From: Nitrospira sp.
GTDB taxonomy: Bacteria > Nitrospirota > Nitrospiria > Nitrospirales > Nitrospiraceae
NCBI GenBank assembly: GCA_024760545.1
Contig: CP060501.1
Location: forward strand, 2,682,036 to 2,746,035
DNA: 64,000 bases
Reading direction: 5' to 3'
How positions within the stretch are numbered: position 1 is the first letter of the stretch; each line of letters starts with the position of its first letter. Shown here one piece after another: positions 1 to 64,000 of this stretch. The translations under genes were made by a program, and so were the position numbers. The notes below the pieces were generated by a model, which did no database searches, was not told where the DNA came from, and saw only the letters and a list, made by a program, of their open reading frames with translations.

Positions 1-3000
1 ATCACGAACGTCGTTCGAAAAGCTTCATGGCGTTTACAGATGGCATCGATCGTACTCCGGAGGGCCGATTTGTTGAGCCGTCCCATCTGCCGCGACGCGA
101 ACGGCATATTATAGGCCGTGCTCTCAGGGGCCAACCGATACATCAGCCACATCCGTTGCTGAGAATAGGAGAGAGGGAGCGGCCGATCTCTGGGAACCTG
201 AATGATCGGTGGAAGCACGGAAACTTTCTGTTCCTGATCGCGTAAACGCGTCACGGCTTCGGCCAAGGCTTGGATAGTGGGTCGCTCAAAAAGCAGCGGG
301 AGAGGGATGTCTACCTCAAAGAGCTCGCGTATGCGGGAGACGAGCTGAGTAGCCAACAGAGAGTGGCCTCCTCGTTCGAAGAAATTGTCCTGAATGCCGG
401 CTTCCGGTACTGCAAGAACGGACTTCCACAGCTCAGCCAACGATTCTTCGACCTGATTCGTCGGAGCAATCTTGGCTGCGGTTTGGCCGGCTGAATCTTC
501 GGGGGCGGGAAGAGCGCCGCGATTCACTTTTCCCGTCGCAGTGAGCGGCATCGCTTCCACCCACAGAATGACCGAGGGCACCATATAGTGCGGTAATCGC
601 GAGAGGAGATAACTCCGAATCTGTTCGAGGCGTTCTTTGAGCGAATGCTGCCCGGTGACATAGGCGACCAACCGATGCTGGTCCGGTTTATCCTGTCGAA
701 GCAGCACCGCCGTCTGATAGACGCCCGGGAAGTTGCTCAGCGCATATTCGACTTCGCCCAGTTCGATCCGATAGCCACGCAGCTTGACCTGCTGATCCAT
801 CCGTCCAAGAAACTCCACATTGCCGTCCTCGCGACACCGAGCCAGATCTCCGGTTCGGTACAGCCTGGAACCGGTCACGAAAGGATTTACGAGAAACCGC
901 TCGTGGGTCAACAGAGGTTGGTTCACATACCCGCGGGCCAGGCCATCCCCTGCGACGTAGAGCTCGCCCGGCACCCCAACCGGCATCGGCTGCAGGCGCG
1001 TATCCAGGACATAGAGCTGCATCGTATCGATCGATTTTCCGATCGGCACACGGGCTCCTGTCTCCTCGCGAGTCGTTTGATACACGCTGCACCAGACGGT
1101 CGCTTCCGTCGGCCCATACTCGTTGAAGAGCGTCGCGTGGGGCAGGAATTGGTAGTGCCTTCTCACGAGTTCAATGGGAAGGCTCTCGCCGGCAGTCACG
1201 ACGATGCGAAGAGATTCTAACTGAGCATTCACGGCCTCACCGAGCACGGCTTGATACAAGGAAGGCACCCACACAACATGCGAGATGCGGTGATGCGCGA
1301 TAAGCGTGGCAAGCTCTGTCGGACTGCGATGGGCGGCCTCTGAAGGAATGATTAACTCCCCTCCCTCCATCAGTGTCCAAAAGATACCCGTCACGGACCC
1401 ATCAAAGGCCAGGGAGAACGTCAGCAAGAACCGGGATACCTGTTCCCGATAATAAAGAAGTCTGGCATGAAGAGACGTCACTAGATTGCGGTGTGTTACC
1501 GCCACGCCTTTTGGCTGCCCGGTCGAACCGGAGGTGTACATGATATACGCGAGTTGATCTGGGGAGATTGAAACGGCGAGATTCTCGTCCTCTCCACGTA
1601 CTGCGGATCGACCGATGGTCTCCAGGTCACAGATGTGGCCGGTATAACCTTGTAAATGGCTGCCAAGATGCCGCTGAGTCACGACGATAGAAATCTTCGC
1701 ATCCTCCAGCATGAGCTGGAGGCGGTGACCGGGGAAGGATGGATCCAGGGGAACGTAGCCTCCCCCTGCTTTGAGAATGCCAAGGAGCCCCACAAGACCG
1801 TCTACCGAACGCTCGACACAAAGACCGACTGGAAGGTCGGCACGAACTCCCAACTTCTGTAAGGCGCGGGCCACTCGATTCGCTCGCCGGTTCAACTCTT
1901 GATAGCTGACGGACTGGTCCCCGCACGTGACCGCTGCTGCATGAGGAGTTCGCTCTACCTGTGCCTCGATGAGCGCATGGATACCGGAAGAACACGGAAC
2001 GGGGGTTGTCGGCCGATTCCATTGGAGGAGCATCTGGCGGTGCTCTTCAGGCGTCAGCAATGAGAGTTCATCAAGACGGGCTTCAGGCCTCTTGATGAAT
2101 TCCTCAAGAAGCGTCTCGATCTGTCCCAACATCCGATGGATCGTCGACTCATCAAAGATCGCGCGGTCGTAGAGAAACGCCAATTCCAATCCGTGCACCT
2201 TGTTGACCAACATCAGCACGAGGTCAAACTCCGACGCAGTCGGTTCCCAGGAGAGGTGGGATGCCTCAATATTTCTGACCTTAAACGTCGACAACGGGTC
2301 GTCTTCGCAGACAAGCATCACGTTAAAAAGCGGGGAAAGCTGTCTCTCGCGTTGTAATGACAGCGTCTCGATCACCTCTTCAAACGGGAGTTCCTGATGA
2401 TCATAGGCATCCGCCACCACCCGGCGTATGTGTTTCAACAGACCGTGTCCCGTCAGTCCGTCGGAAAGTTGAGCCCGAAGCGCCACGGTATTGACGCAAT
2501 ACCCCATCATATCTTCGAGCTCTCTACGACGCCTGTCGGCCACCACCGAGCCGATCACGACGTCGGACTCCTGCGTGTAGCGATGTAGCCACGTCACAAA
2601 GACGGCATACAACACCATGAATCTGGTCGCACTCTGCCGTTGACAGAAGAGATCCAAGGCGCCTGCAAGTCCTGCTGAAAGCGGCCGTGACCGCACGGCT
2701 CCCTCAAACGTCCGCACCTTCGGCCGTGGACGGTCGGCAGGTAATTCAGCGGGCGGCCGGGCACCGCTCAACTGCCTGGTCCAATATTCGCGATGTACCT
2801 CGCGAAGGTCTTGATCAAGCCTGATTCGCTGCCAATCGGCAAAGTCTGTGTACTGAACGTGAGACTTGGACAGTCCCGCCCCTCGAGCGTCGCCCCCGGC
2901 TTCCCAGAGAAGGGCCAGTTCTTTACAAAAAATACGCAGAGACCAGCCGTCTGCGACGAGGCGGTGGAATGTCAGCGCCAGGACATGCACGTCCCGATCA

Positions 3001-5480
3001 AGCGCCAGCAGCGCCATCCTGAACAACGGTCCCCGTCTGAGATCAAAGGGTCGGCCGGCTTCCGTTCGTAGGAACTGCCGGACCTCGATTTCTCGCTCAC
3101 TCTGGCTCAGGGTTTGGAAATCATGTCGTCCTATCGTGAGCTTCATATCGGAGCATACTTCCGCGTATCCCTCTCCTTTTTCCGATCCGAACCGAGTTCG
3201 AAGAATTTCGTGCCGGCGCATGATTTCCTGCACCGACTGCTCCAACACTTCGGGGCTGACGGGTCCTCGTATGCGCACACGCATGGAAATATGATTAATG
3301 GCGCTTTCCGGGTGGACCTGTTCCAAAAACCAAAGTCGCTGCTGCGAGGAGCTCAGTGGTATCCGGCCTTCTCTTGTTGAGCGCGGTAACAGCGATGTGA
3401 GAGGAGCCTGCATGCGGTCGCTGTCATCCGGGCCTCCACCTCCCTCCATGCCTGTGTGTGCCTGATTCAGACCGGCACTCATTTTAGTGATACGAGCGGC
3501 GAGATCGGAGAATGTCGGACATTCAAACACAACACTGAGAGGGAGTTGGGCATGAAACACGTCGACGATTCGCTCCACAACCTGCGCGGCCAGGAGAGAA
3601 TTGCCTCCGGATGCAAAGAAGTTGGCATCACGACGCGGCGGAGGCCCTCCAAGCACTTCCTGCCAGATCTCCGCCAGCTGTTTCTCGACCGTCGTTTCAG
3701 GAATTCCGCCCAGCGCCCTACCGTTCTGAGCTTCGATCGTTGTGCTCAGCGTACTCGCTGCGACCACGGTAAGCTGACCGGCTTCAAACGAGGCTTTGCA
3801 GGCGTGCCGCTGAATTTTTCCGCTGGAGGTCCTTGAGATCGTTCCAGCCTTGATCAGCACAACACTGTGAATTTCCAGCTCATACTCGTCAGCCAACGCG
3901 CGACGGACACAGCTCATCACCTCGGTGATATCCGATTCGGACAGCTGCTTCTCAATCTCATGGACCAGCACCACCCACTCTCCGGTCTCCCCCTCGATCG
4001 AGAAGGCCGCCCCACATCCTTGCCGCAAGCCCGGGTGAGCCTGCCCGGCAGTCCACTCCAAATCATGAGGGTAATAGTTGCGTCCCCGCACGATGATCAG
4101 GTCTTTGAGGCGACCGGTCAGGAACAGCTCTCCGCGGTGGAGGAATCCAAGATCACCGGTCCGCAAATAGGGATCATCGCCTGATCCGGCCACGGTTGCT
4201 TTGAATGTGACGTTCGTTTCTTCCTGTTTCTCCCAGTAACCGGCGGCGATCCCAGAACCCGCGATCCACACCTCTCCTACCTCATCCGGCCGGCACTCCT
4301 TGTGGGTAGCAGGATGCACAATCTTGATGCACGTCTCTTCCAGGGGTTCTCCGCACCCGACCAGTGTCCGAATTGCTTTGTCCGACGCGGAGGACACTTT
4401 GATGATCGACTCCGTCAATGCCTCCGCCTCAACCTTCAAGAATGTCGGTTCCGCACCTACCCGCTTCATGGTCACCAGCAATGTGGCTTCAGCGAGCCCA
4501 TATGCCGGCGCAAATGCGGTTCGCCGGAAGCCGCGCGGACCGAAGGTATTGGTAAACTGCTCAACCGTATCCGCATGGATGGGCTCCGCGCCGCAACTGG
4601 CGACCATCCATGTACTCAAATCAGCTTCCCATCTGTCTTGTTGCCGTACAGCCCGCAGACACGCCTCATAGGAAAAGTTCGGCCCGCCGCTATGAGTAAT
4701 GGCAAATCGGGAGACCGCCTCAAGCCAACGCAGTGGCCGCCGCAGAAACGTGACGGGTGACATCAGGTAGGCGGGAATGCCGGCATAGAATGGGGCAATG
4801 ATTCCGTGTAGCAGTCCATAGTCATGGAAGTAGGGTAACCAGCAGAGGGACCGGCTGTCGTCCGACACGGCTCCGGCCACGCTCAAGGCCTTGCAGTGGG
4901 CGAGCACATTGCCATGATCGACCATGACGCCGCGAGGAGTGGCCGTCGATCCCGAGGTATATTGCAGATAGGCAAGGGCCGTGCGTGTGGGTTGTGGCAA
5001 TTCAACCGGATCGGCAGGATCGTAGGGTTGATCCGTCGCCATCCACGTGATCTGTCCGCCTGCCTTGGCAAGTGAGAACCCCGAAGACAAAGTCTCGATC
5101 TCTAAAGTTGTGAGCACCAGCGATACTTGGGCATCTTCGATAATAGCGCGAAGTCTTGGCAGACTATGCTTCCGTCTCACAGGATCGGGTGTAGGAGCAG
5201 GAACCGGAACGAGACCGGCTCGGACACATGCCCAAAACGCGCAGACGACGTCGAGCCCCTGTGGGTAGAGAAGAAGGGTTCGTGTTCCTGGTGGAACCTG
5301 GCATGCAAGCCGGTCGGCAAGCAGACGCACGGTGCGTTCAAGCTGGCTATAGGTCAGTTGATTCTCAAGCTGGAGGTTGCCACGAACAACGGCATAGGCA
5401 AGCGCATTCTGGTTGCTCCGGCAACGAAACTCAAAGAGATCAGCCAGATTGTAAACAGACGGAGGCGGAGGTTTTGACAT
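1..5480 (-). CDS. Lipopeptide non-ribosomal peptide synthetase, 3' part beyond left edge
   Basis: One frame stays open from the ATG at 5480 to the window edge (about 1,826 codons). Order: fatty acyl-AMP ligase (residues ~1-560; LQYTSGSTATPRG near 172, FHDYGLLHG, PAYGLAEATLL), carrier domain (GGNSLL near 627), condensation domain (~705-1125), adenylation domain (~1160-1625; YTSGSTGQPKG, NEYGPTEATVW, YRTGDLARC, TGKVNRG), second carrier (GGHSLL near 1703) and the start of a second condensation domain (PLSYSQQRMW near 1772). By family knowledge the first unit activates a fatty acid and loads it on the carrier, so the product should be a lipopeptide. The first condensation motif reads HRLVADG instead of HHxxxDG. 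A stop codon directly precedes the ATG in frame, so this is the first possible start; no clear Shine-Dalgarno (SD) is seen. It is divergent from the cytochrome genes. Confidence 0.93.
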   Translation of the reverse strand, partial: MSKPPPPSVYNLADLFEFRCRSNQNALAYAVVRGNLQLENQLTYSQLERTVRLLADRLACQVPPGTRTLLLYPQGLDVVCAFWACVRAGLVPVPAPTPDPVRRKHSLPRLRAIIEDAQVSLVLTTLEIETLSSGFSLAKAGGQITWMATDQPYDPADPVELPQPTRTALAYLQYTSGSTATPRGVMVDHGNVLAHCKALSVAGAVSDDSRSLCWLPYFHDYGLLHGIIAPFYAGIPAYLMSPVTFLRRPLRWLEAVSRFAITHSGGPNFSYEACLRAVRQQDRWEADLSTWMVASCGAEPIHADTVEQFTNTFGPRGFRRTAFAPAYGLAEATLLVTMKRVGAEPTFLKVEAEALTESIIKVSSASDKAIRTLVGCGEPLEETCIKIVHPATHKECRPDEVGEVWIAGSGIAAGYWEKQEETNVTFKATVAGSGDDPYLRTGDLGFLHRGELFLTGRLKDLIIVRGRNYYPHDLEWTAGQAHPGLRQGCGAAFSIEGETGEWVVLVHEIEKQLSESDITEVMSCVRRALADEYELEIHSVVLIKAGTISRTSSGKIQRHACKASFEAGQLTVVAASTLSTTIEAQNGRALGGIPETTVEKQLAEIWQEVLGGPPPRRDANFFASGGNSLLAAQVVERIVDVFHAQLPLSVVFECPTFSDLAARITKMSAGLNQAHTGMEGGGGPDDSDRMQAPLTSLLPRSTREGRIPLSSSQQRLWFLEQVHPESAINHISMRVRIRGPVSPEVLEQSVQEIMRRHEILRTRFGSEKGEGYAEVCSDMKLTIGRHDFQTLSQSEREIEVRQFLRTEAGRPFDLRRGPLFRMALLALDRDVHVLALTFHRLVADGWSLRIFCKELALLWEAGGDARGAGLSKSHVQYTDFADWQRIRLDQDLREVHREYWTRQLSGARPPAELPADRPRPKVRTFEGAVRSRPLSAGLAGALDLFCQRQSATRFMVLYAVFVTWLHRYTQESDVVIGSVVADRRRRELEDMMGYCVNTVALRAQLSDGLTGHGLLKHIRRVVADAYDHQELPFEEVIETLSLQRERQLSPLFNVMLVCEDDPLSTFKVRNIEASHLSWEPTASEFDLVLMLVNKVHGLELAFLYDRAIFDESTIHRMLGQIETLLEEFIKRPEARLDELSLLTPEEHRQMLLQWNRPTTPVPCSSGIHALIEAQVERTPHAAAVTCGDQSVSYQELNRRANRVARALQKLGVRADLPVGLCVERSVDGLVGLLGILKAGGGYVPLDPSFPGHRLQLMLEDAKISIVVTQRHLGSHLQGYTGHICDLETIGRSAVRGEDENLAVSISPDQLAYIMYTSGSTGQPKGVAVTHRNLVTSLHARLLYYREQVSRFLLTFSLAFDGSVTGIFWTLMEGGELIIPSEAAHRSPTELATLIAHHRISHVVWVPSLYQAVLGEAVNAQLESLRIVVTAGESLPIELVRRHYQFLPHATLFNEYGPTEATVWCSVYQTTREETGARVPIGKSIDTMQLYVLDTRLQPMPVGVPGELYVAGDGLARGYVNQPLLTHERFLVNPFVTGSRLYRTGDLARCREDGNVEFLGRMDQQVKLRGYRIELGEVEYALSNFPGVYQTAVLLRQDKPDQHRLVAYVTGQHSLKERLEQIRSYLLSRLPHYMVPSVILWVEAMPLTATGKVNRGALPAPEDSAGQTAAKIAPTNQVEESLAELWKSVLAVPEAGIQDNFFERGGHSLLATQLVSRIRELFEVDIPLPLLFERPTIQALAEAVTRLRDQEQKVSVLPPIIQVPRDRPLPLSYSQQRMWLMYRLAPESTAYNMPFASRQMGRLNKSALRSTIDAICKRHEAFRTTFV

Positions 5481-5699
5481 CTATGAGAGTTGATAAGGAG
5501 AAGTATCTACTATCTTATTATCAGTCCACCAGATGCATAGCGTAGTGCGTTTAATCATAAGTTGAAAGAATTTCTGACATTCCCACACCCAGCAATTGAT
5601 GGCTGGGGCATCCTGCGTCAGTAGGCCAAGATGCTCTGGGGTGTTTGTCGCCATTTTTGCTCCAATTTTTTCCGTGTCATCATAACAAATCATTCTAAG

Positions 5700-5728
5700 T
5701 TGGCAATAAATAAAGAGAAAGCTATCAT
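5700..5728 (+). promoter_or_regulatory. Sigma70-type promoter of the cytochrome run
   Basis: TTGGCA (5700-5705), a 17-bp spacer and TATCAT (5723-5728) each match the -35/-10 consensus at five of six positions. The predicted start lies about 50 bp before the first cytochrome ATG. The 305-bp divergent gap (5481-5785) otherwise holds only a 6-bp hairpin (CCCAGC 5588-5593 / GCTGGG 5602-5607). No promoter was recognised for the synthetase side. Confidence 0.6.
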
Positions 5729-5785
5729 GGGGCATTTGATGGAGATGGCACAGTGATCGCAGAGTTTTAGATTGAAAGGACAAGG

Positions 5786-6175
5786 ATGCTTATCACCGGA
5801 CGAATGATGGTATTTTGCGTTCTGCTGGCTGGCACGATCGGGCTGGGCTTCAGCAATGCTGGAGTGAAAGAGCTGGCTGTCATAGCGAAGGGCGGCGATC
5901 CAGTCAGTGGGCGCGAGATCTACGTGAACACCTGTATCCGTTGTCATGGTATCGAGGGGACTGGAGCGCCGGGTGTCCAACTTGTCCCACCTCCGGCAGA
6001 CCTCACCTCGCCTGTCGTTCAAGAACGACTCGACGGCACCTTGTTCCGGCGCATTCATGACGGCAAACCGAACACTGCCATGGGTGCGTGGAAACACTCC
6101 CTCTCCGATGAAGAAATCTGGGATGTGTTGGCCTACGTGCGCGTGTTGGGCGCCGGGCAAAGCGGACAGCCATAA
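5786..6175 (+). CDS. Periplasmic monohaem cytochrome c (class I)
   Basis: The 129-residue protein has an N-terminal hydrophobic export signal, one haem-binding CIRCH motif near residue 50 and a class I tail with a likely Met axial ligand (NTAMGAWKHSLSDEEIWDVL). It should carry electrons in the periplasm; its partner is not shown by sequence. AAAGGACAAGG precedes the ATG. It is the first gene of a plus-strand run of haem proteins and directly follows a good promoter. It resembles the other small cytochromes of the window only in general fold. Confidence 0.88.
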   Translation: MLITGRMMVFCVLLAGTIGLGFSNAGVKELAVIAKGGDPVSGREIYVNTCIRCHGIEGTGAPGVQLVPPPADLTSPVVQERLDGTLFRRIHDGKPNTAMGAWKHSLSDEEIWDVLAYVRVLGAGQSGQP

Positions 6176-6227
6176 AGCTGAATCCAATGGCCTGGAACTG
6201 CCTCATACGGTATGCCACAGAGAAAGG

Positions 6228-6255
6228 GTTGGACAGAGGAGCCGTCCTCTCCAAC
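6228..6255. repeat. Intercistronic hairpin before the TsdA-like gene
   Basis: GTTGGA (6228-6233) pairs with TCCAAC (6250-6255) and GAGGA (6236-6240) with TCCTC (6245-6249), closed by a GCCG tetraloop, with a 2-nt bulge on the left side. No T-run follows, so it is more likely a messenger-stabilising or processing structure than a full terminator. Confidence 0.5.
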
Positions 6256-6284
6256 ACCCAACACGAAACAGGTGAGGTTCATTC

Positions 6285-7139
6285 ATGAATAGACAGATGA
6301 TCGCGGGTAGCACACTGCTTATTGCTTTGTGGATGACGATCAGTTGTACGCCGACCCCACGAGTGACAGGGGATCAGGAGTCGGTCGTTCCACACAATTC
6401 TGAGTTGCCGATGAACGCATTGTTTGCCCCACCTTCTCCTGAATCCATTCCCGGTGATCTGAGAGGAGAGCAAATTCGGCTGGGATACAAGATGGTGGTC
6501 GATACCCAGGAGTATGGGAAGCGGTATGTTGGGAATGCGCTCAACTGCACGAATTGTCATTTGGATGCTGGACTCAACCCAAATTCTGCGTCATTCGTCG
6601 GCATCAGCGCCCTCTATCCGCAGTATCGTGAGCGTGCGGGACGGCAGATGACCCTCGCGGAACGGATCAACGAGTGTTTCGAACGGAGCATGAACGGCAA
6701 GCCTCTTCCTTCCGACAGCGTGAAACTGACGGCTATTGTCGCGTATATCGAATGGCTCTCTCAGACGATGCCGCCCGGCAGCGCGGTGCCCTGGCGCGGA
6801 ATCCCACGCATTACATCGACTCACCAGCCTGATTCTCTCAACGGCAAGAAGGTGTTCGAGCAGAAGTGTGTTTTCTGCCATGGCTCCGATGGACAAGGGA
6901 CGATGGCAGCGCCACCTGTGTGGGGACCGCGTTCGTACAACATCGGGGCGGGCATGGCGAGGATCAGCGTGGCGGCCTCGTATATCAAAGCCAATATGCC
7001 GAGAGGCTGGGGGTGGACGGTCACGGACGATGAGGCGTTTGATGTCGCAGCCTATATTAATACGCAACCTCGGCCGGACTTTCCCGACAAGATCCATGAT
7101 TGGCCGAAAGGTGGGAAGCCGGTTGATGTGCCGTACTGA
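6285..7139 (+). CDS. Dihaem cytochrome c, thiosulfate dehydrogenase (TsdA)-like
   Basis: The 284-residue protein starts with a hydrophobic leader ending in ISC, possibly a lipoprotein signal. Haem motifs are CTNCH (residue ~88) and CVFCH (~195). The first domain matches TsdA: after CTNCH come LDAGLNPNSASFVG, YPQYRER and AERINECFERSMNGKPLP. The Cys of INECF lies 39 residues after the haem His, comparable with the Cys that acts as axial ligand in characterised TsdA. TsdA couples two thiosulfates to tetrathionate and passes electrons to cytochromes. The substrate here is inferred; other dihaem oxidoreductases share the fold. OsmC, tetrahaem cytochrome and DsrE genes follow. Confidence 0.82.
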   Translation: MNRQMIAGSTLLIALWMTISCTPTPRVTGDQESVVPHNSELPMNALFAPPSPESIPGDLRGEQIRLGYKMVVDTQEYGKRYVGNALNCTNCHLDAGLNPNSASFVGISALYPQYRERAGRQMTLAERINECFERSMNGKPLPSDSVKLTAIVAYIEWLSQTMPPGSAVPWRGIPRITSTHQPDSLNGKKVFEQKCVFCHGSDGQGTMAAPPVWGPRSYNIGAGMARISVAASYIKANMPRGWGWTVTDDEAFDVAAYINTQPRPDFPDKIHDWPKGGKPVDVPY

Positions 7140-7144
7140 GCGGT

Positions 7145-7160
7145 GCCCGAAGAATCGGGC
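7145..7160. repeat. Hairpin after the TsdA-like gene
   Basis: GCCCGA (7145-7150) and TCGGGC (7155-7160) form a perfect 6-bp stem with an AGAA tetraloop, 6 bp after the stop codon. No T-run follows. Confidence 0.5.
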
Positions 7161-7228
7161 GATCATGAGTTGTCGCTCAGTATGCTGTGTCTGTGGAGCA
7201 CGACGAAACTTCCAGAGTCTGGGGCGAC

Positions 7229-7648
7229 ATGAAACTCACGGCGACCTTTCACGGCGGGACTCGGTACGATATCACAAGTGGAACGCATCGAGTCGTCACT
7301 GATCAACCGGCGGAAGACGGAGGTCAGGACGCCGGTATGAGCCCGGTCGAACTGTTCGTCGGCTCGCTAGCCGGTTGTGTAGGGTACTTCGTCGGACAAT
7401 TCTGCGGGCGGCACGGCATTCCTCGCGAGGGGTTGAGCGTAGACGCGGAATGGACCATGGCCGAGGGGCCTCATCGCGTCGGTCGTATCGACATCGGCAT
7501 TCATCTTCCCCATCGAATCACCGCAGAACAAAAAGAGCGGCTGCTAAAGGTGGCCCATGGTTGCACCGTTCACCAATCGATCGCGGTCACGCCGAATATC
7601 GCCATCCAGTTGAACCCCCATGCTCCTCTGAAAGGCAATGGATCGTAA
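7229..7648 (+). CDS. OsmC/Ohr-family protein
   Basis: The OsmC fold is indicated by MSPVELFVGSLAGCVGYFV with the first conserved Cys and by the second Cys in HGCTVHQSIAVTPNI. In OsmC/Ohr enzymes these two thiols reduce organic peroxides with lipoyl or glutathione donors; many family members have no assigned substrate. No signal peptide is visible, so it should be cytoplasmic. An in-frame GTG at 7187 would add 14 residues but lacks an SD; the ATG at 7229 follows TCTGGGGCGAC and starts at MKLTATF, as is usual for the family. It sits between a TsdA-like and a tetrahaem cytochrome. Confidence 0.82.
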   Translation: MKLTATFHGGTRYDITSGTHRVVTDQPAEDGGQDAGMSPVELFVGSLAGCVGYFVGQFCGRHGIPREGLSVDAEWTMAEGPHRVGRIDIGIHLPHRITAEQKERLLKVAHGCTVHQSIAVTPNIAIQLNPHAPLKGNGS

Positions 7649-7706
7649 CAGGGGAATAGATCGAGGCGCGAGGGATACGCTAAAGCCTTGTAGACAGAAG
7701 GAGCGC

Positions 7707-9119
7707 ATGATGAATCTGACGAGAAGGACGCAAGTGATTGGAATGGCGGTGACCCTGATCGTGTGGCTCGTATCGTTTCAGGATCCGTCTTTTGCGAGCG
7801 ATCCCTCTCGCGCCAAGGATCTCATCCAACAGACCTGTGTGCAATGTCACCGGTTGGAAGGCACAGCCGACTCGCGATTCAATCTCCGAGCTCCTGATTT
7901 GATTTGGGCCGGCAGTAAATATCAACGGTCCTGGCTCATTCGCTGGCTGACCGGCAAGGAAGCCCCGATCTACGCCAAGGGGTATCGCTGGGACCAGACG
8001 GACGTTCCGTCCAAGCACCCAATGGTGACGGAGTCCGAGGCTGACGCAATCGCCGATTACTTTGCCGAACACAACAAAGATCCGCGAATCGCCATCGGAG
8101 CCTTTGATGTGTCGAAGGTCACCAAATTCGACGTCGCGTTCGGCGGAGCGGCCTACAAAGCCCATGCCTGCCTTGGCTGTCATACAATCGAAGAGAGCGG
8201 CCGCCTGATCGGAGGCCCGCAGAGTGCGGCTCTGCAGAAGTCCGGTCAGCGATACGACAAGGACTGGCTGTTTCGCTTCGGCCAGAATCCACAGGATTTC
8301 GTGCCGCACAGCGGCGAATTCCTGGCCGATGCGACGGAGCCTCAGCTGCGCGCCGTGATCGGCTATCTGATGGTCCAAGGGGTACCCGACTTCCAGTATT
8401 ACGAGCCGTGGACGAGTCCTGAATTCGGAAGGGCCGACGCAGGGCGTGGCAAGGTGCTGTACAAGGAATACTGCGCCCAGTGTCACGGCTTGACCGGAAA
8501 AGGCGATGGTCCCGCTGCATCGGGTCTGGAGCCGAAACCGGCCATCCACGCCAACATGCCGTTCGAAAAACTGCCGATGGAGTATCTCTATAACGTAATC
8601 AACCATGGCGGGCCGGCCGTTGGAAAATCGCCGAACATGCCTTACTGGGGGTTGACCATCGGACAGCAAGGGGTGGCGGATGTGATCGCCTATTTGAAGG
8701 TGACCTTCAAGGGAGTGCCGGATGTCGCAGCCGTGCCGGGAGGAGGACAGGGCGGTACCTGCGCGCAACCACGCAAAACGGCCAAGGCTCCGGAAGACTT
8801 CCTCGCCAGGACGAATCCGCATCCCTCATCTGCGGGTGCAATCCAAGTTGGGAAAGAACTGTTTCTCAAAACGGCGCAGCCCGTTGCCTGTGTCATGTGT
8901 CATGGGGAACAAGGAGATGGGAAGGGGTTGATGGGTGCGGCTTTGGTGCCGCCGCCAAGGAATTTCACCTGCGGGATGATGATGCGAGAGATTTCGGATG
9001 GTCAGTTGTTCTGGATCATCAAGAATGGTTCGCCGGGCACCGGGATGATGGCCTTTCCCGGTTTGCCGGATGAGCAGGTGTGGCAGTTAGTTCACTACAT
9101 CCGGAGTTTGGCAAAATGA
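7707..9119 (+). CDS. Tetrahaem cytochrome c
   Basis: About 470 residues with a signal peptide ending near SFA-SDPS and four separated haem motifs: CVQCH (~44), CLGCH (~155), CAQCH (~255) and CVMCH (~395). It looks like a tandem of class I cytochrome domains, each closed by a VIAYL/IGYL-type helix, so it could act as a periplasmic electron wire. AGAAGGAG (7695-7702) supports a start at 7707 or 7710; the longer frame from 7638 has no signal at its start. The last domain (MMREISDGQLFWIIKNGSPG) resembles the monohaem cytochromes at 10.3 and 10.9 kb, which suggests duplication within the cluster. Confidence 0.88.
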   Translation: MMNLTRRTQVIGMAVTLIVWLVSFQDPSFASDPSRAKDLIQQTCVQCHRLEGTADSRFNLRAPDLIWAGSKYQRSWLIRWLTGKEAPIYAKGYRWDQTDVPSKHPMVTESEADAIADYFAEHNKDPRIAIGAFDVSKVTKFDVAFGGAAYKAHACLGCHTIEESGRLIGGPQSAALQKSGQRYDKDWLFRFGQNPQDFVPHSGEFLADATEPQLRAVIGYLMVQGVPDFQYYEPWTSPEFGRADAGRGKVLYKEYCAQCHGLTGKGDGPAASGLEPKPAIHANMPFEKLPMEYLYNVINHGGPAVGKSPNMPYWGLTIGQQGVADVIAYLKVTFKGVPDVAAVPGGGQGGTCAQPRKTAKAPEDFLARTNPHPSSAGAIQVGKELFLKTAQPVACVMCHGEQGDGKGLMGAALVPPPRNFTCGMMMREISDGQLFWIIKNGSPGTGMMAFPGLPDEQVWQLVHYIRSLAK

Positions 9120-9179
9120 TCGAGAGCAACAGTTCGCCTGTGAGAGACCACAAACTATGAAGCAGCAGAGGGGTTGATA

Positions 9180-9539
9180 ATGGCGACGTTTATTATCTCC
9201 GGCAGTCGAGGAACCGATGATCCCACGATGGCGACCTTGCCGTTCATGGCCGCCAAGACCGCAAGAGAACAAGGGCACGATGTAGTGCTGTGGTTGTGGA
9301 ACGAGGCCGTCACCCTGGGGCGGAAAGGCGTGGGTGATCATGTGACGGGCGTCAACTTGACCCCGCTGAAAGAGTTGCTCGCCGCGGTACAGGCGGCGGG
9401 TGTGCCGATTTGGGTTTGCGGGGCCTGTGCCGTGGCCAGACAGATTGGTGGAGGGGACTTGGTGGGTGGCGCCTCTATCAAAGGTATGCCGGATTACATC
9501 AAAGCCGTCGCCGACCGCGATCGGAGCGTGGCATTCTGA
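9180..9539 (+). CDS. DsrE-family protein
   Basis: The 119-residue protein begins MATFIISGSRGTDDPTMATL and contains the DsrE-like core with VPIWVCGACAVARQIGG near residue 80. DsrE/TusD-type proteins bind or relay sulfur on a Cys, while many relatives have no known role. The ATG at 9180 is placed 6 bp after GAGGGG; a TTG two codons upstream is less likely. Together with TsdA-like and OsmC genes just upstream it gives this part of the cluster a sulfur or thiol flavour, which is inference. Confidence 0.78.
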   Translation: MATFIISGSRGTDDPTMATLPFMAAKTAREQGHDVVLWLWNEAVTLGRKGVGDHVTGVNLTPLKELLAAVQAAGVPIWVCGACAVARQIGGGDLVGGASIKGMPDYIKAVADRDRSVAF

Positions 9540-9743
9540 TTGGAGGTCGAAAGAGGGCCCGTAAGGCAACAGACGGCGATCAGCCGGCAAGCCATAAGAC
9601 CGCAAAGATCGGGTGTTCATGAGCGCTCGCGAATCGATTGAATCCATTTGATCCGGTCTGTCTCTAAGAGTCAGTCGAATATGAAGGTATTTCTCGGTCT
9701 AGATAGGCTAGGCGAGGGATCCTCAAGCCAGGAGGGTTGTGCG

Positions 9744-10262
9744 ATGAGAAAAAGACTGTTAGCCGTTGTCGCGATCGCTGTCGCTGGGTGTAGTGGGGTT
9801 GCCACCCAAAAAGCAGTGGGCGGGGAACCAACAAGTCCGGCCGTCGGATATGAGATTCATGTCCAGGCACCGCACATGATGGCGGATGGGACCCCGGGAG
9901 GCCCGTTTCATCATTATTGCAAGGGCATTTCCGACAAAATTCTTCAATGCCTTCTGTTCGAATCCACCGATCCCAAGGCACCTCTGGTCGGCGTCGAGTA
10001 TTTTGTCGCCAAAGACCTGACCCGAAAGCTTCCCGCGATCCAGTGGCATCGGCACTTCCATGATCATAAGGTAGAAATTGCGACGGGGCGAGTCCAAGTC
10101 CTCGATATGCCCGCTGATCAGGCCGCTAAGGTGGCGGAAGTCGCAGCAGGGACAGACGGTGTGATCTATCATTTATGGCAGCATGGGCAGGAGTTCCCGG
10201 ACGGCACCGTCAGTTTTCCCCAGTCCCTCGGACACAAGTTTCCGGGATATTCGGACAAGTAG
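9744..10262 (+). CDS. DUF1264-family lipoprotein
   Basis: The 172-residue protein has a short leader with lipobox VAGC, so it should be lipid-anchored. The body (YEIHVQAPHMMADGTPGG, HHYCKGISDKILQCLLFES, QWHRHFHDHKVEIATGRV) matches the DUF1264 family, related to plant oil-body-associated proteins; no reaction is known. Conserved His-rich segments could bind metal, which is inference. CAGGAGG (9729-9735) selects the ATG at 9744. A 204-bp upstream gap carries no gene. Confidence 0.82.
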   Translation: MRKRLLAVVAIAVAGCSGVATQKAVGGEPTSPAVGYEIHVQAPHMMADGTPGGPFHHYCKGISDKILQCLLFESTDPKAPLVGVEYFVAKDLTRKLPAIQWHRHFHDHKVEIATGRVQVLDMPADQAAKVAEVAAGTDGVIYHLWQHGQEFPDGTVSFPQSLGHKFPGYSDK

Positions 10263-10348
10263 GATCGTCGAAACGGGGCCGGCCGCGTCCTCAACGGACG
10301 GGGCTGGTTCCAGTCGATTGGCTGTCTTCGTAAGAGGTTGGAATAGCG

Positions 10349-10828
10349 ATGAGTCCATATCTCCTGATCATGGTCATGGTGACAGCGGTTGGCTCACCGG
10401 GCATTCCGGTCTTTGGAGCCGATGAAGCCGTACTCAGACCACGAGTGCCCATCGACCAAATCGAGGAAGCCAGAACCTGGACCAATCCGCTTCCGGCGAC
10501 GGAGGACACGATTGAGAAAGGGAAACGACTCTTCCATGGGAAAGCCTTCTGTGTGACCTGCCACGGGAAAGACGGCAAAGGATTTGGCGGCGACATCGAG
10601 CCGGGCACTCTGAAAGGTCCCTTGCCGCGAAACTTCACCGATAAGGAATGGCAAGTCGCTCGAACGGATGGGGAACTGTTCTGGATTCTGAAGAACGGCA
10701 GCAAGGGTACGGCGATGGCTCCCTTTGTGCCGCTCATCTTGACGGAGGAGGAAGCCTGGCAAGTGCTGCGATATGTGCGATCGTTCGCAGCGGAGGGGAA
10801 AACATCTGCCCACCAGCCCGATAACTGA
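10349..10828 (+). CDS. Periplasmic monohaem cytochrome c, paralogue A
   Basis: 159 residues with signal peptide, then RPRVPIDQIEEAR, one CVTCHGKDGKG motif near residue 68 and a C-terminal class I helix (EEEAWQVLRYVRSFAAEGK). The PRVP-start and the segment GELFWILKNGSKGTAMAPF are shared with the next gene, so these two are paralogues. It should shuttle electrons in the periplasm. CCGGC (10834-10838) and GCCGG (10845-10849) make a hairpin just after the stop codon. Confidence 0.88.
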   Translation: MSPYLLIMVMVTAVGSPGIPVFGADEAVLRPRVPIDQIEEARTWTNPLPATEDTIEKGKRLFHGKAFCVTCHGKDGKGFGGDIEPGTLKGPLPRNFTDKEWQVARTDGELFWILKNGSKGTAMAPFVPLILTEEEAWQVLRYVRSFAAEGKTSAHQPDN

Positions 10829-10926
10829 CTGGTCCGGCAGGAGAGCCGGCCCCGCTGGTTCGGGCTCAGCCGCGCGGGTTTGGTTCGACACTGTGCCACA
10901 ACAGATGAGATGAATGGAGTCAGGTG

Positions 10927-11466
10927 ATGCGGACAAAGATACTCATATTGCTGGTTGCAGTCGCGTCGCTCGCCGTTCCCGTCTTGGCGGCAGAACGGCA
11001 CATGATGCAGCCGAGAGTGCCGGTCGATAAGCTGGCCGAAGCTCGTGCCCTCAAGAGTCCTTTGTCGAATTCTCCGGAAGTGATTGAGCAAGGCAAGGAG
11101 GTGTACAACGGCAAGGGCACCTGCTTTACCTGTCATGGAGTGGATGGAGACGGTAAAGGGCCGGCTGCTGCCAAGCTGAATCCCTTGCCCCGCAATTTCC
11201 AACACCATGGATTCTGGCGGCATCGCACCGAGGGCGAACTGTTCTGGGTCATTAAACACGGCTCTCCCGGTACGGCTATGATCGGATTCGGTCAGGTCTT
11301 GTCCGATGACGAGATTTGGGCTCTCATCCACTATGAACGCACGTTCGTCCGAAGACATGGACCAGGCATGAGGGGACGAAGAGGGGATATGGAAGCCGGC
11401 GGCATGGGCGGAATGGAAGGGATGGGGCATCAAGGACGGAAAGGCGAGATGGGGGAAGTGGAATGA
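10927..11466 (+). CDS. Monohaem cytochrome c with Gly/Met-rich tail, paralogue B
   Basis: About 179 residues. The signal peptide ends at VLA-AERH; the core carries PRVPVDKLAEAR, CFTCHGVDGDGKGP near residue 66 and GELFWVIKHGSPGTAM, and is paralogous to the preceding cytochrome. After the cytochrome fold comes a ~40-residue tail rich in Gly, Met, Arg and His (GGMGGMEGMGHQGRKGEMGE), absent from the paralogue and probably metal-binding. GGAG (10916-10919) sits 7 bp before the ATG at 10927; a GTG one codon upstream is also possible. Confidence 0.87.
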   Translation: MRTKILILLVAVASLAVPVLAAERHMMQPRVPVDKLAEARALKSPLSNSPEVIEQGKEVYNGKGTCFTCHGVDGDGKGPAAAKLNPLPRNFQHHGFWRHRTEGELFWVIKHGSPGTAMIGFGQVLSDDEIWALIHYERTFVRRHGPGMRGRRGDMEAGGMGGMEGMGHQGRKGEMGEVE

Positions 11467-11637
11467 ACGACTGTGAAGGTGCGGTGTGCGAACGATGATC
11501 TTTACATGATCAGCAAGGGAGAAAAGGATTGAATCAATTTAGTTGTGACGGCTATTATGGCCTTATTGGAGTTTCGTGCTTTATGGAGCTATTGTGATGC
11601 AAGCATGTGCCGAGGGAAACGTTGCTCGGAGGGCTAT

Positions 11638-12219
11638 ATGAGTACAGGAACCACTGTGGGGATCGGGTTGGTGATTGGGATACTGTTGAGTGGTTGTTCT
11701 TCCTACCATACAGGGAAGCATGACACCAAGCTTCGAGCAAAAGCGGTGATTGCAGGACCCGGCATCACAGGTGAGGCCGACCTCTACGAAGAATACCAAG
11801 GGCGTGTGCGGATCAAGCTAAAAATCCAAGGTACGCCAGAGAGCAAACTGACCCCAGGTCTTCACGGCATCCATATTCATGAAGTTGGAAGCTGCGAGCC
11901 ATTTTCAGCGGCCAAGGGGCACTACGACGGCAACATCGACCCGCAAGTGAACCCCGATGCGTCCGTCAATTCCGGTCTTGGTAACCATCCCTATCACCTC
12001 GGCGATCTCCAGAATCTGTCCGTTGATGAAAATCGAAAGGGGTCGCTCTATACCGTCACAAGCCGGGTTACCCTGGCCCCAGGGTTGACTACACTCTTTG
12101 ATCAAGACGGAAGCGCGTTTGTCATACATGAGCTTCTAGACAAATACCTGCCCGATCCCCCGACAAAGGATGCGCCGGGTGGGGCGCGAATTGCCTGCGG
12201 CGTCATTGTGAAACAGTGA
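11638..12219 (+). CDS. sodC: Cu/Zn superoxide dismutase, lipoprotein
   Basis: 193 residues with a classic lipobox (ILLSGC, Cys 20), so it is exported and lipid-anchored. SodC signatures are present: GLHGIHIHEVGSCEPF (copper ligands), KGHYDGN, the HPYHLGDLQN zinc loop region, AFVIHELLDKY and GGARIACGVI. It dismutates periplasmic superoxide. CGGAGGG (11627-11633) fixes the ATG at 11638; the longer frame from 11545 is not needed. Its place among cytochromes suggests protection against oxygen radicals made by periplasmic electron transfer. Confidence 0.93.
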   Translation: MSTGTTVGIGLVIGILLSGCSSYHTGKHDTKLRAKAVIAGPGITGEADLYEEYQGRVRIKLKIQGTPESKLTPGLHGIHIHEVGSCEPFSAAKGHYDGNIDPQVNPDASVNSGLGNHPYHLGDLQNLSVDENRKGSLYTVTSRVTLAPGLTTLFDQDGSAFVIHELLDKYLPDPPTKDAPGGARIACGVIVKQ

Positions 12220-12564
12220 TCGGCATCCGGAAGTCTGCGATACCCCTCTGTCATGCTCGCTGTGGCGAATAAACGATTCTGTTCTCCTATCGTTGTCGCC
12301 TTTTTCCCCACCTGACCATATGGCTCTGAGTAATCCTGCATCACATTGACACGGCTCCGTTGCGATGAAACCACCACATGCCGCTGTTTCGCTGTATTTT
12401 CGATCACATATGTCTTGAAGTGAGCCCGCGGCATCAGAATCGCACTCCACTTGTGTGAAGCCAATCTTAATAAGAAGACAGACTCTCAATCGATAGAGGA
12501 GCTGGCAAGGATCGGGGGAGAAGGAACGAGTTCAGGTTCTATCAACCATCATCGGGAGAAGCGT
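12220..12564. other. Gap of 345 bp without a recognised gene
   Basis: Between sodC and the CBS gene. No ORF on either strand shows family similarity. The upstream extension of the CBS frame begins here, but its SD lies only at the far right end. No terminator or strong promoter was seen. Confidence 0.5.
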
Positions 12565-13008
12565 ATGACTACATTATCCAGACCAGGGGTTCCTGTCGGA
12601 GGGTTTAAGACAGTGGGGCAGATACGTGCCACGAATGAGCTCGTATTTCGTCGTGATCAGAATGCGATGGGAGTAGCTGTCGAGCTGCTGGCTACTCATA
12701 CACCGGGTGCGCCGGTCGTCGACGAACGAGGCGACTTCGTCGGCTTTATCAGCGAGTTCGATATTCTTCGGGCGCTGGAGGCAGGAAAGGATCTCAATCG
12801 TTTGACGGCTGCAGATGTGATGGCGAAGGAGCATATTGCGGTGACCGATGAGACGAGCATCGATGAAGCCGTGAAGCTGATGGAGGATAAGCGGCTCCTG
12901 AATCTCCCGGTGAAAAGAAACGGCAAGGTCGCCTACTCGATCACCCGCCATGATCTTTTGAGAGCCTGGATCGGGCTTGGAGTATCCATTGAAGATCAGG
13001 CTGGTTGA
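12565..13008 (+). CDS. CBS-domain pair protein
   Basis: 147 residues made almost entirely of two CBS repeats: APVVDERGDFVGFISEFDIL (first) and NLPVKRNGKVAYSITRHDLL (second). CBS pairs bind adenine nucleotides and often sense energy state; no catalytic domain is fused. It should be cytoplasmic. CGGGAGAAG (12553-12561) places the start at 12565. A short hairpin (GGGAG 13009-13013 / CTCCC 13018-13022) follows the stop directly. It is the only evident cytoplasmic signalling protein inside the cytochrome run. Confidence 0.85.
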   Translation: MTTLSRPGVPVGGFKTVGQIRATNELVFRRDQNAMGVAVELLATHTPGAPVVDERGDFVGFISEFDILRALEAGKDLNRLTAADVMAKEHIAVTDETSIDEAVKLMEDKRLLNLPVKRNGKVAYSITRHDLLRAWIGLGVSIEDQAG

Positions 13009-13089
13009 GGGAGCAGGCTCCCGTTGCGTTTGAGTCGAGGATTCTAGGCAGCGAGGGAGCCGAGTGAGGTTTTACCGGAGGTGATCGCG

Positions 13090-13746
13090 ATGGCAATAAT
13101 ACAGAAGGCGGTTGTTGCGGTGGGATTCACGTGCTTGCTTCTGCTGCCATCTCTCCCCACCCGTGCCGACGAGGGGCATGGGGGGATGATGCATGGTGGT
13201 CATGATCTGGGAGAACAAGACGAACACAGTGCACATTATCTAAAACATCTGCTGAAACATGCCAAAGAGCTCGGGCTGACGACGGAACAAATCAGTAAGC
13301 TCAAGGCCATACAACTGGACTTCAAACGCTCAGAAGCCCGATTAGAAGCCGATGCCAAGGTGGCGAAACTTGAACTGCATGCACTCTTGGAAGATGAGCA
13401 GGCCGACCTCACCGCGATCCAAGCAAAAGTCGAACAGCTGAAAAAAGCGGAAGGAGCCTGTTTGCTCGCGGCGATCAAAAGCACACGCACCGCTATGGCC
13501 CTGTTGACTCCCGAACAGCGTGAAAAGGATCGCGCCCATTGGGATCACATGAAGAGCTCGGGTGAAGGACAACACAGTGGCGGAATGGAAGGGATGGGCC
13601 ACGGTGGGATGATGGGAGGCCGAGGCGGAATGGGCGGCATGATGGGTGGTATGGGGGGAGGAGCGATGGGCGGCAGCGGGCATGGACAGAGCGGTGGGGA
13701 TCATGGGAGTGGAGGATCCAGCGGAGGGCAGCAACACCAGCATTGA
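13090..13746 (+). CDS. Spy/CpxP-like periplasmic protein with His/Met/Gly-rich tail
   Basis: 218 residues: signal peptide ending TRA-DEGH, a His-rich N-terminus (HGGMMHGGHD), a helical core with LTTEQISKLKAIQLDFKR and LTPEQREK (LTxxQ-type motifs of Spy/CpxP/ZraP), and a 75-residue tail of Gly, Met, His and Ser. The fold suggests a periplasmic chaperone or metal sensor; the tail suggests copper or other metal binding. GGAGGTGA (13077-13084) is a near-perfect SD for the ATG at 13090. Twenty bases of the tail are identical to the tail of the cytochrome gene at 10.9 kb. Confidence 0.78.
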   Translation: MAIIQKAVVAVGFTCLLLLPSLPTRADEGHGGMMHGGHDLGEQDEHSAHYLKHLLKHAKELGLTTEQISKLKAIQLDFKRSEARLEADAKVAKLELHALLEDEQADLTAIQAKVEQLKKAEGACLLAAIKSTRTAMALLTPEQREKDRAHWDHMKSSGEGQHSGGMEGMGHGGMMGGRGGMGGMMGGMGGGAMGGSGHGQSGGDHGSGGSSGGQQHQH

Positions 13747-13831
13747 AAAATTGAGCACCGCTGTCCGTCTCAGAGCATGCATCTCGCTTGAATGTGAAAC
13801 AGGAACGAGCGCAAGAAGAGAGGTCTGACGT

Positions 13832-14191
13832 ATGTTCTCACGTATCGTGGTGAGCCTTGTCGGGATCGTATTGACTGCATCGTGGGCACTGGCTCAAAGC
13901 CATTCGGGAAATCTCAAGAACGGGGAAAGAATTTTCCAACAACACTGTGTCGGCTGTCACGGGACCGCCGGTGATGGGCTGGGGCCCGATATCAAGGAAT
14001 TGATCGTTCCGCCTGTGAATTTTCGATCGGCGAAGTCGCGCACGAAGACCGATATGGAGCTCTATCTGTCGATCAAGCAGGGAGTCCTCTTCAGTCCGAT
14101 GCACGGATGGGCGGATCGGTTGTCGGATCAGGAGATTCGAGATGTGCTGAACTACATTCGAAGCTTGGCTCCTTTCAATCCCGTCGGTTAG
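13832..14191 (+). CDS. Small periplasmic monohaem cytochrome c
   Basis: 119 residues with signal peptide (ALA-QSHS), CVGCHGTAGDGLGPD near residue 39 and the tail KTDMELYLSIKQGVLFSPMH. This tail closely parallels the cytochrome at 26.9-27.2 kb (KTDWELLVAISNGVLFSPMH), so the two are paralogues far apart in the window. The Met of FSPMH is the probable second haem ligand. It is followed at 34 bp by the cytochrome c'-like gene. Confidence 0.88.
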   Translation: MFSRIVVSLVGIVLTASWALAQSHSGNLKNGERIFQQHCVGCHGTAGDGLGPDIKELIVPPVNFRSAKSRTKTDMELYLSIKQGVLFSPMHGWADRLSDQEIRDVLNYIRSLAPFNPVG

Positions 14192-14225
14192 TTCGAAGCG
14201 TTACTGAGAGAGCGCAAATCATGCT

Positions 14226-14726
14226 ATGTGGCCGGTCTATCCATTATATAAGAGGACGGCTCTCCTCCTCGGTGGTGGGCTACTTTGTGCTATGCTGGCA
14301 GCCGGTTGTGCCAAAGATGGGCGCCATCACGGAGAATCGCAACCGAATCCGTATCTGACGTCGGACACCAGGTATTCCATTCCATTGTCGTCATCAGCCG
14401 GGAAAGAACATCGCGCGGTGATGCTTCAGCACCTGGAAACGATTCAGGTGATCGTGAACGCGTTGGTTGACGAAGACTATGAATTGGCACAGGGCTTGAC
14501 CGAATTGCATCTGAGCTTCTTTAAACATCGCCAGGCAATGGCGCATCAGGAGCCGGAGAAGTTTCCACCCGCCTACCATGATCTGGCCATGGCACATCAC
14601 GAAGCAGCGGAGGAATTGGCGCGCGTGATTCCCAGCAAGGACTTGAAGAAAATTTTGCCGCCGTTCAACAACGTCTTGAAAGCATGCGTGGCGTGTCATT
14701 TGGAATACAAAGTCGGGGAACGTTGA
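14226..14726 (+). CDS. Cytochrome c'-like haem lipoprotein
   Basis: 166 residues. The leader ends in a good lipobox (MLAAGC). The mature part is predicted to be all-helical and has a single haem motif, CVACH, only about ten residues from the C-terminus, the arrangement of class II cytochromes c'. Such proteins often have a five-coordinate haem that binds NO. The assignment to NO handling is inference. The hemerythrin gene follows after 19 bp, probably in the same transcript. Confidence 0.75.
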   Translation: MWPVYPLYKRTALLLGGGLLCAMLAAGCAKDGRHHGESQPNPYLTSDTRYSIPLSSSAGKEHRAVMLQHLETIQVIVNALVDEDYELAQGLTELHLSFFKHRQAMAHQEPEKFPPAYHDLAMAHHEAAEELARVIPSKDLKKILPPFNNVLKACVACHLEYKVGER

Positions 14727-14745
14727 TCGTGTATGGGAGAACACA

Positions 14746-15225
14746 ATGAGTGAGCAGACGACGATTACCGCATTTTATGCAGAGGATCACGACCGCCTGG
14801 ATGAGTTGTTCAAGACCTTTCAAACATCGAAGCGATCGGATTTCGTCAAGGCCAAGGAAGCTTTCAAAGCGTTCAACGTCGGTCTTCAGCGGCATATGCT
14901 ATGGGAAGAAGAGCTCCTTTTCCCGGTGTGGGAAGAGAACACCGGTATGATCGAGGACGGGCCGACGCCCGTGATGCGGCATGAGCATAGTCAGATCAAG
15001 CAGTTGCTTGGAGCGATTGACCAAAAGGTGGAAAAGCAGAATCTCGATACCGATCAGGAAGAGCAGGCGCTGCTCACCATATTGAGCTCTCATAACAGGA
15101 AGGAAGAGCGGGCCCTCTATCCCGCCATCGATCAAGTGACCAGCGAAGAGGAGCGTGCCGCAGTCTTCACCAACATGCAGAGTATCCCGGAAGACCGGTA
15201 CAATGCTGGGTGTAGTCCACACTGA
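14746..15225 (+). CDS. Hemerythrin HHE-domain protein
   Basis: 159 residues, no signal peptide. Metal ligands fit the HHE pattern: ITAFYAEDHDRLDELF, QRHMLWEEELLFPVWEE, MRHEHSQIKQLL and SSHNRKEERALYPAID. Such di-iron proteins bind O2 or NO, or repair Fe-S clusters (RIC/YtfE group). It lies just after a cytochrome c'-like gene, which favours a nitrosative or oxygen stress role; that is inference. Confidence 0.87.
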   Translation: MSEQTTITAFYAEDHDRLDELFKTFQTSKRSDFVKAKEAFKAFNVGLQRHMLWEEELLFPVWEENTGMIEDGPTPVMRHEHSQIKQLLGAIDQKVEKQNLDTDQEEQALLTILSSHNRKEERALYPAIDQVTSEEERAAVFTNMQSIPEDRYNAGCSPH

Positions 15226-15252
15226 CGGAAATCGAATAAAGGACGACGTCGC

Positions 15253-15735
15253 GTGGGATCCTTTCTCTCTCACCTCAACCTCAACAATGTGCTGGCCAGA
15301 CTGATGGTTTCGTTCAGTCTGCTCGCCGTGAGCGGCCTGGGGATAGAAATGGTATCGCTATCCGATTACGCCTGGGCCGAACCCTCAGCCTCTCAATCGA
15401 GCGGGAAGTTGAAGGGTAATATCCTTCGGGGCCGTGAGATTTTCAACGGCAAGGGTGCCTGCTACTACTGTCATGGCATCGATGGGTATATCGGTAAGCC
15501 GCCTCGATTAGCGGCAGACACTGCCGCGCTCATTGCGAAACTGAATCCTCCTCCCACAGACTTGCGGAATCCCGAAGCGTTGCGACTGAAAACCAACCAA
15601 GAACGCTCTCGTGCTATCCGAGAAGGCCATCCCGGTACCGGTATGTTTCCCGATACCACCATGACCGATCAGGACCTCGCCGACACGCTGCTCTACCTCG
15701 CGCTGATCAGAAAAGACCCTCACCCGGAGCAATAG
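15253..15735 (+). CDS. Monohaem cytochrome c
   Basis: 160 residues from a GTG start 13 bp after AAAGGA. The N-terminal hydrophobic region is long (~45 residues, ending YAWAEP), then come FNGKGACYYCHGIDGYIG with the single haem motif near residue 70 and a class I tail (HPGTGMFPDTTMTDQDLADT). Met of GTGMF is the likely axial ligand. It is the last haem protein of the run. A start at the in-frame ATG 15304 would shorten the leader and cannot be excluded. Confidence 0.85.
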   Translation: MGSFLSHLNLNNVLARLMVSFSLLAVSGLGIEMVSLSDYAWAEPSASQSSGKLKGNILRGREIFNGKGACYYCHGIDGYIGKPPRLAADTAALIAKLNPPPTDLRNPEALRLKTNQERSRAIREGHPGTGMFPDTTMTDQDLADTLLYLALIRKDPHPEQ

Positions 15736-16061
15736 CCTCGGGACTTGACGAGAGAATACCGTCGATGAGGTCGTCATCGAGCCGATCGATGGCTTTCCCT
15801 TCTCCACCCATAATCTTGCGCCCACGATCCTGCATCTTTGGCTTCCCGGTAATGCGAAAACTGATTGCGGTCAAGTTCGCTGATTTCAGGAGCGGCTTCG
15901 GCAAGCTGCCCCCGACCCTCGATCCCTTGTAGCATTTCTTTTGCATTTCAGCAGGACAGCGGGGTGAGGGGGATGTGCAGGCCTCTAAGGATTTTGACTG
16001 GGACCCGTTACACGATCCACGCCGGGCGAGCCGACGCACTTGGTCGGCAAGGAGGCGGTCC
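15736..16061. other. Gap of 326 bp, possible minus-strand remnant
   Basis: Nothing is recognised on the plus strand. On the minus strand an open frame (16078-15707) has codon-like composition over its last ~60 codons, with an acidic segment RLDDDLIDGIL, but it has no family match, no SD and runs into the cytochrome gene. It may be a remnant or chance. Confidence 0.4.
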
Positions 16062-17129
16062 ATGAAACACAGGCGCATTATTGTTACCCGCTATGGGGGA
16101 CCAGACGCACTTCAGATCATTGAAGAAGAGTGCCCCGAGCCGAAGCACGGTGAAGTGCGGGTGAAAGTGCTGGCTGCGGGGGTTTCCTTGCCCGACCTGA
16201 TGATGCGGGAGGGCATCCATCCTGAGACGCCGCCGCTGCCCTTCACGCCAGGATGGGATCTAGTTGGTGTGGTGGATCGGCTCGGCGCGGGCGTCTCCGG
16301 ACACGAATCTGGACAGATCGTGGCCGCGTTGCCGATCAGCGGCGCGTATGCGGAGTTCGTCTGCCTGCCACAAGGTGAACTGGTGCCGGTGCCCGCCGAG
16401 TTGGATGCAGCCGAGGCTGTCAGTCTTGTCCTGAACTACATCACGGCGTATCAGATGCTGCATCGCTCCGCGAAGGTGAGGCCAGGTCAGCGCGTGTTGA
16501 TTCACGGCGCGGCAGGCGGAGTGGGCTCGGCGCTCTTACAGCTTGGGCGCCTCTCCGGGCTGAAGATGTACGGGACCTGTTCATCGCGAGGGGCGCCGGT
16601 CGTTTCCGAGCTCGGCGGTATCCCGATCGATTACGAGCATCAGGACTTCGTAAAGGAAATTCACAACCTCACGGGTGACGGCGTAGACGTCGTCTTTGAC
16701 AGCCTTGGTGGCGCCCATATCTGGCGTTCCCGTAAGGCTCTTCGTGCGGGCGGCAGGGTTGTCGCCTATGGTCTCACTGGCTCGCTCCGCGGGGGCCGGT
16801 CCGCCTCAGCTCGTTCAGGTGGTCGCCATCGCTTTCGCGCGATCGCCATCTTTGGGTTGTACATTGCCGGCGGCTGGCTTCTCCCAGGCCGGAAACGAGT
16901 GGTCCCCTACAGCATCCAATGGCTCAAACGGCTCAAACCGGCCTTATTTCGACAGGACCTGATCGTCCTCTTCGACCTCCTTCAACAGCAGAAGATCAAG
17001 CCGCTCATCGCGCAGCGACTCCCTCTTGCCGAAGCAAGGCAAGCGCAAGAGTTACTGGGGAAGGGAGGCGTAACAGGTAAGATAGTCCTGGTAGACAACG
17101 GCTCATCCTCACCATCTTCATCTTCGTGA
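16062..17129 (+). CDS. Zinc-independent MDR-family NAD(P)H:quinone-type oxidoreductase
   Basis: 355 residues from the ATG at 16062, preceded by AAGGAGG (16049-16055). The N-terminal GroES-like domain (VLAAGVSLPDLMMREGIHP) lacks the zinc Cys set. The nucleotide-binding loop is VLIHGAAGGVGSALLQLGRL near residue 145, typical of quinone oxidoreductase/zeta-crystallin relatives that use NADPH. Substrate is unknown. It stands alone, convergent with the GNAT/acyl-CoA synthetase gene 124 bp away. Confidence 0.85.
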   Translation: MKHRRIIVTRYGGPDALQIIEEECPEPKHGEVRVKVLAAGVSLPDLMMREGIHPETPPLPFTPGWDLVGVVDRLGAGVSGHESGQIVAALPISGAYAEFVCLPQGELVPVPAELDAAEAVSLVLNYITAYQMLHRSAKVRPGQRVLIHGAAGGVGSALLQLGRLSGLKMYGTCSSRGAPVVSELGGIPIDYEHQDFVKEIHNLTGDGVDVVFDSLGGAHIWRSRKALRAGGRVVAYGLTGSLRGGRSASARSGGRHRFRAIAIFGLYIAGGWLLPGRKRVVPYSIQWLKRLKPALFRQDLIVLFDLLQQQKIKPLIAQRLPLAEARQAQELLGKGGVTGKIVLVDNGSSSPSSSS

Positions 17130-17253
17130 TCGGAGTGACGACTGCCCCACCTCCATCATCAGCGGCGGCAATGGCAGGAAGCTCATTGGTCCCACTCGTG
17201 TGTGGTTTGCGCGCTGGTGGTCCGCTCGGAAAGTTGTCGAGGAAACTGCGGGC

Positions 17254-20025
17254 CTAACGCTTTGCGGATCGTGGTTCGACTCGGATTCTCGCATCCACAA
17301 TCCGGCAGCCTCGGCCTGGCGGTAAGGCGAAGATCGGATTCAAGTCGAGTTCGCTGATCTCCGGAATTTCTTCAACAAGACGAGACACCCGCAGCAACGT
17401 TTCTTCCAAGGCTTCAAGATCGGCCGGCGGATGTCCCCGATAGCCCATGAGCAAGCGATAGCCTTTGATGCCTCTCACCATTTCAGCGGCATCGCGGTCG
17501 GTCAGGGGAGTGATGCGGAACTGGACATCACCAAGAATCTCGACATGAGTTCCACCGAGGCCGAACGCAATCAAGGGACCGAATACAGGGTCGTCGGTGA
17601 CCCCAATCATCACCTGCACACCACTGGCCACCATCGATTGTACAAGCACCCCTTCCATGGCGCCGAGCTGGTTGGTCTCGGCGAGTCGCGTTCTGATCGA
17701 CTCGAACGCTTTGCGAACCGCATCTTCATCCCTGAGATTCACTTGTACGCCGCCGATTTCTGTTTTATGGACGATCTGATATGAAGCCAGTTTGACGGCG
17801 ACCGGATAGCCGGCTTGCTTTGCCAAGGCCGCCGCTTCGTCCGCTGTTCGAGCCACTCCGCCAGGTTGAATGGGCAGCCGCATCGCACACAGGACGTTTC
17901 GTGTTTCTTCGGTCGTCAACCAGCCGGCTCCGCGGCCTGAGAGCGCATCAGCACAGATCTTCCTTGCGCCAGAAAGATCCAGATCATCGAAGTCGGGAAC
18001 CATACCAGGCCGCTGTTGCCGCCATTCCCTGTAAGACGACGCTTTGCTGAGCACGAGTGCAGGAGTCTCCGGCAAGTGGTAGGTTGGGATACTCTCCATT
18101 TGGCAGCTAAACATGCGGTCCATGTCCCCTTCTGCCATCCAACCGATGTGCACGGGCTTGGCGTTCGCGCCTACTTTCCTCCCATTTTCGATTCCGGTCA
18201 GGATGCCACGGGCGATGTCGGCAGTGTCCGTCAAGGTCACAGATATGTAAAGAACGATCAGCGCATCGATGTCATCCGCCGAAAGAAGAGTTTCAATGGC
18301 CCTGGCGTACTGATCCGGTGTGGCAGAAGCAATCAAATCGACGGGATTGCTCAGGGCGGCGGCCCCCGGGAGAAATGATGCAAGAGTTGCCTTGGTCTGG
18401 GCGGACAGTTCCGGAACCACCAACGCACTTGCTTCGCAGGCGTCGGTACAGAGAACGGCCGGCCCTCCTGCGTTCGTGATAATTCCTACCCGCCGTCCCA
18501 GTGGGAGGGGTTGATCTGATAGACCAACGGCCAGGGCCAACATTTCGTCGAGCGATTCTGCGCGAATGACGCCCGCTTGACGAAACAAGGCGTCGACGGC
18601 CACATCGCTGGCTGCGAGTGCCGCCGTGTGAGAACTTGCCGCGCGCCGCCCCGATGGTGATCGCCCTGCTTTGACCGCAATGATCGGTTTGCGACGGCTC
18701 ACGCGCCGAGCGATGCGGGCGAATTTTCGGGGATTGCCGAGGGACTCTACGTAGAGGAGAATGACATTCGTGGATGGGTCTTCTTCCCAATATTGCAACA
18801 GATCATTGGTGGACACATCGGCCTTGTTCCCCACACTCACAAAGGACGAGATGCCCAAGTGAAACCGTCGTGCGCCGGCAAGGGTCGCAATCCCGATCGC
18901 GCCGCTTTGCGACGACATGGCAACATGGCCCCGAGGAGGAAACAGCGTGGTGAACGTGGCATTCAGTTGTATGTTGGGGGCTGTATTCAAGATTCCAAAA
19001 CAATTAGGCCCGATCATGCGCATGCCGTGCTGCCGGACCTTCTCGACTAGCTGCTGCTGAAGAGCCGCTCCAGCCGGTCCCATTTCTGCAAATCCAGCCG
19101 TAATAATCACGCAGGCCCTGATCCTCTTTGCTGCGCACTCGTCGATTACGGACAAAACAGAGTCTCGAGGGACTGCGATGATAGCCAGATCGATGGGCTC
19201 CGGGATGGCTCGCACTGTCGGATACGTCGGGATTCCCTTAATTTCGGTCGCCTTCGAGTTGACCGGGTAGACGGTCCCTTGAAACCGGCACGCCGTTACG
19301 GCGTCGAGCAGTCGATAGCCGATCTTCTTCGGATCCCTCGAGGCACCGATGATGGTGACGGACTGGGGCTGGAAAAAAGGCCGGAGTGAAGCTGTTGTGG
19401 CAAGCCGTTCTCGGACCTCGGCTCGAGTGACGGTCGCTTCCGTGGGGATCAACGACAACTCCACTTCCATGTCTTCGCCTTCGTACGCTTCATGAGCCGT
19501 AAACCCCGATTCTCGGAAGACTTCGCGCATGGCCAGATTGTCGGCGTGAGTGACAGCCCACAGGCAAGTGAAGCTGTGTTGGATGGCGACTAAGGCAAGT
19601 CGTTCCAGCAGCAGCGTCCCCAGCCCTTTCCCATGGAACCCGTCGTCCACAGCCATGGCAACTTCCGCCGTCTGTCGGTCTCTCGCCCAGTAGGAGCCAG
19701 CGGCGATAATACGGGGCGTGCCGTTCCACGCTCTCGTCACGATCAGCGTGAATTGCGAATGTGGATCGGAGGAATTACACAAGGCGGCGATACTGTCCGA
19801 AGATGGAAGGCTTTCTGAGAAAAATCTGTGTCGTCTCGACTCAGGGGACAGCCGATCGACGAATTGTTGCATCATCGTTGTATCCGACGGTTCAGCCGGC
19901 CGGATCGCGGCGGTCGACCCATCACGCATGATGAGCGAGCCGGATTCAGTGTGCTCGGTCTCCAGAGGTGGAATGTAAAGAGGACGAACCGATCTCATCA
20001 TTTGTGTATCTAAAGCGCCAGCCAT
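17254..20025 (-). CDS. GNAT - ADP-forming acyl-CoA synthetase fusion (Pat-like)
   Basis: 923 residues. The GNAT domain comes first (~25-190; EVAMAVDDGFHGKGLGTLLL is the acetyl-CoA loop), then a CoA-binding domain (VTIIGASRDPKKIGYRLL), ligase domains with the phospho-His motif SSHTAAL (His ~466), and a C-terminal ATP-grasp (YPVAVKLASYQIVHKTEIGG). The enterobacterial protein acetyltransferase Pat has the same modules but the GNAT at the C-terminus. It could acetylate proteins or make acyl-CoA with ADP release; the intact SSHTA motif argues that the synthetase part may be active. It overlaps the upstream thioredoxin/membrane gene by 16 bp and probably relies on translational coupling, as no SD is seen. 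Confidence 0.85.
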   Translation of the reverse strand: MAGALDTQMMRSVRPLYIPPLETEHTESGSLIMRDGSTAAIRPAEPSDTTMMQQFVDRLSPESRRHRFFSESLPSSDSIAALCNSSDPHSQFTLIVTRAWNGTPRIIAAGSYWARDRQTAEVAMAVDDGFHGKGLGTLLLERLALVAIQHSFTCLWAVTHADNLAMREVFRESGFTAHEAYEGEDMEVELSLIPTEATVTRAEVRERLATTASLRPFFQPQSVTIIGASRDPKKIGYRLLDAVTACRFQGTVYPVNSKATEIKGIPTYPTVRAIPEPIDLAIIAVPRDSVLSVIDECAAKRIRACVIITAGFAEMGPAGAALQQQLVEKVRQHGMRMIGPNCFGILNTAPNIQLNATFTTLFPPRGHVAMSSQSGAIGIATLAGARRFHLGISSFVSVGNKADVSTNDLLQYWEEDPSTNVILLYVESLGNPRKFARIARRVSRRKPIIAVKAGRSPSGRRAASSHTAALAASDVAVDALFRQAGVIRAESLDEMLALAVGLSDQPLPLGRRVGIITNAGGPAVLCTDACEASALVVPELSAQTKATLASFLPGAAALSNPVDLIASATPDQYARAIETLLSADDIDALIVLYISVTLTDTADIARGILTGIENGRKVGANAKPVHIGWMAEGDMDRMFSCQMESIPTYHLPETPALVLSKASSYREWRQQRPGMVPDFDDLDLSGARKICADALSGRGAGWLTTEETRNVLCAMRLPIQPGGVARTADEAAALAKQAGYPVAVKLASYQIVHKTEIGGVQVNLRDEDAVRKAFESIRTRLAETNQLGAMEGVLVQSMVASGVQVMIGVTDDPVFGPLIAFGLGGTHVEILGDVQFRITPLTDRDAAEMVRGIKGYRLLMGYRGHPPADLEALEETLLRVSRLVEEIPEISELDLNPIFALPPGRGCRIVDARIRVEPRSAKR

Positions 20026-21173
20026 TCAGGTTTCAATATCAAAAGGGTGCCCAGGCTTGCCATCACCGCTCCACCGGTCAGTTTCAACCACCGACCGGCC
20101 TGTTCCTGCAACTTTCTGCGACTCAACGTGACCACCGCAATCGTCACCATGACACTATCATCAAGAATGTAGGCTAGGTTATACAACCCGAGGTAACCAT
20201 AGTATTCCCAAGTCGGCAACTGATGCATCGTGAGGATCTGTGTATAGAGTGAAGGGAATCCGGCGGTACAGAGCAGCTCGACCATGTTAACGAGGGCGGC
20301 GAGCATGACGATTCCCACCATGGCTCCAGCGAGGTTCTCGGCTTGGAGTATCCCTCTGACCCTGGCGTAAAAGCCGGGCTTGGCGGATTCGGGAATACTC
20401 AGCGAGATTCCGCGATGGAGGGCAAAGAAGTCTTTGACATGAATCGCTCCCATGAACAAGGCCAGGCCTCCCAGCGCGATCTGAACGCCGTGCGAGAGAC
20501 CGATCAGAAGAAACATATTCAGCCAGGCCGCCATGAAGGCAAAATAGATCACGCCGCTGACGAGGACGAACGTTCCGGCCATGAGGGCCATTTTTCGCCG
20601 ATCTTGGAGGTTGACGAGTAACGACAACAGAAAAAGCAGGACCCACATTGCGCAGGGATTGAATCCGTCCAGCAACCCGATAGCGATGGTGAACAGCGGA
20701 AGGCCGAGGTTCTTCACTCGAAGCTCGCCGAACCACGCGGTCTTGATACCTTCGGCCACCACCGGTGCGGCCCCATCTTGTGTGCGGCGGTCAAGCCTGG
20801 CGCGGATCTCTGCTCCGGTCGTGTCGGCCGAGCGGAACCCGATCACCAGTTCCTTGTCAAGCAGAAAGGCAGGGACGGCGAAGTGGGCTATGCCCCGCTC
20901 AACGGCCAGTGACGCAAGCCGTTGCCGTGCTGCTGAGTCTTCTTCGATGTCGTAAACGACAATCCGAAGCAATGGTCGCTCGCGCCGCAGTTCGCCGAGG
21001 AAGACCTTCGCGGCTTCGCAGTGAGGACAGCCGGCACGAACAAAGACTTCGAGATCAGGGACCGGTTCATCGGCTGAGATCGGTACCCCGCTTCCTAGTA
21101 CGAACACGAGGAGGAAAAAGCAGCTGCCGACCGTGTTGAGGTACCGTCCTATGCCTTGTTGAGAATGGAACAC
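20010..21173 (-). CDS. Thioredoxin-fold/membrane electron-transfer fusion (CcdA/DsbD-like)
   Basis: 387 residues: signal peptide, an extracytoplasmic glutaredoxin-like domain with redox motif VRAGCPHCEAAKVF near residue 48 and FAVPAFLLDKELVIGF, then about six membrane segments from residue ~160, including a conserved NPCAMWVLLFLLSLLVN and a second Cys in MVELLCTAGFPSLY. Membrane Cys pairs of this kind carry electrons across the membrane in DsbD/CcdA. It may supply reductant to periplasmic disulfides, for instance during cytochrome c maturation; that is inference. Confidence 0.8.
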   Translation of the reverse strand: MFHSQQGIGRYLNTVGSCFFLLVFVLGSGVPISADEPVPDLEVFVRAGCPHCEAAKVFLGELRRERPLLRIVVYDIEEDSAARQRLASLAVERGIAHFAVPAFLLDKELVIGFRSADTTGAEIRARLDRRTQDGAAPVVAEGIKTAWFGELRVKNLGLPLFTIAIGLLDGFNPCAMWVLLFLLSLLVNLQDRRKMALMAGTFVLVSGVIYFAFMAAWLNMFLLIGLSHGVQIALGGLALFMGAIHVKDFFALHRGISLSIPESAKPGFYARVRGILQAENLAGAMVGIVMLAALVNMVELLCTAGFPSLYTQILTMHQLPTWEYYGYLGLYNLAYILDDSVMVTIAVVTLSRRKLQEQAGRWLKLTGGAVMASLGTLLILKPEWLAL

Positions 21174-21368
21174 AACGTCTCACTGTTTGACCACGTCAAA
21201 TGGATCCAAGCTTCTAAGATACGACGGCACATCCAAGGTCCGCGATCTGTCACTGTCCCGCGGAATCCGTGATGAACGAGACCTCGTTAGAAAGTGTGAT
21301 GAGCGTCTGCAATCGTTCCGACGAGAACGTGAAGAATAGTCTGAGTGAAGGTAAGGCAGGAGGAGTTC

Positions 21369-21626
21369 TCACACATGCTTGCCGGACAGCTGCTCCACAC
21401 AACCATTGAGTGTGCCATACTTCGGATAGTCAGCTTCCGCGATCTCCACACCAAAGGTTTTGTGGATCATGATGACGAAATTCAAGAAGTCCATCGAATC
21501 GATGTCCAGCTGATCACGGAGGCTGATATCCGGCTTCACAACGGACAGATCCGCCTCCGGCGCGATCTCGCTAAGCAGACGAAGGACTGTCTGTCTGATT
21601 TCGTCCGGCGTGAGCGGCTTGCTCAT
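21369..21626 (-). CDS. Acyl carrier protein
   Basis: 85 residues with the phosphopantetheine site [12 protein letters not shown] (Ser 44) and the usual four-helix length. Its ATG overlaps the E2 stop codon (ATGA at 21626-21623), so it is translated with the dehydrogenase complex. The divergence from a housekeeping AcpP (start [18 protein letters not shown]) and the operon setting suggest a specialised ACP. It is the last gene of the acs - E1alpha - E1beta - E2 unit. Confidence 0.9.
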
Positions 21627-22789
21627 AGCTGTCCGGGCTCCTGCAACAATCGATCGACGGCCGAAAGAAACACCCCTCCTCGGTGGCCATCGGTCACGCG
21701 ATGGTCTGCAGAGAGGCTTGCCGTTACCACTGGTCTCGAGACCACCTGCCCCTCGACAATCCACGGGCGTTCCACAGCTTTTCCGAAACCCACTAGGGCG
21801 ACCTGCGGTGGATAGATGACCCCGAACACCGTCTCTACTCCCTGCTCGCCGAGGCTCGTGACCGTGATCGTCGGATCGGAGAATTCCGAACTCCGTAAGG
21901 TGCCGGCACGGGCCCGTTTCACCAGGTCTTGAAACTGTGTCATCAACTCGCCAAGACTCAGCTTGTCAGTATGGTGAATGGCCGGCGCGACGAGGCCGCC
22001 TTGCCGCAGAGACACCGCCACACCCACATGGATGTCCGGGCTTTGAACGACCCCACCTTCTTTCCAAAGGGCGTTCAATTCCGGTACCTGCCGAAGCGCC
22101 AAGGCCACGGCCTTAATCAACAAGACACCATAGAGGAGGCGATCCGTCACCGGGCGTTTGAGGTTTTCTTCCTTGAGCCAGGTCATGGCTCGCCCCATGT
22201 CGATGATGGTGCTCAGATAATAATGGGGAATCTCTCGTTTCGATCGAGCCATGGCGGCGGCGATGGTCTCTCGCATCCGTGTCCGGCGGTCGATTGCTAC
22301 GGCAGGTGGTTCGTTTGGCGGCACTGCTGCGGCAGCGCGGACATCGTCGAGGGTGACGGCGCCACCAGGGCCGGTGCCTTTCAGGGCCGAAGGATCAACA
22401 CGAAGTTCTGCCGCGAGCTGTTTGGCAGCTGGTGAGATGCGCAATCGGCCTGACTCAGGCCGTGAGGGGATGACCCCTTCACGTACTGAGGAACGCGGTG
22501 ACTCCTTCACGGGCTTGGCGTCGGCCTTCGCTTCTACCGGACCCCCTGGTTTCCCTTCTTCGCGAATGATGGCCATGACCGTGCCGACAGGAACCTTTTC
22601 GCCGGGCTCTGTGATGAGCGCTTGAATGATGCCGGTATAGAACGACTCGATTTCGATAGCGGACTTTTCTGTATCCACTTCGGCAATGATCTCGCCTTTG
22701 GTCACCCGGTCGCCGACCTTCTTCTTCCATTCGACCAACGTGCCCTCGGTCATGTCTGAGCCCAACGTCGGCATCACAAAGTCAGCCAT
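21623..22789 (-). CDS. pdhC: 2-oxo acid dehydrogenase E2 (dihydrolipoamide acyltransferase)
   Basis: 388 residues: lipoyl domain (lipoyl Lys 42 in [13 protein letters not shown]), linker, peripheral-subunit-binding domain ([20 protein letters not shown]), and the catalytic acyltransferase core ending with [13 protein letters not shown] (active-site HRxxxDG). It transfers the acyl group from E1 to CoA. Only one lipoyl domain is present. No E3 (lipoamide dehydrogenase) is encoded nearby, so E3 must come from elsewhere. It begins 52 bp after E1beta and overlaps the ACP. Confidence 0.92.
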
Positions 22790-22841
22790 GGTTAGGACCT
22801 ATGACGAGCGACGAGAGGCGAAAAAGAGAAATGTACATACG

Positions 22842-23825
22842 TCACCCTATGAGATTACGCACAGCGCTGACAATGTTCTCTGGCTGTGGCAGCGCCGCGT
22901 CTTCCAAATGTTTCGGATAAGGGATCGGGACTTCGGCGCTGCACACGCGAATCACGGGGCCATCAAGATCATAGAAGCCTCCCTCCATGATCTGTGCGCT
23001 GATCTCTGCGGCGAAACTCCCCGTGCGCCACCCTTCGTCGATGACGACGGCTCGATGGGTCTTCTTGATGGAAGCGAGCATCGTCCCCTGGTCGAGAGGC
23101 CGCAGCACACGGAGATCGATGACCTCTGCCTCGATGCCTACTCCGGCAAGCGTCTCGGCTGCCTGCAGCGCCTTCCACAGCGAGCCGCCGAACGTGATCA
23201 GGCTCACGTCCTTTCCTTGCCGGCGCACAGCCGCCCTCGAAATGTCGACAGGCAGCGCGCCTTCGTCGAGCTCTCCTTCCATGGGGTACAGATAGGCATG
23301 TTCAAAAATGAAGACCGGGTCCGGTTCCTTCAAGGCCGTCAGCAACATGCCTCTTGCGTCGGTCACGGTCGCGGGAGTGAGGACCGTGATGCCGGGGATG
23401 TGGGCATACCAGCCTTCCAGACTATGGGAATGCTGGGCGGCCACTTGGCGGCCGGCTCCGGTGGCCATGCGCACCACGAGCGGAATACTGAACTGTCCCC
23501 CAGACATGTGACGAATCGTAGCGGCATTGTTCACGATCTGATCAAGGGCCAGGAGGCTGAAGTTCACCGTCATCACTTCCACAATCGGCCTCATGCCCCC
23601 GAGGGCGGCTCCGATGCCGGCACCGACGAAGGTGGATTCTGAGAGCGGTGTATCGCGGATACGCTCCGGCCCAAATTCTTCCAGGAACCCTTTGCTGCAG
23701 GCATAGGTACCGCCGTACTTGCCGACGTCTTCGCCCATGAGAAACACGCGCGGGTCGATCTGTAACGCCTCACGGAGTCCGGCTCGAACGGCTTCTCTGT
23801 ACGTCATCTTGATCATGTCAGTCAT
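22842..23825 (-). CDS. pdhB: 2-oxo acid dehydrogenase E1 beta subunit
   Basis: 327 residues. Signatures of the transketolase-like beta chain are clear: [35 protein letters not shown], the central [13 protein letters not shown] and the C-terminal [19 protein letters not shown]. It forms the E1 heterotetramer with the upstream alpha subunit. The ATG at 23825 overlaps the alpha stop codon (ATGA); nearby ATGs at 23816 and 23807 are alternatives. The PYPKHLE end fits pyruvate or acetoin dehydrogenases. Confidence 0.92.
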
Positions 23826-24853
23826 ATTGGCCGTCGGCCTTCAGCGAACGGCTGTTGGTCCTTGCGCCGACCGCTGGAGCTGCTCGCGGGCGAATACACG
23901 TCTTTAGCGAGATCCTCGACCGGTTCCCACTCTCCGGCCTCTGCAAACGCCACTGCGTCGGTGATTTCAGCCGCGACGGCCGATTCGATCCTCTCGATAT
24001 CGACATTGTGCAGCAACCCCTTCGCGCGCAGGTGTTGCTCGAATGACGCGATAGGATCCCGCTGTTTCCATTGGGCGACTTCATCCTTGGTGCGATACAG
24101 TTCCGCGTCATACATGGAGTGGGCACGGAATCGATAGGTCCGATATTCGATCAGGTAGGGGCCGTGGCCTTGGCGTACGAAATCCGTGGCATGTTTGGTG
24201 GCCGATTCCACTGCAAGCACATCCATGCCGTCCACCGCCTGGGCCGGGATTGCATAGGCGTCGGCCTTCTTGGCGATGTCGGTTTGAGCTTGATGTCGTA
24301 CCAATGCGGTGCCCATTGCGTACAGGTTGTTTTCGCACAGGAAGAGGACTGGGAGCTTCCAGAGGGCCGCAAGGTTCAGGGACTCATGGAACTCGCCTTC
24401 CGCTACAGCGCCATCGCCGAAGATGCAGGCCGTTACCAGTGGACGGTTTTGCATCTTGTCGGCCAGCGCCAGCCCAACGGCGACAGGCAACCCGCCTGCA
24501 ACAATCGCGAGGCCACCGTAGAATCGCCGTGCTGCGTCGAAAAAATGCATAGACCCACCGCGTCCCCTCGCACAGCCATTCGCTTTTCCGTAGAGTTCCG
24601 CCATCAGTGGTCCCATCGGAGTGCCGCGTATCAACGCGTGGCCGTGCTCGCGATAGGTGCCGACGATCGCATCGTCAGGAGTGAAGACCGGCATGGCGCC
24701 CGCGGCCACCCCTTCCTCTCCTATATAGAGGTGAAGAAAGCCACGGATCTTACCGAGGCTGTACAGCTCCGCCGTCTTCTCCTCGAATCGGCGAATACGG
24801 AGCATGTGCCGAAGTAGTTCCAGGCCATGGTCTCGGTCTATCGACGGCGTCAT
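23822..24853 (-). CDS. pdhA: 2-oxo acid dehydrogenase E1 alpha subunit
   Basis: 343 residues with the thiamine diphosphate motif [20 protein letters not shown], the substrate-channel segment [13 protein letters not shown] and the phosphorylation-loop region [15 protein letters not shown]. It decarboxylates a 2-oxo acid, most likely pyruvate. Its ATG overlaps the stop codon of the acetyl-CoA synthetase-like gene (ATGA at 24853-24850), so synthetase and dehydrogenase, two routes to acetyl-CoA, are co-translated. Acetoin dehydrogenase is an alternative identity. Confidence 0.92.
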
Positions 24854-26613
24854 GAACCGGCCTCCAACGTCGACGTATCGCCTTCCGGGAGTCCCAACTC
24901 GCGGGCTTTGAGCAATCGCCGCATGATCTTGCCGCTACGCGTCTTAGGCAGTGTCGGCAAGAAGGTAACTTCTTTGGGAGCCACAACGGCACCGAGACGG
25001 GCACGCGCGAAGCCGAGCAGTTCGCGACGCAGCTCTTCACTGGGCTCGTAGCCATCCTTCAGCGACACGAAGGCTTTGACGACTTCCATCGCTACCGGAT
25101 CCGGTTTGCCGATCACACCGACCTCCGCCACGGCCTTGTGTTCGATCAACACGCTTTCCACTTCGAACGGTCCGATGAGGTGGCCGGAGGTCTTGATCAC
25201 ATCGTCCGCGCGGCCGACAAACCAGAAATAACCGTCCCCATCACGTTTCGCGAGATCTCCGGTGAGGTACCAGCCTCCCGCGAAACATTTCTTATACCGC
25301 TCCGGTTCGTTCCAGTACCCACGGAACATAGACGGCCAGCCAGGTCTCAATGCCAGTTCTCCCTGGGCGTTAGGATCCTCCACGATCTCCACCCCGCTGT
25401 CGGTTCGTCGGATGATCGCCGCATCGATACCGGGAAGGGGGCGACCCATCGAACCAGGACGGATGTCCATCGCGGCGTAGTTGGCGATCATGATGCCGCC
25501 GGTTTCAGTCTGCCACCAGTTGTCGTGAAATGGGTGGCCGAACGCCTCTCGTCCCCACGCGACCGCTTCGGGGTTGAGGGGCTCGCCCACGCTAGCGAGG
25601 AAACGAAGTCGGCGGAGGTCGTACTTGCGGACCAACTCCTTGCCGCCCTTCATCATCATACGAATCGCCGTCGGGGCCGTGTACCAGATCGAGACCTGCT
25701 GATCCTGCAGGATGCCATACCAGCGTTGGGCATCGAACTCCGCTTCGTCTACGATGCTGGTGATGCCGTTCGTCAGCGGCGCGATGATGCCGTACGACGT
25801 TCCGGTGACCCAACCGGGATCCGCCGTGCACCAGAACACATCATCCTGGTGAAAATCCAGGGCGTATTTGCCGGTCATATGGTGAGCGACCACGGCCTGA
25901 TGCACGTGAATCGCGCCCTTCGGTGTGCCGGTCGTGCCGCTCGTAAAGTGGAGCAGGGCGATATCTTCCGGGTCCGTGGGCTCGATCGGGAATTCGGGAC
26001 TTGCTTGCTGCATGAGGACGCTCAAGTCATGCGTGCCGCTGATGGCAGTCGGTTGACGATCTTCTCCGATGAGCACGATATGCTCGAGACTGGGTACGGC
26101 CGCACGGATTGCGGCAACCTTCCGTTGATAAAGCGTGTTGGTGGTTACCAGCACCTTCGCCCCGCCGATGGTGAGCCGTGACCGGATCGGTTCAGGACCG
26201 AATGCAGAAAACAGGGGGCAGAACACGCTCCGGTTCTTAAAGGTTCCGAGTGCGGCAATGTAGAGTTCAGGAATCCTGCCCGCCAGTACGAACACGCGGT
26301 CACCCGTGTTCACACCTAATTGCCGGAGGACGTTGGCGAAGCGATTCGTCAGCTCATACAGTCGTCGGTAGGAGTAGTCGTCAACGGCTCCGTTCTTCCC
26401 CAACCATCGGATGGCCAGGTGGGAGCCACGAATTCCAGTGGCATGGCGATCAACCGCTTCATGCGCGATATTGAGTCCTTGCCTACGAGGAAGCCCATCC
26501 AAGTCCTGCCTGGCCTGTTCCCAGGAGAAATGCGAACGGACGGCTTCGTAGTCTTGGAGATTCGGAATCGTGCCCGACTCTCCGCAGGACTTGATGATCG
26601 TCGGCCAAGCCAC
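24850..26613 (-). CDS. Acetyl-CoA synthetase-like AMP-forming ligase
   Basis: 587 residues from a GTG at 26613. Core motifs: [20 protein letters not shown] (P-loop), [31 protein letters not shown] and [15 protein letters not shown] (catalytic Lys). Together these fit the acetyl/propionyl-CoA synthetase group, making acyl-CoA from a free acid with ATP. An ATG 25 codons upstream (26688) is possible, but GGAGGAT sits 6-7 bases before the GTG, which decides for it. It heads the dehydrogenase operon and may recover acetate. Acyl group specificity is not certain. Confidence 0.87.
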
Positions 26614-26876
26614 TGATAGATCCTCCGAGCAAGGAAGTGCAAGGTAGAGACCACTGAGCATTGAGCAGGGAATAGGAAATCCGCTCATGAATCGAAGGGT
26701 CCGAATCGAAAAACGGCACGCGAATTAGATCATGTGTGGGACAGAAGTCATCAGGCATGTGCGGGTAAGGGTGGAGAATTGCGCCAATACAAGGGACACT
26801 CCTCTCATCTCGCGGGGTGCAGGGGTGAAGCTGCGATGAAACCTGTGGGGTTGTATGGTGGCAGACACCCCTCGTG

Positions 26877-27233
26877 TTAGCTGCTGATATCGGGCGGTGA
26901 TACGGATCGGATGTAGGACAGCACATCCAGCATTTGTTGATCCGTCAGTTTGCCGCGAAAACTGTGCATCGGGCTGAACAAGACGCCGTTTGAAATCGCC
27001 ACGAGTAATTCCCAATCGGTTTTGGCGCGAGTGATGTGCGACCGGAGATTGGCCGGCCTGACGATGAGGTCTTGGCTGTCCGGCCCACTCCCATCTAGTT
27101 GAGCACCGTGGCAACGGAGGCACTGCTGTTCATACACCGCGTGGCCGGCTTTTGAATCCCCTCGGATCACTTGAGCAAAAACGGCGGTGGTCACGGCGGA
27201 CATGAGTATTATCGCGAGGGTCAGCGTTTTCAT
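26877..27233 (-). CDS. Small periplasmic monohaem cytochrome c
   Basis: 118 residues from the ATG at 27233, which follows AAAGGATCGAAG; the ATG at 27248 has no SD. Signal peptide ends VFA-QVIR; haem motif CLRCHGAQLDGSGPD at residue 37; tail KTDWELLVAISNGVLFSPMH like the cytochrome at 13.8 kb. It lies 11 bp after the Usp gene, at the end of the stress operon that begins with hsp20. This makes it a cytochrome controlled with stress genes rather than with the main cytochrome run. Confidence 0.88.
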   Translation of the reverse strand: MKTLTLAIILMSAVTTAVFAQVIRGDSKAGHAVYEQQCLRCHGAQLDGSGPDSQDLIVRPANLRSHITRAKTDWELLVAISNGVLFSPMHSFRGKLTDQQMLDVLSYIRSVSPPDISS

Positions 27234-27244
27234 CTTCGATCCTT

Positions 27245-28102
27245 TCATCGTAGAACCAGTACTGGACACGTCACGTGATGAACAACGGCGTGGGAGACGC
27301 TCCCCAGGAGGAAGCGGGAGAGGCCCTTGCGTCCATGGGAAGTCACGACCACGAGATCCATGGCCTTCGCCTCCTGTTCGATCGTCGCTGCAGGATCCCC
27401 GGTGGCGACTTTTGTATGAACCGTAACGTGGGGGTTCAAGAGCTTGGCGGCGGTCGATTTGACGAGTTCGTCCGCATAGCGCTCCAAGCCCTCCCACCAT
27501 GGCCTCGTTCCCAGCGCGTCATAGGGGTCGTCCACTCCGATCGGAACGACGGCATGGAATACGCAGAGTTCTGCAGGATCGACGAAGGGATGCTGCGTTA
27601 ACCATTTCACCATTCGATCGGCGTCCTCTCGGCTCTCAATCGCAATGAGGACCCGCTGCACCTTGCGCGCAGCGCCTCTTACGATCAACGTCGGGTGGAA
27701 GCCGTGCATGAGCACTCGATGGGACACGCTTCCGAGGATCACCTCCGAAAGGCGGCTTCGCCCGCGCGCACCGACAACGATCAGATCGGCTGAGAGGTTC
27801 TTAGCACTGTCAAGAATGAGTTGAGCGGGACTTCCGATTTCATTGATCTTCCGGACCGATTCGACCTTGGTCGGTATCGTGGCGGCAGCGCGCTCCAGCA
27901 CCTGGCGTCCCGCATCGACCATGGCGCTGCGAAAGCCATCATACCCTTGCACGTTGCCCGCTTCTGCCACGACGGGATGTTCCAAGATCCCCAAGTCAAC
28001 GCCATGGACCAGCGTGACATCCGTTGGATGATAGAGGTGGAACGTCTGCGTAACAGCGGCAAAAGCCCGATCCGACCAATCAACCCCGATGACGACTCTC
28101 AC
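27245..28102 (-). CDS. Tandem universal stress protein
   Basis: 285 residues from a GTG start, with two Usp domains. Each shows the ATP-type loop: VVGARGRSRLSEVILGSVSH in the first and VVTSHGRKGLSRFLLGSVSH in the second (G-x2-G-x9-G-S). Such proteins bind ATP and support survival under starvation or low oxygen. GAGG lies 7 bp before the start. The Usp is flanked at short distance by NTF2-like and cytochrome genes on the same strand. A second tandem Usp lies at 55.1 kb. Confidence 0.9.
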   Translation of the reverse strand: MRVVIGVDWSDRAFAAVTQTFHLYHPTDVTLVHGVDLGILEHPVVAEAGNVQGYDGFRSAMVDAGRQVLERAAATIPTKVESVRKINEIGSPAQLILDSAKNLSADLIVVGARGRSRLSEVILGSVSHRVLMHGFHPTLIVRGAARKVQRVLIAIESREDADRMVKWLTQHPFVDPAELCVFHAVVPIGVDDPYDALGTRPWWEGLERYADELVKSTAAKLLNPHVTVHTKVATGDPAATIEQEAKAMDLVVVTSHGRKGLSRFLLGSVSHAVVHHVTCPVLVLR

Positions 28103-28125
28103 GTAAAGCCTCGTTCAGGCGACGG

Positions 28126-28671
28126 TCAAAACAACGGATGTGGCGCGGTCCCAAACGGAAGCACGCGCGGAGACTCCCCGAGATTCCCGCGAATGCGCAC
28201 AGCCCCCTCTTCGAGAACGAGAGAATGCACTTCTTCGTGCCAGCTGTCGATGGGGACGTACAAACCGCTGGTCTTCGATCTGGCCCATAAATGCCCTGTA
28301 CAAGTGACTTCCAGCACGGCGTCTCGCCCGGATCCGACTTTCACCATCTTGGTGAAGAGATGAGTGCTCGCGATCTCCTGATACTCGTCAAAGAGGTCTT
28401 TCCAGATTTTATGAAGATCGTCCTTCTTGAGCCCGTGGTAGTTGTATTGAGAGGAATAGAAGGCCATGACCCCTACGAGGTCGTGGGATTTGATCGCCTG
28501 CTCGGCCTGCTCAAAGGCCGCGACAATCGTATTGGTTGTCGCCGTGTCGACTTCGATCACCGAGCCGGAGGGGACGACGATCTTCGCTCCTACCGTCCCG
28601 ATACCGGCACAAAAGATGATTGCGAGAATGAGAGGGGTGATGGTCGATGCGACTCCAGCTCGTATACTCAA
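28126..28671 (-). CDS. Exported NTF2/SnoaL-like protein
   Basis: 181 residues beginning with a TTG codon that has a strong SD, AAGGAGG, five bases upstream; no ATG fits as well. A hydrophobic leader (PLILAIIFCAGIGTVGA) suggests export. The body (IVAAFEQAEQAIKSHDLVGVMAFYSSQYNY and a following beta-rich half) looks like the SnoaL/DUF4440 group of NTF2-fold proteins, whose roles vary; no catalytic residue set is obvious. It sits between the Zn-ribbon gene and Usp in the stress operon. Confidence 0.68.
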   Translation of the reverse strand: MSIRAGVASTITPLILAIIFCAGIGTVGAKIVVPSGSVIEVDTATTNTIVAAFEQAEQAIKSHDLVGVMAFYSSQYNYHGLKKDDLHKIWKDLFDEYQEIASTHLFTKMVKVGSGRDAVLEVTCTGHLWARSKTSGLYVPIDSWHEEVHSLVLEEGAVRIRGNLGESPRVLPFGTAPHPLF

Positions 28672-28724
28672 CCAAGCCTCCTTCTGAAATCAAATCCGTC
28701 AGGGTCAGGAGGATGCCTTGAATT

Positions 28725-29219
28725 TCATCTCGTCCATGTGACCCGCACGAACTCCTCACCTTGATCGTAACGCAGCTCCAGCTCACCGTGATGTGCATGC
28801 TTCAAGGCCTCGCCGATGCGTCTGGGCAAATGAGTGTCGGTCGTGGAAATAACGAGGCCTTCGGGTTCAGTTTCGATCGACATGATTCGAGACAGAGGGT
28901 GTTCCCTGTTTTCTCTTTCCTCCGCATTCTTCACCAGGCCGATGACTTGTTCATGTTGCATGTCCTTGAAACTGCCTTTAAGCGTGACTAAACCTTTGGG
29001 ATACTTGTCTCGGATTCGCATGCAGGCAGGGCAACTGATTTCATCGGCGTCTGCCGGCTTCGCGCCCCAAGTCCACCGTCCCTTATGATACAGAGCCCCG
29101 CAGTCGATACAGACTGTGGGCTCCTTGAGTTTCCCACGCAGTTTATAGGTGTCGTGCTGATACTCCTGGACGGTCCGGTCGTGTCGAGCCCCCAAGCCTG
29201 CCTTCGTTTTCGCGGTCAT
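28725..29219 (-). CDS. Zn-ribbon protein, BCAM0308-like
   Basis: 164 residues with a four-Cys zinc ribbon: CIDCGALYHKGRW and CPACMRIRDKYPKG, followed by an alpha/beta domain ending in ELRYDQGEEFVRVTW. The layout resembles the BCAM0308 family, which has no known function but tends to occur with stress genes. AAGGGAG precedes the ATG by five bases. The second half (TDTHLPRRIGEALKHAHHGE) recalls RNA-binding folds, a weak inference. Confidence 0.65.
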   Translation of the reverse strand: MTAKTKAGLGARHDRTVQEYQHDTYKLRGKLKEPTVCIDCGALYHKGRWTWGAKPADADEISCPACMRIRDKYPKGLVTLKGSFKDMQHEQVIGLVKNAEERENREHPLSRIMSIETEPEGLVISTTDTHLPRRIGEALKHAHHGELELRYDQGEEFVRVTWTR

Positions 29220-29241
29220 GCGTACTCCCTTATCGTGGCGG

Positions 29242-29922
29242 TCAGCCGGTTGAAGAATGTGTCCGCATTTTCCATTCCAACAGCGACGATTCCGCCAGGT
29301 TTAAATACTGCACCACATCATGGTCGCTGACTTGGGTAAAGTCGATATAGTGATTGCCCACGGCCCAGAACGGGTCCGGTGTGGTAAGCACCACCAGTTC
29401 GTCCACTTGTGTACGGGCTTCCTGGATGGTTTCCACCGGGCCGACCGGAATGGCCCCAATCAGGCGGCGCGGTTTGAAGTGTCTGATGGACTGAACGGAT
29501 GCAAAGAATGTGGATCCGGTGGCGATGCCGTCATCCACGAGAATGACCACGCGGTCGGTCACCGTAGGGAGACGCCAGCCCTGGCGATAGAGACTCTGCC
29601 GTCGAGCGATCTCCTGCTGCTGCGTTTGAACAAGCGTCTGGAGATCCGTCGGAGAGAGATTAAATGCGGTTGTTGCTTCAGGGTTCAAATAGACCGTCCC
29701 TGTTTCACCCACCGCGCCCAATGCATACTCCGGGTTATCCGGCCATGCCAGCTTTCTGGCGATGAAGACGTCCAATGGAAGATGCAACCCCAAGCTTAAC
29801 TGATATCCGACGGCTACCCCTCCTCGTGGGAGCGACAGGATAAGAGCCGTCGGGTCATCACGGTATTGAATCAGTCGGTCAACAAGTTGCCGGCCTGCCT
29901 CTTCGCGATTCTTGAACGTCAC
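29242..29922 (-). CDS. Type I phosphoribosyltransferase-domain protein
   Basis: 226 residues from a GTG start after AAGGAAGG. The PRPP loop is VVILVDDGIATGSTFFASVQ near residue 125, and LSLPRGGVAVGYQLS fits the family N-terminus. The substrate is unknown; this group of PRTases is often found next to Usp and Hsp20 genes. The gaps to its neighbours are 32 and 22 bp, which supports one transcript. Confidence 0.85.
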   Translation of the reverse strand: MTFKNREEAGRQLVDRLIQYRDDPTALILSLPRGGVAVGYQLSLGLHLPLDVFIARKLAWPDNPEYALGAVGETGTVYLNPEATTAFNLSPTDLQTLVQTQQQEIARRQSLYRQGWRLPTVTDRVVILVDDGIATGSTFFASVQSIRHFKPRRLIGAIPVGPVETIQEARTQVDELVVLTTPDPFWAVGNHYIDFTQVSDHDVVQYLNLAESSLLEWKMRTHSSTG

Positions 29923-29954
29923 CGCCTTCCTTTCTGCCGGTTAGGATCCCAGTT

Positions 29955-30107
29955 CTATGTAAGGCCGCTTATCACGCCGACTCCGATCAAGAACATGGCC
30001 ATCAGGATCAGAATAACCATGAGCAGCAGATGGTGGCGCTGCCCTGCGTCTCTCTGCTCCCCATGGATTGCCCAGGGAATTTCGAGATAGCGAGGATGGC
30101 GAAACAT
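29955..30107 (-). CDS. 50-residue single-span membrane peptide
   Basis: A short frame with AAGGAGG directly upstream of its ATG. The first half is hydrophilic (begins MFRHPRYLEIPWAIHG), the second half is one membrane segment (LLLMVILILMAMFLIGVGV). It lies 19 bp after hsp20 and 32 bp before the PRTase start, inside the same tight minus-strand unit. No family is recognised. The SD, the operon spacing and the clean membrane segment argue that it is real. Confidence 0.65.
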   Translation of the reverse strand: MFRHPRYLEIPWAIHGEQRDAGQRHHLLLMVILILMAMFLIGVGVISGLT

Positions 30108-30126
30108 GGCGCCCTCCTTTTCGCGG

Positions 30127-30600
30127 TCAGGTCACCTTGACTTCGATCGCCTTGGGTTTGACCTTTTCAGACTTCGGGAGATGAATCTTGAGCACGCCGT
30201 CCTTATACTCCGCCCCAACTTTGGTGCCGTCCGCATCCTCCGGTAGGGTAAAGCTCCGTACGAAGCTTCCATAGGCGCGCTCGACTCGGTGATATTTCTT
30301 GTTCTTCTCTTCCTTCTCGTACTTTCGTTCTCCCGTGATGGTCAGGACATCGTCATGCACATTCAACTTGATGTCTTCTTTCTTCATTTCTGGAATTTCG
30401 GCCTTGATAAGGTACTCCTTGTCATCTTCGGAGATGTCCACCAACGGCGACCACTCCGCGACGGTGATGGCCTCGTTCTTATCGCCGCCGGTGGCAACCG
30501 GTGAACGACCGAAGAAGCTTGAAAGTCGTTTCTCCATCTCTTCAATTTCTTTGAATGGGTTCCAACGCGTCGTCGGTTCCCATCGTGTCAATCCGCTCAT
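30127..30600 (-). CDS. Small heat-shock protein Hsp20
   Basis: 157 residues. The alpha-crystallin domain spans ~50-145 (WSPLVDISEDDKEYLIKAEI, DVLTITGERKYEKEE, the ADGTKVGAEYKDGVLKIHLP end), with a short C-terminal KPKAIEVKV tail. It binds unfolding proteins without ATP. AAGGAGG lies 8 bases before the ATG at 30600 but only 2 before the ATG at 30606, so 30600 is chosen. It is the first gene of a seven-gene minus-strand operon. No CIRCE element or convincing sigma32 promoter was seen upstream. Confidence 0.93.
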   Translation of the reverse strand: MSGLTRWEPTTRWNPFKEIEEMEKRLSSFFGRSPVATGGDKNEAITVAEWSPLVDISEDDKEYLIKAEIPEMKKEDIKLNVHDDVLTITGERKYEKEEKNKKYHRVERAYGSFVRSFTLPEDADGTKVGAEYKDGVLKIHLPKSEKVKPKAIEVKVT

Positions 30601-30785
30601 GACCATTGCCTCCTTGTGTAATTTAAGCTCAGATGCCTACTCCGATGCTGGTGCATTGACAGTGCCAGTGTTCAAGGTGTCCTCAAAGGGTCTAATGAAA
30701 ATGCGGTGTTGCAGTCACAGGTAGATTTCAGCCCGGCCGAAAAGGAGAGAATTCTGTAGCATTAGGGGGCAGTGGTCTCTACGGG

Positions 30786-30809
30786 GCTGTTGCCTCTTTC
30801 AACAACAGC
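30786..30809. repeat. 7-bp inverted repeat in the hsp20 / Zn-ribbon divergent gap
   Basis: GCTGTTG (30786-30792) and CAACAGC (30803-30809) are perfect complements with a 10-nt loop. The repeat lies in the 302-bp gap between hsp20 and the small Zn-ribbon gene and could be an operator or a leader hairpin. Confidence 0.4.
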
Positions 30810-30902
30810 TAACGAACATAAATGCTGAAACAAGGTTGAGTTACTTCCGCTGGTGAATCCTTTTCTGCACTGTCGGCTCTTAGCAGACCAGGAGGGATCT
30901 AT

Positions 30903-31130
30903 ATGACCAAGAGTATTGCGGGGACGAAGAACATTCAGAATGATCACTGCTACCGCTGCGGCGGTCTCATGGTGCCGGAGAAAGTGTTCGAAATCGGTTC
31001 GTTCGATTGGCACTGTGTCAGCTGTGGCGAGCGAGTGGATCCGGTGATTCTTGCCCATCGCCGGAGAGACCTTGGGAGCGGAGAGGCCGACAAACTGTTT
31101 GCCGGAAAAGGAAAGGCATGTCTGAACTAG
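30903..31130 (+). CDS. Small zinc-ribbon protein
   Basis: 75 residues with two CxxC knuckles, DHCYRCGGLMVPE and WHCVSCGERVDP, separated by 18 residues: a treble-clef or ribbon zinc site. CAGGAGGG precedes the ATG. No DNA-binding domain is added; it may be a small regulator or assembly factor, but no function is assigned. It is upstream of the structured RNA region and its transcript may extend into that region. Confidence 0.72.
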   Translation: MTKSIAGTKNIQNDHCYRCGGLMVPEKVFEIGSFDWHCVSCGERVDPVILAHRRRDLGSGEADKLFAGKGKACLN

Positions 31131-31224
31131 CTGCCCGGGTTTCCTGATGTCCTATTCTGGGATAGGCAGTTGGGGATGAGGCATCTTGCCTGTCTTGATT
31201 TCAATGAAATCACACCTACCTAGG

Positions 31225-31508
31225 AAGTGAAGGAGGTGGGGTGAGCCTAGAGAGGTCGTCAGCCTCAGGTATTTGACCGGCTCGTGTGTAGCCCGCGTGC
31301 AGAGGGGGCGCGGGCGCTGTTTCCAAAGCGGGGTCAAGGTTCAAGGGACGCGCTATCAGTCGTCGGTGCCACTAGGCATGGCTGTGGATGCGAGCTGTAA
31401 GAGAGTGAGGCGCGGGGCAATCGGCCTTAAGCGAGTGAAGGAGTGCCGAACGTGATTCCGGTCAGAGAACGGCCCCCCGTGGTTCCACACAAGGGCGGGC
31501 CATTTTTT
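31225..31508 (+). ncRNA. Candidate structured RNA upstream of the hydrogenase locus
   Basis: No ORF of quality exists here, but several nested stems do. TTGACC (31273-31278) pairs with GGTCAA (31332-31337) and encloses GCCCGCG (31291-31297) / CGCGGGC (31309-31315) and GCT (31316-31318) / AGC (31327-31329), giving a three-way junction. GTGCC (31366-31370) / GGCAT (31375-31379) follows with an ACTA loop. The stretch closes with an intrinsic terminator. It does not show the conserved parts of RNase P RNA, tmRNA, 6S or SRP RNA that I know. It could be a new small RNA or a structured 3' end of the Zn-ribbon transcript. The 5' boundary is a guess. Confidence 0.45.
31471..31508 (+). terminator. Intrinsic terminator
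   Basis: GGCCC (31471-31475) pairs with GGGCC (31497-31501), with CC (31477-31478) / GG (31494-31495) inside a C:C mismatch. The stem is followed at once by ATTTTTTC. This is the clearest rho-independent terminator seen in the window. Confidence 0.65.
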
Positions 31509-32058
31509 CACATGTGTTCGTACAGGGGAAGAGCTTGTTTCAAGCCCTCAGCGTCCCAACAAATAGGTCTCCAAAAGACGTCAACAATACCTCGTGGATT
31601 ACATCTGTTCGGGGAAGGTCAAAGGGGAAATAAAACGGGAGCGGAGCCGGGTCTAGAGAGCTCGTTTCTACTTGTGGGGTCTTGGAGGGGTTTTAGGCTT
31701 CCCACCTTCGGTGGGCCTGCTCACCGCCCCAGCACTCGACCTCATCTTCTTGACTGTTCCTCTCACCGAGGCCTCCGCTCAATTACAAGATAACCCCCCT
31801 TTCCACATAATCAATCGCCGTTTGCTCGATCACTGAGTTTGGCAGAGACCATACGCCTGGCAGCGAGCATCTGAGGGAAGCTCACGGAAACGCTCCGATT
31901 GGCGAGGAAGGTGGCCAAGCTGGAACCGCTCGTGTGCGTCAAAGTGTAGCCGTACATGCCTGATTTCCCGCCTTGCACGGAAGGAAGAGAGTTCGTACGA
32001 TGGCGGTGAAAAGGATTATCCTGCCTGTCGCGGAGTGAGCTGGGATAGGTGTCGTGCA
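31509..32058. other. Gap of 550 bp before the hydrogenase operon
   Basis: No supported gene. Two further small stems are visible: GTCT (31567-31570) / AGAC (31576-31579), and CCCAC (31701-31705) / GTGGG (31711-31715) around a CTTCG loop. A 48-codon minus-strand frame (31957-31811, begins MYGYTLTHTSGSS) has no SD and no known family. The hydrogenase promoter should lie near the right end but was not recognised. Confidence 0.5.
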
Positions 32059-33201
32059 ATGGCCAGTGAGACATGTGGCACCCTGCCAAGAGCTGATCTC
32101 CAACGATTGCTCGACGTCTTGAGCGCGAAGGGGTATCGAGTTGTCGGGCCTACCGTTCGAGATGGGTCCGTTGTCTGGGATACGATCAGGCTGGCGTCGG
32201 AACTGCCGAACGGCTGGCGGGATCAGCAGGAACCGGGCCGCTATCGGTTGGAACAGACCGGTTCCAACGAAATCTTCGGTGTTGTTCATGGACCGCAATC
32301 GCTGAAGCCTTTCGTCTTTGCGCCAAGGGAACCTCTCTTACAGATTGAGCGGAGCAATCGGGAATTCGACGCTCGTCCGATACTTCCTCACACGGAGAAA
32401 GTGGCAGTCATTGGGGCTCGCGCTTGCGATCTCGCCGGTCTAGCCATCCAAGATCGGATTTTCTTACATGACTCGTATCGAGACCCTTACTATGCGAGTC
32501 GTCGTGAAGGGCTCTTCGTAATCGCCGTGAACTGCACGAGAGCACTTGCGACCTGTTTTTGTGCATCAATGGAGACCGGTCCTTGTGCCAAGCACAGCTT
32601 CGATCTCGCTTTGACTGAAGTGGACGACATGCTGCTGATCGAAGCCGGCAGTGATGCCGGGTCCGATCTTCTTTCTGGCCTCCTCTTGTCTGCTGCCTCA
32701 TCACAGTTGATCGATGAAGCCGCGACGCGCGTGGATGCTTGCGGGCATAGTCAAGTCCGACGGCTGGATCACTCACGCTTACCGCAAGCCCTCTACGATG
32801 CCCATGAGCATCCACGATGGGATAAGGTCGCGGGACGGTGTCTTGCCTGCACGAATTGCACGATGGTCTGCCCGACCTGCTTTTGCCATGCAATCGAGGA
32901 GACTCCGGACCTCTCGCATCAACAGACCGCGCATGCCAGATTGTGGGATTCCTGCTTCACTCAGGAGCACGGCTTCATCCACGGCAAGAACATTCGTCCG
33001 ACGATCAAAGATCGCTATCGGATGTGGTTGACACATAAGCTCGCCTCCTGGATCGATCAATTCGGCATGTCCGGCTGTGTCGGCTGCGGCCGATGCATCA
33101 CGTGGTGTCCGGTCGGGATCGATTTGACCGAGGAGTTGCCGGCGTTGCTGACACCGGGTACCCTGTCGTCGGTCACTAGCCAACAGGTAGAAGGTACGTA
33201 G
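32059..33201 (+). CDS. hydB: Group 3b [NiFe]-hydrogenase beta subunit
   Basis: 380 residues. Two ferredoxin-type clusters lie in the C-terminal third: CLACTNCTMVCPTCFC (~262) and CVGCGRCITWCPVGID (~339). The N-terminal part (EKVAVIGARACDLAGLAIQD) matches the beta chain of Pyrococcus-type sulfhydrogenase. It conducts electrons between the small subunit and the flavin subunit. A GTG at 32035 adds eight residues; the ATG at 32059, after GGATAGGTG, is preferred. It opens a plus-strand operon in the typical beta-gamma-delta-alpha order. Confidence 0.92.
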   Translation: MASETCGTLPRADLQRLLDVLSAKGYRVVGPTVRDGSVVWDTIRLASELPNGWRDQQEPGRYRLEQTGSNEIFGVVHGPQSLKPFVFAPREPLLQIERSNREFDARPILPHTEKVAVIGARACDLAGLAIQDRIFLHDSYRDPYYASRREGLFVIAVNCTRALATCFCASMETGPCAKHSFDLALTEVDDMLLIEAGSDAGSDLLSGLLLSAASSQLIDEAATRVDACGHSQVRRLDHSRLPQALYDAHEHPRWDKVAGRCLACTNCTMVCPTCFCHAIEETPDLSHQQTAHARLWDSCFTQEHGFIHGKNIRPTIKDRYRMWLTHKLASWIDQFGMSGCVGCGRCITWCPVGIDLTEELPALLTPGTLSSVTSQQVEGT

Positions 33202-33224
33202 CCGGCGCGCCGAAGAGTAATCCA

Positions 33225-34058
33225 ATGACCAATCCTTATGTCATCAATCCGGCGACGATCGTAAAAAAGATACGAGAAGCCGAAGACATCAATACCTACC
33301 GTTTGCAGCTTGTTGACGAGCAAGCGCGGCGGCAGTTTCGATTCAACGCGGGCCAGTTCAATATGGTCTATCTGTTCGGAGTCGGCGAGGTGGCGATTTC
33401 CATCGTTTCGGACCCGGATGAGCCGCGGTTCCTGGATCATACGATCCGCACCGTCGGGCGAGTTACGAATGCGATCGCTGATCTACAGGTCGGTGATGTC
33501 TTGGGCATTCGCGGCCCGTTTGGACAGGGTTGGCCGGTGGAAGAAGCCCGCGGGCGCAACGTGGTGTTCGTGACCGGCGGCCTAGGATGCGCTCCGGTGG
33601 TCGGGGCGATTGAGTATATCTTCCGGCGGCGAACGCAATATGGATCAGTCAAGATCTTGCATGGGGTCAAGACGCCGCACGATCTCCTCTATCGCGACCG
33701 GTTCGATGAATGGCGCCGTGCTCCCGATACCGAAGTGTTGTTGACCAGCGACCAGCCGGACAAGACCTGGAGTTATCACATCGGCGTGGTGACGGAGCTG
33801 TTCGAGCTGGTGTCGATCGATCCGGCGAAGAGCATCGTGATGATGTGCGGACCAGAGATCATGATGCGCTTAGGTGTGCCGATCCTTGTCCGTCGGGGCA
33901 TTCCCGAGACTGCCTTTTATGTCTCGCTGGAACGGCACATGGAGTGTGGGATCGGCCTGTGCGGCCATTGTCAGATGGGTCCGTACTTTCTGTGCAAAGA
34001 TGGGCCGGTCATGCGGTACGACCGTGCAGCACAGTGGCTGGGACGGACGGGAGTATAA
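33225..34058 (+). CDS. hydG: Group 3b [NiFe]-hydrogenase gamma subunit (diaphorase)
   Basis: 277 residues of the ferredoxin-NADP reductase type: FAD domain (FRFNAGQFNMVYLFGVGEVA), NAD(P) domain (VVFVTGGLGCAPVVGAIEYI and MMCGPEIMMRLGVPILVRRG), and a C-terminal [2Fe-2S] site MECGIGLCGHCQMGPYFLC near residue 239. It exchanges electrons with NADP(H) or NAD(H). It starts 23 bp after hydB. A long inverted repeat follows its stop codon. Confidence 0.92.
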   Translation: MTNPYVINPATIVKKIREAEDINTYRLQLVDEQARRQFRFNAGQFNMVYLFGVGEVAISIVSDPDEPRFLDHTIRTVGRVTNAIADLQVGDVLGIRGPFGQGWPVEEARGRNVVFVTGGLGCAPVVGAIEYIFRRRTQYGSVKILHGVKTPHDLLYRDRFDEWRRAPDTEVLLTSDQPDKTWSYHIGVVTELFELVSIDPAKSIVMMCGPEIMMRLGVPILVRRGIPETAFYVSLERHMECGIGLCGHCQMGPYFLCKDGPVMRYDRAAQWLGRTGV

Positions 34059-34060
34059 GC

Positions 34061-34134
34061 GTGAGGCGTATCTCGCAGCGGTCTAATCTTCGCTGAAGCG
34101 GAGTATGGATAATTTCTTCCGAGATACGCGTCAC
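34061..34134 (+). repeat. Long intercistronic inverted repeat between hydG and hydD
   Basis: Arms 34061-34075 (GTGAGGCGTATCTCG) and 34120-34134 (CGAGATACGCGTCAC) are complementary at 14 of 15 positions. Inside, CAGCG (34076-34080) pairs with CGCTG (34091-34095). The element starts right after the hydG stop and ends 21 bp before the hydD start. It could stabilise or cut the messenger and set subunit ratio. Confidence 0.6.
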
Positions 34135-34155
34135 CAACAGTTCTAAAGGGAGAGA

Positions 34156-34989
34156 ATGTTGGATCAATCGAAAGACGTCAATGAGCGGCGGCGGCCAAGC
34201 TTGGCGGTATTCAAATTCGCCTCTTGCGACGGGTGCCAACTCAGTATTCTCAATCTTGAGGAGGACCTGCTTGCCGTGGGGCAGGCGCTGGATATTGCCT
34301 ATTTCCCTGAGGCTTCCAGCGACATGAAGCCAGGCCCATACGATATCGCCCTGGTGGAAGGATCAATCACCACGGCGGAAGATGCGCATCGCATTCTGTC
34401 CGTGCGCAAGCAGGCAAACGTGTTGATCACGATTGGGGCTTGCGCAACGGCCGGCGGCATTCAGGCGTTGCGTAACTGGGCCGATGTCGAAGCGTTCAAG
34501 CGGACCGTTTATCCTAGTCCGGAATATATTCAGAGCCTCAGTACGTCCACTCCCATCTCGGAACATGTCCATGTGGACTTCGAACTATGGGGCTGCCCGA
34601 TCGATAAAGGCCAGCTCCTGCGCATCGTCACGGATCTCGTGGCGGGAGTTCAGCCTCGTTTACCTGCCGATAGTGTGTGTCTGGAGTGCAAGCGGCGAGG
34701 AAATGTCTGTGTGCTGGTCGCGAGGGGGATACCGTGCCTTGGGCCGGTGACACGGACAGGCTGTGGAGCGATCTGTCCCAGCATGGGTCGAGACTGTTAC
34801 GGCTGCTTCGGACCCAGCGAAGGCGCGCGAAAAGGACCAGGCCTTCCACCCAACACGGCCTCGCTCGCGAAGCACTTCCATGGCGAACTGCAACTGATCC
34901 CAGTCGAGGTCATGCGGCGATTTCGTGGCATCAACGGCTATGTATTGCCTTTCCGTGCGGAGAGCGATCTCTGGGAGAGCAAGACATGA
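34156..34989 (+). CDS. hydD: Group 3b [NiFe]-hydrogenase small (delta) subunit
   Basis: 277 residues. The proximal cluster site is SCDGCQLSILNLE near residue 23, with later ligands in ITIGACATAGGIQ, WGCPIDKGQLL, CLECKRRGNVC, RTGCGAICPSMGRDCYGCFG. No twin-arginine signal is present, so the enzyme stays in the cytoplasm. Subunit length and cluster set fit the cytosolic group 3 enzymes. AAAGGGAGAG precedes the ATG. Confidence 0.93.
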   Translation: MLDQSKDVNERRRPSLAVFKFASCDGCQLSILNLEEDLLAVGQALDIAYFPEASSDMKPGPYDIALVEGSITTAEDAHRILSVRKQANVLITIGACATAGGIQALRNWADVEAFKRTVYPSPEYIQSLSTSTPISEHVHVDFELWGCPIDKGQLLRIVTDLVAGVQPRLPADSVCLECKRRGNVCVLVARGIPCLGPVTRTGCGAICPSMGRDCYGCFGPSEGARKGPGLPPNTASLAKHFHGELQLIPVEVMRRFRGINGYVLPFRAESDLWESKT

Positions 34990-35028
34990 CGCATAAGGCC
35001 TACCTAACGTGCGAGCGTTGAGGACTTG

Positions 35029-36339
35029 ATGCCCGAAAAAACAGCGCAGACGAGAACCATCGCCGTCGACATGGTGGCGCGCGTAGAAGGTGAAGGCGCA
35101 CTCCGTGTCACGGTGAAAGACGAAACCGTCCAAGACGTGGAGCTCAGGATTTTCGAGCCGCCGAGGTTTTTCGAGGCCTTCTTGAGAGGGCGGCATTATG
35201 AAGAGGTGCCTGATATTGTCGCGCGCATCTGCGGGATCTGCCCGATCGCGTACCAGATGAGCGCGGTCCACGCACTCGAACAGATTTTCGGTCTTCGCGT
35301 CGAGGGGGCGCTGCGCGACCTGCGCCGGCTCATCTACTGCGGCGAGTGGATCGAAAGCCATGCACTGCACGTCTATCTGCTCCAGGCGCCGGACTTTCTC
35401 GGGTACGATAGTGCCATTGCGATGGCGAAGGACCATGCGGCCGTGGTGCCTCGAGGCTTACGGCTCAAGAAAGCCGGCAATGCGATCATGACGTTGCTCG
35501 GTGGCCGGTCAGTGCATCCGGTCTCCGTGAAGGTCGGGGGGTTCTCCCGAGTGCCGCTGCGGCGCGAGCTGGAGGGGTTGAAAGATGAGCTGCTCTGGGC
35601 GCGCGATGCGGCGGTGGACACTGTGCGCTGGGTGGCAGATTTCGAATATCCCGACTTTGCGCCGGACTACAATTATGTCGCACTCCGCCACCCCGATGAG
35701 TATCCGCTCAATGAAGGGCAGATTGTCGCGTCGACTGTGCTGCAGATCTCAGCCACCGAGTTCGAACAACATTTTGTCGAGCATCAGGTGGCCTATTCCA
35801 ACGCCCTCCACTGCACAGTGCAAGGTTCGCCCTATCTGGTCGGCCCGCTGGCACGTCTGAACTTGAATCACGATCATCTCACGCCGCTGGCCAAGCAGGT
35901 CCTGACAGACAGGCGGATCGCGCTGCCCCTGCGCAATCCGTTTCACGGGATCATCGCTCGGTCCGTCGAAATCCTCTACGCGCTGGAGGAATCGTTGCGG
36001 CTCATCGAACGGTATGAGACCCCGCCCTTAGCGGCACTACCGGTTGCTGTTCGGTCGGGTACCGGTATGGCTTGCACGGAAGCGCCCAGAGGAATCCTCT
36101 ATCATCGGTACGAGGTGGATGGTGACGGTGTGGTCCGTGACGCGAAGATCGTTCCTCCGACCTCTCAGAACCAATTTCGCATCGAACAGGACTTGCGCCT
36201 GTTCATGCCGCGCCTGTTGCACCTTCCCGATAAAGAGGCAGCGCTGGCTTGCGAGCGAGTCATTCGCTGCTACGATCCGTGTATTTCCTGCGCGACCCAC
36301 TTTCTGAATCTGGATATCCGGCGGGAGAGCAGCACGTGA
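35029..36339 (+). CDS. hydA: Group 3b [NiFe]-hydrogenase large (alpha) subunit
   Basis: 436 residues. The L1 motif RICGICP (residue ~66) and the L2 motif DPCISCATH (~415) supply the four Cys that bind the NiFe centre. Twelve residues follow the final His ([12 protein letters not shown]), the expected tail that the maturation protease removes. TGAGGA five bases before ATG 35029 decides the start over the TTG at 35026. The protease gene overlaps its end. It should catalyse reversible H2 oxidation. Confidence 0.95.
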
Positions 36340-36818
36340 AAAATGACAGGCCTCCTTCCTCCTTAATTCGAGTCATCGGCCTTGGGAATGGCTTGAGAGG
36401 GGACGACGCCGCTGGTCTTCTGGCGGCCCGCCAAGTTCGTCAAATAATAGGCGGCCGTGCCGAAGTGATTGAAGCCGAGATGGCGGGGGTTGACCTCATA
36501 GAGTTGATGAAGAGCGCGTACGCCGTGATTCTCATCGATGCTGCGCGTAGCGGACAAGCTTCGGGCACCGTCCACCGACTTGATGCCTCGGCCGGCCCGA
36601 TCGGTTGTCAAATATTTCCTCGCTCCAGCCACGCCATCGGTATGGTAGATGCGCTGGAGCTGGCCCGCGCCATGGGCGTCCTTCCTCCCAAGGTTATCGT
36701 GTACGGGATTGAAGCAGGCAACACGGAAGCAGGACAACCGCTGTCGTCACCGGTGGCCAAAGCGGTGGACCAGGTCGTGGACCAGGTCATTCAAGAGTGC
36801 GAAGCGCATTATGCATGA
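36336..36818 (+). CDS. Hydrogenase maturation endopeptidase (HycI/HyaD type)
   Basis: 160 residues from a GTG at 36336 that overlaps the hydA stop (GTGA). The family start [19 protein letters not shown] and the segments [13 protein letters not shown] and IDAARSG carry the nickel-sensing acidic residues. It cleaves the C-terminal tail of the large subunit after NiFe insertion. Its last codons overlap hypA by eight bases. This coupling ties protease level to the large subunit. Confidence 0.9.
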
Positions 36819-37164
36819 ACTCCATCTGATGACGCAGATCGTGAAGGCCGTCGAAGCCAAGCTGGGTGAAACAACAGATGCCAAGCTATCTGCCGTACGA
36901 CTGAAAGTCAGCGCGCTGTCGCACCTGCTGGCTCATGATCATTCCGCGTTGCAGACGGCGTTTGTGGTGGCTGCCCGCGGCACACAGGCCGAGGGCGCGG
37001 CATTGGAGATCATTCCTGTCCCAGGAAACGCCTGGTGTCCTCGTTGCAATCGAGAGTCGACGGTCACAAGATCGGACGATGTTTGTTCGGCTTGCGAGGG
37101 GCCGATGATCGGAGCACCGGCAGAGCCGGAAGTGGTACTCCACGAATTGGTGGTACGGGAATGA
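36811..37164 (+). CDS. hypA: Hydrogenase nickel-incorporation protein HypA
   Basis: 117 residues starting MHELHLM, where His 2 is the nickel ligand of the family. The zinc site is WCPRCNRE and VCSACEGP. HypA delivers nickel to the large subunit, usually together with the GTPase HypB, which is not encoded here. It overlaps the protease gene upstream and hypF downstream (ATGA at 37161-37164). Confidence 0.92.
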   Translation: MHELHLMTQIVKAVEAKLGETTDAKLSAVRLKVSALSHLLAHDHSALQTAFVVAARGTQAEGAALEIIPVPGNAWCPRCNRESTVTRSDDVCSACEGPMIGAPAEPEVVLHELVVRE

Positions 37165-39545
37165 GAAAGGCCTTTGCTCAGCGTATGCAGGTCAATGTGG
37201 AAGGAACGGTGCAAGGTGTGGGATTTCGCCCGTTCGTCTATAGGTTGGCACGTGAGCTGGGGCTGACCGGGTGGGTTAAGAACACAAGAATTGGCGTGCT
37301 GATTGAAGTGGAAGGGGACCTCTTGGTCATCGAATCATTTCTTCGACGGCTGAAGACCGACGCGCCGGCCTCGGCCTTCGTCGAGGCGATGAACACTCGC
37401 ACCATTTCGGTGGTCGACGAGGCAAACTTTTCAATCGTCCCGAGCACTGAGTCGGGTCAACGCACCCTTGTCATCCCACCCGATCTGGCTACCTGCGCGG
37501 ACTGCCGGCGTGAGCTTGCGGATCCGTCCGACCGTCGTTATAGGTATCCGTTCCTCACCTGCACACAATGCGGCCCGCGCTACAGCCTGCTCACGGCGAT
37601 TCCTTACGAGCGATCCAATACCACCATGGATGGATTCGAACTCTGCTCCGGCTGTCGCACGGAGTATTCCACAGAATCAGATCGACGCTTTCACGCGGAG
37701 CCGATCGCCTGCTCTATTTGTGGTCCTCGCCTGTGCTTGTGGGATGAGCAGGGTCGGGAGGTCGCAGAGGACGAGGATGCCTTGCGGCGGACTCAAGCCA
37801 TGCTCGATCAAGGACTCATTGTCGCAGTGAAAGGATTGGGCGGGTTTCAGCTCTGGGTCGATGCGGCATCAGAAGAGGCCGTCCGGCGAGTTCGAGATCG
37901 AAAACGACGGCCTGAGAAGCCTTTCGCCCTGATGTTTCCTTCCATCGATGCGGTCAGGGGTTTTTGCCTGTTGTCTGCAGAGGAAGAGGCGTTGCTTCGC
38001 TCGCCGCAAGCGCCGATTGTCCTTGTGCAGAAGCGGCAAGACACAGCCCTCGCCGAGGCCGTGGCGCCGGGCAATCCCTATCTCGGCGTAATGTTGCCTG
38101 CGACGCCGATCCATCATCTCTTGACGGCATCGCTGCAGCGCCCAATGGTGGCCACGAGCGGCAATCGATCCGAAGAACCGATTGTGACTGATGAGCAGGA
38201 GGCGTTGATTCGGCTGAAAGGGATCGCCGACGCGCTCCTTGTGCATGATAGGCCGATCGCAAGGCCGGTCGATGATTCAGTGGCGCTGGTGGTGTCCAGA
38301 AGATTCGAGGCGGAGGGTACCGGGCAGGCGGAAAGCCCACGGGCGGATGTGGTCATTCTCCGTCGAGCACGAGGTTATGTGCCTCACGCGATCAGCTGGA
38401 CGGATGGCTCTGCGAATGGAGTTCGGAGTCCGGTGCTTGCCGTGGGTGGGCATCTCAAGAATACCGTGGCCATGCTCACAGGCAACCGTGTCGTGCTGAG
38501 TCAGCACCTCGGTGACCTTTCTACCGTCGAGGCGGACAGAGCCTTCCGGCAGGCGATCGAAGATCTACAGCGATTGCTACAGGTGACCCCTCAGGCTATT
38601 GCCTGTGATCTACATCCGGACTATCGGTCGACGATCTTCGCACGAACCGTAAGTGAAGCCCTGTCCGTGCCGTTAATACCCGTACAACACCATCATGCCC
38701 ACGTCGCCTCCTGCATGGCAGAACATCGGCTTGACGGCGAAGTGCTGGGCATCGCTTGGGACGGAGCCGGCTATGGCGTGGACGGTCAAGTCTGGGGCGG
38801 AGAATTCTTGATCACAAGTCATCGGCAGTTCACTCGCTTCGCTTCGCTCAAACCGTTTCGGTTGGTGGGTGGAGAAGCCGCGATGAGGGAGCCCAGCCGA
38901 TCTGCCGCAGCCGTGGTGTGGGAGTGCATGGGGGAGCAGATGCTGGCGCAGGATCTTCCCTCTTGGAAGGTGACGGACCATCAGCGTACGCAATGGGCAA
39001 GTCTGCTCCGATCAGGCGTCGCCTCACCGTGGACGACGAGCATGGGGCGATTGTTCGACGCCCTGGCATCGCTCACGGGTCTGTGCTCTCAGGCGTCCTT
39101 TGAGGGGCAGGCGGCGATGGCGGTCCAGTTTGCCGCAGAGGAGGAAGATGCAGGCGGAATGAGGGTGGAAGGCTATACGATGGATGTGGCGTCCAGTCAG
39201 AGTCCCGATGCCAAGTGGCTGATCGATTGGCGCCCCATGATCCGTGCCGTGCTCGATGACCTTCGCAAGGGCCGCCGTCGTGGGCAGATTGCCGCCCGGT
39301 TTCATGCTGGCCTCGCTGAGGGCGCTGTTCGCGTGGCCGAAGCAGCCGGTCTGCCTCGCGTCGTCCTGACCGGAGGCTGCTTCCAGAATCGTCTTCTCCT
39401 GTCGCTTGTCAGACAACGGTTGGAGGAAGCGGGTTTCACTGTTTATAGTCATGCGCTGGTTCCGCCCAATGACGGAGGGCTCTCACTTGGGCAAGCGGTG
39501 GTGGCGGCGCACCGGATGACATTGAACGAGAAAGGTCGCGCCTAG
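37161..39545 (+). CDS. hypF: Carbamoyltransferase HypF
   Basis: 794 residues. Domains in order: acylphosphatase (EGTVQGVGFRPFVYRLAREL), two zinc fingers (CADCRREL/CTQCG and CSGCR/CSICG), YrdC-like domain (IVAVKGLGGFQLWVDAAS), and Kae1-like domain with VQHHHAHVASCMAEH. It makes carbamoyl-adenylate and hands the carbamoyl group to HypE for the CN ligands. The ATG at 37161 overlaps the hypA stop. hypC follows after one base. Confidence 0.95.
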   Translation: MRKAFAQRMQVNVEGTVQGVGFRPFVYRLARELGLTGWVKNTRIGVLIEVEGDLLVIESFLRRLKTDAPASAFVEAMNTRTISVVDEANFSIVPSTESGQRTLVIPPDLATCADCRRELADPSDRRYRYPFLTCTQCGPRYSLLTAIPYERSNTTMDGFELCSGCRTEYSTESDRRFHAEPIACSICGPRLCLWDEQGREVAEDEDALRRTQAMLDQGLIVAVKGLGGFQLWVDAASEEAVRRVRDRKRRPEKPFALMFPSIDAVRGFCLLSAEEEALLRSPQAPIVLVQKRQDTALAEAVAPGNPYLGVMLPATPIHHLLTASLQRPMVATSGNRSEEPIVTDEQEALIRLKGIADALLVHDRPIARPVDDSVALVVSRRFEAEGTGQAESPRADVVILRRARGYVPHAISWTDGSANGVRSPVLAVGGHLKNTVAMLTGNRVVLSQHLGDLSTVEADRAFRQAIEDLQRLLQVTPQAIACDLHPDYRSTIFARTVSEALSVPLIPVQHHHAHVASCMAEHRLDGEVLGIAWDGAGYGVDGQVWGGEFLITSHRQFTRFASLKPFRLVGGEAAMREPSRSAAAVVWECMGEQMLAQDLPSWKVTDHQRTQWASLLRSGVASPWTTSMGRLFDALASLTGLCSQASFEGQAAMAVQFAAEEEDAGGMRVEGYTMDVASSQSPDAKWLIDWRPMIRAVLDDLRKGRRRGQIAARFHAGLAEGAVRVAEAAGLPRVVLTGGCFQNRLLLSLVRQRLEEAGFTVYSHALVPPNDGGLSLGQAVVAAHRMTLNEKGRA

Positions 39546-39546
39546 A

Positions 39547-39795
39547 ATGTGTCTTGCGGTTCCGGGACAAGTTCTGAATATCGAAGATGATGCGCTTCGC
39601 ACGGCCACGGTGTCGTTCGGCGGCATCACGAAGTCCATCTCATTAGCACTGGTGCCGGAAGCAATGGTCGGCGACTATGTCATCGTCCATGTCGGGTTTG
39701 CTATCAGCAAACTGGATGAGGCAGCCGCGCGGCGCACGTTGGAGACTTACGCCGACCTGGCGGCTTCAGGCTCGTCAGATGCAACTGATGGTTGA
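39547..39795 (+). CDS. hypC: Hydrogenase chaperone HypC
   Basis: 82 residues beginning MCLAVPGQV, with Cys 2 as the iron-binding residue of the family. It carries the Fe(CN)2CO unit with HypD and binds the large-subunit precursor. Only one base separates it from hypF. After its stop, AACGCC (39821-39826) and GGCGTT (39836-39841) form a hairpin, so the upstream transcript may end or weaken here, before the inserted 5'-nucleotidase. Confidence 0.94.
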   Translation: MCLAVPGQVLNIEDDALRTATVSFGGITKSISLALVPEAMVGDYVIVHVGFAISKLDEAAARRTLETYADLAASGSSDATDG

Positions 39796-39820
39796 GGGTT
39801 GGGCATGGAGTGTTCATTGA

Positions 39821-39841
39821 AACGCCAGCGATTATGGCGTT
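39821..39841. repeat. Hairpin after hypC
   Basis: Perfect 6-bp stem AACGCC / GGCGTT with a 9-nt loop, 26 bp after the hypC stop. No T-run follows. Confidence 0.4.
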
Positions 39842-39939
39842 ATCCTCGGAAGAGTCAGTGGCGGGTTATGCGGACAGAAAACGACACATCCGGATCCTAG
39901 GTGGGTCGGCCTAGACTTTAGTCAGGCGGGCGAGACGCC

Positions 39940-40875
39940 ATGGCATATCCCATTGAGAGCAAGCTCGTCGTGGCCGTGGCGTCAAGTGCCCTCTTTGACT
40001 TGACGGAGTCTGATCGAATATTTCGGGAGCGGGGGCTCACCGAATACCGCGCCTATCAACGAGATCACGAGAGCGAATCGTTTTCTCCAGGTGTGGCGTT
40101 CCCCTTCGTGCGACGCCTGCTCTCTCTTAATAGCAGCTCATCTGATCACCCTGTGGAGGTCGTCCTTTTGTCGCACAACGACCCGGACACAGACCTCCGA
40201 GTATTCAACAGCATCAAGTACCATGCTCTCGACATCTCTCGTGGTGCCTTTCTAAACGGGAAATCACCGCACACATACATGGAGTCCTTCAACGCCAGTC
40301 TTTTGCTTTCGGGAAACCCCGCGAACGTGCAGGAGGCGATCGCCGCCGACCGTGCAGCAGGTCTGGTTCTCGGGTCGCCGTTCGAAGACGATCTATCGGA
40401 CAAGGAATTGCGAGTCGCCTTCGACTTTGATGCGGTACTCGCGGATGACTCAGCGGAGGCGGTCTACCACATCACCGGTGACATCAAAGCATTCCACGCC
40501 GCAGAGGTTGCTCAGGCGGACATTCCGCACAAACCGGGGCCCCTCCACAGGTTGTTTCAGGGACTCGCCGCGTTACAAAGCAAGGTTGCGGTTTGCGACA
40601 AGCCTGGATCGACGCCGTCTGTAAGGATTGCGGTTATCACGGCGCGGAACGCCCCATCGCACGAGCGAGTTGTGACCACATTTCGGCAATGGAATGTGCA
40701 ACCGGACGAGACATTCTTCCTCGGCGGCATTGACAAGACACGAATTGTCCAGGCATTCAAGCCACACATGTTCTTCGATGATCAAGTCGCGCACCTAGAA
40801 GCCGGCACGCAGTACGGTGCCATGGTTCATGTACCATTTGGAATCAAGAACAGACGTGCTACTAACGGCGCCTAA
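39940..40875 (+). CDS. 5'-nucleotidase (PF06189-like)
   Basis: 311 residues. VVAVASSALFDLTESDRIF, SPGVAFPFVRRLLSLN, VVLLSHNDPDTDLRVFNSIK and LRVAFDFDAVLADDSAEAVY match the cytosolic 5'-nucleotidase family with a HAD-type core (DFDAVLADD as the nucleophile motif, FFDDQVAHLEAG near the end). It should release nucleosides from IMP/AMP-type nucleotides. It lies between hypC and hypD with 144-bp and ~100-bp gaps, unlike the overlapping genes around it, which looks like an insertion into the hyp operon. No clear SD is present. Confidence 0.82.
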   Translation: MAYPIESKLVVAVASSALFDLTESDRIFRERGLTEYRAYQRDHESESFSPGVAFPFVRRLLSLNSSSSDHPVEVVLLSHNDPDTDLRVFNSIKYHALDISRGAFLNGKSPHTYMESFNASLLLSGNPANVQEAIAADRAAGLVLGSPFEDDLSDKELRVAFDFDAVLADDSAEAVYHITGDIKAFHAAEVAQADIPHKPGPLHRLFQGLAALQSKVAVCDKPGSTPSVRIAVITARNAPSHERVVTTFRQWNVQPDETFFLGGIDKTRIVQAFKPHMFFDDQVAHLEAGTQYGAMVHVPFGIKNRRATNGA

Positions 40876-40976
40876 TAGGCGACGGCACCCGACAGCTGCA
40901 CAGTCAGGAGCAAGTGCGGGGTCGCGGGTTGGCTGCGGTCGCTCCGATGGCACCGGATCCACAGGGAGGAGTACCG

Positions 40977-41087
40977 ATGTTTCGCCCCTTCTTCGAGGTC
41001 GGCTGTTTCCACATAGACCCCGATCGGTCTTCACATGATCGTGGAAATGATGTCGAGCAATGGGGTTGCGGGGGATCATTGCCATGA
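40977..41087 (+). CDS. 36-codon ORF translationally coupled to hypD
   Basis: AGGGAGGAG (40962-40970) lies six bases before an ATG at 40977. The frame (begins [15 protein letters not shown]) ends with a TGA that overlaps the hypD ATG (ATGA at 41084-41087). It has two Cys, in VGCFH and WGCGG. No family is recognised. A good SD and stop/start overlap suggest a leader peptide that sets hypD translation; chance cannot be excluded. Confidence 0.45.
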
Positions 41088-42193
41088 AGTACGTGGATGA
41101 ATTTCGCAATCGCGCCGTGGCGACCGCGCTGGCGGAGCGGATCAAAAAGACGGTGCGGCGGCCTTGGTCGATCATGGAAGTCTGCGGCGGACAGACCCAC
41201 GCGATCGTACGCTTCGGCCTCGATAGCCTGTTGCCACCGAACCTCACGCTCGTCCATGGACCGGGCTGTCCGGTTTGTGTGACGTCGGTATCCCTCATCG
41301 ACCGAGCTGTCTGCCTCGCGTCGTTGCCTGGAGTGATCTTCTGTTCGTTCGGCGACATGTTGCGAGTTCCCGGTTCCCGTGGTGACCTCTTTGGCGTGAA
41401 GGCGGCAGGGGGAGATATCCGGATTATCTATTCGCCATTGGATGCGCTCGAGCTGGCACGCAACAACCCAGATCGCGACGTCGTCTGTTTCGCTGTGGGA
41501 TTTGAAACGACTGCCCCGGCCTGGGCCATGGCGGTCACGCAAGCGAAGCAGGCGGGTATTACCAACTTCAGCCTGTTGATCGCCCATGTGTTGGTGCCCC
41601 CGGCGATGGAGGCGATCCTGGCGTCGCCACAGAATCGAATTCAAGGCTTTCTTGCTGCAGGCCATGTCTGCACCGTGATGGGCTATGAGGAGTACGAAGC
41701 CATCGCACAACGGTATCGAGTCCCGATCGTGGTGACCGGGTTCGAGCCGCTCGATGTGCTTGAAGGCATCGCGATGTTGGTCAGTCAGTTGGAAGAGGGA
41801 CGAGTCGAGGTCGAGAATCAGTATGTGCGGTCGGTCAGTCGTGAAGGGAATCAACAGGCCAAGTCCGTCGTCGATCGAGTGTTCGAACCGGCGTCTCGGA
41901 TCTGGCGCGGTATCGGCGAGATTCCAGCGAGTGGCCTGCGCCTCAAATCTTCCTACAATACCTACAATGCCGAGCTGAAGTTCCAGCCGGACCTTGCGCA
42001 GCTCGCAGATGGCGTGGAGGATCCGGAATGCCGGAGTGGGCTGGTGCTCCAGGGTTTGCTCAAGCCGCCGGACTGCCCAGCCTTCGGGATTCGTTGCACA
42101 CCGGAACAGCCGTTAGGAGCGCCAATGGTTTCGAGCGAAGGGGCCTGTGCCGCCTATTATCGATACCGCAGCCACGCAACGCGTGACGCGTGA
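41084..42193 (+). CDS. hypD: Hydrogenase assembly protein HypD
   Basis: 369 residues from MKYVDEF, the usual family start, at 41084 (an ATG eight codons earlier is less likely). Conserved motifs: [28 protein letters not shown] (cluster and thiol residues), [14 protein letters not shown] and [14 protein letters not shown]. It holds a [4Fe-4S] cluster and assembles Fe(CN)2CO with HypC. The stop lies in a run of three ACGCGTG repeats (42179-42199). Confidence 0.94.
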
Positions 42194-42251
42194 CGCGTGA
42201 AGCGGTCTGACGAGATACGAACGACGCTTCACAGGATACCGGAGATAACGC

Positions 42252-43307
42252 ATGACTCAGAGCAAATCATTTGAACCGGCCTGTCCGTTGCCGATCTCGG
42301 CAACGAAAACCGTGCAACTTGCACATGGCGGGGGCGGTCGGCTCATGCAGGAGTTGATTCAAGGCGTATTCATGCGGGCCTTTCATAATCCCATGCTGGA
42401 CTCCCTGCACGATGGTGCAATCTGGCCTGTGGAGAAAGGCACCCTCGCCTTCACCACTGATTCCTATGTGGTTCGTCCGCTGTTTTTCCCGGGCGGCGAC
42501 ATCGGGAGCTTGGCGGTGAACGGCACGATCAATGATCTGGCCATGTGCGGGGCCAAGCCTTTGTATCTGAGCGCGGGATTCATCCTGGAGGAGGGGCTCA
42601 GCATGGAGGTGCTGCGGCGAGTCGTGAACTCGATGGCCGAGGCAGCGAGAACTGCAGGTGTGCCGATCGTCACCGGCGATACGAAGGTCGTGGATCGCGG
42701 CAAGGGCGATGGGATTTTCATCAACACCGCCGGCGTTGGTGTGGTGCCGGCCGGTGTCCGCGTGTTGCCCACGTCGATACAACCTGATGATGCGATTCTT
42801 GTGAGCGGTCATCTCGGTTCCCATGGGGTGGCAGTACTCAGCGTACGGGAAGGACTGACGTTCGATGGCAAGGTCGAAAGCGATTCAGCCCCGTTGCATC
42901 ACATAGTCAGTGATCTGATCCAAAGCGGCATTGAAATCCATTGCCTGCGCGACCTCACTCGTGGCGGGCTGGCCAGTGCCTTGAACGAACTGGCCACAGC
43001 GGCGAAGGTCGGCATGGTGGTTGAAGAGGCCGCCATTCCTGTGCAGGAACCCGTGCGGGGAGCCTGCGAACTGCTTGGCCTTGATCCATTGTACGTGGCG
43101 AATGAAGGACGCTTTGTTGCGATGGTGCCGGCGCAGCAGGTCGAAGCCGCGCTGGCCGTCATGCGCCGGCACGAAGTGGCGAACCAGCCAGCTCACATCG
43201 GCATGATGACGGATCGAGATCCTCCGCTGGTCGTTCTGCGAACCGTGGTAGGCACGCATCGTGTCCTCGATCTGTTATCCGGCGAGCAACTGCCGCGAAT
43301 TTGTTGA
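42252..43307 (+). CDS. hypE: Carbamoyl dehydratase HypE
   Basis: 351 residues of the PurM-like ATPase fold ([52 protein letters not shown]). The C-terminus ends LPRIC, so the Cys that carries the thiocarbamate and then thiocyanate is present. It dehydrates the carbamoyl group from HypF to CN. CCGGAGATAACGC precedes the ATG. It closes the hydrogenase locus. Confidence 0.95.
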
Positions 43308-43640
43308 GCCGGACGGCGCGAAAGACGATCGGTCGTTATTTGGTGCAAGGCGTCATGTCTCATCTACTGTCGCGTCTTGCCTCACCGTGCCTCACTTCTC
43401 TGTAGACACCTACCCCAACTGACTGCCTGATCTGTTGCCCGTGCTTCGTATCTCTATGACCCGACCATGGGATGTACGAGAGATTCGTCCATGACCGCTG
43501 TGGCATCGGGATTGCTCACTTCATGTTCAGGTAAGAACTGCGTTCCATCATCCTCCACGCGAGGAGAATCGCTATTTCTTAGGCCCAAACGCTTGAGTTA
43601 TGAAACGACGCAAGCTAAGCCCAACTATGGAGATCCTCCT
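43308..43640. other. Gap of 333 bp after hypE
   Basis: No gene, strong hairpin or promoter was recognised. The frame of the next gene is open upstream to 43467, but its SD (GGAG 43629-43632) and family start are at the right end. Confidence 0.5.
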
Positions 43641-44747
43641 ATGAAAGTCACCCTGAGTATCATCAAAGCCGACATCGGTTCTATCGGTGGCCACATCTGT
43701 CCCTCGCAGCAACTGCTGGAAACCGTTCGGAGTTATATTGCCCAGCATGGCTCCTCGCTGTTGATTGACCATTACGTCAGCAGCACCGGCGACGACATTG
43801 CGATCCTAATGAGCCACAGGCACGGCGCCGGACACGAAACCGTCCACAAACTGGCGTGGGATGCCTTCCTTGCCGGGACCGAGATAGCCAAACGGCAGGG
43901 GTTGTACGGTGCCGGTCAGGATTTGTTGAAAGACGCGTTTTCGGGCAACGTGCGCGGAATGGGACCGGCCGTGGCGGAGATGGAATTCAACGAGCGGCCG
44001 AATGAGCCCTTCCTGTTTTTCGCGGCCGACAAGACCGATCCCGGGGCCTTTAATCTACCGCTGTATCTGGCCTTCGCCGATCCCATGAACACACCGGGTT
44101 TGATCCTGGCGCCCAATATGGCGCAAGGCTTTCGCTTCGTCATCATGGACGTGAATCATACTGAAGGTGATCGGCTCATTGAGCTCCAGGCCCCAAAAGA
44201 ATTGTACGAAATCGCCGCGCTATTGCGGGACACCGAACGGTACGTGGTGGAATCGGTCTGGTCAGCCGCCAGCGGCGAACAAGCCGTGGTGGCCTCCACC
44301 TCACGGTTGCATAACATCGCCGGGAAGTACACCGGCAAGGATGACCCGGTGTTGTTGGTGCGGGTACAGAAGGATTTCCCCGCCACGGGCGAGGTCTTGG
44401 CGCCCTATGCGGTCGGTCCTTATGTGGCCGGTGGCATGCGCGGCTCCCATCAGATGCCCTTGATGCCAGTCCCGCTTCAGTCCGGCATCAGCTACTTTGA
44501 TGGTCCACCGGTGATCACGTGCGCCGCCTTCGCCATGCACGAAGGACGGTTCACCGAACCTGTGGACCCGTTTACTCATCCATTCTGGAACCGCGTACGC
44601 GACACGGTAGCCGACAAAGCCATCGGCATGCGACACCAAGGTTTCTTCGGTGCGGCCATGCTGCCCATGGCGGAATTGGAGTATACCGGCATCATGGAAA
44701 ACCTTAAGGCTCTTGAACCGCGATTCCGCGTGCGCACCGATTCGTGA
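43641..44747 (+). CDS. fbp: Fructose-1,6-bisphosphate aldolase/phosphatase (archaeal type V)
   Basis: 368 residues beginning MKVTLSIIKADIGSIGGHIC, the hallmark start of the bifunctional FBPA/P family. Further signatures: DDIAILMSHRHGAGHETVHKL, FFAADKTDPGAFNLPLYLAF, GMRGSHQMPLMPVP and YFDGPPVITCAAFAMHEG. The enzyme condenses triose phosphates and dephosphorylates the product in one active site, making gluconeogenesis one-way. It is common in archaea and deep-branching autotrophic bacteria. GGAG lies eight bases before ATG 43641. Confidence 0.93.
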   Translation: MKVTLSIIKADIGSIGGHICPSQQLLETVRSYIAQHGSSLLIDHYVSSTGDDIAILMSHRHGAGHETVHKLAWDAFLAGTEIAKRQGLYGAGQDLLKDAFSGNVRGMGPAVAEMEFNERPNEPFLFFAADKTDPGAFNLPLYLAFADPMNTPGLILAPNMAQGFRFVIMDVNHTEGDRLIELQAPKELYEIAALLRDTERYVVESVWSAASGEQAVVASTSRLHNIAGKYTGKDDPVLLVRVQKDFPATGEVLAPYAVGPYVAGGMRGSHQMPLMPVPLQSGISYFDGPPVITCAAFAMHEGRFTEPVDPFTHPFWNRVRDTVADKAIGMRHQGFFGAAMLPMAELEYTGIMENLKALEPRFRVRTDS

Positions 44748-44785
44748 TCACGGATGACCAAAGTCTTCGGGGTAAGGCCGTGGAG

Positions 44786-45037
44786 TCATGAAGTTGAGCG
44801 AAACGATCGGTCACCGCAGAATTCGCTCACGATCATTTCCACCGTTTGCTTCGGCGTGAGCCCACGGACCGGCAAGGTTTCCAATTCTTTTTTGTCCGTG
44901 CTGTCCGATGGCGGCTTCATGCGTGACTGTGGCTTCTTGAGGAACACCTTCACGATGGGGATGGCGCTGGCATGCGCCAGACCTTGTACGATCTCCATAC
45001 AATCCATGGGATCGCTGGCTCCTGTTGCCGTCGCCAT
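44786..45037 (-). CDS. Small hypothetical protein, uncertain
   Basis: 83 residues, MATATGASDPMDCMEIVQGL at the start and LTPKQTVEMIVSEFCGDRSF near the end. Codon choice looks coding-like with GC-rich third positions, and the frame continues upstream to 45100 without a usual start codon, so the 5' end may be lost or use another start. No SD is seen. It occupies the 407-bp gap between fbp and the lipoprotein gene. No family recognised. Confidence 0.35.
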   Translation of the reverse strand: MATATGASDPMDCMEIVQGLAHASAIPIVKVFLKKPQSRMKPPSDSTDKKELETLPVRGLTPKQTVEMIVSEFCGDRSFRSTS

Positions 45038-45154
45038 GGAGAGCCAGTTGTCGGGAGCATTCCATGTAGTACAATCACCGCAGGCGTTCAGCTCACGCGT
45101 TCAGTTCCGGAAGGTCCATGTGGCTGTGGATTCTGATGGAAAAGCCTGACACTG

Positions 45155-45553
45155 ATGATCCCCACATTCGCCCGTAGATGTGAAAAGAGAGCCAGTCATG
45201 GCGATCAGGCGATTGCCTCGATAGGACGGAGCCTGCTGCTGTTCTGCCTTGTTGGGATCGGCGGCTGCGCGTCATACGAATCTCTCGATCTGAACTCCTA
45301 CGATCCCATCCATGATCAGGAGGCCATTGCGAACTATTACCGGAATCAAGCCGTTACGATGCGGGAGAAAGCCCATGCGCAAGCCACGGCTGCGGCGCGT
45401 TATGAGGCACTCTTTGGGCCTGATGCTGACCTGGTCTCCGGTGCGCGGTCATTGGCGCACTACTATGAGCAGATCGCACAGGAATTGGAACGAGTTGCCC
45501 AGGCGCATGCGGATGTGGAACGCCACAGGCAACGGCCCGCGGCTGCCCCGTAG
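45155..45553 (+). CDS. Small helical lipoprotein
   Basis: 132 residues. The hydrophobic leader LLLFCLVGIGGC ends in a lipobox, but is preceded by ~20 polar residues. The mature part is Ala/Glu/Gln-rich and predicted helical (ANYYRNQAVTMREKAHAQAT, HYYEQIAQELERVAQAHADV), likely a coiled coil. No family known. The SPFH lipoprotein gene follows at 46 bp, so they may work together at the membrane. No clear SD for the ATG at 45155. Confidence 0.6.
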   Translation: MIPTFARRCEKRASHGDQAIASIGRSLLLFCLVGIGGCASYESLDLNSYDPIHDQEAIANYYRNQAVTMREKAHAQATAAARYEALFGPDADLVSGARSLAHYYEQIAQELERVAQAHADVERHRQRPAAAP

Positions 45554-45599
45554 ATCACGAAGTTTGCCGGAATGCACGACGCGAGAAGAGGAGGGATGT

Positions 45600-46457
45600 A
45601 TGAAAGTGTCATTCACAGCCCGTCTACTGTTCGTACTGATCCCGATCGTGATGATTCTCCAGGGCTGCAGTAATACGGTGAATCCGGGAAGTCGAGGGCT
45701 GCGGTGGTACCCCCTCACGAGCGGACTGATGAAGGAACCGCTCAAGGAAGGATTCTACTGGCGCGCGCCCTGGAATGACGTCCTCGTGTTCGACACCAGA
45801 TTGAAGAGCTTCAAGGAGAAGGTGGATGCGCTGACTGCAGATGATCTTCCAGTCACCGTCTATGCCGCAATCACGATGCGCCCAATGCCCGAGGAGATCT
45901 ATTTTCTGGCTCAGGAAGTGGGGCCTGATTGGTACAAGCAGCTGGTTCAACCGCAATTGTTGTCGGCCGTGCGAGGGGTTGTCGCAAACTACACCATGGT
46001 TACGCTTCCCGAGCGTAGCAGCGAAATCGGGAACAAGATCGAAGCCGTCGTGGTCGAAGCATTGAAAGGTCGCCATCTGGATGTCTACAACGTGGCGCTC
46101 TCGGAAATGGAATTTTCACAGATGGTGTTGAGGGCCATCGAACAAAAGCAGGCGAAAGAGCAGGAAAAAGAGCAGAAGGACTTCGAGGTCGTGATTGCGC
46201 AACGCAATGCCGAGATTGCACGGATTCAGGCCAAAGGCGAAGGTGATTCATTGAAGATTCGCGCGGAAGGCGAAGCCGACAGCATGAGGATCCGCGCCAT
46301 GGGACAGTCCCAGGCGCAGGAGATCATCACCAAAACCCTGACGCGTGACTACTTGCAGTTCAAATTGTATGAAAGCCCCAATTCCAAGACGATCATCGTG
46401 CCGGAGAAGCTCAATGTTCCGCTGATTATCAGCCCTGGTGCCGATCAATCGCGATAG
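45600..46457 (+). CDS. SPFH/Band 7 (prohibitin-like) lipoprotein
   Basis: 285 residues from the ATG at 45600, preceded by AGAGGAGGG. The leader ends MILQGC, a lipobox. The SPFH domain follows (KEGFYWRAPWNDVLVFDTRL, VYAAITMRPMPEEIYFLAQE, VVANYTMVTLPERSSEIGNK), then a charged coiled coil (residues ~190-250, KQAKEQEKEQKDFEVV). Prohibitin-like proteins form ring assemblies that organise membranes or control proteases. A lipid anchor instead of a membrane helix is notable. Confidence 0.85.
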   Translation: MKVSFTARLLFVLIPIVMILQGCSNTVNPGSRGLRWYPLTSGLMKEPLKEGFYWRAPWNDVLVFDTRLKSFKEKVDALTADDLPVTVYAAITMRPMPEEIYFLAQEVGPDWYKQLVQPQLLSAVRGVVANYTMVTLPERSSEIGNKIEAVVVEALKGRHLDVYNVALSEMEFSQMVLRAIEQKQAKEQEKEQKDFEVVIAQRNAEIARIQAKGEGDSLKIRAEGEADSMRIRAMGQSQAQEIITKTLTRDYLQFKLYESPNSKTIIVPEKLNVPLIISPGADQSR

Positions 46458-46473
46458 GAGTCATCTTGGTTCA

Positions 46474-47142
46474 CTAACCGGCCGGTCGAGGTTTGCTCTT
46501 CGTGTCCGGTGTAACGGATCGTTCGCGCAATTTGTTAATCAACTCCTCATAGGAACTTTCGCGGATGATCTTTTGAAACTGACTTCGATAATTACTCACC
46601 AAGCTGACGCCGTCGATGATGATATCGTAGGCACGCCATTGGTTTTCATTGAGGAAGAGGCGATAGTCGAGCGGAAGGGTCGACTTCCCCGAACGCAATT
46701 CGGTCCTGACTTCCGCGTACGATCCTTCGATCCGTTCCATCAGGTAGCCCGCTTCTTGTTTGCGTCCGGTATAATCTTCGATTTTTCCTGCATACCGGTC
46801 CGAGAGGAAACTCTTGTACACTTCGACGAACTCTTTTCGCTGCTCCTCAGTGAGCGGTTTCCAATAACTGCCCAACACTCGCTTTGACATTTCTGCATAG
46901 TCAAACCTAGCGGCTGCGATCTCTTCCAGCTTGTGACGCCGAACCGTGCGCTTGGCCGGGTCTTTCAGTGCAGGATCTTCGAGGATGCCGAGAATCTCGG
47001 TAACCGTTTCGCGCACGGCTTTCATAGGCGTCTCTCCCCCTTGCGGAGGAGCGGCGAAGGCGAAGGGTAAGAGAACGGTCAAGGCAAGCGCCGTCATCGA
47101 CAGATGCCAGGCGGCGGGCCTCCAACTCATCCACAGAACCAT
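46474..47142 (-). CDS. mlaC: Phospholipid-binding periplasmic protein MlaC
   Basis: 222 residues: signal peptide (ALTVLLPFAFA-APPQ) and the MlaC/Ttg2D fold (FDYAEMSKRVLGSYWKPLTE, YVSFL-type KSFLSDRYAGKIEDYTG, QWRAYDIIIDGVSLVSNYRS). It carries phospholipids between membranes. MlaD, E and F are not in this window, but mlaA lies at 53.8 kb. It is convergent with the SPFH gene, with only 16 bp between the stops. AAGGAG lies 11 bases upstream of the start. Confidence 0.88.
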   Translation of the reverse strand: MVLWMSWRPAAWHLSMTALALTVLLPFAFAAPPQGGETPMKAVRETVTEILGILEDPALKDPAKRTVRRHKLEEIAAARFDYAEMSKRVLGSYWKPLTEEQRKEFVEVYKSFLSDRYAGKIEDYTGRKQEAGYLMERIEGSYAEVRTELRSGKSTLPLDYRLFLNENQWRAYDIIIDGVSLVSNYRSQFQKIIRESSYEELINKLRERSVTPDTKSKPRPAG

Positions 47143-47169
47143 AATATGAGAAGCTCCTTGGAAAGTTCG

Positions 47170-47370
47170 TCACTCCAAAACAAACGTCACCTTCAGATCC
47201 ACTCGGTATAAGGAAACCTTGTTGTTCTCGACCACCACATGTTGCTCTTTCACCCACGCGGATTTGATCCCGTGAACGGTTTTGGATGCTCGGGCAATTC
47301 CCTGGACAATGGCATCCTCGAAACTAGCGGGCGATTCGGCGCTGATCTCGATGATTTTTGCGACTGACAT
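47170..47370 (-). CDS. Dodecin
   Basis: 66 residues, the full dodecin length (MSVAKIIEISAESPASFEDA, TVHGIKSAWVKEQHVVVENN, YRVDLKVTFVLE). Dodecins form hollow 12-mers that bind flavins or CoA. GGGAGG precedes the ATG. It is 27 bp upstream of mlaC on the same strand. A strong 11-bp inverted repeat lies 74 bp upstream of its start. Confidence 0.92.
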   Translation of the reverse strand: MSVAKIIEISAESPASFEDAIVQGIARASKTVHGIKSAWVKEQHVVVENNKVSLYRVDLKVTFVLE

Positions 47371-47443
47371 GGAATTCCTCCCTTCATGGCGCGCACATAC
47401 GCGGTTGATGACTCATGACCCCCTTCAAATCACCTGTCCTTCT

Positions 47444-47474
47444 TGGCATGCTGCGCCTCGAGAGCAGCATGCCA
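47444..47474. repeat. 11-bp perfect inverted repeat upstream of dodecin
   Basis: TGGCATGCTGC (47444-47454) and GCAGCATGCCA (47464-47474) are exact complements with a 9-nt loop. No T-run is adjacent. An operator for dodecin-mlaC or a leader hairpin are both possible. Confidence 0.5.
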
Positions 47475-47830
47475 TATTGTGTGATCAGCAAGGTAGGCGC
47501 CAGGGAACGATCGTCCAATGATTCGGCATAGGGTCGATATTTCAGGAGGTTATCGAGGGGACGAGAAAAGAAGGAATTTCGGAATTGGGGAACTCTGCTA
47601 CAAGGGAGATGCACGACCTACGGAAAGAACTCGCGCGGAACGTTAGAGCCGCCCACTCAAAGGCGATTCTCTCGGAGATTATCGTGGCGTTCTGCGTCAA
47701 GGGCAAGAGCCCGGTGTGGGGGATTATGCCCCGCTTTCCCGCACACAGAATTCTTCTCACATAACGGCCCCCGCGAGGTGAAGGGCGACAAACTCAAGAG
47801 AAGAATAACCATCTTGCCGAAGAGCATCGG

Positions 47831-47858
47831 ACTGTTTAATTAGCATAACTAATATAAT
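47831..47858 (+). promoter_or_regulatory. Candidate promoter of the sensor kinase
   Basis: A perfect TATAAT (47853-47858) is overlapped on its left by the inverted repeat ATTAG (47839-47843) / CTAAT (47849-47853). The -35 region (about 47830-47836) is poor, so an activator may be needed. It lies 62 bp before the kinase ATG. Confidence 0.4.
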
Positions 47859-47920
47859 GGCTCGCATGGATTTGGTCTTGCGAGGTCTGTGTAAGTAGAC
47901 TAGAATTGAGTCCTCTCGCC

Positions 47921-50287
47921 ATGGCACCCAAGGCCGCAAAAAAAAAGCGTTGGGTGAGGGCCCAACCGCTTTCACACGCATACCACACCGGGGATCGGCA
48001 GGGAAACGCGGTCGAATCGGCTCGAGAAGATTTCTTTGCTGAAGCCTTCCGTCTAAGTCCTTACCCAATCGGTATCACGGAACTCGAAACCGGGCTCTGT
48101 CTGGAAATTAATGATGCCTGCCTGGAGATCTTCGGGTTTAGTCGGGACGAAGTCGTTGGGAATACCACGTTGACGTTGCAGATCTGGCCTCACCCTCGTG
48201 ATCGTGCTCGGTTCATCAATCGATTGAATTCCGAAGGATCGGTAAAAAACCTTGAAGTGTCGATGCGGACGAAGAAAGGAACGCTACGACGATTCCTCAT
48301 CTCGACGAATCTCATCACGGTAGGCGGCAAGCGTTGCCTCCTGACGATTGGGAACGACATCACGGCAGAGGACGATGTGCGTGGAGCCCATGACCAGTCG
48401 AAACGAGGTATCCGAGAGAGCATCGCGGGAGTCGAGCGAACGAATGGCGCGACGCGGGACGGTGGCGAACGGTTTCCTTTGTTCATCGAGCATGCACCGG
48501 CCGCGATTGCGATGTTTGACCGCGATATGCGCTATCTGGCGGCGAGTCGCCGTTGGATGGAAGATTATCGGCTGACCGGAGATATCGTGGGTCAATCTCA
48601 CTACGACATGTTTCCCGACGTCTCATTGCGGTGGAAAGAGGTACATCGACGAGGGTTGGCCGGAGAGGTTCTGAGCGCAGATGAAGACCAGTTCGTTCGA
48701 GATGACGGCTCCGTGCAGTGGATCACCTGGGATGTCCGCCCTTGGTATAGCGGCGACCAGATCGGCGGCATTGCGATTGCGACGGAGGATGTGACGGCTC
48801 GTGTGGAGGCAAAGATCGCGTTGCATGAGCGGGAGGAACGATCGGATCAAGTCATCCGATTGGCCAACTTCGGCATTTTCGACCATGATCACCGTAGCGG
48901 AAAAGTGTACTGGTCGCCGGCCATGAGGGAAATCTATGGCGTGGGATCGGACGCTCCGGCCTCCCTGGAGGGTTATATCCAGCTGATTCATCCGGAGGAT
49001 CGCGAAATGGTCGTCATGGCGATCAAACAAGCCCATGACCCTACGGCTGACGATCTGTTTTCAATGGAACACCGTCTTTTGCGTCCCGACGGGAGTGTCC
49101 GCTGGGTCAACTTTCGATCATGGACGCTATTCGAGAGTGACGGCCCCGTGCGTCGTCCCACCCGGACCTTGGGAGCGATGATCGACGTCACGAAGCGCAA
49201 ACAAGCCGAAGAGGCGTTGAAAATAAGCGAGCGACGATTCGCCTCCTTTATGGATAATTTGCATGGTTTTGCGTGGATCAAAGATGCTCAGGGACGATAT
49301 CTCTATGTCAATCGACTGTTTCAAGAATCCGTCCTGAGGGGTTTGGAGTGGAAAGAAAAAACTGCTTTCGAGTTGTGGCCTGCGGAGGTCGCCGAGCAGT
49401 ACGATTTGAATGATAGGAAAGTGCGGGAAAATCGGGTTCCGCTCCACACTGTCGAGTCGTTCATACAAAACGGAGAGATTCGGCACGCCCTTGTCAGCAA
49501 GTTTCCTATCATCGATCAGAAGGGAGCCCCGTCGCTGTTTGGTGGTGTCGCGGTCGACATCACCGAACGCAAGCAAGCGGAAGAGGCACTGCATCATAAC
49601 CAACTCGAGCTGCATCAACAGCAAGTCCAGCTGGAGGAGCTGACCTCGAAGTTACTGACGGCACAAGAGCATGAGCGGCAACGAATCGCCCGTGATCTGC
49701 ATGACGATGTAAGCCAGCGACTGGCGGCATTGGTCTTGGAGGTCGCGTCGTTCGAGCGCCAGTCTTCCAGCATGCCGGTCGAACTGGCTCATGCGCTGAC
49801 GCCGATTCGTGAACAGTTGGAACAACTTTCGGATGATGTGCATACCCTTGCGTACCGACTTCATCCCTCCCTCTTGGAACACGCAGGATTGCGTCCTGCA
49901 ATCGAAGACCATGTTCATCAGGTTTCCCGGCGGACCGGCTTGCCCATCCACCTCAAGATTGCCGGGGTTCCGAATGCGGTCCCGCTCGATCACGCCACCT
50001 GTCTCTTCCGTGTAATGCAGGAGAGCGTCCAAAATGTGGTGAAACATGCGCAGGCAACGGCAGTGGCGGTCCAACTCCGTGGATCGTCGAAGGGCATCGG
50101 ATTGTCTGTGACTGACAATGGGAAGGGATTTGACCCCCATGACCAGAGCACCCATCAGCAGGGCTTGGGGTTGAGTAGTATGGAGGAACGGTTGCGGCAA
50201 CTGCAGGGATTTTTTCGGATTCAGTCCGGGCCGGCCAACGGCACGAAGGTCTGTGCCTGGGTTCCTTGCGAGTTGGAGGTCATATGA
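47921..50287 (+). CDS. Four-PAS sensor histidine kinase (NarL-type partner, HisKA_3)
   Basis: 788 residues without membrane segments, so a cytoplasmic sensor. PAS domains lie at about 35-150 (GITELETGLCLEINDACLEI), 190-300 (PAAIAMFDRDMRYLAASRRW), 320-430 (FGIFDHDHRSGKVYWSPAMR) and 440-560 (GFAWIKDAQGRYLYVNRLFQ). The dimerisation helix has ERQRIARDLHDDVSQRLAAL with the phospho-His near 594; the ATPase domain ends the protein (LFRVMQESVQNVVKHAQA, SVTDNGKGFD). The ATG at 47921 is preferred to a TTG at 47906; neither has a clear SD. The signal sensed is unknown. Confidence 0.9.
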   Translation: MAPKAAKKKRWVRAQPLSHAYHTGDRQGNAVESAREDFFAEAFRLSPYPIGITELETGLCLEINDACLEIFGFSRDEVVGNTTLTLQIWPHPRDRARFINRLNSEGSVKNLEVSMRTKKGTLRRFLISTNLITVGGKRCLLTIGNDITAEDDVRGAHDQSKRGIRESIAGVERTNGATRDGGERFPLFIEHAPAAIAMFDRDMRYLAASRRWMEDYRLTGDIVGQSHYDMFPDVSLRWKEVHRRGLAGEVLSADEDQFVRDDGSVQWITWDVRPWYSGDQIGGIAIATEDVTARVEAKIALHEREERSDQVIRLANFGIFDHDHRSGKVYWSPAMREIYGVGSDAPASLEGYIQLIHPEDREMVVMAIKQAHDPTADDLFSMEHRLLRPDGSVRWVNFRSWTLFESDGPVRRPTRTLGAMIDVTKRKQAEEALKISERRFASFMDNLHGFAWIKDAQGRYLYVNRLFQESVLRGLEWKEKTAFELWPAEVAEQYDLNDRKVRENRVPLHTVESFIQNGEIRHALVSKFPIIDQKGAPSLFGGVAVDITERKQAEEALHHNQLELHQQQVQLEELTSKLLTAQEHERQRIARDLHDDVSQRLAALVLEVASFERQSSSMPVELAHALTPIREQLEQLSDDVHTLAYRLHPSLLEHAGLRPAIEDHVHQVSRRTGLPIHLKIAGVPNAVPLDHATCLFRVMQESVQNVVKHAQATAVAVQLRGSSKGIGLSVTDNGKGFDPHDQSTHQQGLGLSSMEERLRQLQGFFRIQSGPANGTKVCAWVPCELEVI

Positions 50288-50937
50288 AACGACCACGTAT
50301 CTTGATGGCGGATGACCATGCCATTGTCCTGGCTGGGCTTCGGAAGTTGGTAGAAGCCGAAGGCGAGGTCGTTGGCATGGTGGAGGACGGGCGAACATTG
50401 GTGGAGAAAGCCCAGCAGCTTCGCCCCGACATTGTGTTGCTCGATATCTCGATGCCGCTCCTCAACGGGTTGGACGCGGCGCGACAATTGACCAAACTGG
50501 TGCCGGAGAGCAAGCTCATCTTCCTGACGATGCACGCCACCCCCACGTATGCGACCGAAGCCTTTAAGGCAGGTGCTGCGGGCTATCTGATAAAACGGTC
50601 GGCAGCGGTGGAACTCAAGCAAGCGATCCAGGCCGTGATGCGGGGGCAGCACTACATGACTCCGCTGATCACGAAGGACGTGTTAGCAGCGACGCTCCAA
50701 TCTCCCGAAGGCCAGCCATGCAAGCCGGTGGTGACTTCTCTCACGCAGCGGCAACGTGAAGTGTTGCAACTCGTTGCGGAGGGAAAAGGAACCAAAGCGA
50801 TTGCCTCCATTCTGAATATCTCTGTGAAGACCGTAGAGTTCCACAAATTTCGCATCATGGGCGAACTCGATCTGCATTCGACGGCCGAGTTGATCAAATA
50901 TGCAATCGCTGAAGGTCTTGTGAGTGTGTCCTCATAG
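50284..50937 (+). CDS. NarL/FixJ-type response regulator
   Basis: 217 residues. The receiver has the acidic pair ADDH and the phospho-acceptor Asp 54 in IVLLDISMPLLNG; the LuxR-type helix-turn-helix is LTQRQREVLQLVAEGKGTKA then SVKTVEFHKFRIMGELDLHS. Its ATG overlaps the kinase stop codon (ATGA) with TTGGAGG upstream, so the two form a cognate pair. No DNA target can be named; inverted repeats follow the gene. Confidence 0.93.
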   Translation: MKRPRILMADDHAIVLAGLRKLVEAEGEVVGMVEDGRTLVEKAQQLRPDIVLLDISMPLLNGLDAARQLTKLVPESKLIFLTMHATPTYATEAFKAGAAGYLIKRSAAVELKQAIQAVMRGQHYMTPLITKDVLAATLQSPEGQPCKPVVTSLTQRQREVLQLVAEGKGTKAIASILNISVKTVEFHKFRIMGELDLHSTAELIKYAIAEGLVSVSS

Positions 50938-51263
50938 GCACACGCACAAGGTTTTGGTTTAGTTCCGGTCTCAAAATCGTTTTCGGCTGAGAACCGGGCG
51001 GCGTCCCCTAACAAACTCCGGCATTTGGTGGAAGTCTCGTGCTCCAGGATTTGGACAGAGGTTTCGGTGAATGGTTCAGAACCTCTCGCCTCTCGATCTG
51101 AGATGAGTGCTAGTAATATCCCTTTTTCTTTCCAGGGATTTTACTAGTTCACAAGCTCCGCCCTAACCCATTATCATCCAATAGTTATTCAGTATCGTGT
51201 ATTCGAGTGTCGGTGGGAATTATTACTTCTGATTCTGATCTGTTTAGTGTGTGGGAGGGGGTC
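50938..51263. other. Gap of 326 bp with two inverted repeats
   Basis: A hairpin with 9 bp and one bulge (CCGGT plus CTCA, 50965-50973, against TGAG and ACCGG, 50988-50997) lies 28 bp after the regulator and may end its transcript, though its T-run is in the loop. A longer repeat lies at 51110-51147. No gene seen. Confidence 0.5.
51110..51147. repeat. 14-bp inverted repeat with one mismatch
   Basis: CTAGTAATATCCCT (51110-51123) and AGGGATTTTACTAG (51134-51147) are complementary at 13 of 14 positions with a pyrimidine-rich 10-nt loop. It lies 117 bp before the small winged-helix-like gene. TTACTAG recurs at 51519-51526 just after that gene (CTTACTAG). Confidence 0.5.
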
Positions 51264-51518
51264 ATGCAGTTCTCGGCGATCATAGACCGTGTCCATCATG
51301 CGCTCAAGCAGTTTGGTACACATTGTTCTATGGAAGAGGTGGTCGGCCTCTGTCCGGATCTGACCTGGAATCAAGTCCACCTATCTATTGATTACTTGAG
51401 CAAGACGGGAAAGGTCCGTGTGACGCTTGACCCAGACAGGACATATACGGTCCATCCGGTTCTTGGCGAGCCGTCTCAAGTTTCATCCATAGGGCATATT
51501 CAAAGTACCGTCCAGTAA
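51264..51518 (+). CDS. Small winged-helix-like protein, function unknown
   Basis: 84 residues from the ATG at 51264, which follows GGGAGGGG; the longer frame from 51207 lacks an SD. The pattern DRVHHALKQFGTHCSMEEVV, LTWNQVHLSIDYLSKTGKVR and VTLDPDRTYTVHP looks like a helix-helix-helix-beta-hairpin fold, as in small winged-helix regulators. No family name can be given. Nearby inverted repeats could be its sites. Confidence 0.62.
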   Translation: MQFSAIIDRVHHALKQFGTHCSMEEVVGLCPDLTWNQVHLSIDYLSKTGKVRVTLDPDRTYTVHPVLGEPSQVSSIGHIQSTVQ

Positions 51519-51975
51519 TCTTACTAGACCTATCCTCTCGGTGCGATACTGGCCGACTACCCCGCCGGCTGATGTTTTCCATGTGCCCACCTTCCCTGCA
51601 GATTTGGCCATCGTGGTTGTGTCCTGCGCGGGTTTGTTGCAGGCAATCGATGGTGTTGCGTTTCTCCAGCTCCTCTCAGAATGTCCACTCGTATCACTCC
51701 ACATCCAGTCGTATCACGTTTCTCCGTATGAAGATGTCCTGCCCTGATCCGGCCCATCGCCTGTAGCTGCGCAGCCTTGAACCACAGGACTTCACAAGGT
51801 ATTGGTAATTGGTGAAAATACTTCTGACGGACGGTAAGGAAGGTAGAAGTGACGCCGCGGCGAACGTAGTGATCGCTCAAACCACATAAGACGGCAGAAG
51901 AAAAGTTTCCGGGAACGTCACCTGCCAACGCGTTTCAGAATCCAACAAGGGAAGTTGTGGTACAGTGACGAGCTC
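51519..51975. other. Gap of 457 bp without a recognised gene
   Basis: Frames on both strands (plus 51541-51747, minus 51928-51557) lack SD sequences and family matches and overlap each other. Nothing else was recognised. Confidence 0.5.
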
Positions 51976-53151
51976 ATGAGAATCTTTGTTCTCGGAGTTG
52001 GAGCGACCGGTTCACTACTGGTCAAGCTACTTACTCGCCAGGGACATCATGTGTCTTGTGGCGACCGTGATCTCGCCCGTGCACGCGACTTTCTCGGCGA
52101 ACCGTCCAGCGTTGTTATCCAACAGGTCAATGCCCGAAATCTGCGCAGCGTCGTTAAGGCGGCCAAAGGATGCCAGCTCCTGATCAATGCGTGCCCTGCC
52201 GCCCTCAACAACGTCGTGATGCGTGCGGCGCTGCGATTGCGCGCCCATTACCTCGATACTGCATCATGTTTAAGGCCCAACCCATTTCGACCGGAACAGT
52301 TTTGCTTCGATAAGCAATTCCGGGAAAAAGGGCGATGGGCACTCATTCACGCTGGTGTCGCGCCAGGGTTAACGAATCTTTTCGCCGCTCAGGCTGCGGC
52401 TGGACTAGATAAATTGGACAAAGCAGAAGTCCGAATTTTTGAGGATACTGCGTCTGAGGGGCCTGTCTCACAGTGGTCGGCCGAGTCTGCTTTTGACGAA
52501 GCAGTGTCGCGCCCTCGTATCTATCGTGATGGCCGGTTCAGCTTCGGCATCCGATTTGGAGAGCGTGAACGATTTAGGTTTCCCCCGCCAATTGGACAGG
52601 TTGGAGTCGTGCTGGTTGCGCAGGATGAAGTCACGACGCTGCCCCGCTTCCTAGGTTTCCAGAGTGTGGACGCGAAAATCGGCGGGACTGACATTGACCG
52701 ACTGCGGAGATGGTATCGACAAGGGAAACTCACACGGTCACGCGGCCTCAGTTCGGTACGATTTCCGGCGACGGCATCTCCCCGTATGATGATCACGCTG
52801 GTCCGGCGAGGGATTCTGCACAATGCTCGTTTTGCCGTAGCGGTTTTGGCCTATGGCTCCCAGCGGACGCATCCTTGTCTGATCCGCTGGGATGCGCGGT
52901 TCCCCTCGCTCTTTGATTTGCGTCAAAAAAATCTCGCCTGTTCACCGATTGCCTGGGGCACCGCGCATCTCATAGCTATTTTTGTCAAACACATGCCTCG
53001 CAAGCTTGTGGGTGTGTATGCTCCTGAAGTCTTGCCGTCCCTTACGCGAAGAGAGATCCTTCGTGAGACACGTTCGATCGGCATCCGTCTTAAGAGAAGA
53101 ATAAAGCCCCTCAAACCCCTGGACCCCACCTGGCCTTCCGCAGAAAGTTAA
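51976..53151 (+). CDS. Saccharopine dehydrogenase-like NAD(P)-binding protein
   Basis: 391 residues beginning MRIFVLGVGATGSLLVKLLT, a Rossmann loop at the very N-terminus, followed by CDR-type NADP region and GCQLLINACPAALNNVVMRA, LRAHYLDTAS and HAGVAPGLTNLFAAQAA, as in saccharopine dehydrogenase/carboxynorspermidine synthase relatives. The C-terminal half is Arg-rich and diverged. The substrate is unknown. The start at 51976 fits the family; a TTG at 51955 is also in frame. Confidence 0.8.
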   Translation: MRIFVLGVGATGSLLVKLLTRQGHHVSCGDRDLARARDFLGEPSSVVIQQVNARNLRSVVKAAKGCQLLINACPAALNNVVMRAALRLRAHYLDTASCLRPNPFRPEQFCFDKQFREKGRWALIHAGVAPGLTNLFAAQAAAGLDKLDKAEVRIFEDTASEGPVSQWSAESAFDEAVSRPRIYRDGRFSFGIRFGERERFRFPPPIGQVGVVLVAQDEVTTLPRFLGFQSVDAKIGGTDIDRLRRWYRQGKLTRSRGLSSVRFPATASPRMMITLVRRGILHNARFAVAVLAYGSQRTHPCLIRWDARFPSLFDLRQKNLACSPIAWGTAHLIAIFVKHMPRKLVGVYAPEVLPSLTRREILRETRSIGIRLKRRIKPLKPLDPTWPSAES

Positions 53152-53252
53152 AAGAAATCCATACGTTCCGCCACAGGATCCGGCTTGCCCCGCGTACATC
53201 TCCGCTGCATACTGCCCTAACGAATGGTTCCTATCCATGCGGTCCAAGTTAC

Positions 53253-53281
53253 TTGACAGTCGATTTTGTCAGGAATAAATT
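53253..53281 (+). promoter_or_regulatory. Sigma70-type promoter with internal inverted repeat
   Basis: TTGACA (53253-53258), 17-bp spacer, TAAATT (53276-53281). TGACA (53254-53258) and TGTCA (53267-53271) form an inverted repeat across the -35 box and spacer, a possible repressor site. The start would give a leader of about 170 nt before the 27-residue peptide gene. The gap 53152-53460 holds nothing else recognised. Confidence 0.5.
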
Positions 53282-53460
53282 TGAGGCAGACGTAGGTTCC
53301 CGAAGAGCAGTGGGGCCGAGTTGTTGTATGGCATCAGCCCTGTGATGTCATTCTTTTCAGCTTTGTCCAGGGAAAAGATGTCTGTCGGTCTCATTCCTTG
53401 GGAAGTGTGCTTGTGGTCTACCACTTCGTTGCGTGATGGGTCCGAACGAAAGGAGTAACC

Positions 53461-53544
53461 ATGGATAGTACCTTCTTAATATTTGCGGCCGTGATGCTCA
53501 TCATCTTCATCGGCGGCATCATCATATACAAGAAGAGCGTCTAA
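53461..53544 (+). CDS. 27-residue single-span membrane peptide, YKKSV type
   Basis: AAAGGAG lies six bases before the ATG. The peptide starts MDSTFLIFAAVMLIIF, has one hydrophobic segment with a GG pair, and ends IIYKKSV. An almost identical layout and the same YKKSV end are found in the 26-residue peptide at 56.2 kb on the opposite strand. The Lys-Lys end should sit on the cytoplasmic side. A hairpin (CTTCAC 53559-53564 / GTGAAG 53576-53581) follows. No family is known to me. Confidence 0.7.
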   Translation: MDSTFLIFAAVMLIIFIGGIIIYKKSV

Positions 53545-53809
53545 TCGGCGGTCTATTCCTTCACCTCGTTTTATTGTGAAGCGGCTCAGTCCCTCGTGAG
53601 CTTAGTCTCGCGAGTTGTCAAGGTGCTGAGCGAAACGTTACCGGTCTGTCTTCTTCTCATCTGCCCTTCCGATTCATCCCTATCACTCATATTGTTCGTG
53701 ATGTATCCTGGCTGGGATTTCAAGCGAGGAAGCCTGGCCTGAGCCGATTCATCGGCAGTACCAGGCCGATCCATGGAGACCACCGGTGAAACGAGTACCG
53801 ATCCGATAG

Positions 53810-54742
53810 TTATTCGCGGATTGCCTTGGCGCGCTTTTGAAGATAGGCATTCCGTACTGCGGCATAGAGATCCAAAGTAGATTCTTCCACACCCTCAAAC
53901 TTTTCCAGATTCAGAGAGCGCTCGTTTACGACTTCAGTCGCACGCGCGCCAATCGAGATGCCATACGTGAGCGCCCGCTCTTCTATAGAGACCACTGTCG
54001 GAATGGCATCGATGTTATGCATGGTCGGCAGGATCAGCCAGTAAATCGGATTGAGGGCAATATCTCCCGCATACCCGATAAGATCCCGAACCGTGTATGG
54101 TCCCAAAAGCGGCACCATGATATAGGGGCCGGGCTTGACTCCATAGAATCCAAGCGTCTGTCCCGTATCTTCCTCCGGTGTTGTGAGATTGAATCGCTGA
54201 GCCACATCAAAGAATCCCCCGATCCCAACCGTCGTATTAATGAGAAATCGCCCGACTTCTATTCCAGCTCCCTTGAATCTACCTTGAAAGATATTGTTCA
54301 GAAACCGCGGAGTCACACGACTATTGTAGAAGATATTGCTGACGCCGTTCTGGACAATATTCGGAACGACGAAGTTGTATCCTCTGGCGACCGGTTTCAA
54401 CACCCACCGATCCAGCTGCCGGTTGAATTCAAAGAATTTGGTATTGAGCGGCTCCCAGGGATCATATTCCTCAACGGCCTCTTCGCCCGGCTTGGCAAAG
54501 GGATCCACAGGCTCGTCCAGTGATTGGTCGCGAGCAGCTAGTGCAAGGGGAAGCATGGAGGAAGCCGAGGAGGCATCCGCGAGCAGAACCGACGGCGTGC
54601 TTCGCTCGACATAGGGAGCGTCGGAGCGCATCGAGCCTTCATGTACCGCACAACCTGAAAGCAATATCACTACAGCGGCAAGTAGCAACCTGCATGGTCT
54701 TTCAATCCACCGAACCGGCCCACCACCAGTCTGTATCCTCAT
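53810..54742 (-). CDS. mlaA: Outer-membrane lipoprotein MlaA (VacJ)
   Basis: 310 residues from the ATG at 54742; the leader ends VILLSGC (lipobox). MlaA signatures: DPWEPLNTKFFEFNRQLDRW, NFVVPNIVQNGVSNIFYNSR, EVGRFLINTTVGIGGFFDVA and EDTGQTLGFYGVKPGPYIMV. It removes mislocalised phospholipids from the outer leaflet and passes them to MlaC, encoded 6.7 kb away. An ATG 26 codons upstream would put polar residues before the signal peptide and is unlikely. Confidence 0.92.
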   Translation of the reverse strand: MRIQTGGGPVRWIERPCRLLLAAVVILLSGCAVHEGSMRSDAPYVERSTPSVLLADASSASSMLPLALAARDQSLDEPVDPFAKPGEEAVEEYDPWEPLNTKFFEFNRQLDRWVLKPVARGYNFVVPNIVQNGVSNIFYNSRVTPRFLNNIFQGRFKGAGIEVGRFLINTTVGIGGFFDVAQRFNLTTPEEDTGQTLGFYGVKPGPYIMVPLLGPYTVRDLIGYAGDIALNPIYWLILPTMHNIDAIPTVVSIEERALTYGISIGARATEVVNERSLNLEKFEGVEESTLDLYAAVRNAYLQKRAKAIRE

Positions 54743-55122
54743 CCTTTGCGTGCCTTCCTCGTATGAAATGCAAGCCTTCATCGGCAATGCGGTGCCGCAC
54801 TGTACCAAAAGTCGGCTCACCGGCCAATAATTATTTCTGAATCTTCTTGCAGAGAAACGATACCGCCCTCAGCCGCTTTCCCTTACAGGTATGGCATTAC
54901 CATTGCTTCCCCGGTTCTCCGGCATCGACTGTAATGAGTTCTTGCGACAGACGTCGGCTCATGGCTTGACAGAACGGAAGGATTGGTGTGAGCATCATGT
55001 GTTTCCTTCCACTCGACATCTTGAACAGTCTGCAGAATGTGTCGATTGAGGTCTTATGCAACCCTGAAAAGTGATCGTGCAGATGAACGCATGAGGGGAT
55101 TTCTAACGTGGGGAGGGATGAG
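54743..55122. other. Divergent gap of 380 bp between mlaA and usp
   Basis: It should carry promoters for both genes. A TTGACA at 54966-54971 has no good -10 at the right distance. No gene or strong repeat seen. Confidence 0.45.
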
Positions 55123-55974
55123 ATGGCGATGAAAGCAATAATAGGGGTAGATGGTTCCCGGTACTCGGAGTGGCTCTTAGGATGGCTGAGTAAGATGCCG
55201 TTTCGTTCTTCGCCACGTGTCACGGCAGTTCATGCGATCGATATCGACTCGGCTCGTGCTCCATTCGTCACGCACCCGTCCGTCAGTGGGCACGAACCCG
55301 ATGAAGGGGAGGCCATTCACCTCGTGGAGACTCGAGCCAAGCAGGTGGAAATGGAAACGAAGCAGCGTATGGCGGAGCTGGGGTTGGAAGGGTCGGTGCG
55401 CGTGGAGAAGGGACAAATTGCGCATGCCCTCCTCAGACGTGCGGGTCGTACCGCACTGATAGCGGTAGGGAGCCGGGGCCTGGACGCAGTCGACCGTTTC
55501 GTATTGGGGAGCGTGTCGACAGCGATTACGGTTCACGCGCGTTCTCCGGTTTTGATTGTGAAGGAGCCACCACAAACCATTCGGCGGATTCTATTCGCAA
55601 CAGATGGCTCTCCCTCATCTACGAAGGCCCTTCAGTTCCTCACCAAGCAATTCAAGGTCAAGTCCGAAGCCGAACCACTTCATATTCTGCTGGTGCACGT
55701 CATGCCGTTTCTGCGCTACACAGTGGTGAAGGAAGCAGGGGAAAAATTGCTCGCCCAAGAGGCGGCCAAGCTTGAGAAGGCCGGGTATCGCGTCAGGGAA
55801 TTCCCACGCGTGGGACCGGCCGCGGAAGAGATCATGAAAGTGGTGAATCGAGAACAACCGGACCTGATCGTCACTGGAGCGAAGGGGAGAAGCGCTATGG
55901 CGCGCTTTCTCTTAGGGAGCGTCTCGACAAAGCTGATACACCAGAGCGCATGCTCCGTACTCGTGGTCAGATAA
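55123..55974 (+). CDS. Tandem universal stress protein
   Basis: 283 residues with two Usp domains: VGSRGLDAVDRFVLGSVSTA in the first, VTGAKGRSAMARFLLGSVST in the second. In the first loop Gly is spaced as in ATP-binding members. GGAGG (55112-55116) supports ATG 55123; a GTG at 55108 is also in frame. It is a diverged relative of the Usp at 27.2 kb. It is convergent with the 26-residue peptide gene and separated from it by a terminator-like hairpin. Confidence 0.9.
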   Translation: MAMKAIIGVDGSRYSEWLLGWLSKMPFRSSPRVTAVHAIDIDSARAPFVTHPSVSGHEPDEGEAIHLVETRAKQVEMETKQRMAELGLEGSVRVEKGQIAHALLRRAGRTALIAVGSRGLDAVDRFVLGSVSTAITVHARSPVLIVKEPPQTIRRILFATDGSPSSTKALQFLTKQFKVKSEAEPLHILLVHVMPFLRYTVVKEAGEKLLAQEAAKLEKAGYRVREFPRVGPAAEEIMKVVNREQPDLIVTGAKGRSAMARFLLGSVSTKLIHQSACSVLVVR

Positions 55975-56019
55975 GCCCATCACCTCGAGAATCCAGCGCA
56001 CCTTTCAGAAATCCATCCA

Positions 56020-56047
56020 TCGCTCGCCCCGTATGAGGGGCGAGCGA
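56020..56047. terminator. Terminator-like hairpin between convergent genes
   Basis: TCGCTCGCCCC (56020-56030) and GGGGCGAGCGA (56037-56047) form a perfect 11-bp GC-rich stem with a 6-nt loop, 45 bp after the usp stop. No T-run on either strand, so it may block readthrough or protect 3' ends rather than terminate alone. Confidence 0.5.
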
Positions 56048-56197
56048 GACATCAGTTGGAGAGGGCTTGGCGAACCGGGAACATCACCGCTCTTCGAAAG
56101 AGTCCCTTCTCCATGAAAAACATGCGTCTTCACCGAGCTCATCCACCAGGGAAAGGAACTTTTCTCGAAGCGGAACGTCCAATTCCTCGACGATACG

Positions 56198-56278
56198 CTA
56201 CACGCTCTTTTTATAAACGATGAGCCCACCGAGGAGGAGTGCACCCATCACAAGCGCGAACAACCACATCATATCCAT
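56198..56278 (-). CDS. 26-residue single-span membrane peptide, YKKSV type
   Basis: The ATG at 56278 follows AAAGGAG with a five-base gap. The peptide starts MDMMWLFALVMGALLL, has a GG pair and ends IVYKKSV, matching the 27-residue peptide at 53.5 kb in length, GG position and last five residues, though codons differ (TAT AAA AAG AGC GTG here). It lies on the far side of the mlaA-usp block. No family is known to me. Confidence 0.7.
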   Translation of the reverse strand: MDMMWLFALVMGALLLGGLIVYKKSV

Positions 56279-56519
56279 AACGGCTCCTTTCATTTAAGAC
56301 CAACGTGAACGCTTGTCCTATGAATGGAGCAACTCTTGTGCTTGAATCGCGCGAAGCGGACCGTCCCTAAACTCCGCAAAAAGAAGCCTATCCGGCCTCG
56401 TGTGTGCGGAACGCATCCAGGGGGTTGGGGGAAATGTCCTCAAGACTGTCCATTCAATTGGACAGAAGCAGGGAAGAAGCTATCGAATACGCATATGGTC
56501 CCGGTCAAAAGGCCCACGG

Positions 56520-57464
56520 CTATCGCAGACGGTCACGCCCATGCGGCGTGGAAAGATCTTGGTCGGGTCCGATTGGGACAATGCGGGTAGGATTGATGTC
56601 GTCGTGCGTGATGTAGTAGTGCCGCTTAATATGATCGAAATTGACAGTTTCAGCGATGCCGTCAGTTTGGTAGAGGTCCTTGAGATACCCAAAGAGGTTC
56701 GGGTAGTCGATGATACGCCGGACGTTGCACTTGAAATGTCCATGATACACCGCGTCGAACCGAACCAATGTGACGAAGAGCCGCCAGTCGGTTTCAACCA
56801 ACTCCGGTCCGAAGAGATAACGGCGGGATGCAAGACGCGCATCGAGTTGATCCAAGGCGGCGAACAATCGCCCTGCCGCTCGTTCATAGGCGCCCTGAGA
56901 TGTGGCGAATCCCGCTCGGTAGACCCCGTCGTTCACGTTCTCGTAGATAAAAGTGTTGAGCTCATCGATCTCCTGTCGCCATCCGTCCGGGTATAAATCG
57001 ATCGGACTTTCAGTGAATCGATTGAATTCACCGTTGAAGATTCTCATCAGGTCATCGTCGGAATTGGTGACGATGCGTTTGGTCACGCGATCCCACAGGA
57101 CCGGAACCGTCATACGACCGATATAGGCCGGATCGGTCTTTTTATAGGCTTCGCGCAAGAACTGAAACCCATTGATGGGGTCGAGGGAATGTCCCGCACC
57201 TTCGCGAAATGCCCATCCTCGCTCGTCGCGAATGGGGTCCACGACCGTCATACCGATCACCGTCTCGAGCTTCTTCAGCTTGCGCACGATGATCGTGCGA
57301 TGTGCCCACGGGCAAGCCCATGAGACGTAGAGATGATAGCGGCCGGCTTCGGCAGGATAGCCCGAGCTCCCGTTGGCGGTCACCCATTCCCGGAACGCAT
57401 CCGGCTGTCGGGTAAACTCGCCGGCCGGCGATTGTTCGTCGGGAAATTGCGCCTGGATCCCCAT
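56520..57464 (-). CDS. Glutathionyl-hydroquinone reductase (YqjG/ECM4 family)
   Basis: 314 residues. The N-terminal thioredoxin-like domain has the catalytic Cys in YVSWACPWAHRTIIVRKLKK, and VPVLWDRVTKRIVTNSDDDL; the C-terminal helical domain has RLFVTLVRFDAVYHGHFKCN. The family removes glutathione from glutathionyl-hydroquinones. Whether glutathione exists in this organism is not shown. It is divergent from the RND operon across a region with a 10-bp inverted repeat. Confidence 0.9.
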   Translation of the reverse strand: MGIQAQFPDEQSPAGEFTRQPDAFREWVTANGSSGYPAEAGRYHLYVSWACPWAHRTIIVRKLKKLETVIGMTVVDPIRDERGWAFREGAGHSLDPINGFQFLREAYKKTDPAYIGRMTVPVLWDRVTKRIVTNSDDDLMRIFNGEFNRFTESPIDLYPDGWRQEIDELNTFIYENVNDGVYRAGFATSQGAYERAAGRLFAALDQLDARLASRRYLFGPELVETDWRLFVTLVRFDAVYHGHFKCNVRRIIDYPNLFGYLKDLYQTDGIAETVNFDHIKRHYYITHDDINPTRIVPIGPDQDLSTPHGRDRLR

Positions 57465-57544
57465 ACACAGAGCCGTTTCCTTTCGGAATCAGTATCTCAT
57501 ATCAACGACCCAAGGTGTTAGGAGGTCTCAGTATGCCTGACGCG

Positions 57545-57579
57545 TTTTGCTACGGCATCGAATCCGGATCGTAGCAAAA
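57545..57579. repeat. 10-bp inverted repeat between GS-HQR and the RND pump
   Basis: TTTTGCTACG (57545-57554) and CGTAGCAAAA (57570-57579) are exact complements with a 15-nt centre that can pair further (ATC 57557-57559 / GAT 57567-57569). It sits in the 239-bp divergent region and is not followed by a T-run, so an operator is more likely than a terminator. Confidence 0.55.
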
Positions 57580-57703
57580 GGCCACGATTGTTCGGCGTTG
57601 CGCGAAGAAAACAACGTATTTGAGGGGCATGCCCCGTGCGAGAAGGCTAGAAGGGGGAGGGGTGTCTCTGGGGTTGAAGCGCAATGCCAAGGAGTTGTGA
57701 TTC

Positions 57704-58918
57704 GTGGGTAGTCCCGGGCTGAATCGGAACGCGACCGTCTTTCTGGCTTATGCCATGCGTGGTCTGGCGGCCTGTGCGATCGTGGCAGCGAGCACCGGTT
57801 GTGAGAACAAACCGGCGGCGGACACCTCCACCGTCAAACCGGACTCTGCTTCCACATCACCGGGAGTCGTGCGTCTGACGCCGGAAGAGTTATCTCGGAT
57901 GCAGCTGGAACTTGCACCGGTGGTGCAAGGACAGATTCTTTCGCATCGTGAGTTTCCCGCAACCGTTCAAGCCAACCAGAACGAACTGGCCGAGGTTACC
58001 ACCTTGATTCGAGGCCGGGTCGTGAAGGTTCAGGTGGATGTCGGCCAGGACGTGAAAAAGGGCGCTCTCTTGGCAATGCTCCACAGCATGGACCTTGGCG
58101 TCGCGGAAGGAGATTACCTCAAGGCCGGGGCAAGACTGCAAGAGGCGGAACTCGCGCATCTCCGTGCCAAGGATCTGTACGAAAACAACGCCGTCAGCCT
58201 TGCCGAACTGCAACGACGCGAGGCCGCCATGAAGACGGCGAGAGCCGAACTGCGGGAGGCAAAGAACCGTCTCGAGCTGCTTGGGGTGCCACGAGAAGAG
58301 ATCGACAGGCTTGAGCGGGAGTTGACGATCAAGGCCGACATGCCCTTGCGCGCCCCGTTCGAGGGGCGGGTCATCACGCGCAACATTACGCGTGGAGAAG
58401 TAGTCGAGACGGATCAAAAGCTTTTTACCGTGGCGAATCTCACCAATATGTGGGTGATCGGCAACGTGCCGGAGAAGGACGTTCAATTCATCCACAAAGA
58501 TCAGAAGGTCGAAGTGGTCTTGGCGGCCTATCCCCATGCGCTCACCACCGGTGTCATTACCTACATCGGGGATGTGCTTGATCCGGGCACTCGTACCATG
58601 CGCCTGCGAGTGACAGTCCCGAATCCCTATCGGCTGCTGAAGCCGGAAATGTTTGCCATCGTCCGCGTGTATACGGCGTCCAGTCCGGACACGCTGAGCG
58701 TGCCGCTGGCGGCGATCCAAGACGGGCCTGCCGGCAAGATGGTGTTTGTTCAGCGGGGGGCCGGGGCGTTTGAGGCGCGGACAGTCACGTTGGGGAACGA
58801 AGAACGCGACGTCGTCAGCGTGTTGGAAGGGGTGACGGCAGGCGAACAGGTCGTCACCAAGGGCTCCTTCGCTCTCAGGTCAGAAATGGAACGGCATAAG
58901 ATCGAGCCTTCGCTATGA
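57704..58918 (+). CDS. RND efflux periplasmic adaptor (CzcB/HlyD type)
   Basis: 404 residues from a GTG after AAGGAG. The leader contains IVAASTGC, a probable lipobox. The adaptor folds in order: barrel-sandwich halves (LIRGRVVKVQVDVGQDVKKG and MPLRAPFEGRVITRNITRGE) around a helical hairpin (residues ~140-210, AELAHLRAKDLYENNAVSLA), then a beta-barrel domain. It links the inner-membrane pump to an outer-membrane channel, which is not encoded here. It overlaps the pump gene by ATGA. Confidence 0.9.
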   Translation: MGSPGLNRNATVFLAYAMRGLAACAIVAASTGCENKPAADTSTVKPDSASTSPGVVRLTPEELSRMQLELAPVVQGQILSHREFPATVQANQNELAEVTTLIRGRVVKVQVDVGQDVKKGALLAMLHSMDLGVAEGDYLKAGARLQEAELAHLRAKDLYENNAVSLAELQRREAAMKTARAELREAKNRLELLGVPREEIDRLERELTIKADMPLRAPFEGRVITRNITRGEVVETDQKLFTVANLTNMWVIGNVPEKDVQFIHKDQKVEVVLAAYPHALTTGVITYIGDVLDPGTRTMRLRVTVPNPYRLLKPEMFAIVRVYTASSPDTLSVPLAAIQDGPAGKMVFVQRGAGAFEARTVTLGNEERDVVSVLEGVTAGEQVVTKGSFALRSEMERHKIEPSL

Positions 58919-61900
58919 TCGCCGCGCTTCTGGAATTTTCGCTGCGCCAACGGATACTGATCATTGGCCTGGCCTGCCTGTTGTCCGTCATCGGTGTGAT
59001 TGCCTTTGAGTCCATTCCGATCGATGCCTATCCAGACGTGACCAACATCCAAGTGCAGGTGCTGACCGAGGCGGCGGGTCTCTCCCCGGTCGAAGTGGAG
59101 CGGTTCATTACGTATCCCCTCGAACTCCAGATGACGGGTCTGCCGGGTCTGGCGGAAATCCGCTCGCTCTCCAAATTCGCGCTCTCTCAGATTACGGTGG
59201 TCTTTCAAGACGAGGTCGATATCTACTTCGCCCGCCAGTTGGTCCTGGAGCGGATCATGGCGGCCAAAGAGCGGTTACCGGAGGGGCTCGAGCCCGTGAT
59301 GGCCCCCGTCACCACTGGGCTGGGCGAGGTCTATCACTATTATATCGAAGGGTCCCATGCGACGGCCACGGATCCTCAGGTCGTCGAGAGGGAACTGACG
59401 GATCAACGGACAATGCAGGACTGGGTCTTGCGCCCTCTGCTGAAGAGCGTGCCGGGCGTGATTGACGTGAACGGCATGGGCGGGTTCGTGAAACAGTATC
59501 AAGTCCTGGTGGATTCGGCCAAGCTCCGCAAGTTCGACTTGACGCTCCACCAGATCTATGAGGCGGTGGTGAAGAACAACGCCAATGTCGGGGGCAATGT
59601 GTTGGAACGGCATGCCGACCGCTCGATCGTGCGAGGACTCGGGCTGATCAAGACCGTGAGCGATATCGAATCCATCATCGTGAAAGAGGTCGGCGGCACG
59701 CCGGTATTCGTTCGGGATGTCGCGGAAGTCCAGATAGGCCACGCCGTTCGCCATGGTGCCGTGGTCCTCAATGGGGAGCGGGAGGTTGTGATTGGAACGG
59801 TGTTGATGCTTCGCGGAGCGAATGCCCGTCAGGTGGTCGAAGCCGTCAAGGACAAGGTGCAGGATCTCCAGCAGAGTACGATTCTTCCGCCCGGCACGAA
59901 ACTGATTCCATTCTATGATCGCATCGAATTGGTAAATGCCGCCATCCAGACGGTGCGCGACGCGTTGATCGAAGGGATCGTGTTGGTGGTCTTCGTCTTC
60001 TTTTTCTTCCTGGGCCACGTGCGCAGCGCCGTCGTCGTGACCGTCTCGCTGATCGTTACCCCCTTGATCACATTCATCGCCATGCAGCGCTTGGGACTTT
60101 CAGCCAATCTGATGACGCTTGGTGGGCTGGCCATCGCCATCGGTGAGATCGCGGACGGCTCGCTGGTCGTGGTCGAAAACGTGTATCGCCATCTCGCGCA
60201 GACTAACGCGGAGACTGCAAAAAGCAAGGTCGACGTGATTCTCCAGGCCACGAAAGAAGTGGGCCGGCCGATCCTCTTCGGCATTCTGATCATCAGCGTC
60301 GTCTTTCTGCCGCTCATGACGTTGCACGGAATGGAGGGGAAGATGTTCGCGCCGTTGGCCTATACGCTGGTGATCGCGCTCCTCGTTTCGGTCGTGGTGA
60401 CGTTGACGCTGTCGCCGGTGCTCGCATCGTTGTTCCTGCGCGGCGATCATCAGGGAGAAACCCGTGTGACACGCTGGATGAGGCAGGGCTATCTGCCCGT
60501 GCTCCGGTGGACACTCCGGCACCGCGGCTTGGTCCTGACCGGTTCGATCATCATCGTATTGAGCAGTCTTGCTCTCGTTCCATTCGTGGGGCGGGAATTT
60601 ATTCCGCTCCTGGAGGAAGGGGCCCTGACCCCCCAGGTTGTGAAGCTGCCGAGCGTGTCGTTGGCCGAATCCATCGAAATGGAGAAGCATGCCCAAAAGG
60701 TGATGCTGGAGTTTCCCGAAGTGAAGATGGCGGTGAGCAGAATCGGTCGGGCCGAAATTCCCTACCATCCGGAAGATCTGTATGAAAGCGATCCGATCGT
60801 GTCCTTGCATGATCGAAGTCTCTGGAAAACGGCGAGAACCCAATCGGGGTTGACCGACGCCATGAGGAAAAAACTGGCGGAGATCCCCGGGATCTCCGTC
60901 CTCATGAGCCAGCCGATTCAAGAACGGGTAGACGAGCTGATCTCCGGCATCAGGACCCAGTGCGCCATCAAGCTGTTCGGAGACGATCTCGATGTGCTCC
61001 GTGACAAGGCGCAAGAGATCGCCGATTTGATGCAGCAGATCAAGGGCGTCAAAGATATCAAGATCGAACAGATTGCCGGCCAGCCCTATCTCATCATCGA
61101 TGTCGATCGGCAGAAGATCGCCCGCTACGGCATCAACGTGGCCGACGTGCAGGAGATCATCACCAGCGCCATTGGAGGCAAAGTGGCGACTTATGTGTAC
61201 GAGGGCGAGCGGCGGTTTCAGTTGACGCTTCGGTTTCCAGAGCCGCAACGCAACAGTATCGGCGCCATCAAGGAGATTCGGGTGAAATCGGCTTCCGGCG
61301 CACTGATCCCGATGAGCGATCTCGCCACGATTGAGATGCGCGAGGGACCGGCTCGCATCAGTCGCGAGCATGTGAAGCGCCGTATCTACATCGGCTTCAA
61401 TGTTGTCGGGCGGGACATCGGTGGCGTGGTGGATGAAGGTCGAAAGAAGCTAGTGATGCAGGTCCGGCTGCCGGAAGGATACAGCGTCGTATGGGGCGGG
61501 GCGTTCGAAAATATGGAACGGGCCAACGCGCGACTCTCGATCGTCGTGCCGATTACCTTAGGACTTGTGTATCTCTTGCTCTTCTGGGCGTTTCACTCGC
61601 TGCGTTACGCGACCTTGATTGTTCTCAATCTCCCCTTCGCCTTGATCGGTGGCGTGGTCTCACTGTGGCTGAGCGGGCAGTATCTGAGCGTACCGGCCTC
61701 CATCGGCTTCATCGAACTGTTTGGGCTCGCGGTGGGCAATGGCATCGTCCTCGTCTCGTACATTAATCAGCTGCGGAGCGACGGAAAACAAACGGACGAG
61801 GCCATCGTCACCGGATGCAGCCTGCGTCTTCGTCCGGTCGTGATGACGATGATGACCACATTGCTGGGGCTCCTGCCGCTGGCGCTGGCCCAGGGGATTG

Positions 61901-62046
61901 GGGCTGAGGTCCAACGGCCACTCGCCAGCGTCGTCATAGGCGGGCTCTTCACATCGACGGCGCTGACGCTGGTCGTGCTGCCTGTGCTCTACAGCATGTT
62001 TGCGGGGCAGGTGGTCAAGAAAGAGGAGGCGCCTGAATGGGTGTAA
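58915..62046 (+). CDS. Heavy-metal RND efflux pump (CzcA/CusA family)
   Basis: 1,043 residues with the full RND layout: LLEFSLRQRILIIGLACLLS as first membrane helix, large periplasmic loops, and a second set of helices. The proton-relay helix reads GGLAIAIGEIADGSLVVVEN, with the Asp and Glu spacing of the heavy-metal group but an unusual Gly-Glu pair. PDVTNIQVQVLTEAAGLSPV is the family N-terminal signature. It exports divalent or monovalent metal ions; which one is not decided. The start overlaps the adaptor stop. Confidence 0.93.
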   Translation: MIAALLEFSLRQRILIIGLACLLSVIGVIAFESIPIDAYPDVTNIQVQVLTEAAGLSPVEVERFITYPLELQMTGLPGLAEIRSLSKFALSQITVVFQDEVDIYFARQLVLERIMAAKERLPEGLEPVMAPVTTGLGEVYHYYIEGSHATATDPQVVERELTDQRTMQDWVLRPLLKSVPGVIDVNGMGGFVKQYQVLVDSAKLRKFDLTLHQIYEAVVKNNANVGGNVLERHADRSIVRGLGLIKTVSDIESIIVKEVGGTPVFVRDVAEVQIGHAVRHGAVVLNGEREVVIGTVLMLRGANARQVVEAVKDKVQDLQQSTILPPGTKLIPFYDRIELVNAAIQTVRDALIEGIVLVVFVFFFFLGHVRSAVVVTVSLIVTPLITFIAMQRLGLSANLMTLGGLAIAIGEIADGSLVVVENVYRHLAQTNAETAKSKVDVILQATKEVGRPILFGILIISVVFLPLMTLHGMEGKMFAPLAYTLVIALLVSVVVTLTLSPVLASLFLRGDHQGETRVTRWMRQGYLPVLRWTLRHRGLVLTGSIIIVLSSLALVPFVGREFIPLLEEGALTPQVVKLPSVSLAESIEMEKHAQKVMLEFPEVKMAVSRIGRAEIPYHPEDLYESDPIVSLHDRSLWKTARTQSGLTDAMRKKLAEIPGISVLMSQPIQERVDELISGIRTQCAIKLFGDDLDVLRDKAQEIADLMQQIKGVKDIKIEQIAGQPYLIIDVDRQKIARYGINVADVQEIITSAIGGKVATYVYEGERRFQLTLRFPEPQRNSIGAIKEIRVKSASGALIPMSDLATIEMREGPARISREHVKRRIYIGFNVVGRDIGGVVDEGRKKLVMQVRLPEGYSVVWGGAFENMERANARLSIVVPITLGLVYLLLFWAFHSLRYATLIVLNLPFALIGGVVSLWLSGQYLSVPASIGFIELFGLAVGNGIVLVSYINQLRSDGKQTDEAIVTGCSLRLRPVVMTMMTTLLGLLPLALAQGIGAEVQRPLASVVIGGLFTSTALTLVVLPVLYSMFAGQVVKKEEAPEWV

Positions 62047-62151
62047 GACGGTGGGAGGTTAAGGAGTCGTTTAACGTTCCCTAAGGACTTTCTTCGCAGG
62101 CGGCGAGTCTGCCGCTACATAGGGCACTAAACTTGTATGAGTGTGTGGTGA

Positions 62152-62167
62152 GTTTGCCGAGGCAAAC
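62152..62167. promoter_or_regulatory. Palindromic operator candidate
   Basis: GTTTGCC (62152-62158) GA GGCAAAC (62161-62167) is a perfect palindrome with a 2-bp centre, too tight for a stable RNA hairpin and so suggestive of a dimeric protein site. It is 64 bp before the TPR/FGE gene, within the 185-bp gap after the RND pump. Confidence 0.45.
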
Positions 62168-62231
62168 CATCATGGCAAGGAGGCGAGGCCGGCTCCTGGT
62201 GTCATCACAATCAATCGGGAGGGAAGATTCC

Positions 62232-63500
62232 ATGAGACAGATGCTGGCAAAGCTGACCTTGTTGTGCCTCTTCATTGCTCCGGCGGCAATCGCGCAGGCT
62301 GTCGGTGCCGGTGAGCAGGATTTCTCCAAGGGGGAGAGTCTGTTAAAGAACAAACAGTATGCGGAAGCACGCGCATCACTGGAAGCCGGGATCTTGAAAG
62401 AGCCGTCGAATGCGCAGGCTCATATAAACCTGGCTGAAGCGTGCCGAGGCTTGGGGGTCTGGACCTGTGCAGAGAACCATTACGAAACGGCATTGGACCT
62501 GGATGCTAAGTCCAGCGCGACCGGGTCGACGCAACCACGTTTACGAAAAGCCACAGTGTGGCGGTCACTTGAGGAAGTAACGACATGGCGGTTGCTGGAC
62601 GAGGCGAAGCAGCTGATTGCTTCCGGGAAGGTTTCCCCTGAAAGGATGAAACAGGCGGAGGACGCCCTGGACAGCGCGAATGAGCTCGGTCTCAATACCG
62701 ATCAACAAGCTCTTTATCTACAGCTGCAGGCGAAACTTCCACGACAGCGATCCGTTGCCGTATCGAACAGGATGACATTGAGCGGATCGGCAGGAGGGGT
62801 GGGATGGACCGATATCCAAGACATGCCGATGGCACTGGTGCCGGCGGGGGAATTCACAATGGGGAGCATGATGGGCGATGATGAAAAGCCCGTGCGACGC
62901 ATCTATTTGAATGCCTTTTACATGGACAAATATGAAGTGACCGTAGGCCAATATGCCAGGTACCTGGATGTGACGGACATGGAAGAGCCTCCGGATTGGA
63001 GCGTCATGAATCAACCCCAACATCAGAGACGACCGGTCGTCAATGTCGATTGGGAGGACGCCGTCAAATACTGCAAATGGGCCGGTAAACGCCTGCCGAC
63101 GGAGGCGGAGTGGGAGAAAGCGGCACGGGGAACGGATGGGCGTATCTATCCCTGGGGCAATGAGGCGCCAAGTCGGCTCCACGCGAATTATGGAAGAAAA
63201 GAAAGGGATGACCATATGGCGTTAGTTCCGGTTGGGTCGTTTGAAGAGGGCAAGAGTATATATGGCATCTATGATATGGCCGGTAATGCTTGGGAGTGGG
63301 TCTTCGATTGGTACGACCATGATTATTACAAGAATGGCCCGCGGAAAAACCCAATAGGGCCGGCAAAAGGTGATGGGAAGGTGGTACGCGGCGGGTCCTG
63401 GCTGTACGTTGCTGAGTTCCTGCGTTCCGCTCACCGGTTCAGCGCGCAGCCGACGAACCGATACTTCGGCTACGGATTCCGTTGCGCAAAGACGCCGTAA
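62232..63500 (+). CDS. TPR plus FGE-sulfatase (SUMF1-like) exported protein
   Basis: 422 residues. Signal peptide (PAAIAQA), TPR-like repeats (~30-150; QYAEARASLEAGILKEPSNA, AQAHINLAEACRGLGVWTCA), then a formylglycine-generating-enzyme-like domain: ALVPAGEFTMGSMMGDDEKP, DKYEVTVGQYARYL, GKRLPTEAEWEKAARGTDGR, NAWEWVFDWYDHDYY and VRGGSWLYVAEFLRSAHRFS. The end GYGFRCAKT is typical. The two catalytic Cys of true FGE are not evident, so it may bind a ligand or assist maturation. GGGAGGGAAG selects ATG 62232. Confidence 0.85.
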   Translation: MRQMLAKLTLLCLFIAPAAIAQAVGAGEQDFSKGESLLKNKQYAEARASLEAGILKEPSNAQAHINLAEACRGLGVWTCAENHYETALDLDAKSSATGSTQPRLRKATVWRSLEEVTTWRLLDEAKQLIASGKVSPERMKQAEDALDSANELGLNTDQQALYLQLQAKLPRQRSVAVSNRMTLSGSAGGVGWTDIQDMPMALVPAGEFTMGSMMGDDEKPVRRIYLNAFYMDKYEVTVGQYARYLDVTDMEEPPDWSVMNQPQHQRRPVVNVDWEDAVKYCKWAGKRLPTEAEWEKAARGTDGRIYPWGNEAPSRLHANYGRKERDDHMALVPVGSFEEGKSIYGIYDMAGNAWEWVFDWYDHDYYKNGPRKNPIGPAKGDGKVVRGGSWLYVAEFLRSAHRFSAQPTNRYFGYGFRCAKTP

Positions 63501-63563
63501 CCATTGCGCCGATGGGAGGATGGGTTGTCTGACGGTTCTTCGCGGTCCCTCGAGAAAGGCGGC

Positions 63564-64000
63564 TCAGCGGTATTTTGCGAAGCAGATGAGGTCGAGATGG
63601 TCGTAGTGATCGGGAAGAATCGTTTCGGCCTTGTAGCCGAGTTTCATAAAGAACTGAATGTTTCTCGCCGTGCTCAGCATGGTGCAGGCGTAAAATTTAT
63701 GGGCATCGGTCGTCGTTCGTTCGATCTCACGGATCAGCGCCAGGCCAACTCCTTGATGCCGGTGAGTCGGACTCACGGAGAGCAACCGGATCACGCACAC
63801 GCCGGCCACCGTCCAAAAGCGCACGGAACCGACAATCGTACCATCCGCTTCCGCCACAAAAATATGCTTCTCTCTTGCATCCTCTTTCAGGCTCTCAAGG
63901 GTTTCCGTGGTCCAGCCGCTTACCTTGTAGAGGCCGGCATATTCACCAAACGCAGCCTCTTGCACTTGGAGGAGAGCAGGAAAATCTCTTTCGGTCGCTG
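63564..64000 (-). CDS. GNAT acetyltransferase, 5' end beyond right edge
   Basis: The frame is open to the window edge (ATERDFPALLQVQEAAFGEY at the visible start), so the true start is outside. The acetyl-CoA loop is LLSVSPTHRHQGVGLALIRE, with IRLLSVSP as motif A strand, and the end KLGYKAETILPDHYDHLDL is family-like. Substrate unknown. A GTG at 63965 is internal, not the start. It is convergent with the TPR/FGE gene, 63 bp away. Confidence 0.85.
   Translation of the reverse strand, partial: ATERDFPALLQVQEAAFGEYAGLYKVSGWTTETLESLKEDAREKHIFVAEADGTIVGSVRFWTVAGVCVIRLLSVSPTHRHQGVGLALIREIERTTTDAHKFYACTMLSTARNIQFFMKLGYKAETILPDHYDHLDLICFAKYR

Follow-up and report, generated by a model that had tools for sequence, protein, structure and literature searches.

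Examination of a 64,000-nucleotide stretch of Nitrospira DNA (hereafter the window) points to a real, apparently undescribed RNA gene family of Nitrospira-type bacteria. Its representative, which we call RNA A, is predicted to be an independent non-coding RNA gene, equipped with a sigma-70-like promoter of its own, a conserved fold and a terminator, and is probably a new stress-regulatory RNA. It occupies a gap bounded by a 75-amino-acid frame (30903-31130) and by hydrogenase genes starting at 32035; a second putative RNA gene, RNA B or 6S-2, shares this gap. A blastn search with 510 bases around the element against 59 related genomes uncovered strong homologues and placed the limits of homology at approximately 31224 and 31510. 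These limits, and the covariation described below, bore out the initial annotation, which had proposed a structured RNA in this stretch of the plus strand, with approximately these ends and a terminal T6. The 5′ end of RNA A was deduced from the promoter and the 3′ end was placed at the T run. The relevant features are the following.

31228-31508, plus strand: RNA A, approximately 281 nt (from homology limits, the 30-copy alignment A4 and covariation)
31195-31222, plus strand: putative RNA A promoter, with TTGATT at 31195-31200, a 16-nt spacer and TACCTA at 31217-31222
31232-31236, plus strand: GGAGG in the unpaired 5′ leader, found in 38 of 46 copies
31277-31288, plus strand: 5′ arm of the closing helix P1 (from covariation)
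31488-31499, plus strand: 3′ arm of P1, also the 3′ arm of the terminator (from covariation)
31329-31460, plus strand: core used for covariance model R1, comprising P4, P5, P6, P7 and P9
31329-31336 and 31453-31460, plus strand: helix P4 (from the fold of alignment A4, as are the next four)
31339-31342 and 31448-31451, plus strand: helix P5
31349-31358 and 31406-31414, plus strand: helix P6
31364-31370 and 31375-31381, plus strand: helix P7
31416-31422 and 31441-31447, plus strand: helix P9
31503-31508, plus strand: T6 run, read from the sequence; T runs are present in most copies

The suggestion that the RNA belongs to no known family also held. Rfam gave 0 matches at the gathering score in the 64-kb window, and a scan of 30600-32100 with E values up to 5 returned no same-strand match covering RNA A, the best match falling on RNA B. 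Neither scan identified RNase P RNA, tmRNA or SRP RNA; ARAGORN found no tmRNA, and the 6S model RF00013 did not match RNA A at E up to 5. When 16 further RNA A loci were compared with Rfam at E up to 0.5, none of the matches lay on RNA A, and the one 6S match coincided with the RNA B position. Sub-threshold matches to Plastid-ycf2, HTT-AS1_1, v-snoRNA, H19, mir-2518 and TB9Cs4H1 were treated as chance or tRNA antisense. A full-text literature search, with most subscription papers outside its coverage, retrieved no paper on RNA A or on any Nitrospira regulatory RNA.

A covariance model of the core, R1, for which 27 copies were used, detected RNA A in 38 of 79 genomes of the genus; a search with the copy from genome G034 gave matches in 37/79, with two in some of them. 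Across the phylum, R1 was positive in 59 of 395 genomes; the positives represent 13 genera of a single family, and one genome (G408) contains five matches. An exact degenerate pattern, which would miss more divergent relatives elsewhere, identified 26 stretches among 84,980 species genomes, all titled Nitrospira, Nitrospirae or Nitrospirota; the same pattern had no match in viral contigs. The evidence for RNA A as a gene family is firm. Another genome of the window's species carries a second RNA A and 6S-2 pair on another contig (locus L084, G091:C7:131400-143700); this pair was not found in the window's genome and represents a strain-variable copy. In three genomes of genus g12, two RNA A paralogues lie approximately 16-18 kb apart (L170/L171, L172/L173 and L184/L185). 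The paralogue designated 'b' in this genus is divergent, retains the promoter, the leader and the closing helix, and has no 6S-2 alongside.

The promoter layout TTGA[TC]-spacer-TA/TTA was found in 43 of 46 full-length RNA A copies, as compared to 0.56 expected from mononucleotide shuffles. This set comprises the copies with at least 70 nt of upstream sequence; L083 was dropped, as were matches that had E > 1e-5, covered the model only in part or had too little upstream sequence. We infer that RNA A is transcribed from this sigma-70-like promoter. Searching the window's own genome for a regulon sharing the exact promoter pattern TTGATT-N11-GTGMTTA gave 0 matches, the window's own RNA A promoter deviating from that pattern. 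Just upstream, the 75-amino-acid frame (plus strand) contains CxxC pairs and has no match in Pfam or NCBIfam. A C-terminus resembling, by eye, that of its product stands upstream of RNA A in locus L014.

The GGAGG motif in the leader raises the question of an interaction with ribosomes. A leader peptide was rejected, as no start codon position or frame is common to the 46 copies. That 38 of these have GGAGG with no conserved start codon behind it, and that several divergent copies retain it, would fit an RNA that binds ribosomes in dormancy, its leader mimicking a Shine-Dalgarno sequence and occupying the 3′ end of 16S rRNA. However, the exact motif is missing in 8 of the 46 copies and no other ribosome-directed feature was found in RNA A; we consider this explanation improbable.

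The fold was derived from alignment A4, composed of 30 full-length copies (the set excludes L083, a near-identical copy from the same species, and copies that were shorter or found later). The consensus has 62 pairs, 22 of which show changes on both sides. Two-sided changes occur in 76 cells against 19.0 ± 5.2 in shuffled alignments, and in 22 pairs against 11.2, figures that overstate independence to the extent that the structure comes from the same alignment and the copies are related. None of 500 shuffles reached any of five measures, and sliding the partners as a control lowered pairing to 35-46% of cells. The test on aligned homologues proposed with the initial annotation disclosed conserved pairing, in 96.5% of 1847 pair cells, a level attained by 0/500 shuffles. 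Three or four pairs with two-sided changes are found in each of the helices P1, P4, P6 and P9. In outline, RNA A forms a rod, an internal loop between P3 and P4, and then a branched core. The plus strand was identified as the RNA strand because G-U pairings, for example that of columns 62/295 (U-G in 15 of the 30 copies of A4), would be A-C on the opposite strand. Thermodynamic stability was uninformative, with minimum free energy z-scores of -0.40 for 31225-31508 and -1.02 for 31272-31508.

Two helices drawn initially from the window's sequence did not withstand this comparison. A stem between TTGACC (31273-31278) and GGTCAA (31332-31337) can form in the window but is kept in only 76.1% of cells over the 30 homologues. 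A 7-bp GC stem (31291-31297 with 31309-31315), likewise present in the window, is kept in only 71.9%, one of its pairs being found in the window alone (1/30). Covariation supports different partners: the end of TTGACC belongs to P1, and GGTCA belongs to P4, pairing with 31453-31460. As to the terminator, the T6 end stood; the partner that covariation assigns to the 3′ arm is 31277-31288, the distant strand of P1, rather than that of a local hairpin (GGCC/GGCC, 31471-31501, plus strand). The 3′ strand of the terminator thus pairs approximately 200 nt upstream and runs into the T run. P1 is paired in 98.6% of cells, with 4 pairs changed on both sides; the local hairpin is kept in 87.4%. Because this fairly well-kept hairpin competes for the 3′ strand of P1, the 3′ end of RNA A could have two states. 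The hairpin may be an alternative pairing to P1, and the two together a possible switch or a hand-over during transcription.

Nearly invariant sequence is found in several unpaired segments, namely the leader GAAGGAGGTG, the segment following the P1 5′ arm, AAGGGA before P6, and the P9 loop GCGACTGAAGG. Since the leader and the P9 loop are unpaired and conserved, and the gene lies among stress genes (see below), RNA A could be a trans-acting antisense regulator of stress mRNAs, repressing or activating them by base-pairing, for instance through one of these two segments. We think this unlikely. Conservation extends over helices, junctions and several loops rather than a single seed, and the leader, purine-rich and similar to a Shine-Dalgarno sequence, would find its complement in pyrimidine-rich sites rather than in ribosome-binding sites. 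A protein-bound RNA fits better than a simple antisense RNA because several of its unpaired segments are almost invariant.

Clues to what such a protein might be come from RNA B.

31629-31786, minus strand: RNA B (6S-2), predicted 6S RNA paralogue with closing stem, bubble, terminal arm and T-rich end
31787-31814, minus strand: putative RNA B promoter, with TTGATT at 31814-31809, a 16-nt spacer and TATCTT at 31792-31787

The promoter has the same layout as that of RNA A and is kept in most copies. A blastn search with 31600-31830 found RNA B conserved in 50 of 79 genomes of the genus. The consensus fold of 36 sequences consists of a 9-bp closing stem, a wide unpaired centre and a terminal arm. 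Covariance model R2, built from these 36 copies, matches the window copy (C1:2713664-2713821) with 159.8 bits, as well as the other 6S RNA of the genome (C1:3176896-3177059; 57.2 bits, E 3.8e-10). The latter match covers the full length, positions 1-161. The same result was obtained with R2 in L032, and similar lower-scoring matches occur in most genomes of the genus. We accepted RNA B as a 6S RNA because R2 finds the genome's other 6S copy over all 161 positions; RNA B is predicted to be a second 6S RNA, distinct from the one at C1:3176896-3177059. The Rfam 6S model is simply weak in the Nitrospira lineage: RF00013 has a match in 68 of 76 genomes of the genus and exceeds its cut-off in 1/76, and RNA B orthologues of L205, L208 and L209 score 28.8-30.3 bits, below the cut-off of 46.4. 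LPR10 (RF02824) was considered as an identity for RNA B, with 29.3 bits at 31650-31718 (minus strand) and up to 35.5 bits in L135, against a cut-off of 69. This reading was dropped as 6S explains the data better, the L135 match also being at the 6S-2 position. LPR10 (Legionella RNA 10) may itself be 6S-like.

RNA A and 6S-2 are arranged tail-to-tail in the window and their transcripts do not overlap (31508 versus 31629). To follow this arrangement, 80 loci were scanned (two sets, of 40 and 20, retrieved for RNA A and a further 20 retrieved for 6S-2). They contained 61 RNA A matches at E ≤ 1e-5, a count that includes fragments, second matches per locus and the same-species L083 and L102. In 49 cases 6S-2 was found in the same locus, 43 times downstream and convergent, five times upstream on the same strand and once upstream and opposed. 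The remaining 12 matches were not accompanied by 6S-2; contig ends truncate some of the loci concerned. Among the RNA A copies flanked on either side by 2.5 kb of sequence, 40 out of 45 have 6S-2 within 2.5 kb (39 out of 44 without L222, which had been fetched for its 6S-2). Among 110 genomes of the family, 51 had both RNAs, 8 RNA A only, 13 RNA B only and 38 neither (Fisher p 5e-11, kinship ignored; an RNA B-type match was called when the best E value fell below 1e-18, a threshold set here). As 12 of the 61 matches and 8 of the 59 positive genomes lack 6S-2, RNA A does not strictly need it.

The convergent order of 43 of the 49 pairs might suggest that RNA A regulates the adjoining 6S-2 gene or its RNA, as an antagonist or through convergent transcriptional interference. 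We view this as slightly less credible still than ribosome binding. The transcripts are separate in the window, gene order differs in 6 of the 49 pairs, and RNA A copies without 6S-2 persist. No specific pairing between the two RNAs was apparent either: RNAduplex, which ignores internal structure, gave -117.0 kcal/mol with the own partner and -116.6 kcal/mol with foreign ones over 16 pairs, a result that counts little for or against pairing.

The genes around RNA A and 6S-2 suggest when the two RNAs might be used. Over 56 loci, the gene families found repeatedly in the vicinity of RNA A are universal stress proteins (24), malic enzyme (18), phosphoribosyltransferase (17), PolX (15) and Hsp20 (12). 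In the window, the setting comprises a lxa_BCAM0308 family protein, a universal stress protein, Hsp20 and hydrogenase.

28728-29219, minus strand: lxa_BCAM0308 family protein, which marks a gene island of the low-oxygen-activated type (NCBIfam equivalog NF040826.1, 212.4 bits, cut-off 100)
30130-30606, minus strand: probable Hsp20 small heat-shock protein (the orthologue L083:6872-7348 is PF00011; the window protein scores below the small heat-shock cut-offs)

An orthologue of the first protein (L091:10723-11220) matches Pfam NMD3 with 39.4 bits, a domain family whose name comes from a factor for ribosome export and which is encountered here in a bacterial stress island. The window genes downstream of RNA A resemble sulfhydrogenase subunits, with scores below curated cut-offs. 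In describing RNA A as lying upstream of a hydrogenase locus, the initial annotation was right about position only: the convergent 6S-2 gene intervenes, and the downstream genes differ elsewhere. For these two reasons RNA A is not the leader of a hydrogenase operon. More generally, its terminator end and, in the window, its position ahead of the hydrogenase genes could be taken to indicate a cis-acting leader, riboswitch or attenuator. Synteny disfavours this possibility, which we rate as the most remote of those considered: downstream genes vary, the next feature is usually the convergent RNA, and 18 loci have the malic enzyme gene upstream instead, mostly close by. Conservation of the island bears also on whether RNA A and 6S-2 might be carried by, or form part of, a mobile or selfish unit. 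The occurrence of up to five copies per genome (G408), the patchy presence and the extra copy with its own 6S-2 in the same-species genome, absent from the window's genome, could be explained in this way. Yet most copies occupy the same syntenic island across genera, the exact pattern had no match in viral contigs, and no transposase or integrase family recurs among the neighbour families scanned, making such a unit very improbable.

Judged from its predicted genes, the RNA A/6S-2 island demonstrably resembles the low-oxygen-activated (lxa) locus of Burkholderia. The latter is described as containing six universal stress proteins and a heat-shock protein (PMC6127331). Universal stress proteins, a heat-shock protein and a BCAM0308-family protein are common to the B. 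cenocepacia locus and to the RNA A island. Unlike the island, the lxa locus has no RNA A as searched, the exact-pattern scan having matched only Nitrospira or Nitrospirota records. In Nitrospira marina at low oxygen, universal stress proteins were among the most strongly raised proteins and the group 3b hydrogenase was also raised (PMC8115632). Because of the lxa-like island and these N. marina responses, expression of RNA A and 6S-2 at low oxygen or starvation is likely, going by the neighbouring genes only. The RNA A promoter is sigma-70-like, with no regulator site shown.

Taken together, these observations lead us to favour, tentatively, a stress RNA that acts by binding protein, the transcription machinery being its most likely point of action, together with 6S-2. 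In the scheme we propose, RNA A would be transcribed from its own promoter, and the 3′ arm of the terminator would close the molecule with a segment approximately 200 nt upstream. Shortage of oxygen or energy would bring about the joint production of RNA A and 6S-2, and RNA A would act in trans by binding a protein, with the rigid rod, the branched core and the invariant loops as contact surfaces. RNA polymerase, which 6S RNA is known to target, would be the best candidate for this protein. We place RNA polymerase first because of the link to 6S-2 and because other lineage-specific polymerase-binding RNAs exist. The more specific idea that RNA A is a further polymerase-controlling RNA, which with its dedicated 6S-2 retunes transcription when oxygen runs out, possibly via the switch between P1 and the local hairpin, is doubtful.

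6S RNA restrains RNA polymerase. RNA A shares with 6S RNA (SsrS, RF00013) a closing stem formed from both ends, a long rod and a stress setting, and has a 6S paralogue, RNA B, as its direct neighbour. It differs in length (approximately 281 nt against 160-200) and in its branched core, and it is matched by neither RF00013 nor R2. Ms1 of Actinobacteria is an RNA polymerase-binding RNA of approximately 300 nt, unlike 6S and linked to a HAD hydrolase gene (PMC9130861). RNA A resembles Ms1 in being structured and in having a fitting length, RNA polymerase being for RNA A a hypothetical target. Ms1, from a different phylum, is a 6S-related rod with two extra end hairpins that binds the RNA polymerase core. 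CoRP of Corynebacterium is a lineage-restricted polymerase-binding RNA that is not a detectable 6S or Ms1 homologue (PMC11077062). At 516 nt, cleaved and again from another phylum, it differs from RNA A and serves as a precedent, with no homology claimed. Legionella pneumophila 6S2, an additional 6S copy accompanied by an RNA from the opposite strand (PMC3048289), is the comparator for RNA B, which has the same two properties. In Legionella the other RNA overlaps 6S2 as an antisense, whereas RNA A is predicted to be a separate, non-overlapping, structured gene.

RNA A constitutes a new family. By type it is one of the large, structured regulatory RNAs of bacteria, and its partner is unusual. 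Nitrospira are major nitrifiers that live across oxygen gradients, and an RNA present in approximately half of the sampled genomes of the genus and tied to a second 6S would offer a handle on the shutdown and restart of slow growers. The alignments, coordinates and models R1 and R2 suffice for scanning existing Nitrospira RNA-seq data. Should RNA A indeed bind RNA polymerase, the few such RNAs on record (6S, Ms1 and CoRP; PMC11077062) would gain a further member, and the RNA A/6S-2 pair would make testable why some bacteria keep two 6S RNAs.

Follow-up and report, generated by a model that had tools for sequence, protein, structure and literature searches.

KdpF, CydX/AppX and CydH are accessory membrane subunits of 25-40 residues that consist of a single helix and are easily overlooked in annotation. 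The two peptide genes studied here, A and B, resemble them in these respects. They lie in a window of 64,000 nucleotides of Nitrospira DNA, the whole stretch that was analysed, see Table 1. However, their family differs in that it lacks a sequence match to these subunits, has many paralogues per genome and has no adjacent complex. No homology to a known KdpF/CydX-type subunit family was found above the cut-off in Pfam or NCBIfam, and A and B are flanked by mlaA, usp and a GST-type gene instead of lying in the operon of such a complex.

AcrZ, MgtS, SgrT and Prli42 are small regulatory membrane proteins. They are similar to A and B in having, apparently, a promoter of their own and in probably docking onto a larger protein of the membrane. 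They differ in that no homology to them was detected and in that the A/B family is limited to one lineage. A third group, the type I toxins TisB, Ldr, Fst/TxpA and TimP, shares the length, the hydrophobic helix, the basic end and the paralogues, but the A/B family shows no leader occlusion, its synteny is fixed and one helix face is conserved. A leader that hides the ribosome site is frequent, not universal, in type I toxins. Finally, photosystem mini-subunits such as PsbM, and also CcoQ/FixQ, share an acidic second residue and one helix. The family's sole match in the PDB is to PsbM and is insignificant (E=0.65), and no CcoQ match to A or B was found in Pfam or NCBIfam.

Two peptide genes and their family

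A first-pass annotation had reported two short open reading frames, each behind an AAAGGAG motif. Both are confirmed in position, strand and length, with the AAAGGAG located 5 nt upstream of the ATG in A as well as in B. With fewer than ~50 codons, a conserved frame and one hydrophobic helix, they qualify as predicted small single-pass membrane proteins. The default minimum of Prodigal is 90 nt, and A and B, at 81-84 nt, are too short for gene callers. They had been expected to lack annotation, and indeed 0 Pfam or NCBIfam families match them above cut-off. We found no paper describing the family in the open-licence literature, which is weak evidence.

Table 1. Positions of the two peptide genes and of the features around them in the window.
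Feature	Position	Strand	Evidence
Conserved upstream region of A, ~150 bp, blocks such as GTGG-N4-CCAC and CACTTCGTTGCGTGACGGGTCCGAACGAAAGGAG	53290..53460	+	Orthologue alignment
Shine-Dalgarno of A, AAAGGAG	53449..53455	+	Kept in A orthologues
Peptide gene A, 27 aa, MDSTFLIFAAVMLIIFIGGIIIYKKSV	53461..53544	+	ORF translation; family match; dN/dS 0.21 over 20 sequences
mlaA (PF04333), convergent neighbour of A	53810..54820	-	Pfam; beside A in 37 loci (some genomes counted twice)
Tandem Usp-domain protein (PF00582), dispensable, located between A and B	55108..55974	+	Pfam
Peptide gene B, 26 aa, MDMMWLFALVMGALLLGGLIVYKKSV	56198..56278	-	ORF translation; family match; dN/dS 0.145 over 31 sequences
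Shine-Dalgarno of B, AAAGGAG	56284..56290	-	Sequence; orthologue alignment
Upstream element of B, AGCACAAGAGTTGCTC, sigma-54 -24/-12 spacing	56327..56342	-	Alignment; only family-pattern match in the window's genome
Terminator-like stem and T run between GST-type gene and B	56383..56399	-	Scan; terminators no commoner than in shuffles
Second conserved block, TTGAGGACATTT-CCCC type, candidate activator site	56426..56442	-	Alignment
GST-fold protein (PF13409/PF13410), CPWAH motif	56520..57464	-	Pfam; upstream neighbour of B, same strand

The suggested relationship between A and B is clear. The B peptide alone, used as query, retrieves A and a third copy from the same genome, and it matches 20 genomes among 39 relatives, all 20 from the same genus. 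With a wider profile (A4), four more subfamilies (C, D, E and F) come to light, and the window's genome is seen to have nine members: one copy each of A, B and C, five F-type copies and one of a related MDANLLTL type. Seven of these are intact and two have a stop at codon 5. At the level of sequence, A and B thus belong to a previously unannotated multi-copy family of predicted one-helix membrane proteins. Members have 25-32 residues and the consensus MDxxxLxFAxVMxAIxIGGxVVYKKS. The YKKSV end that was thought to be shared by A and B stands in part: YKKS is found family-wide, but the last residue varies between V, A, Q and E.

Selection on the protein, proposed earlier from the differing codons, is borne out by a dN/dS of 0.14-0.21 in four subfamilies, with changes mostly at third codon positions. 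In addition to A and B (Table 1), the values are 0.144 for E (11 sequences) and 0.21 for F, from only 4 sequences, while set C, a mixture of types, gives 0.49. The ORFs of A, B, E and F have identities of 0.71-0.89, versus 0.25-0.48 for the flanks, which were compared unaligned. AAAGGAG or AAGGAG is present 5-8 nt upstream of the start in 117 of 137 distinct copies. The sequences behind the ribosome-site and dN/dS figures were collected with the same profile; neither the sequence upstream nor the pattern at third codon positions entered into that search. A search of the relatives for loss of the frame or of the peptide end showed instead that the frame and the YKKS end are conserved across the genus.

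The F copies carry some features of their own. In two of them, L184 and L187 (G000:C1:1076957-1077031 and 1085609-1085680), TGA replaces the tryptophan codon 5. They are 8.6 kb apart, within a common duplicated stretch of ~200 bp, and are probably decayed copies or pseudogenes. Several F copies (L186, L189, L190, L193 and others) have CTTCA-type repeats upstream, spaced 11 bp in L186 as in a PhoB-like layout, and a terminator-like inverted repeat, CCTATGG...CCATAGG, downstream.

Gene order

In 49 loci the GST-type gene precedes B on the same strand, and in 37 loci A and mlaA are convergent; both counts draw on two collections, so that some genomes are counted twice. A and B face each other because each tracks its own neighbour, A following mlaA and B the GST-type gene. 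The description of the pair as flanking mlaA and usp is right as to the pair, which persists, but too narrow, as several genomes have no usp between A and B (usp is absent in L058, L065, L099 and others). The pairs can also be separated: mlaA is kept without A in L075, L108 and L118, and B is kept without A or mlaA in G012 and G018. In CG24B (L112, G379:C15 about 1722300-1723450), B is duplicated in tandem with a remnant of the GST-type gene; an AmoC fragment lies on the opposite strand within 300 bp after this duplication.

A role in outer-membrane lipids or stress, at which the first-pass annotation had hinted, finds no support, since usp is dispensable, the other subfamilies are located elsewhere and mlaA is merely a convergent neighbour. 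The CPWAH motif of the GST-type protein is typical of glutathionyl-hydroquinone reductases. Upstream of A, a PAS sensor kinase and a LuxR-type response regulator (window 47906-50937) are recurrent neighbours, together with a 103-residue protein without a Pfam match at 51207-51518.

Upstream regions

Alignments of orthologues show that the region upstream of A differs from that of B. The former is probably a promoter or leader. Upstream of B, GCAY-N5-TTGC is present in 32 of 32 core B copies and in 20 B-like copies, with the consensus YR(A/C)GCAYRAGAGTTGCTS. Its distance to the ATG varies from ~48 to 216 nt, which fits a promoter and not a translation signal. Compared with sigma-54 promoters, in which GG at -25/-24 and GC at -13/-12 are 10 nt apart, the spacing is exact and the -24 G, the GC and the TTGC are invariant. 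However, A or C takes the place of the G at position -25, and for this reason the use of sigma-54 is put forward as a proposal only. RpoN is encoded in the genome. The TTGAGGACATTT-CCCC block lies downstream of the stop codon of the GST-type gene, ~90 bp upstream of the sigma-54-like element. Alternatively, the element could be a palindromic operator, AGCA-N7-TGCT. The terminator-like stem before B weakly suggests that B is its own transcription unit.

The pattern upstream of B occurs once per genome in five peptide-bearing genomes, with one extra site in G178, and the reversed control gave one occurrence over all eight genomes searched. With about one site per genome, no regulon can be read from it. 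Beside the same GST-type gene in relatives without the peptide, the element is absent. A scan for sigma-70 promoters found no excess over shuffles. The B-type pattern also occurs once in the peptide-less genome G022 (L207, C1:2215881-2215896), as GGCATGAGAGTTGCTG. There it is a better sigma-54 match and precedes a gene with a twin-arginine-like signal, and a sigma-54 activator gene is nearby.

The leader in the window folds better than shuffles (z -2.47). Mononucleotide shuffles hinted that it hides the ribosome site of A; leader-only shuffles that kept dinucleotides gave no support. The mean accessibility of the ribosome sites of A, B and C falls at the 0.41-0.47 quantile of shuffled leaders.

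A conserved helix face and its possible function

Conservation along the peptides is periodic at 100 degrees (moment 6.58, permutation p=0.0002, ~107 distinct peptides), although the permutation shuffles positions and takes no account of descent among the peptides. The conserved stripe consists of F8, V11, M12, L/I15, G18, G19, V22 and Y23, followed by KK (peptide A numbering). Such one-face conservation is expected for a helix that packs one face on a protein.

We suggest that A and B are translated and belong to a lineage-specific family of single-helix membrane proteins that may serve as small docking or regulatory subunits, a reading which we consider evenly balanced between right and wrong. 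Frame, start, ribosome site, selection, paralogues, gene order, lineage restriction and the single helix face can be read from the sequences; the orientation, a partner and the effect are inferred. By the positive-inside rule and from the acidic start and the KK end, the peptides would cross the inner membrane with their N-terminus facing outwards and their KK end in the cytoplasm. The stripe from F8 to Y23 could then pack on a transmembrane helix of a partner or on another copy, while the variable face would meet lipid. In this way the peptides might act like KdpF, CydX or AcrZ. The paralogues would present the same interface from different promoters and so exert the same action under different conditions, B from its sigma-54-like promoter and A from its own conserved upstream region. 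It can be speculated further, with little confidence, that they are interchangeable mini-helices of one comammox lineage, setting the same face on one membrane target from different promoters and tuning a lineage-specific step.

Three observations count against docking. The neighbours, a soluble GST-type enzyme, an outer-membrane lipoprotein and Usp, point to no single membrane complex. Up to nine copies per genome are unusual for a stoichiometric subunit. The scattered F subfamily with its decayed copies fits a spreading or toxin-like element better.

That the peptides are toxins of type I toxin-antitoxin systems, i.e. small, hydrophobic peptides of the membrane, basic at one end and silenced by antisense RNA, is less likely than docking and, in our judgement, improbable. 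Their size, hydrophobicity and basic C-terminus are as expected for such toxins, and so are several paralogues per genome and scattered F copies of which some are disrupted. However, the ribosome sites are strong and, in A, B and C, hidden no more than in shuffled leaders, the positions of A and B are fixed across the clade under purifying selection, and conservation runs along one helix face. There is also no Rfam match near the A/B pair, a weak negative that covers known RNA families only. Leader accessibility and Rfam probe this explanation indirectly.

The peptides could also be stress-induced and act on the fluidity or permeability of the bilayer, with no specific protein partner. The differing upstream regions of A, B and F and the neighbours linked to envelope and redox stress are consistent with this, but a near-invariant stripe with F, GG and Y is unexpected for a purely lipid-facing peptide, and we find the explanation doubtful.

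Distribution and ammonia monooxygenase

Strong copies of the family were found by profile in 61 of the 77 genomes of the genus and are absent from 16. Most genomes are MAGs, which makes the absences soft. When a profile of 25 members was run against 295 genomes from the phylum, matches with E below 1e-5 were confined to the window's genus. Those outside the genus have E above 0.008 and resemble chance hits, most of them falling within long ORFs. Among 84,980 species scanned, there were 56 loci, all but one on contigs titled Nitrospira, Nitrospiraceae or Nitrospirae. The exception, L123 (CAADGK010000024.1), is titled 'uncultured Nitrosospira', has the same order of GST-type gene, B and Usp, and comes from a MAG that is probably mislabelled.

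With its two amoA and six amoC matches, the window's genome is that of a comammox Nitrospira, a bacterium that can oxidise ammonia completely to nitrate. AmoA or AmoC is found in 59 of the 61 family-positive genomes of the genus versus 1 of the 16 negative ones (Fisher p=6e-13, a value which overstates a functional link since genomes of one lineage are not independent). At >=90% completeness and <=5% contamination, AMO is present in 39 of 40 positive versus 0 of 8 negative genomes. The one AMO-positive, family-negative genome, G378, is 87% complete and lacks the GST-type gene, so the absence is probably a gap. In G371, from the same species as the window's genome, no amoA was seen, which indicates that assemblies can miss AMO genes.

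The AMO-negative relatives have the GST-type gene in 11 of 11 cases, 81-87% identical, and beside it none of these 11 has B, the element, mlaA or usp. The tree of the GST-type protein allows a split that places the peptide-bearing genomes together on the same side, the branch being weakly supported (57/14). In a second genus, g12, of the family-level sample, none of 12 AMO-positive genomes has a match to the peptide family at E 0.05. Comammox clades A and B are separate GTDB genera, both with non-comammox members too (PMC12342949). Probably g12 is clade B and the family would then mark the clade A side. As g12 carries AMO without the family, the family marks one comammox lineage and not ammonia oxidation itself, and its association with AMO first of all reflects ancestry.

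That the peptides belong to the ammonia-oxidising machinery as a small subunit (of AMO, of hydroxylamine oxidation or of its quinone link) is therefore very unlikely in spite of this association. Common ancestry can produce the correlation, the A/B pair lies outside any amo cluster, two genomes without AMO, perhaps incomplete ones, have the family, and g12 shows that it is not required for AMO, which rules out AMO function as the main reading. Weakest is the idea that A and B are fortuitous ORFs or a repeat copied at the DNA level: any six-frame listing is rich in very short ORFs, but the genus-wide conservation of frame, start, ribosome site and residues with a third-position bias, the paralogues found by the B query and the strong copies in 61 of 77 genomes make it practically negligible.

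Implications for comammox Nitrospira

The number of genes that separate comammox from other Nitrospira has been described as a "low number" (PMC6311188). The family is a possible metagenome marker that sets one comammox lineage apart from its nitrite-oxidising relatives. As a conserved, multi-copy family of mini-membrane proteins, it is a direct target for culture studies of comammox bacteria.
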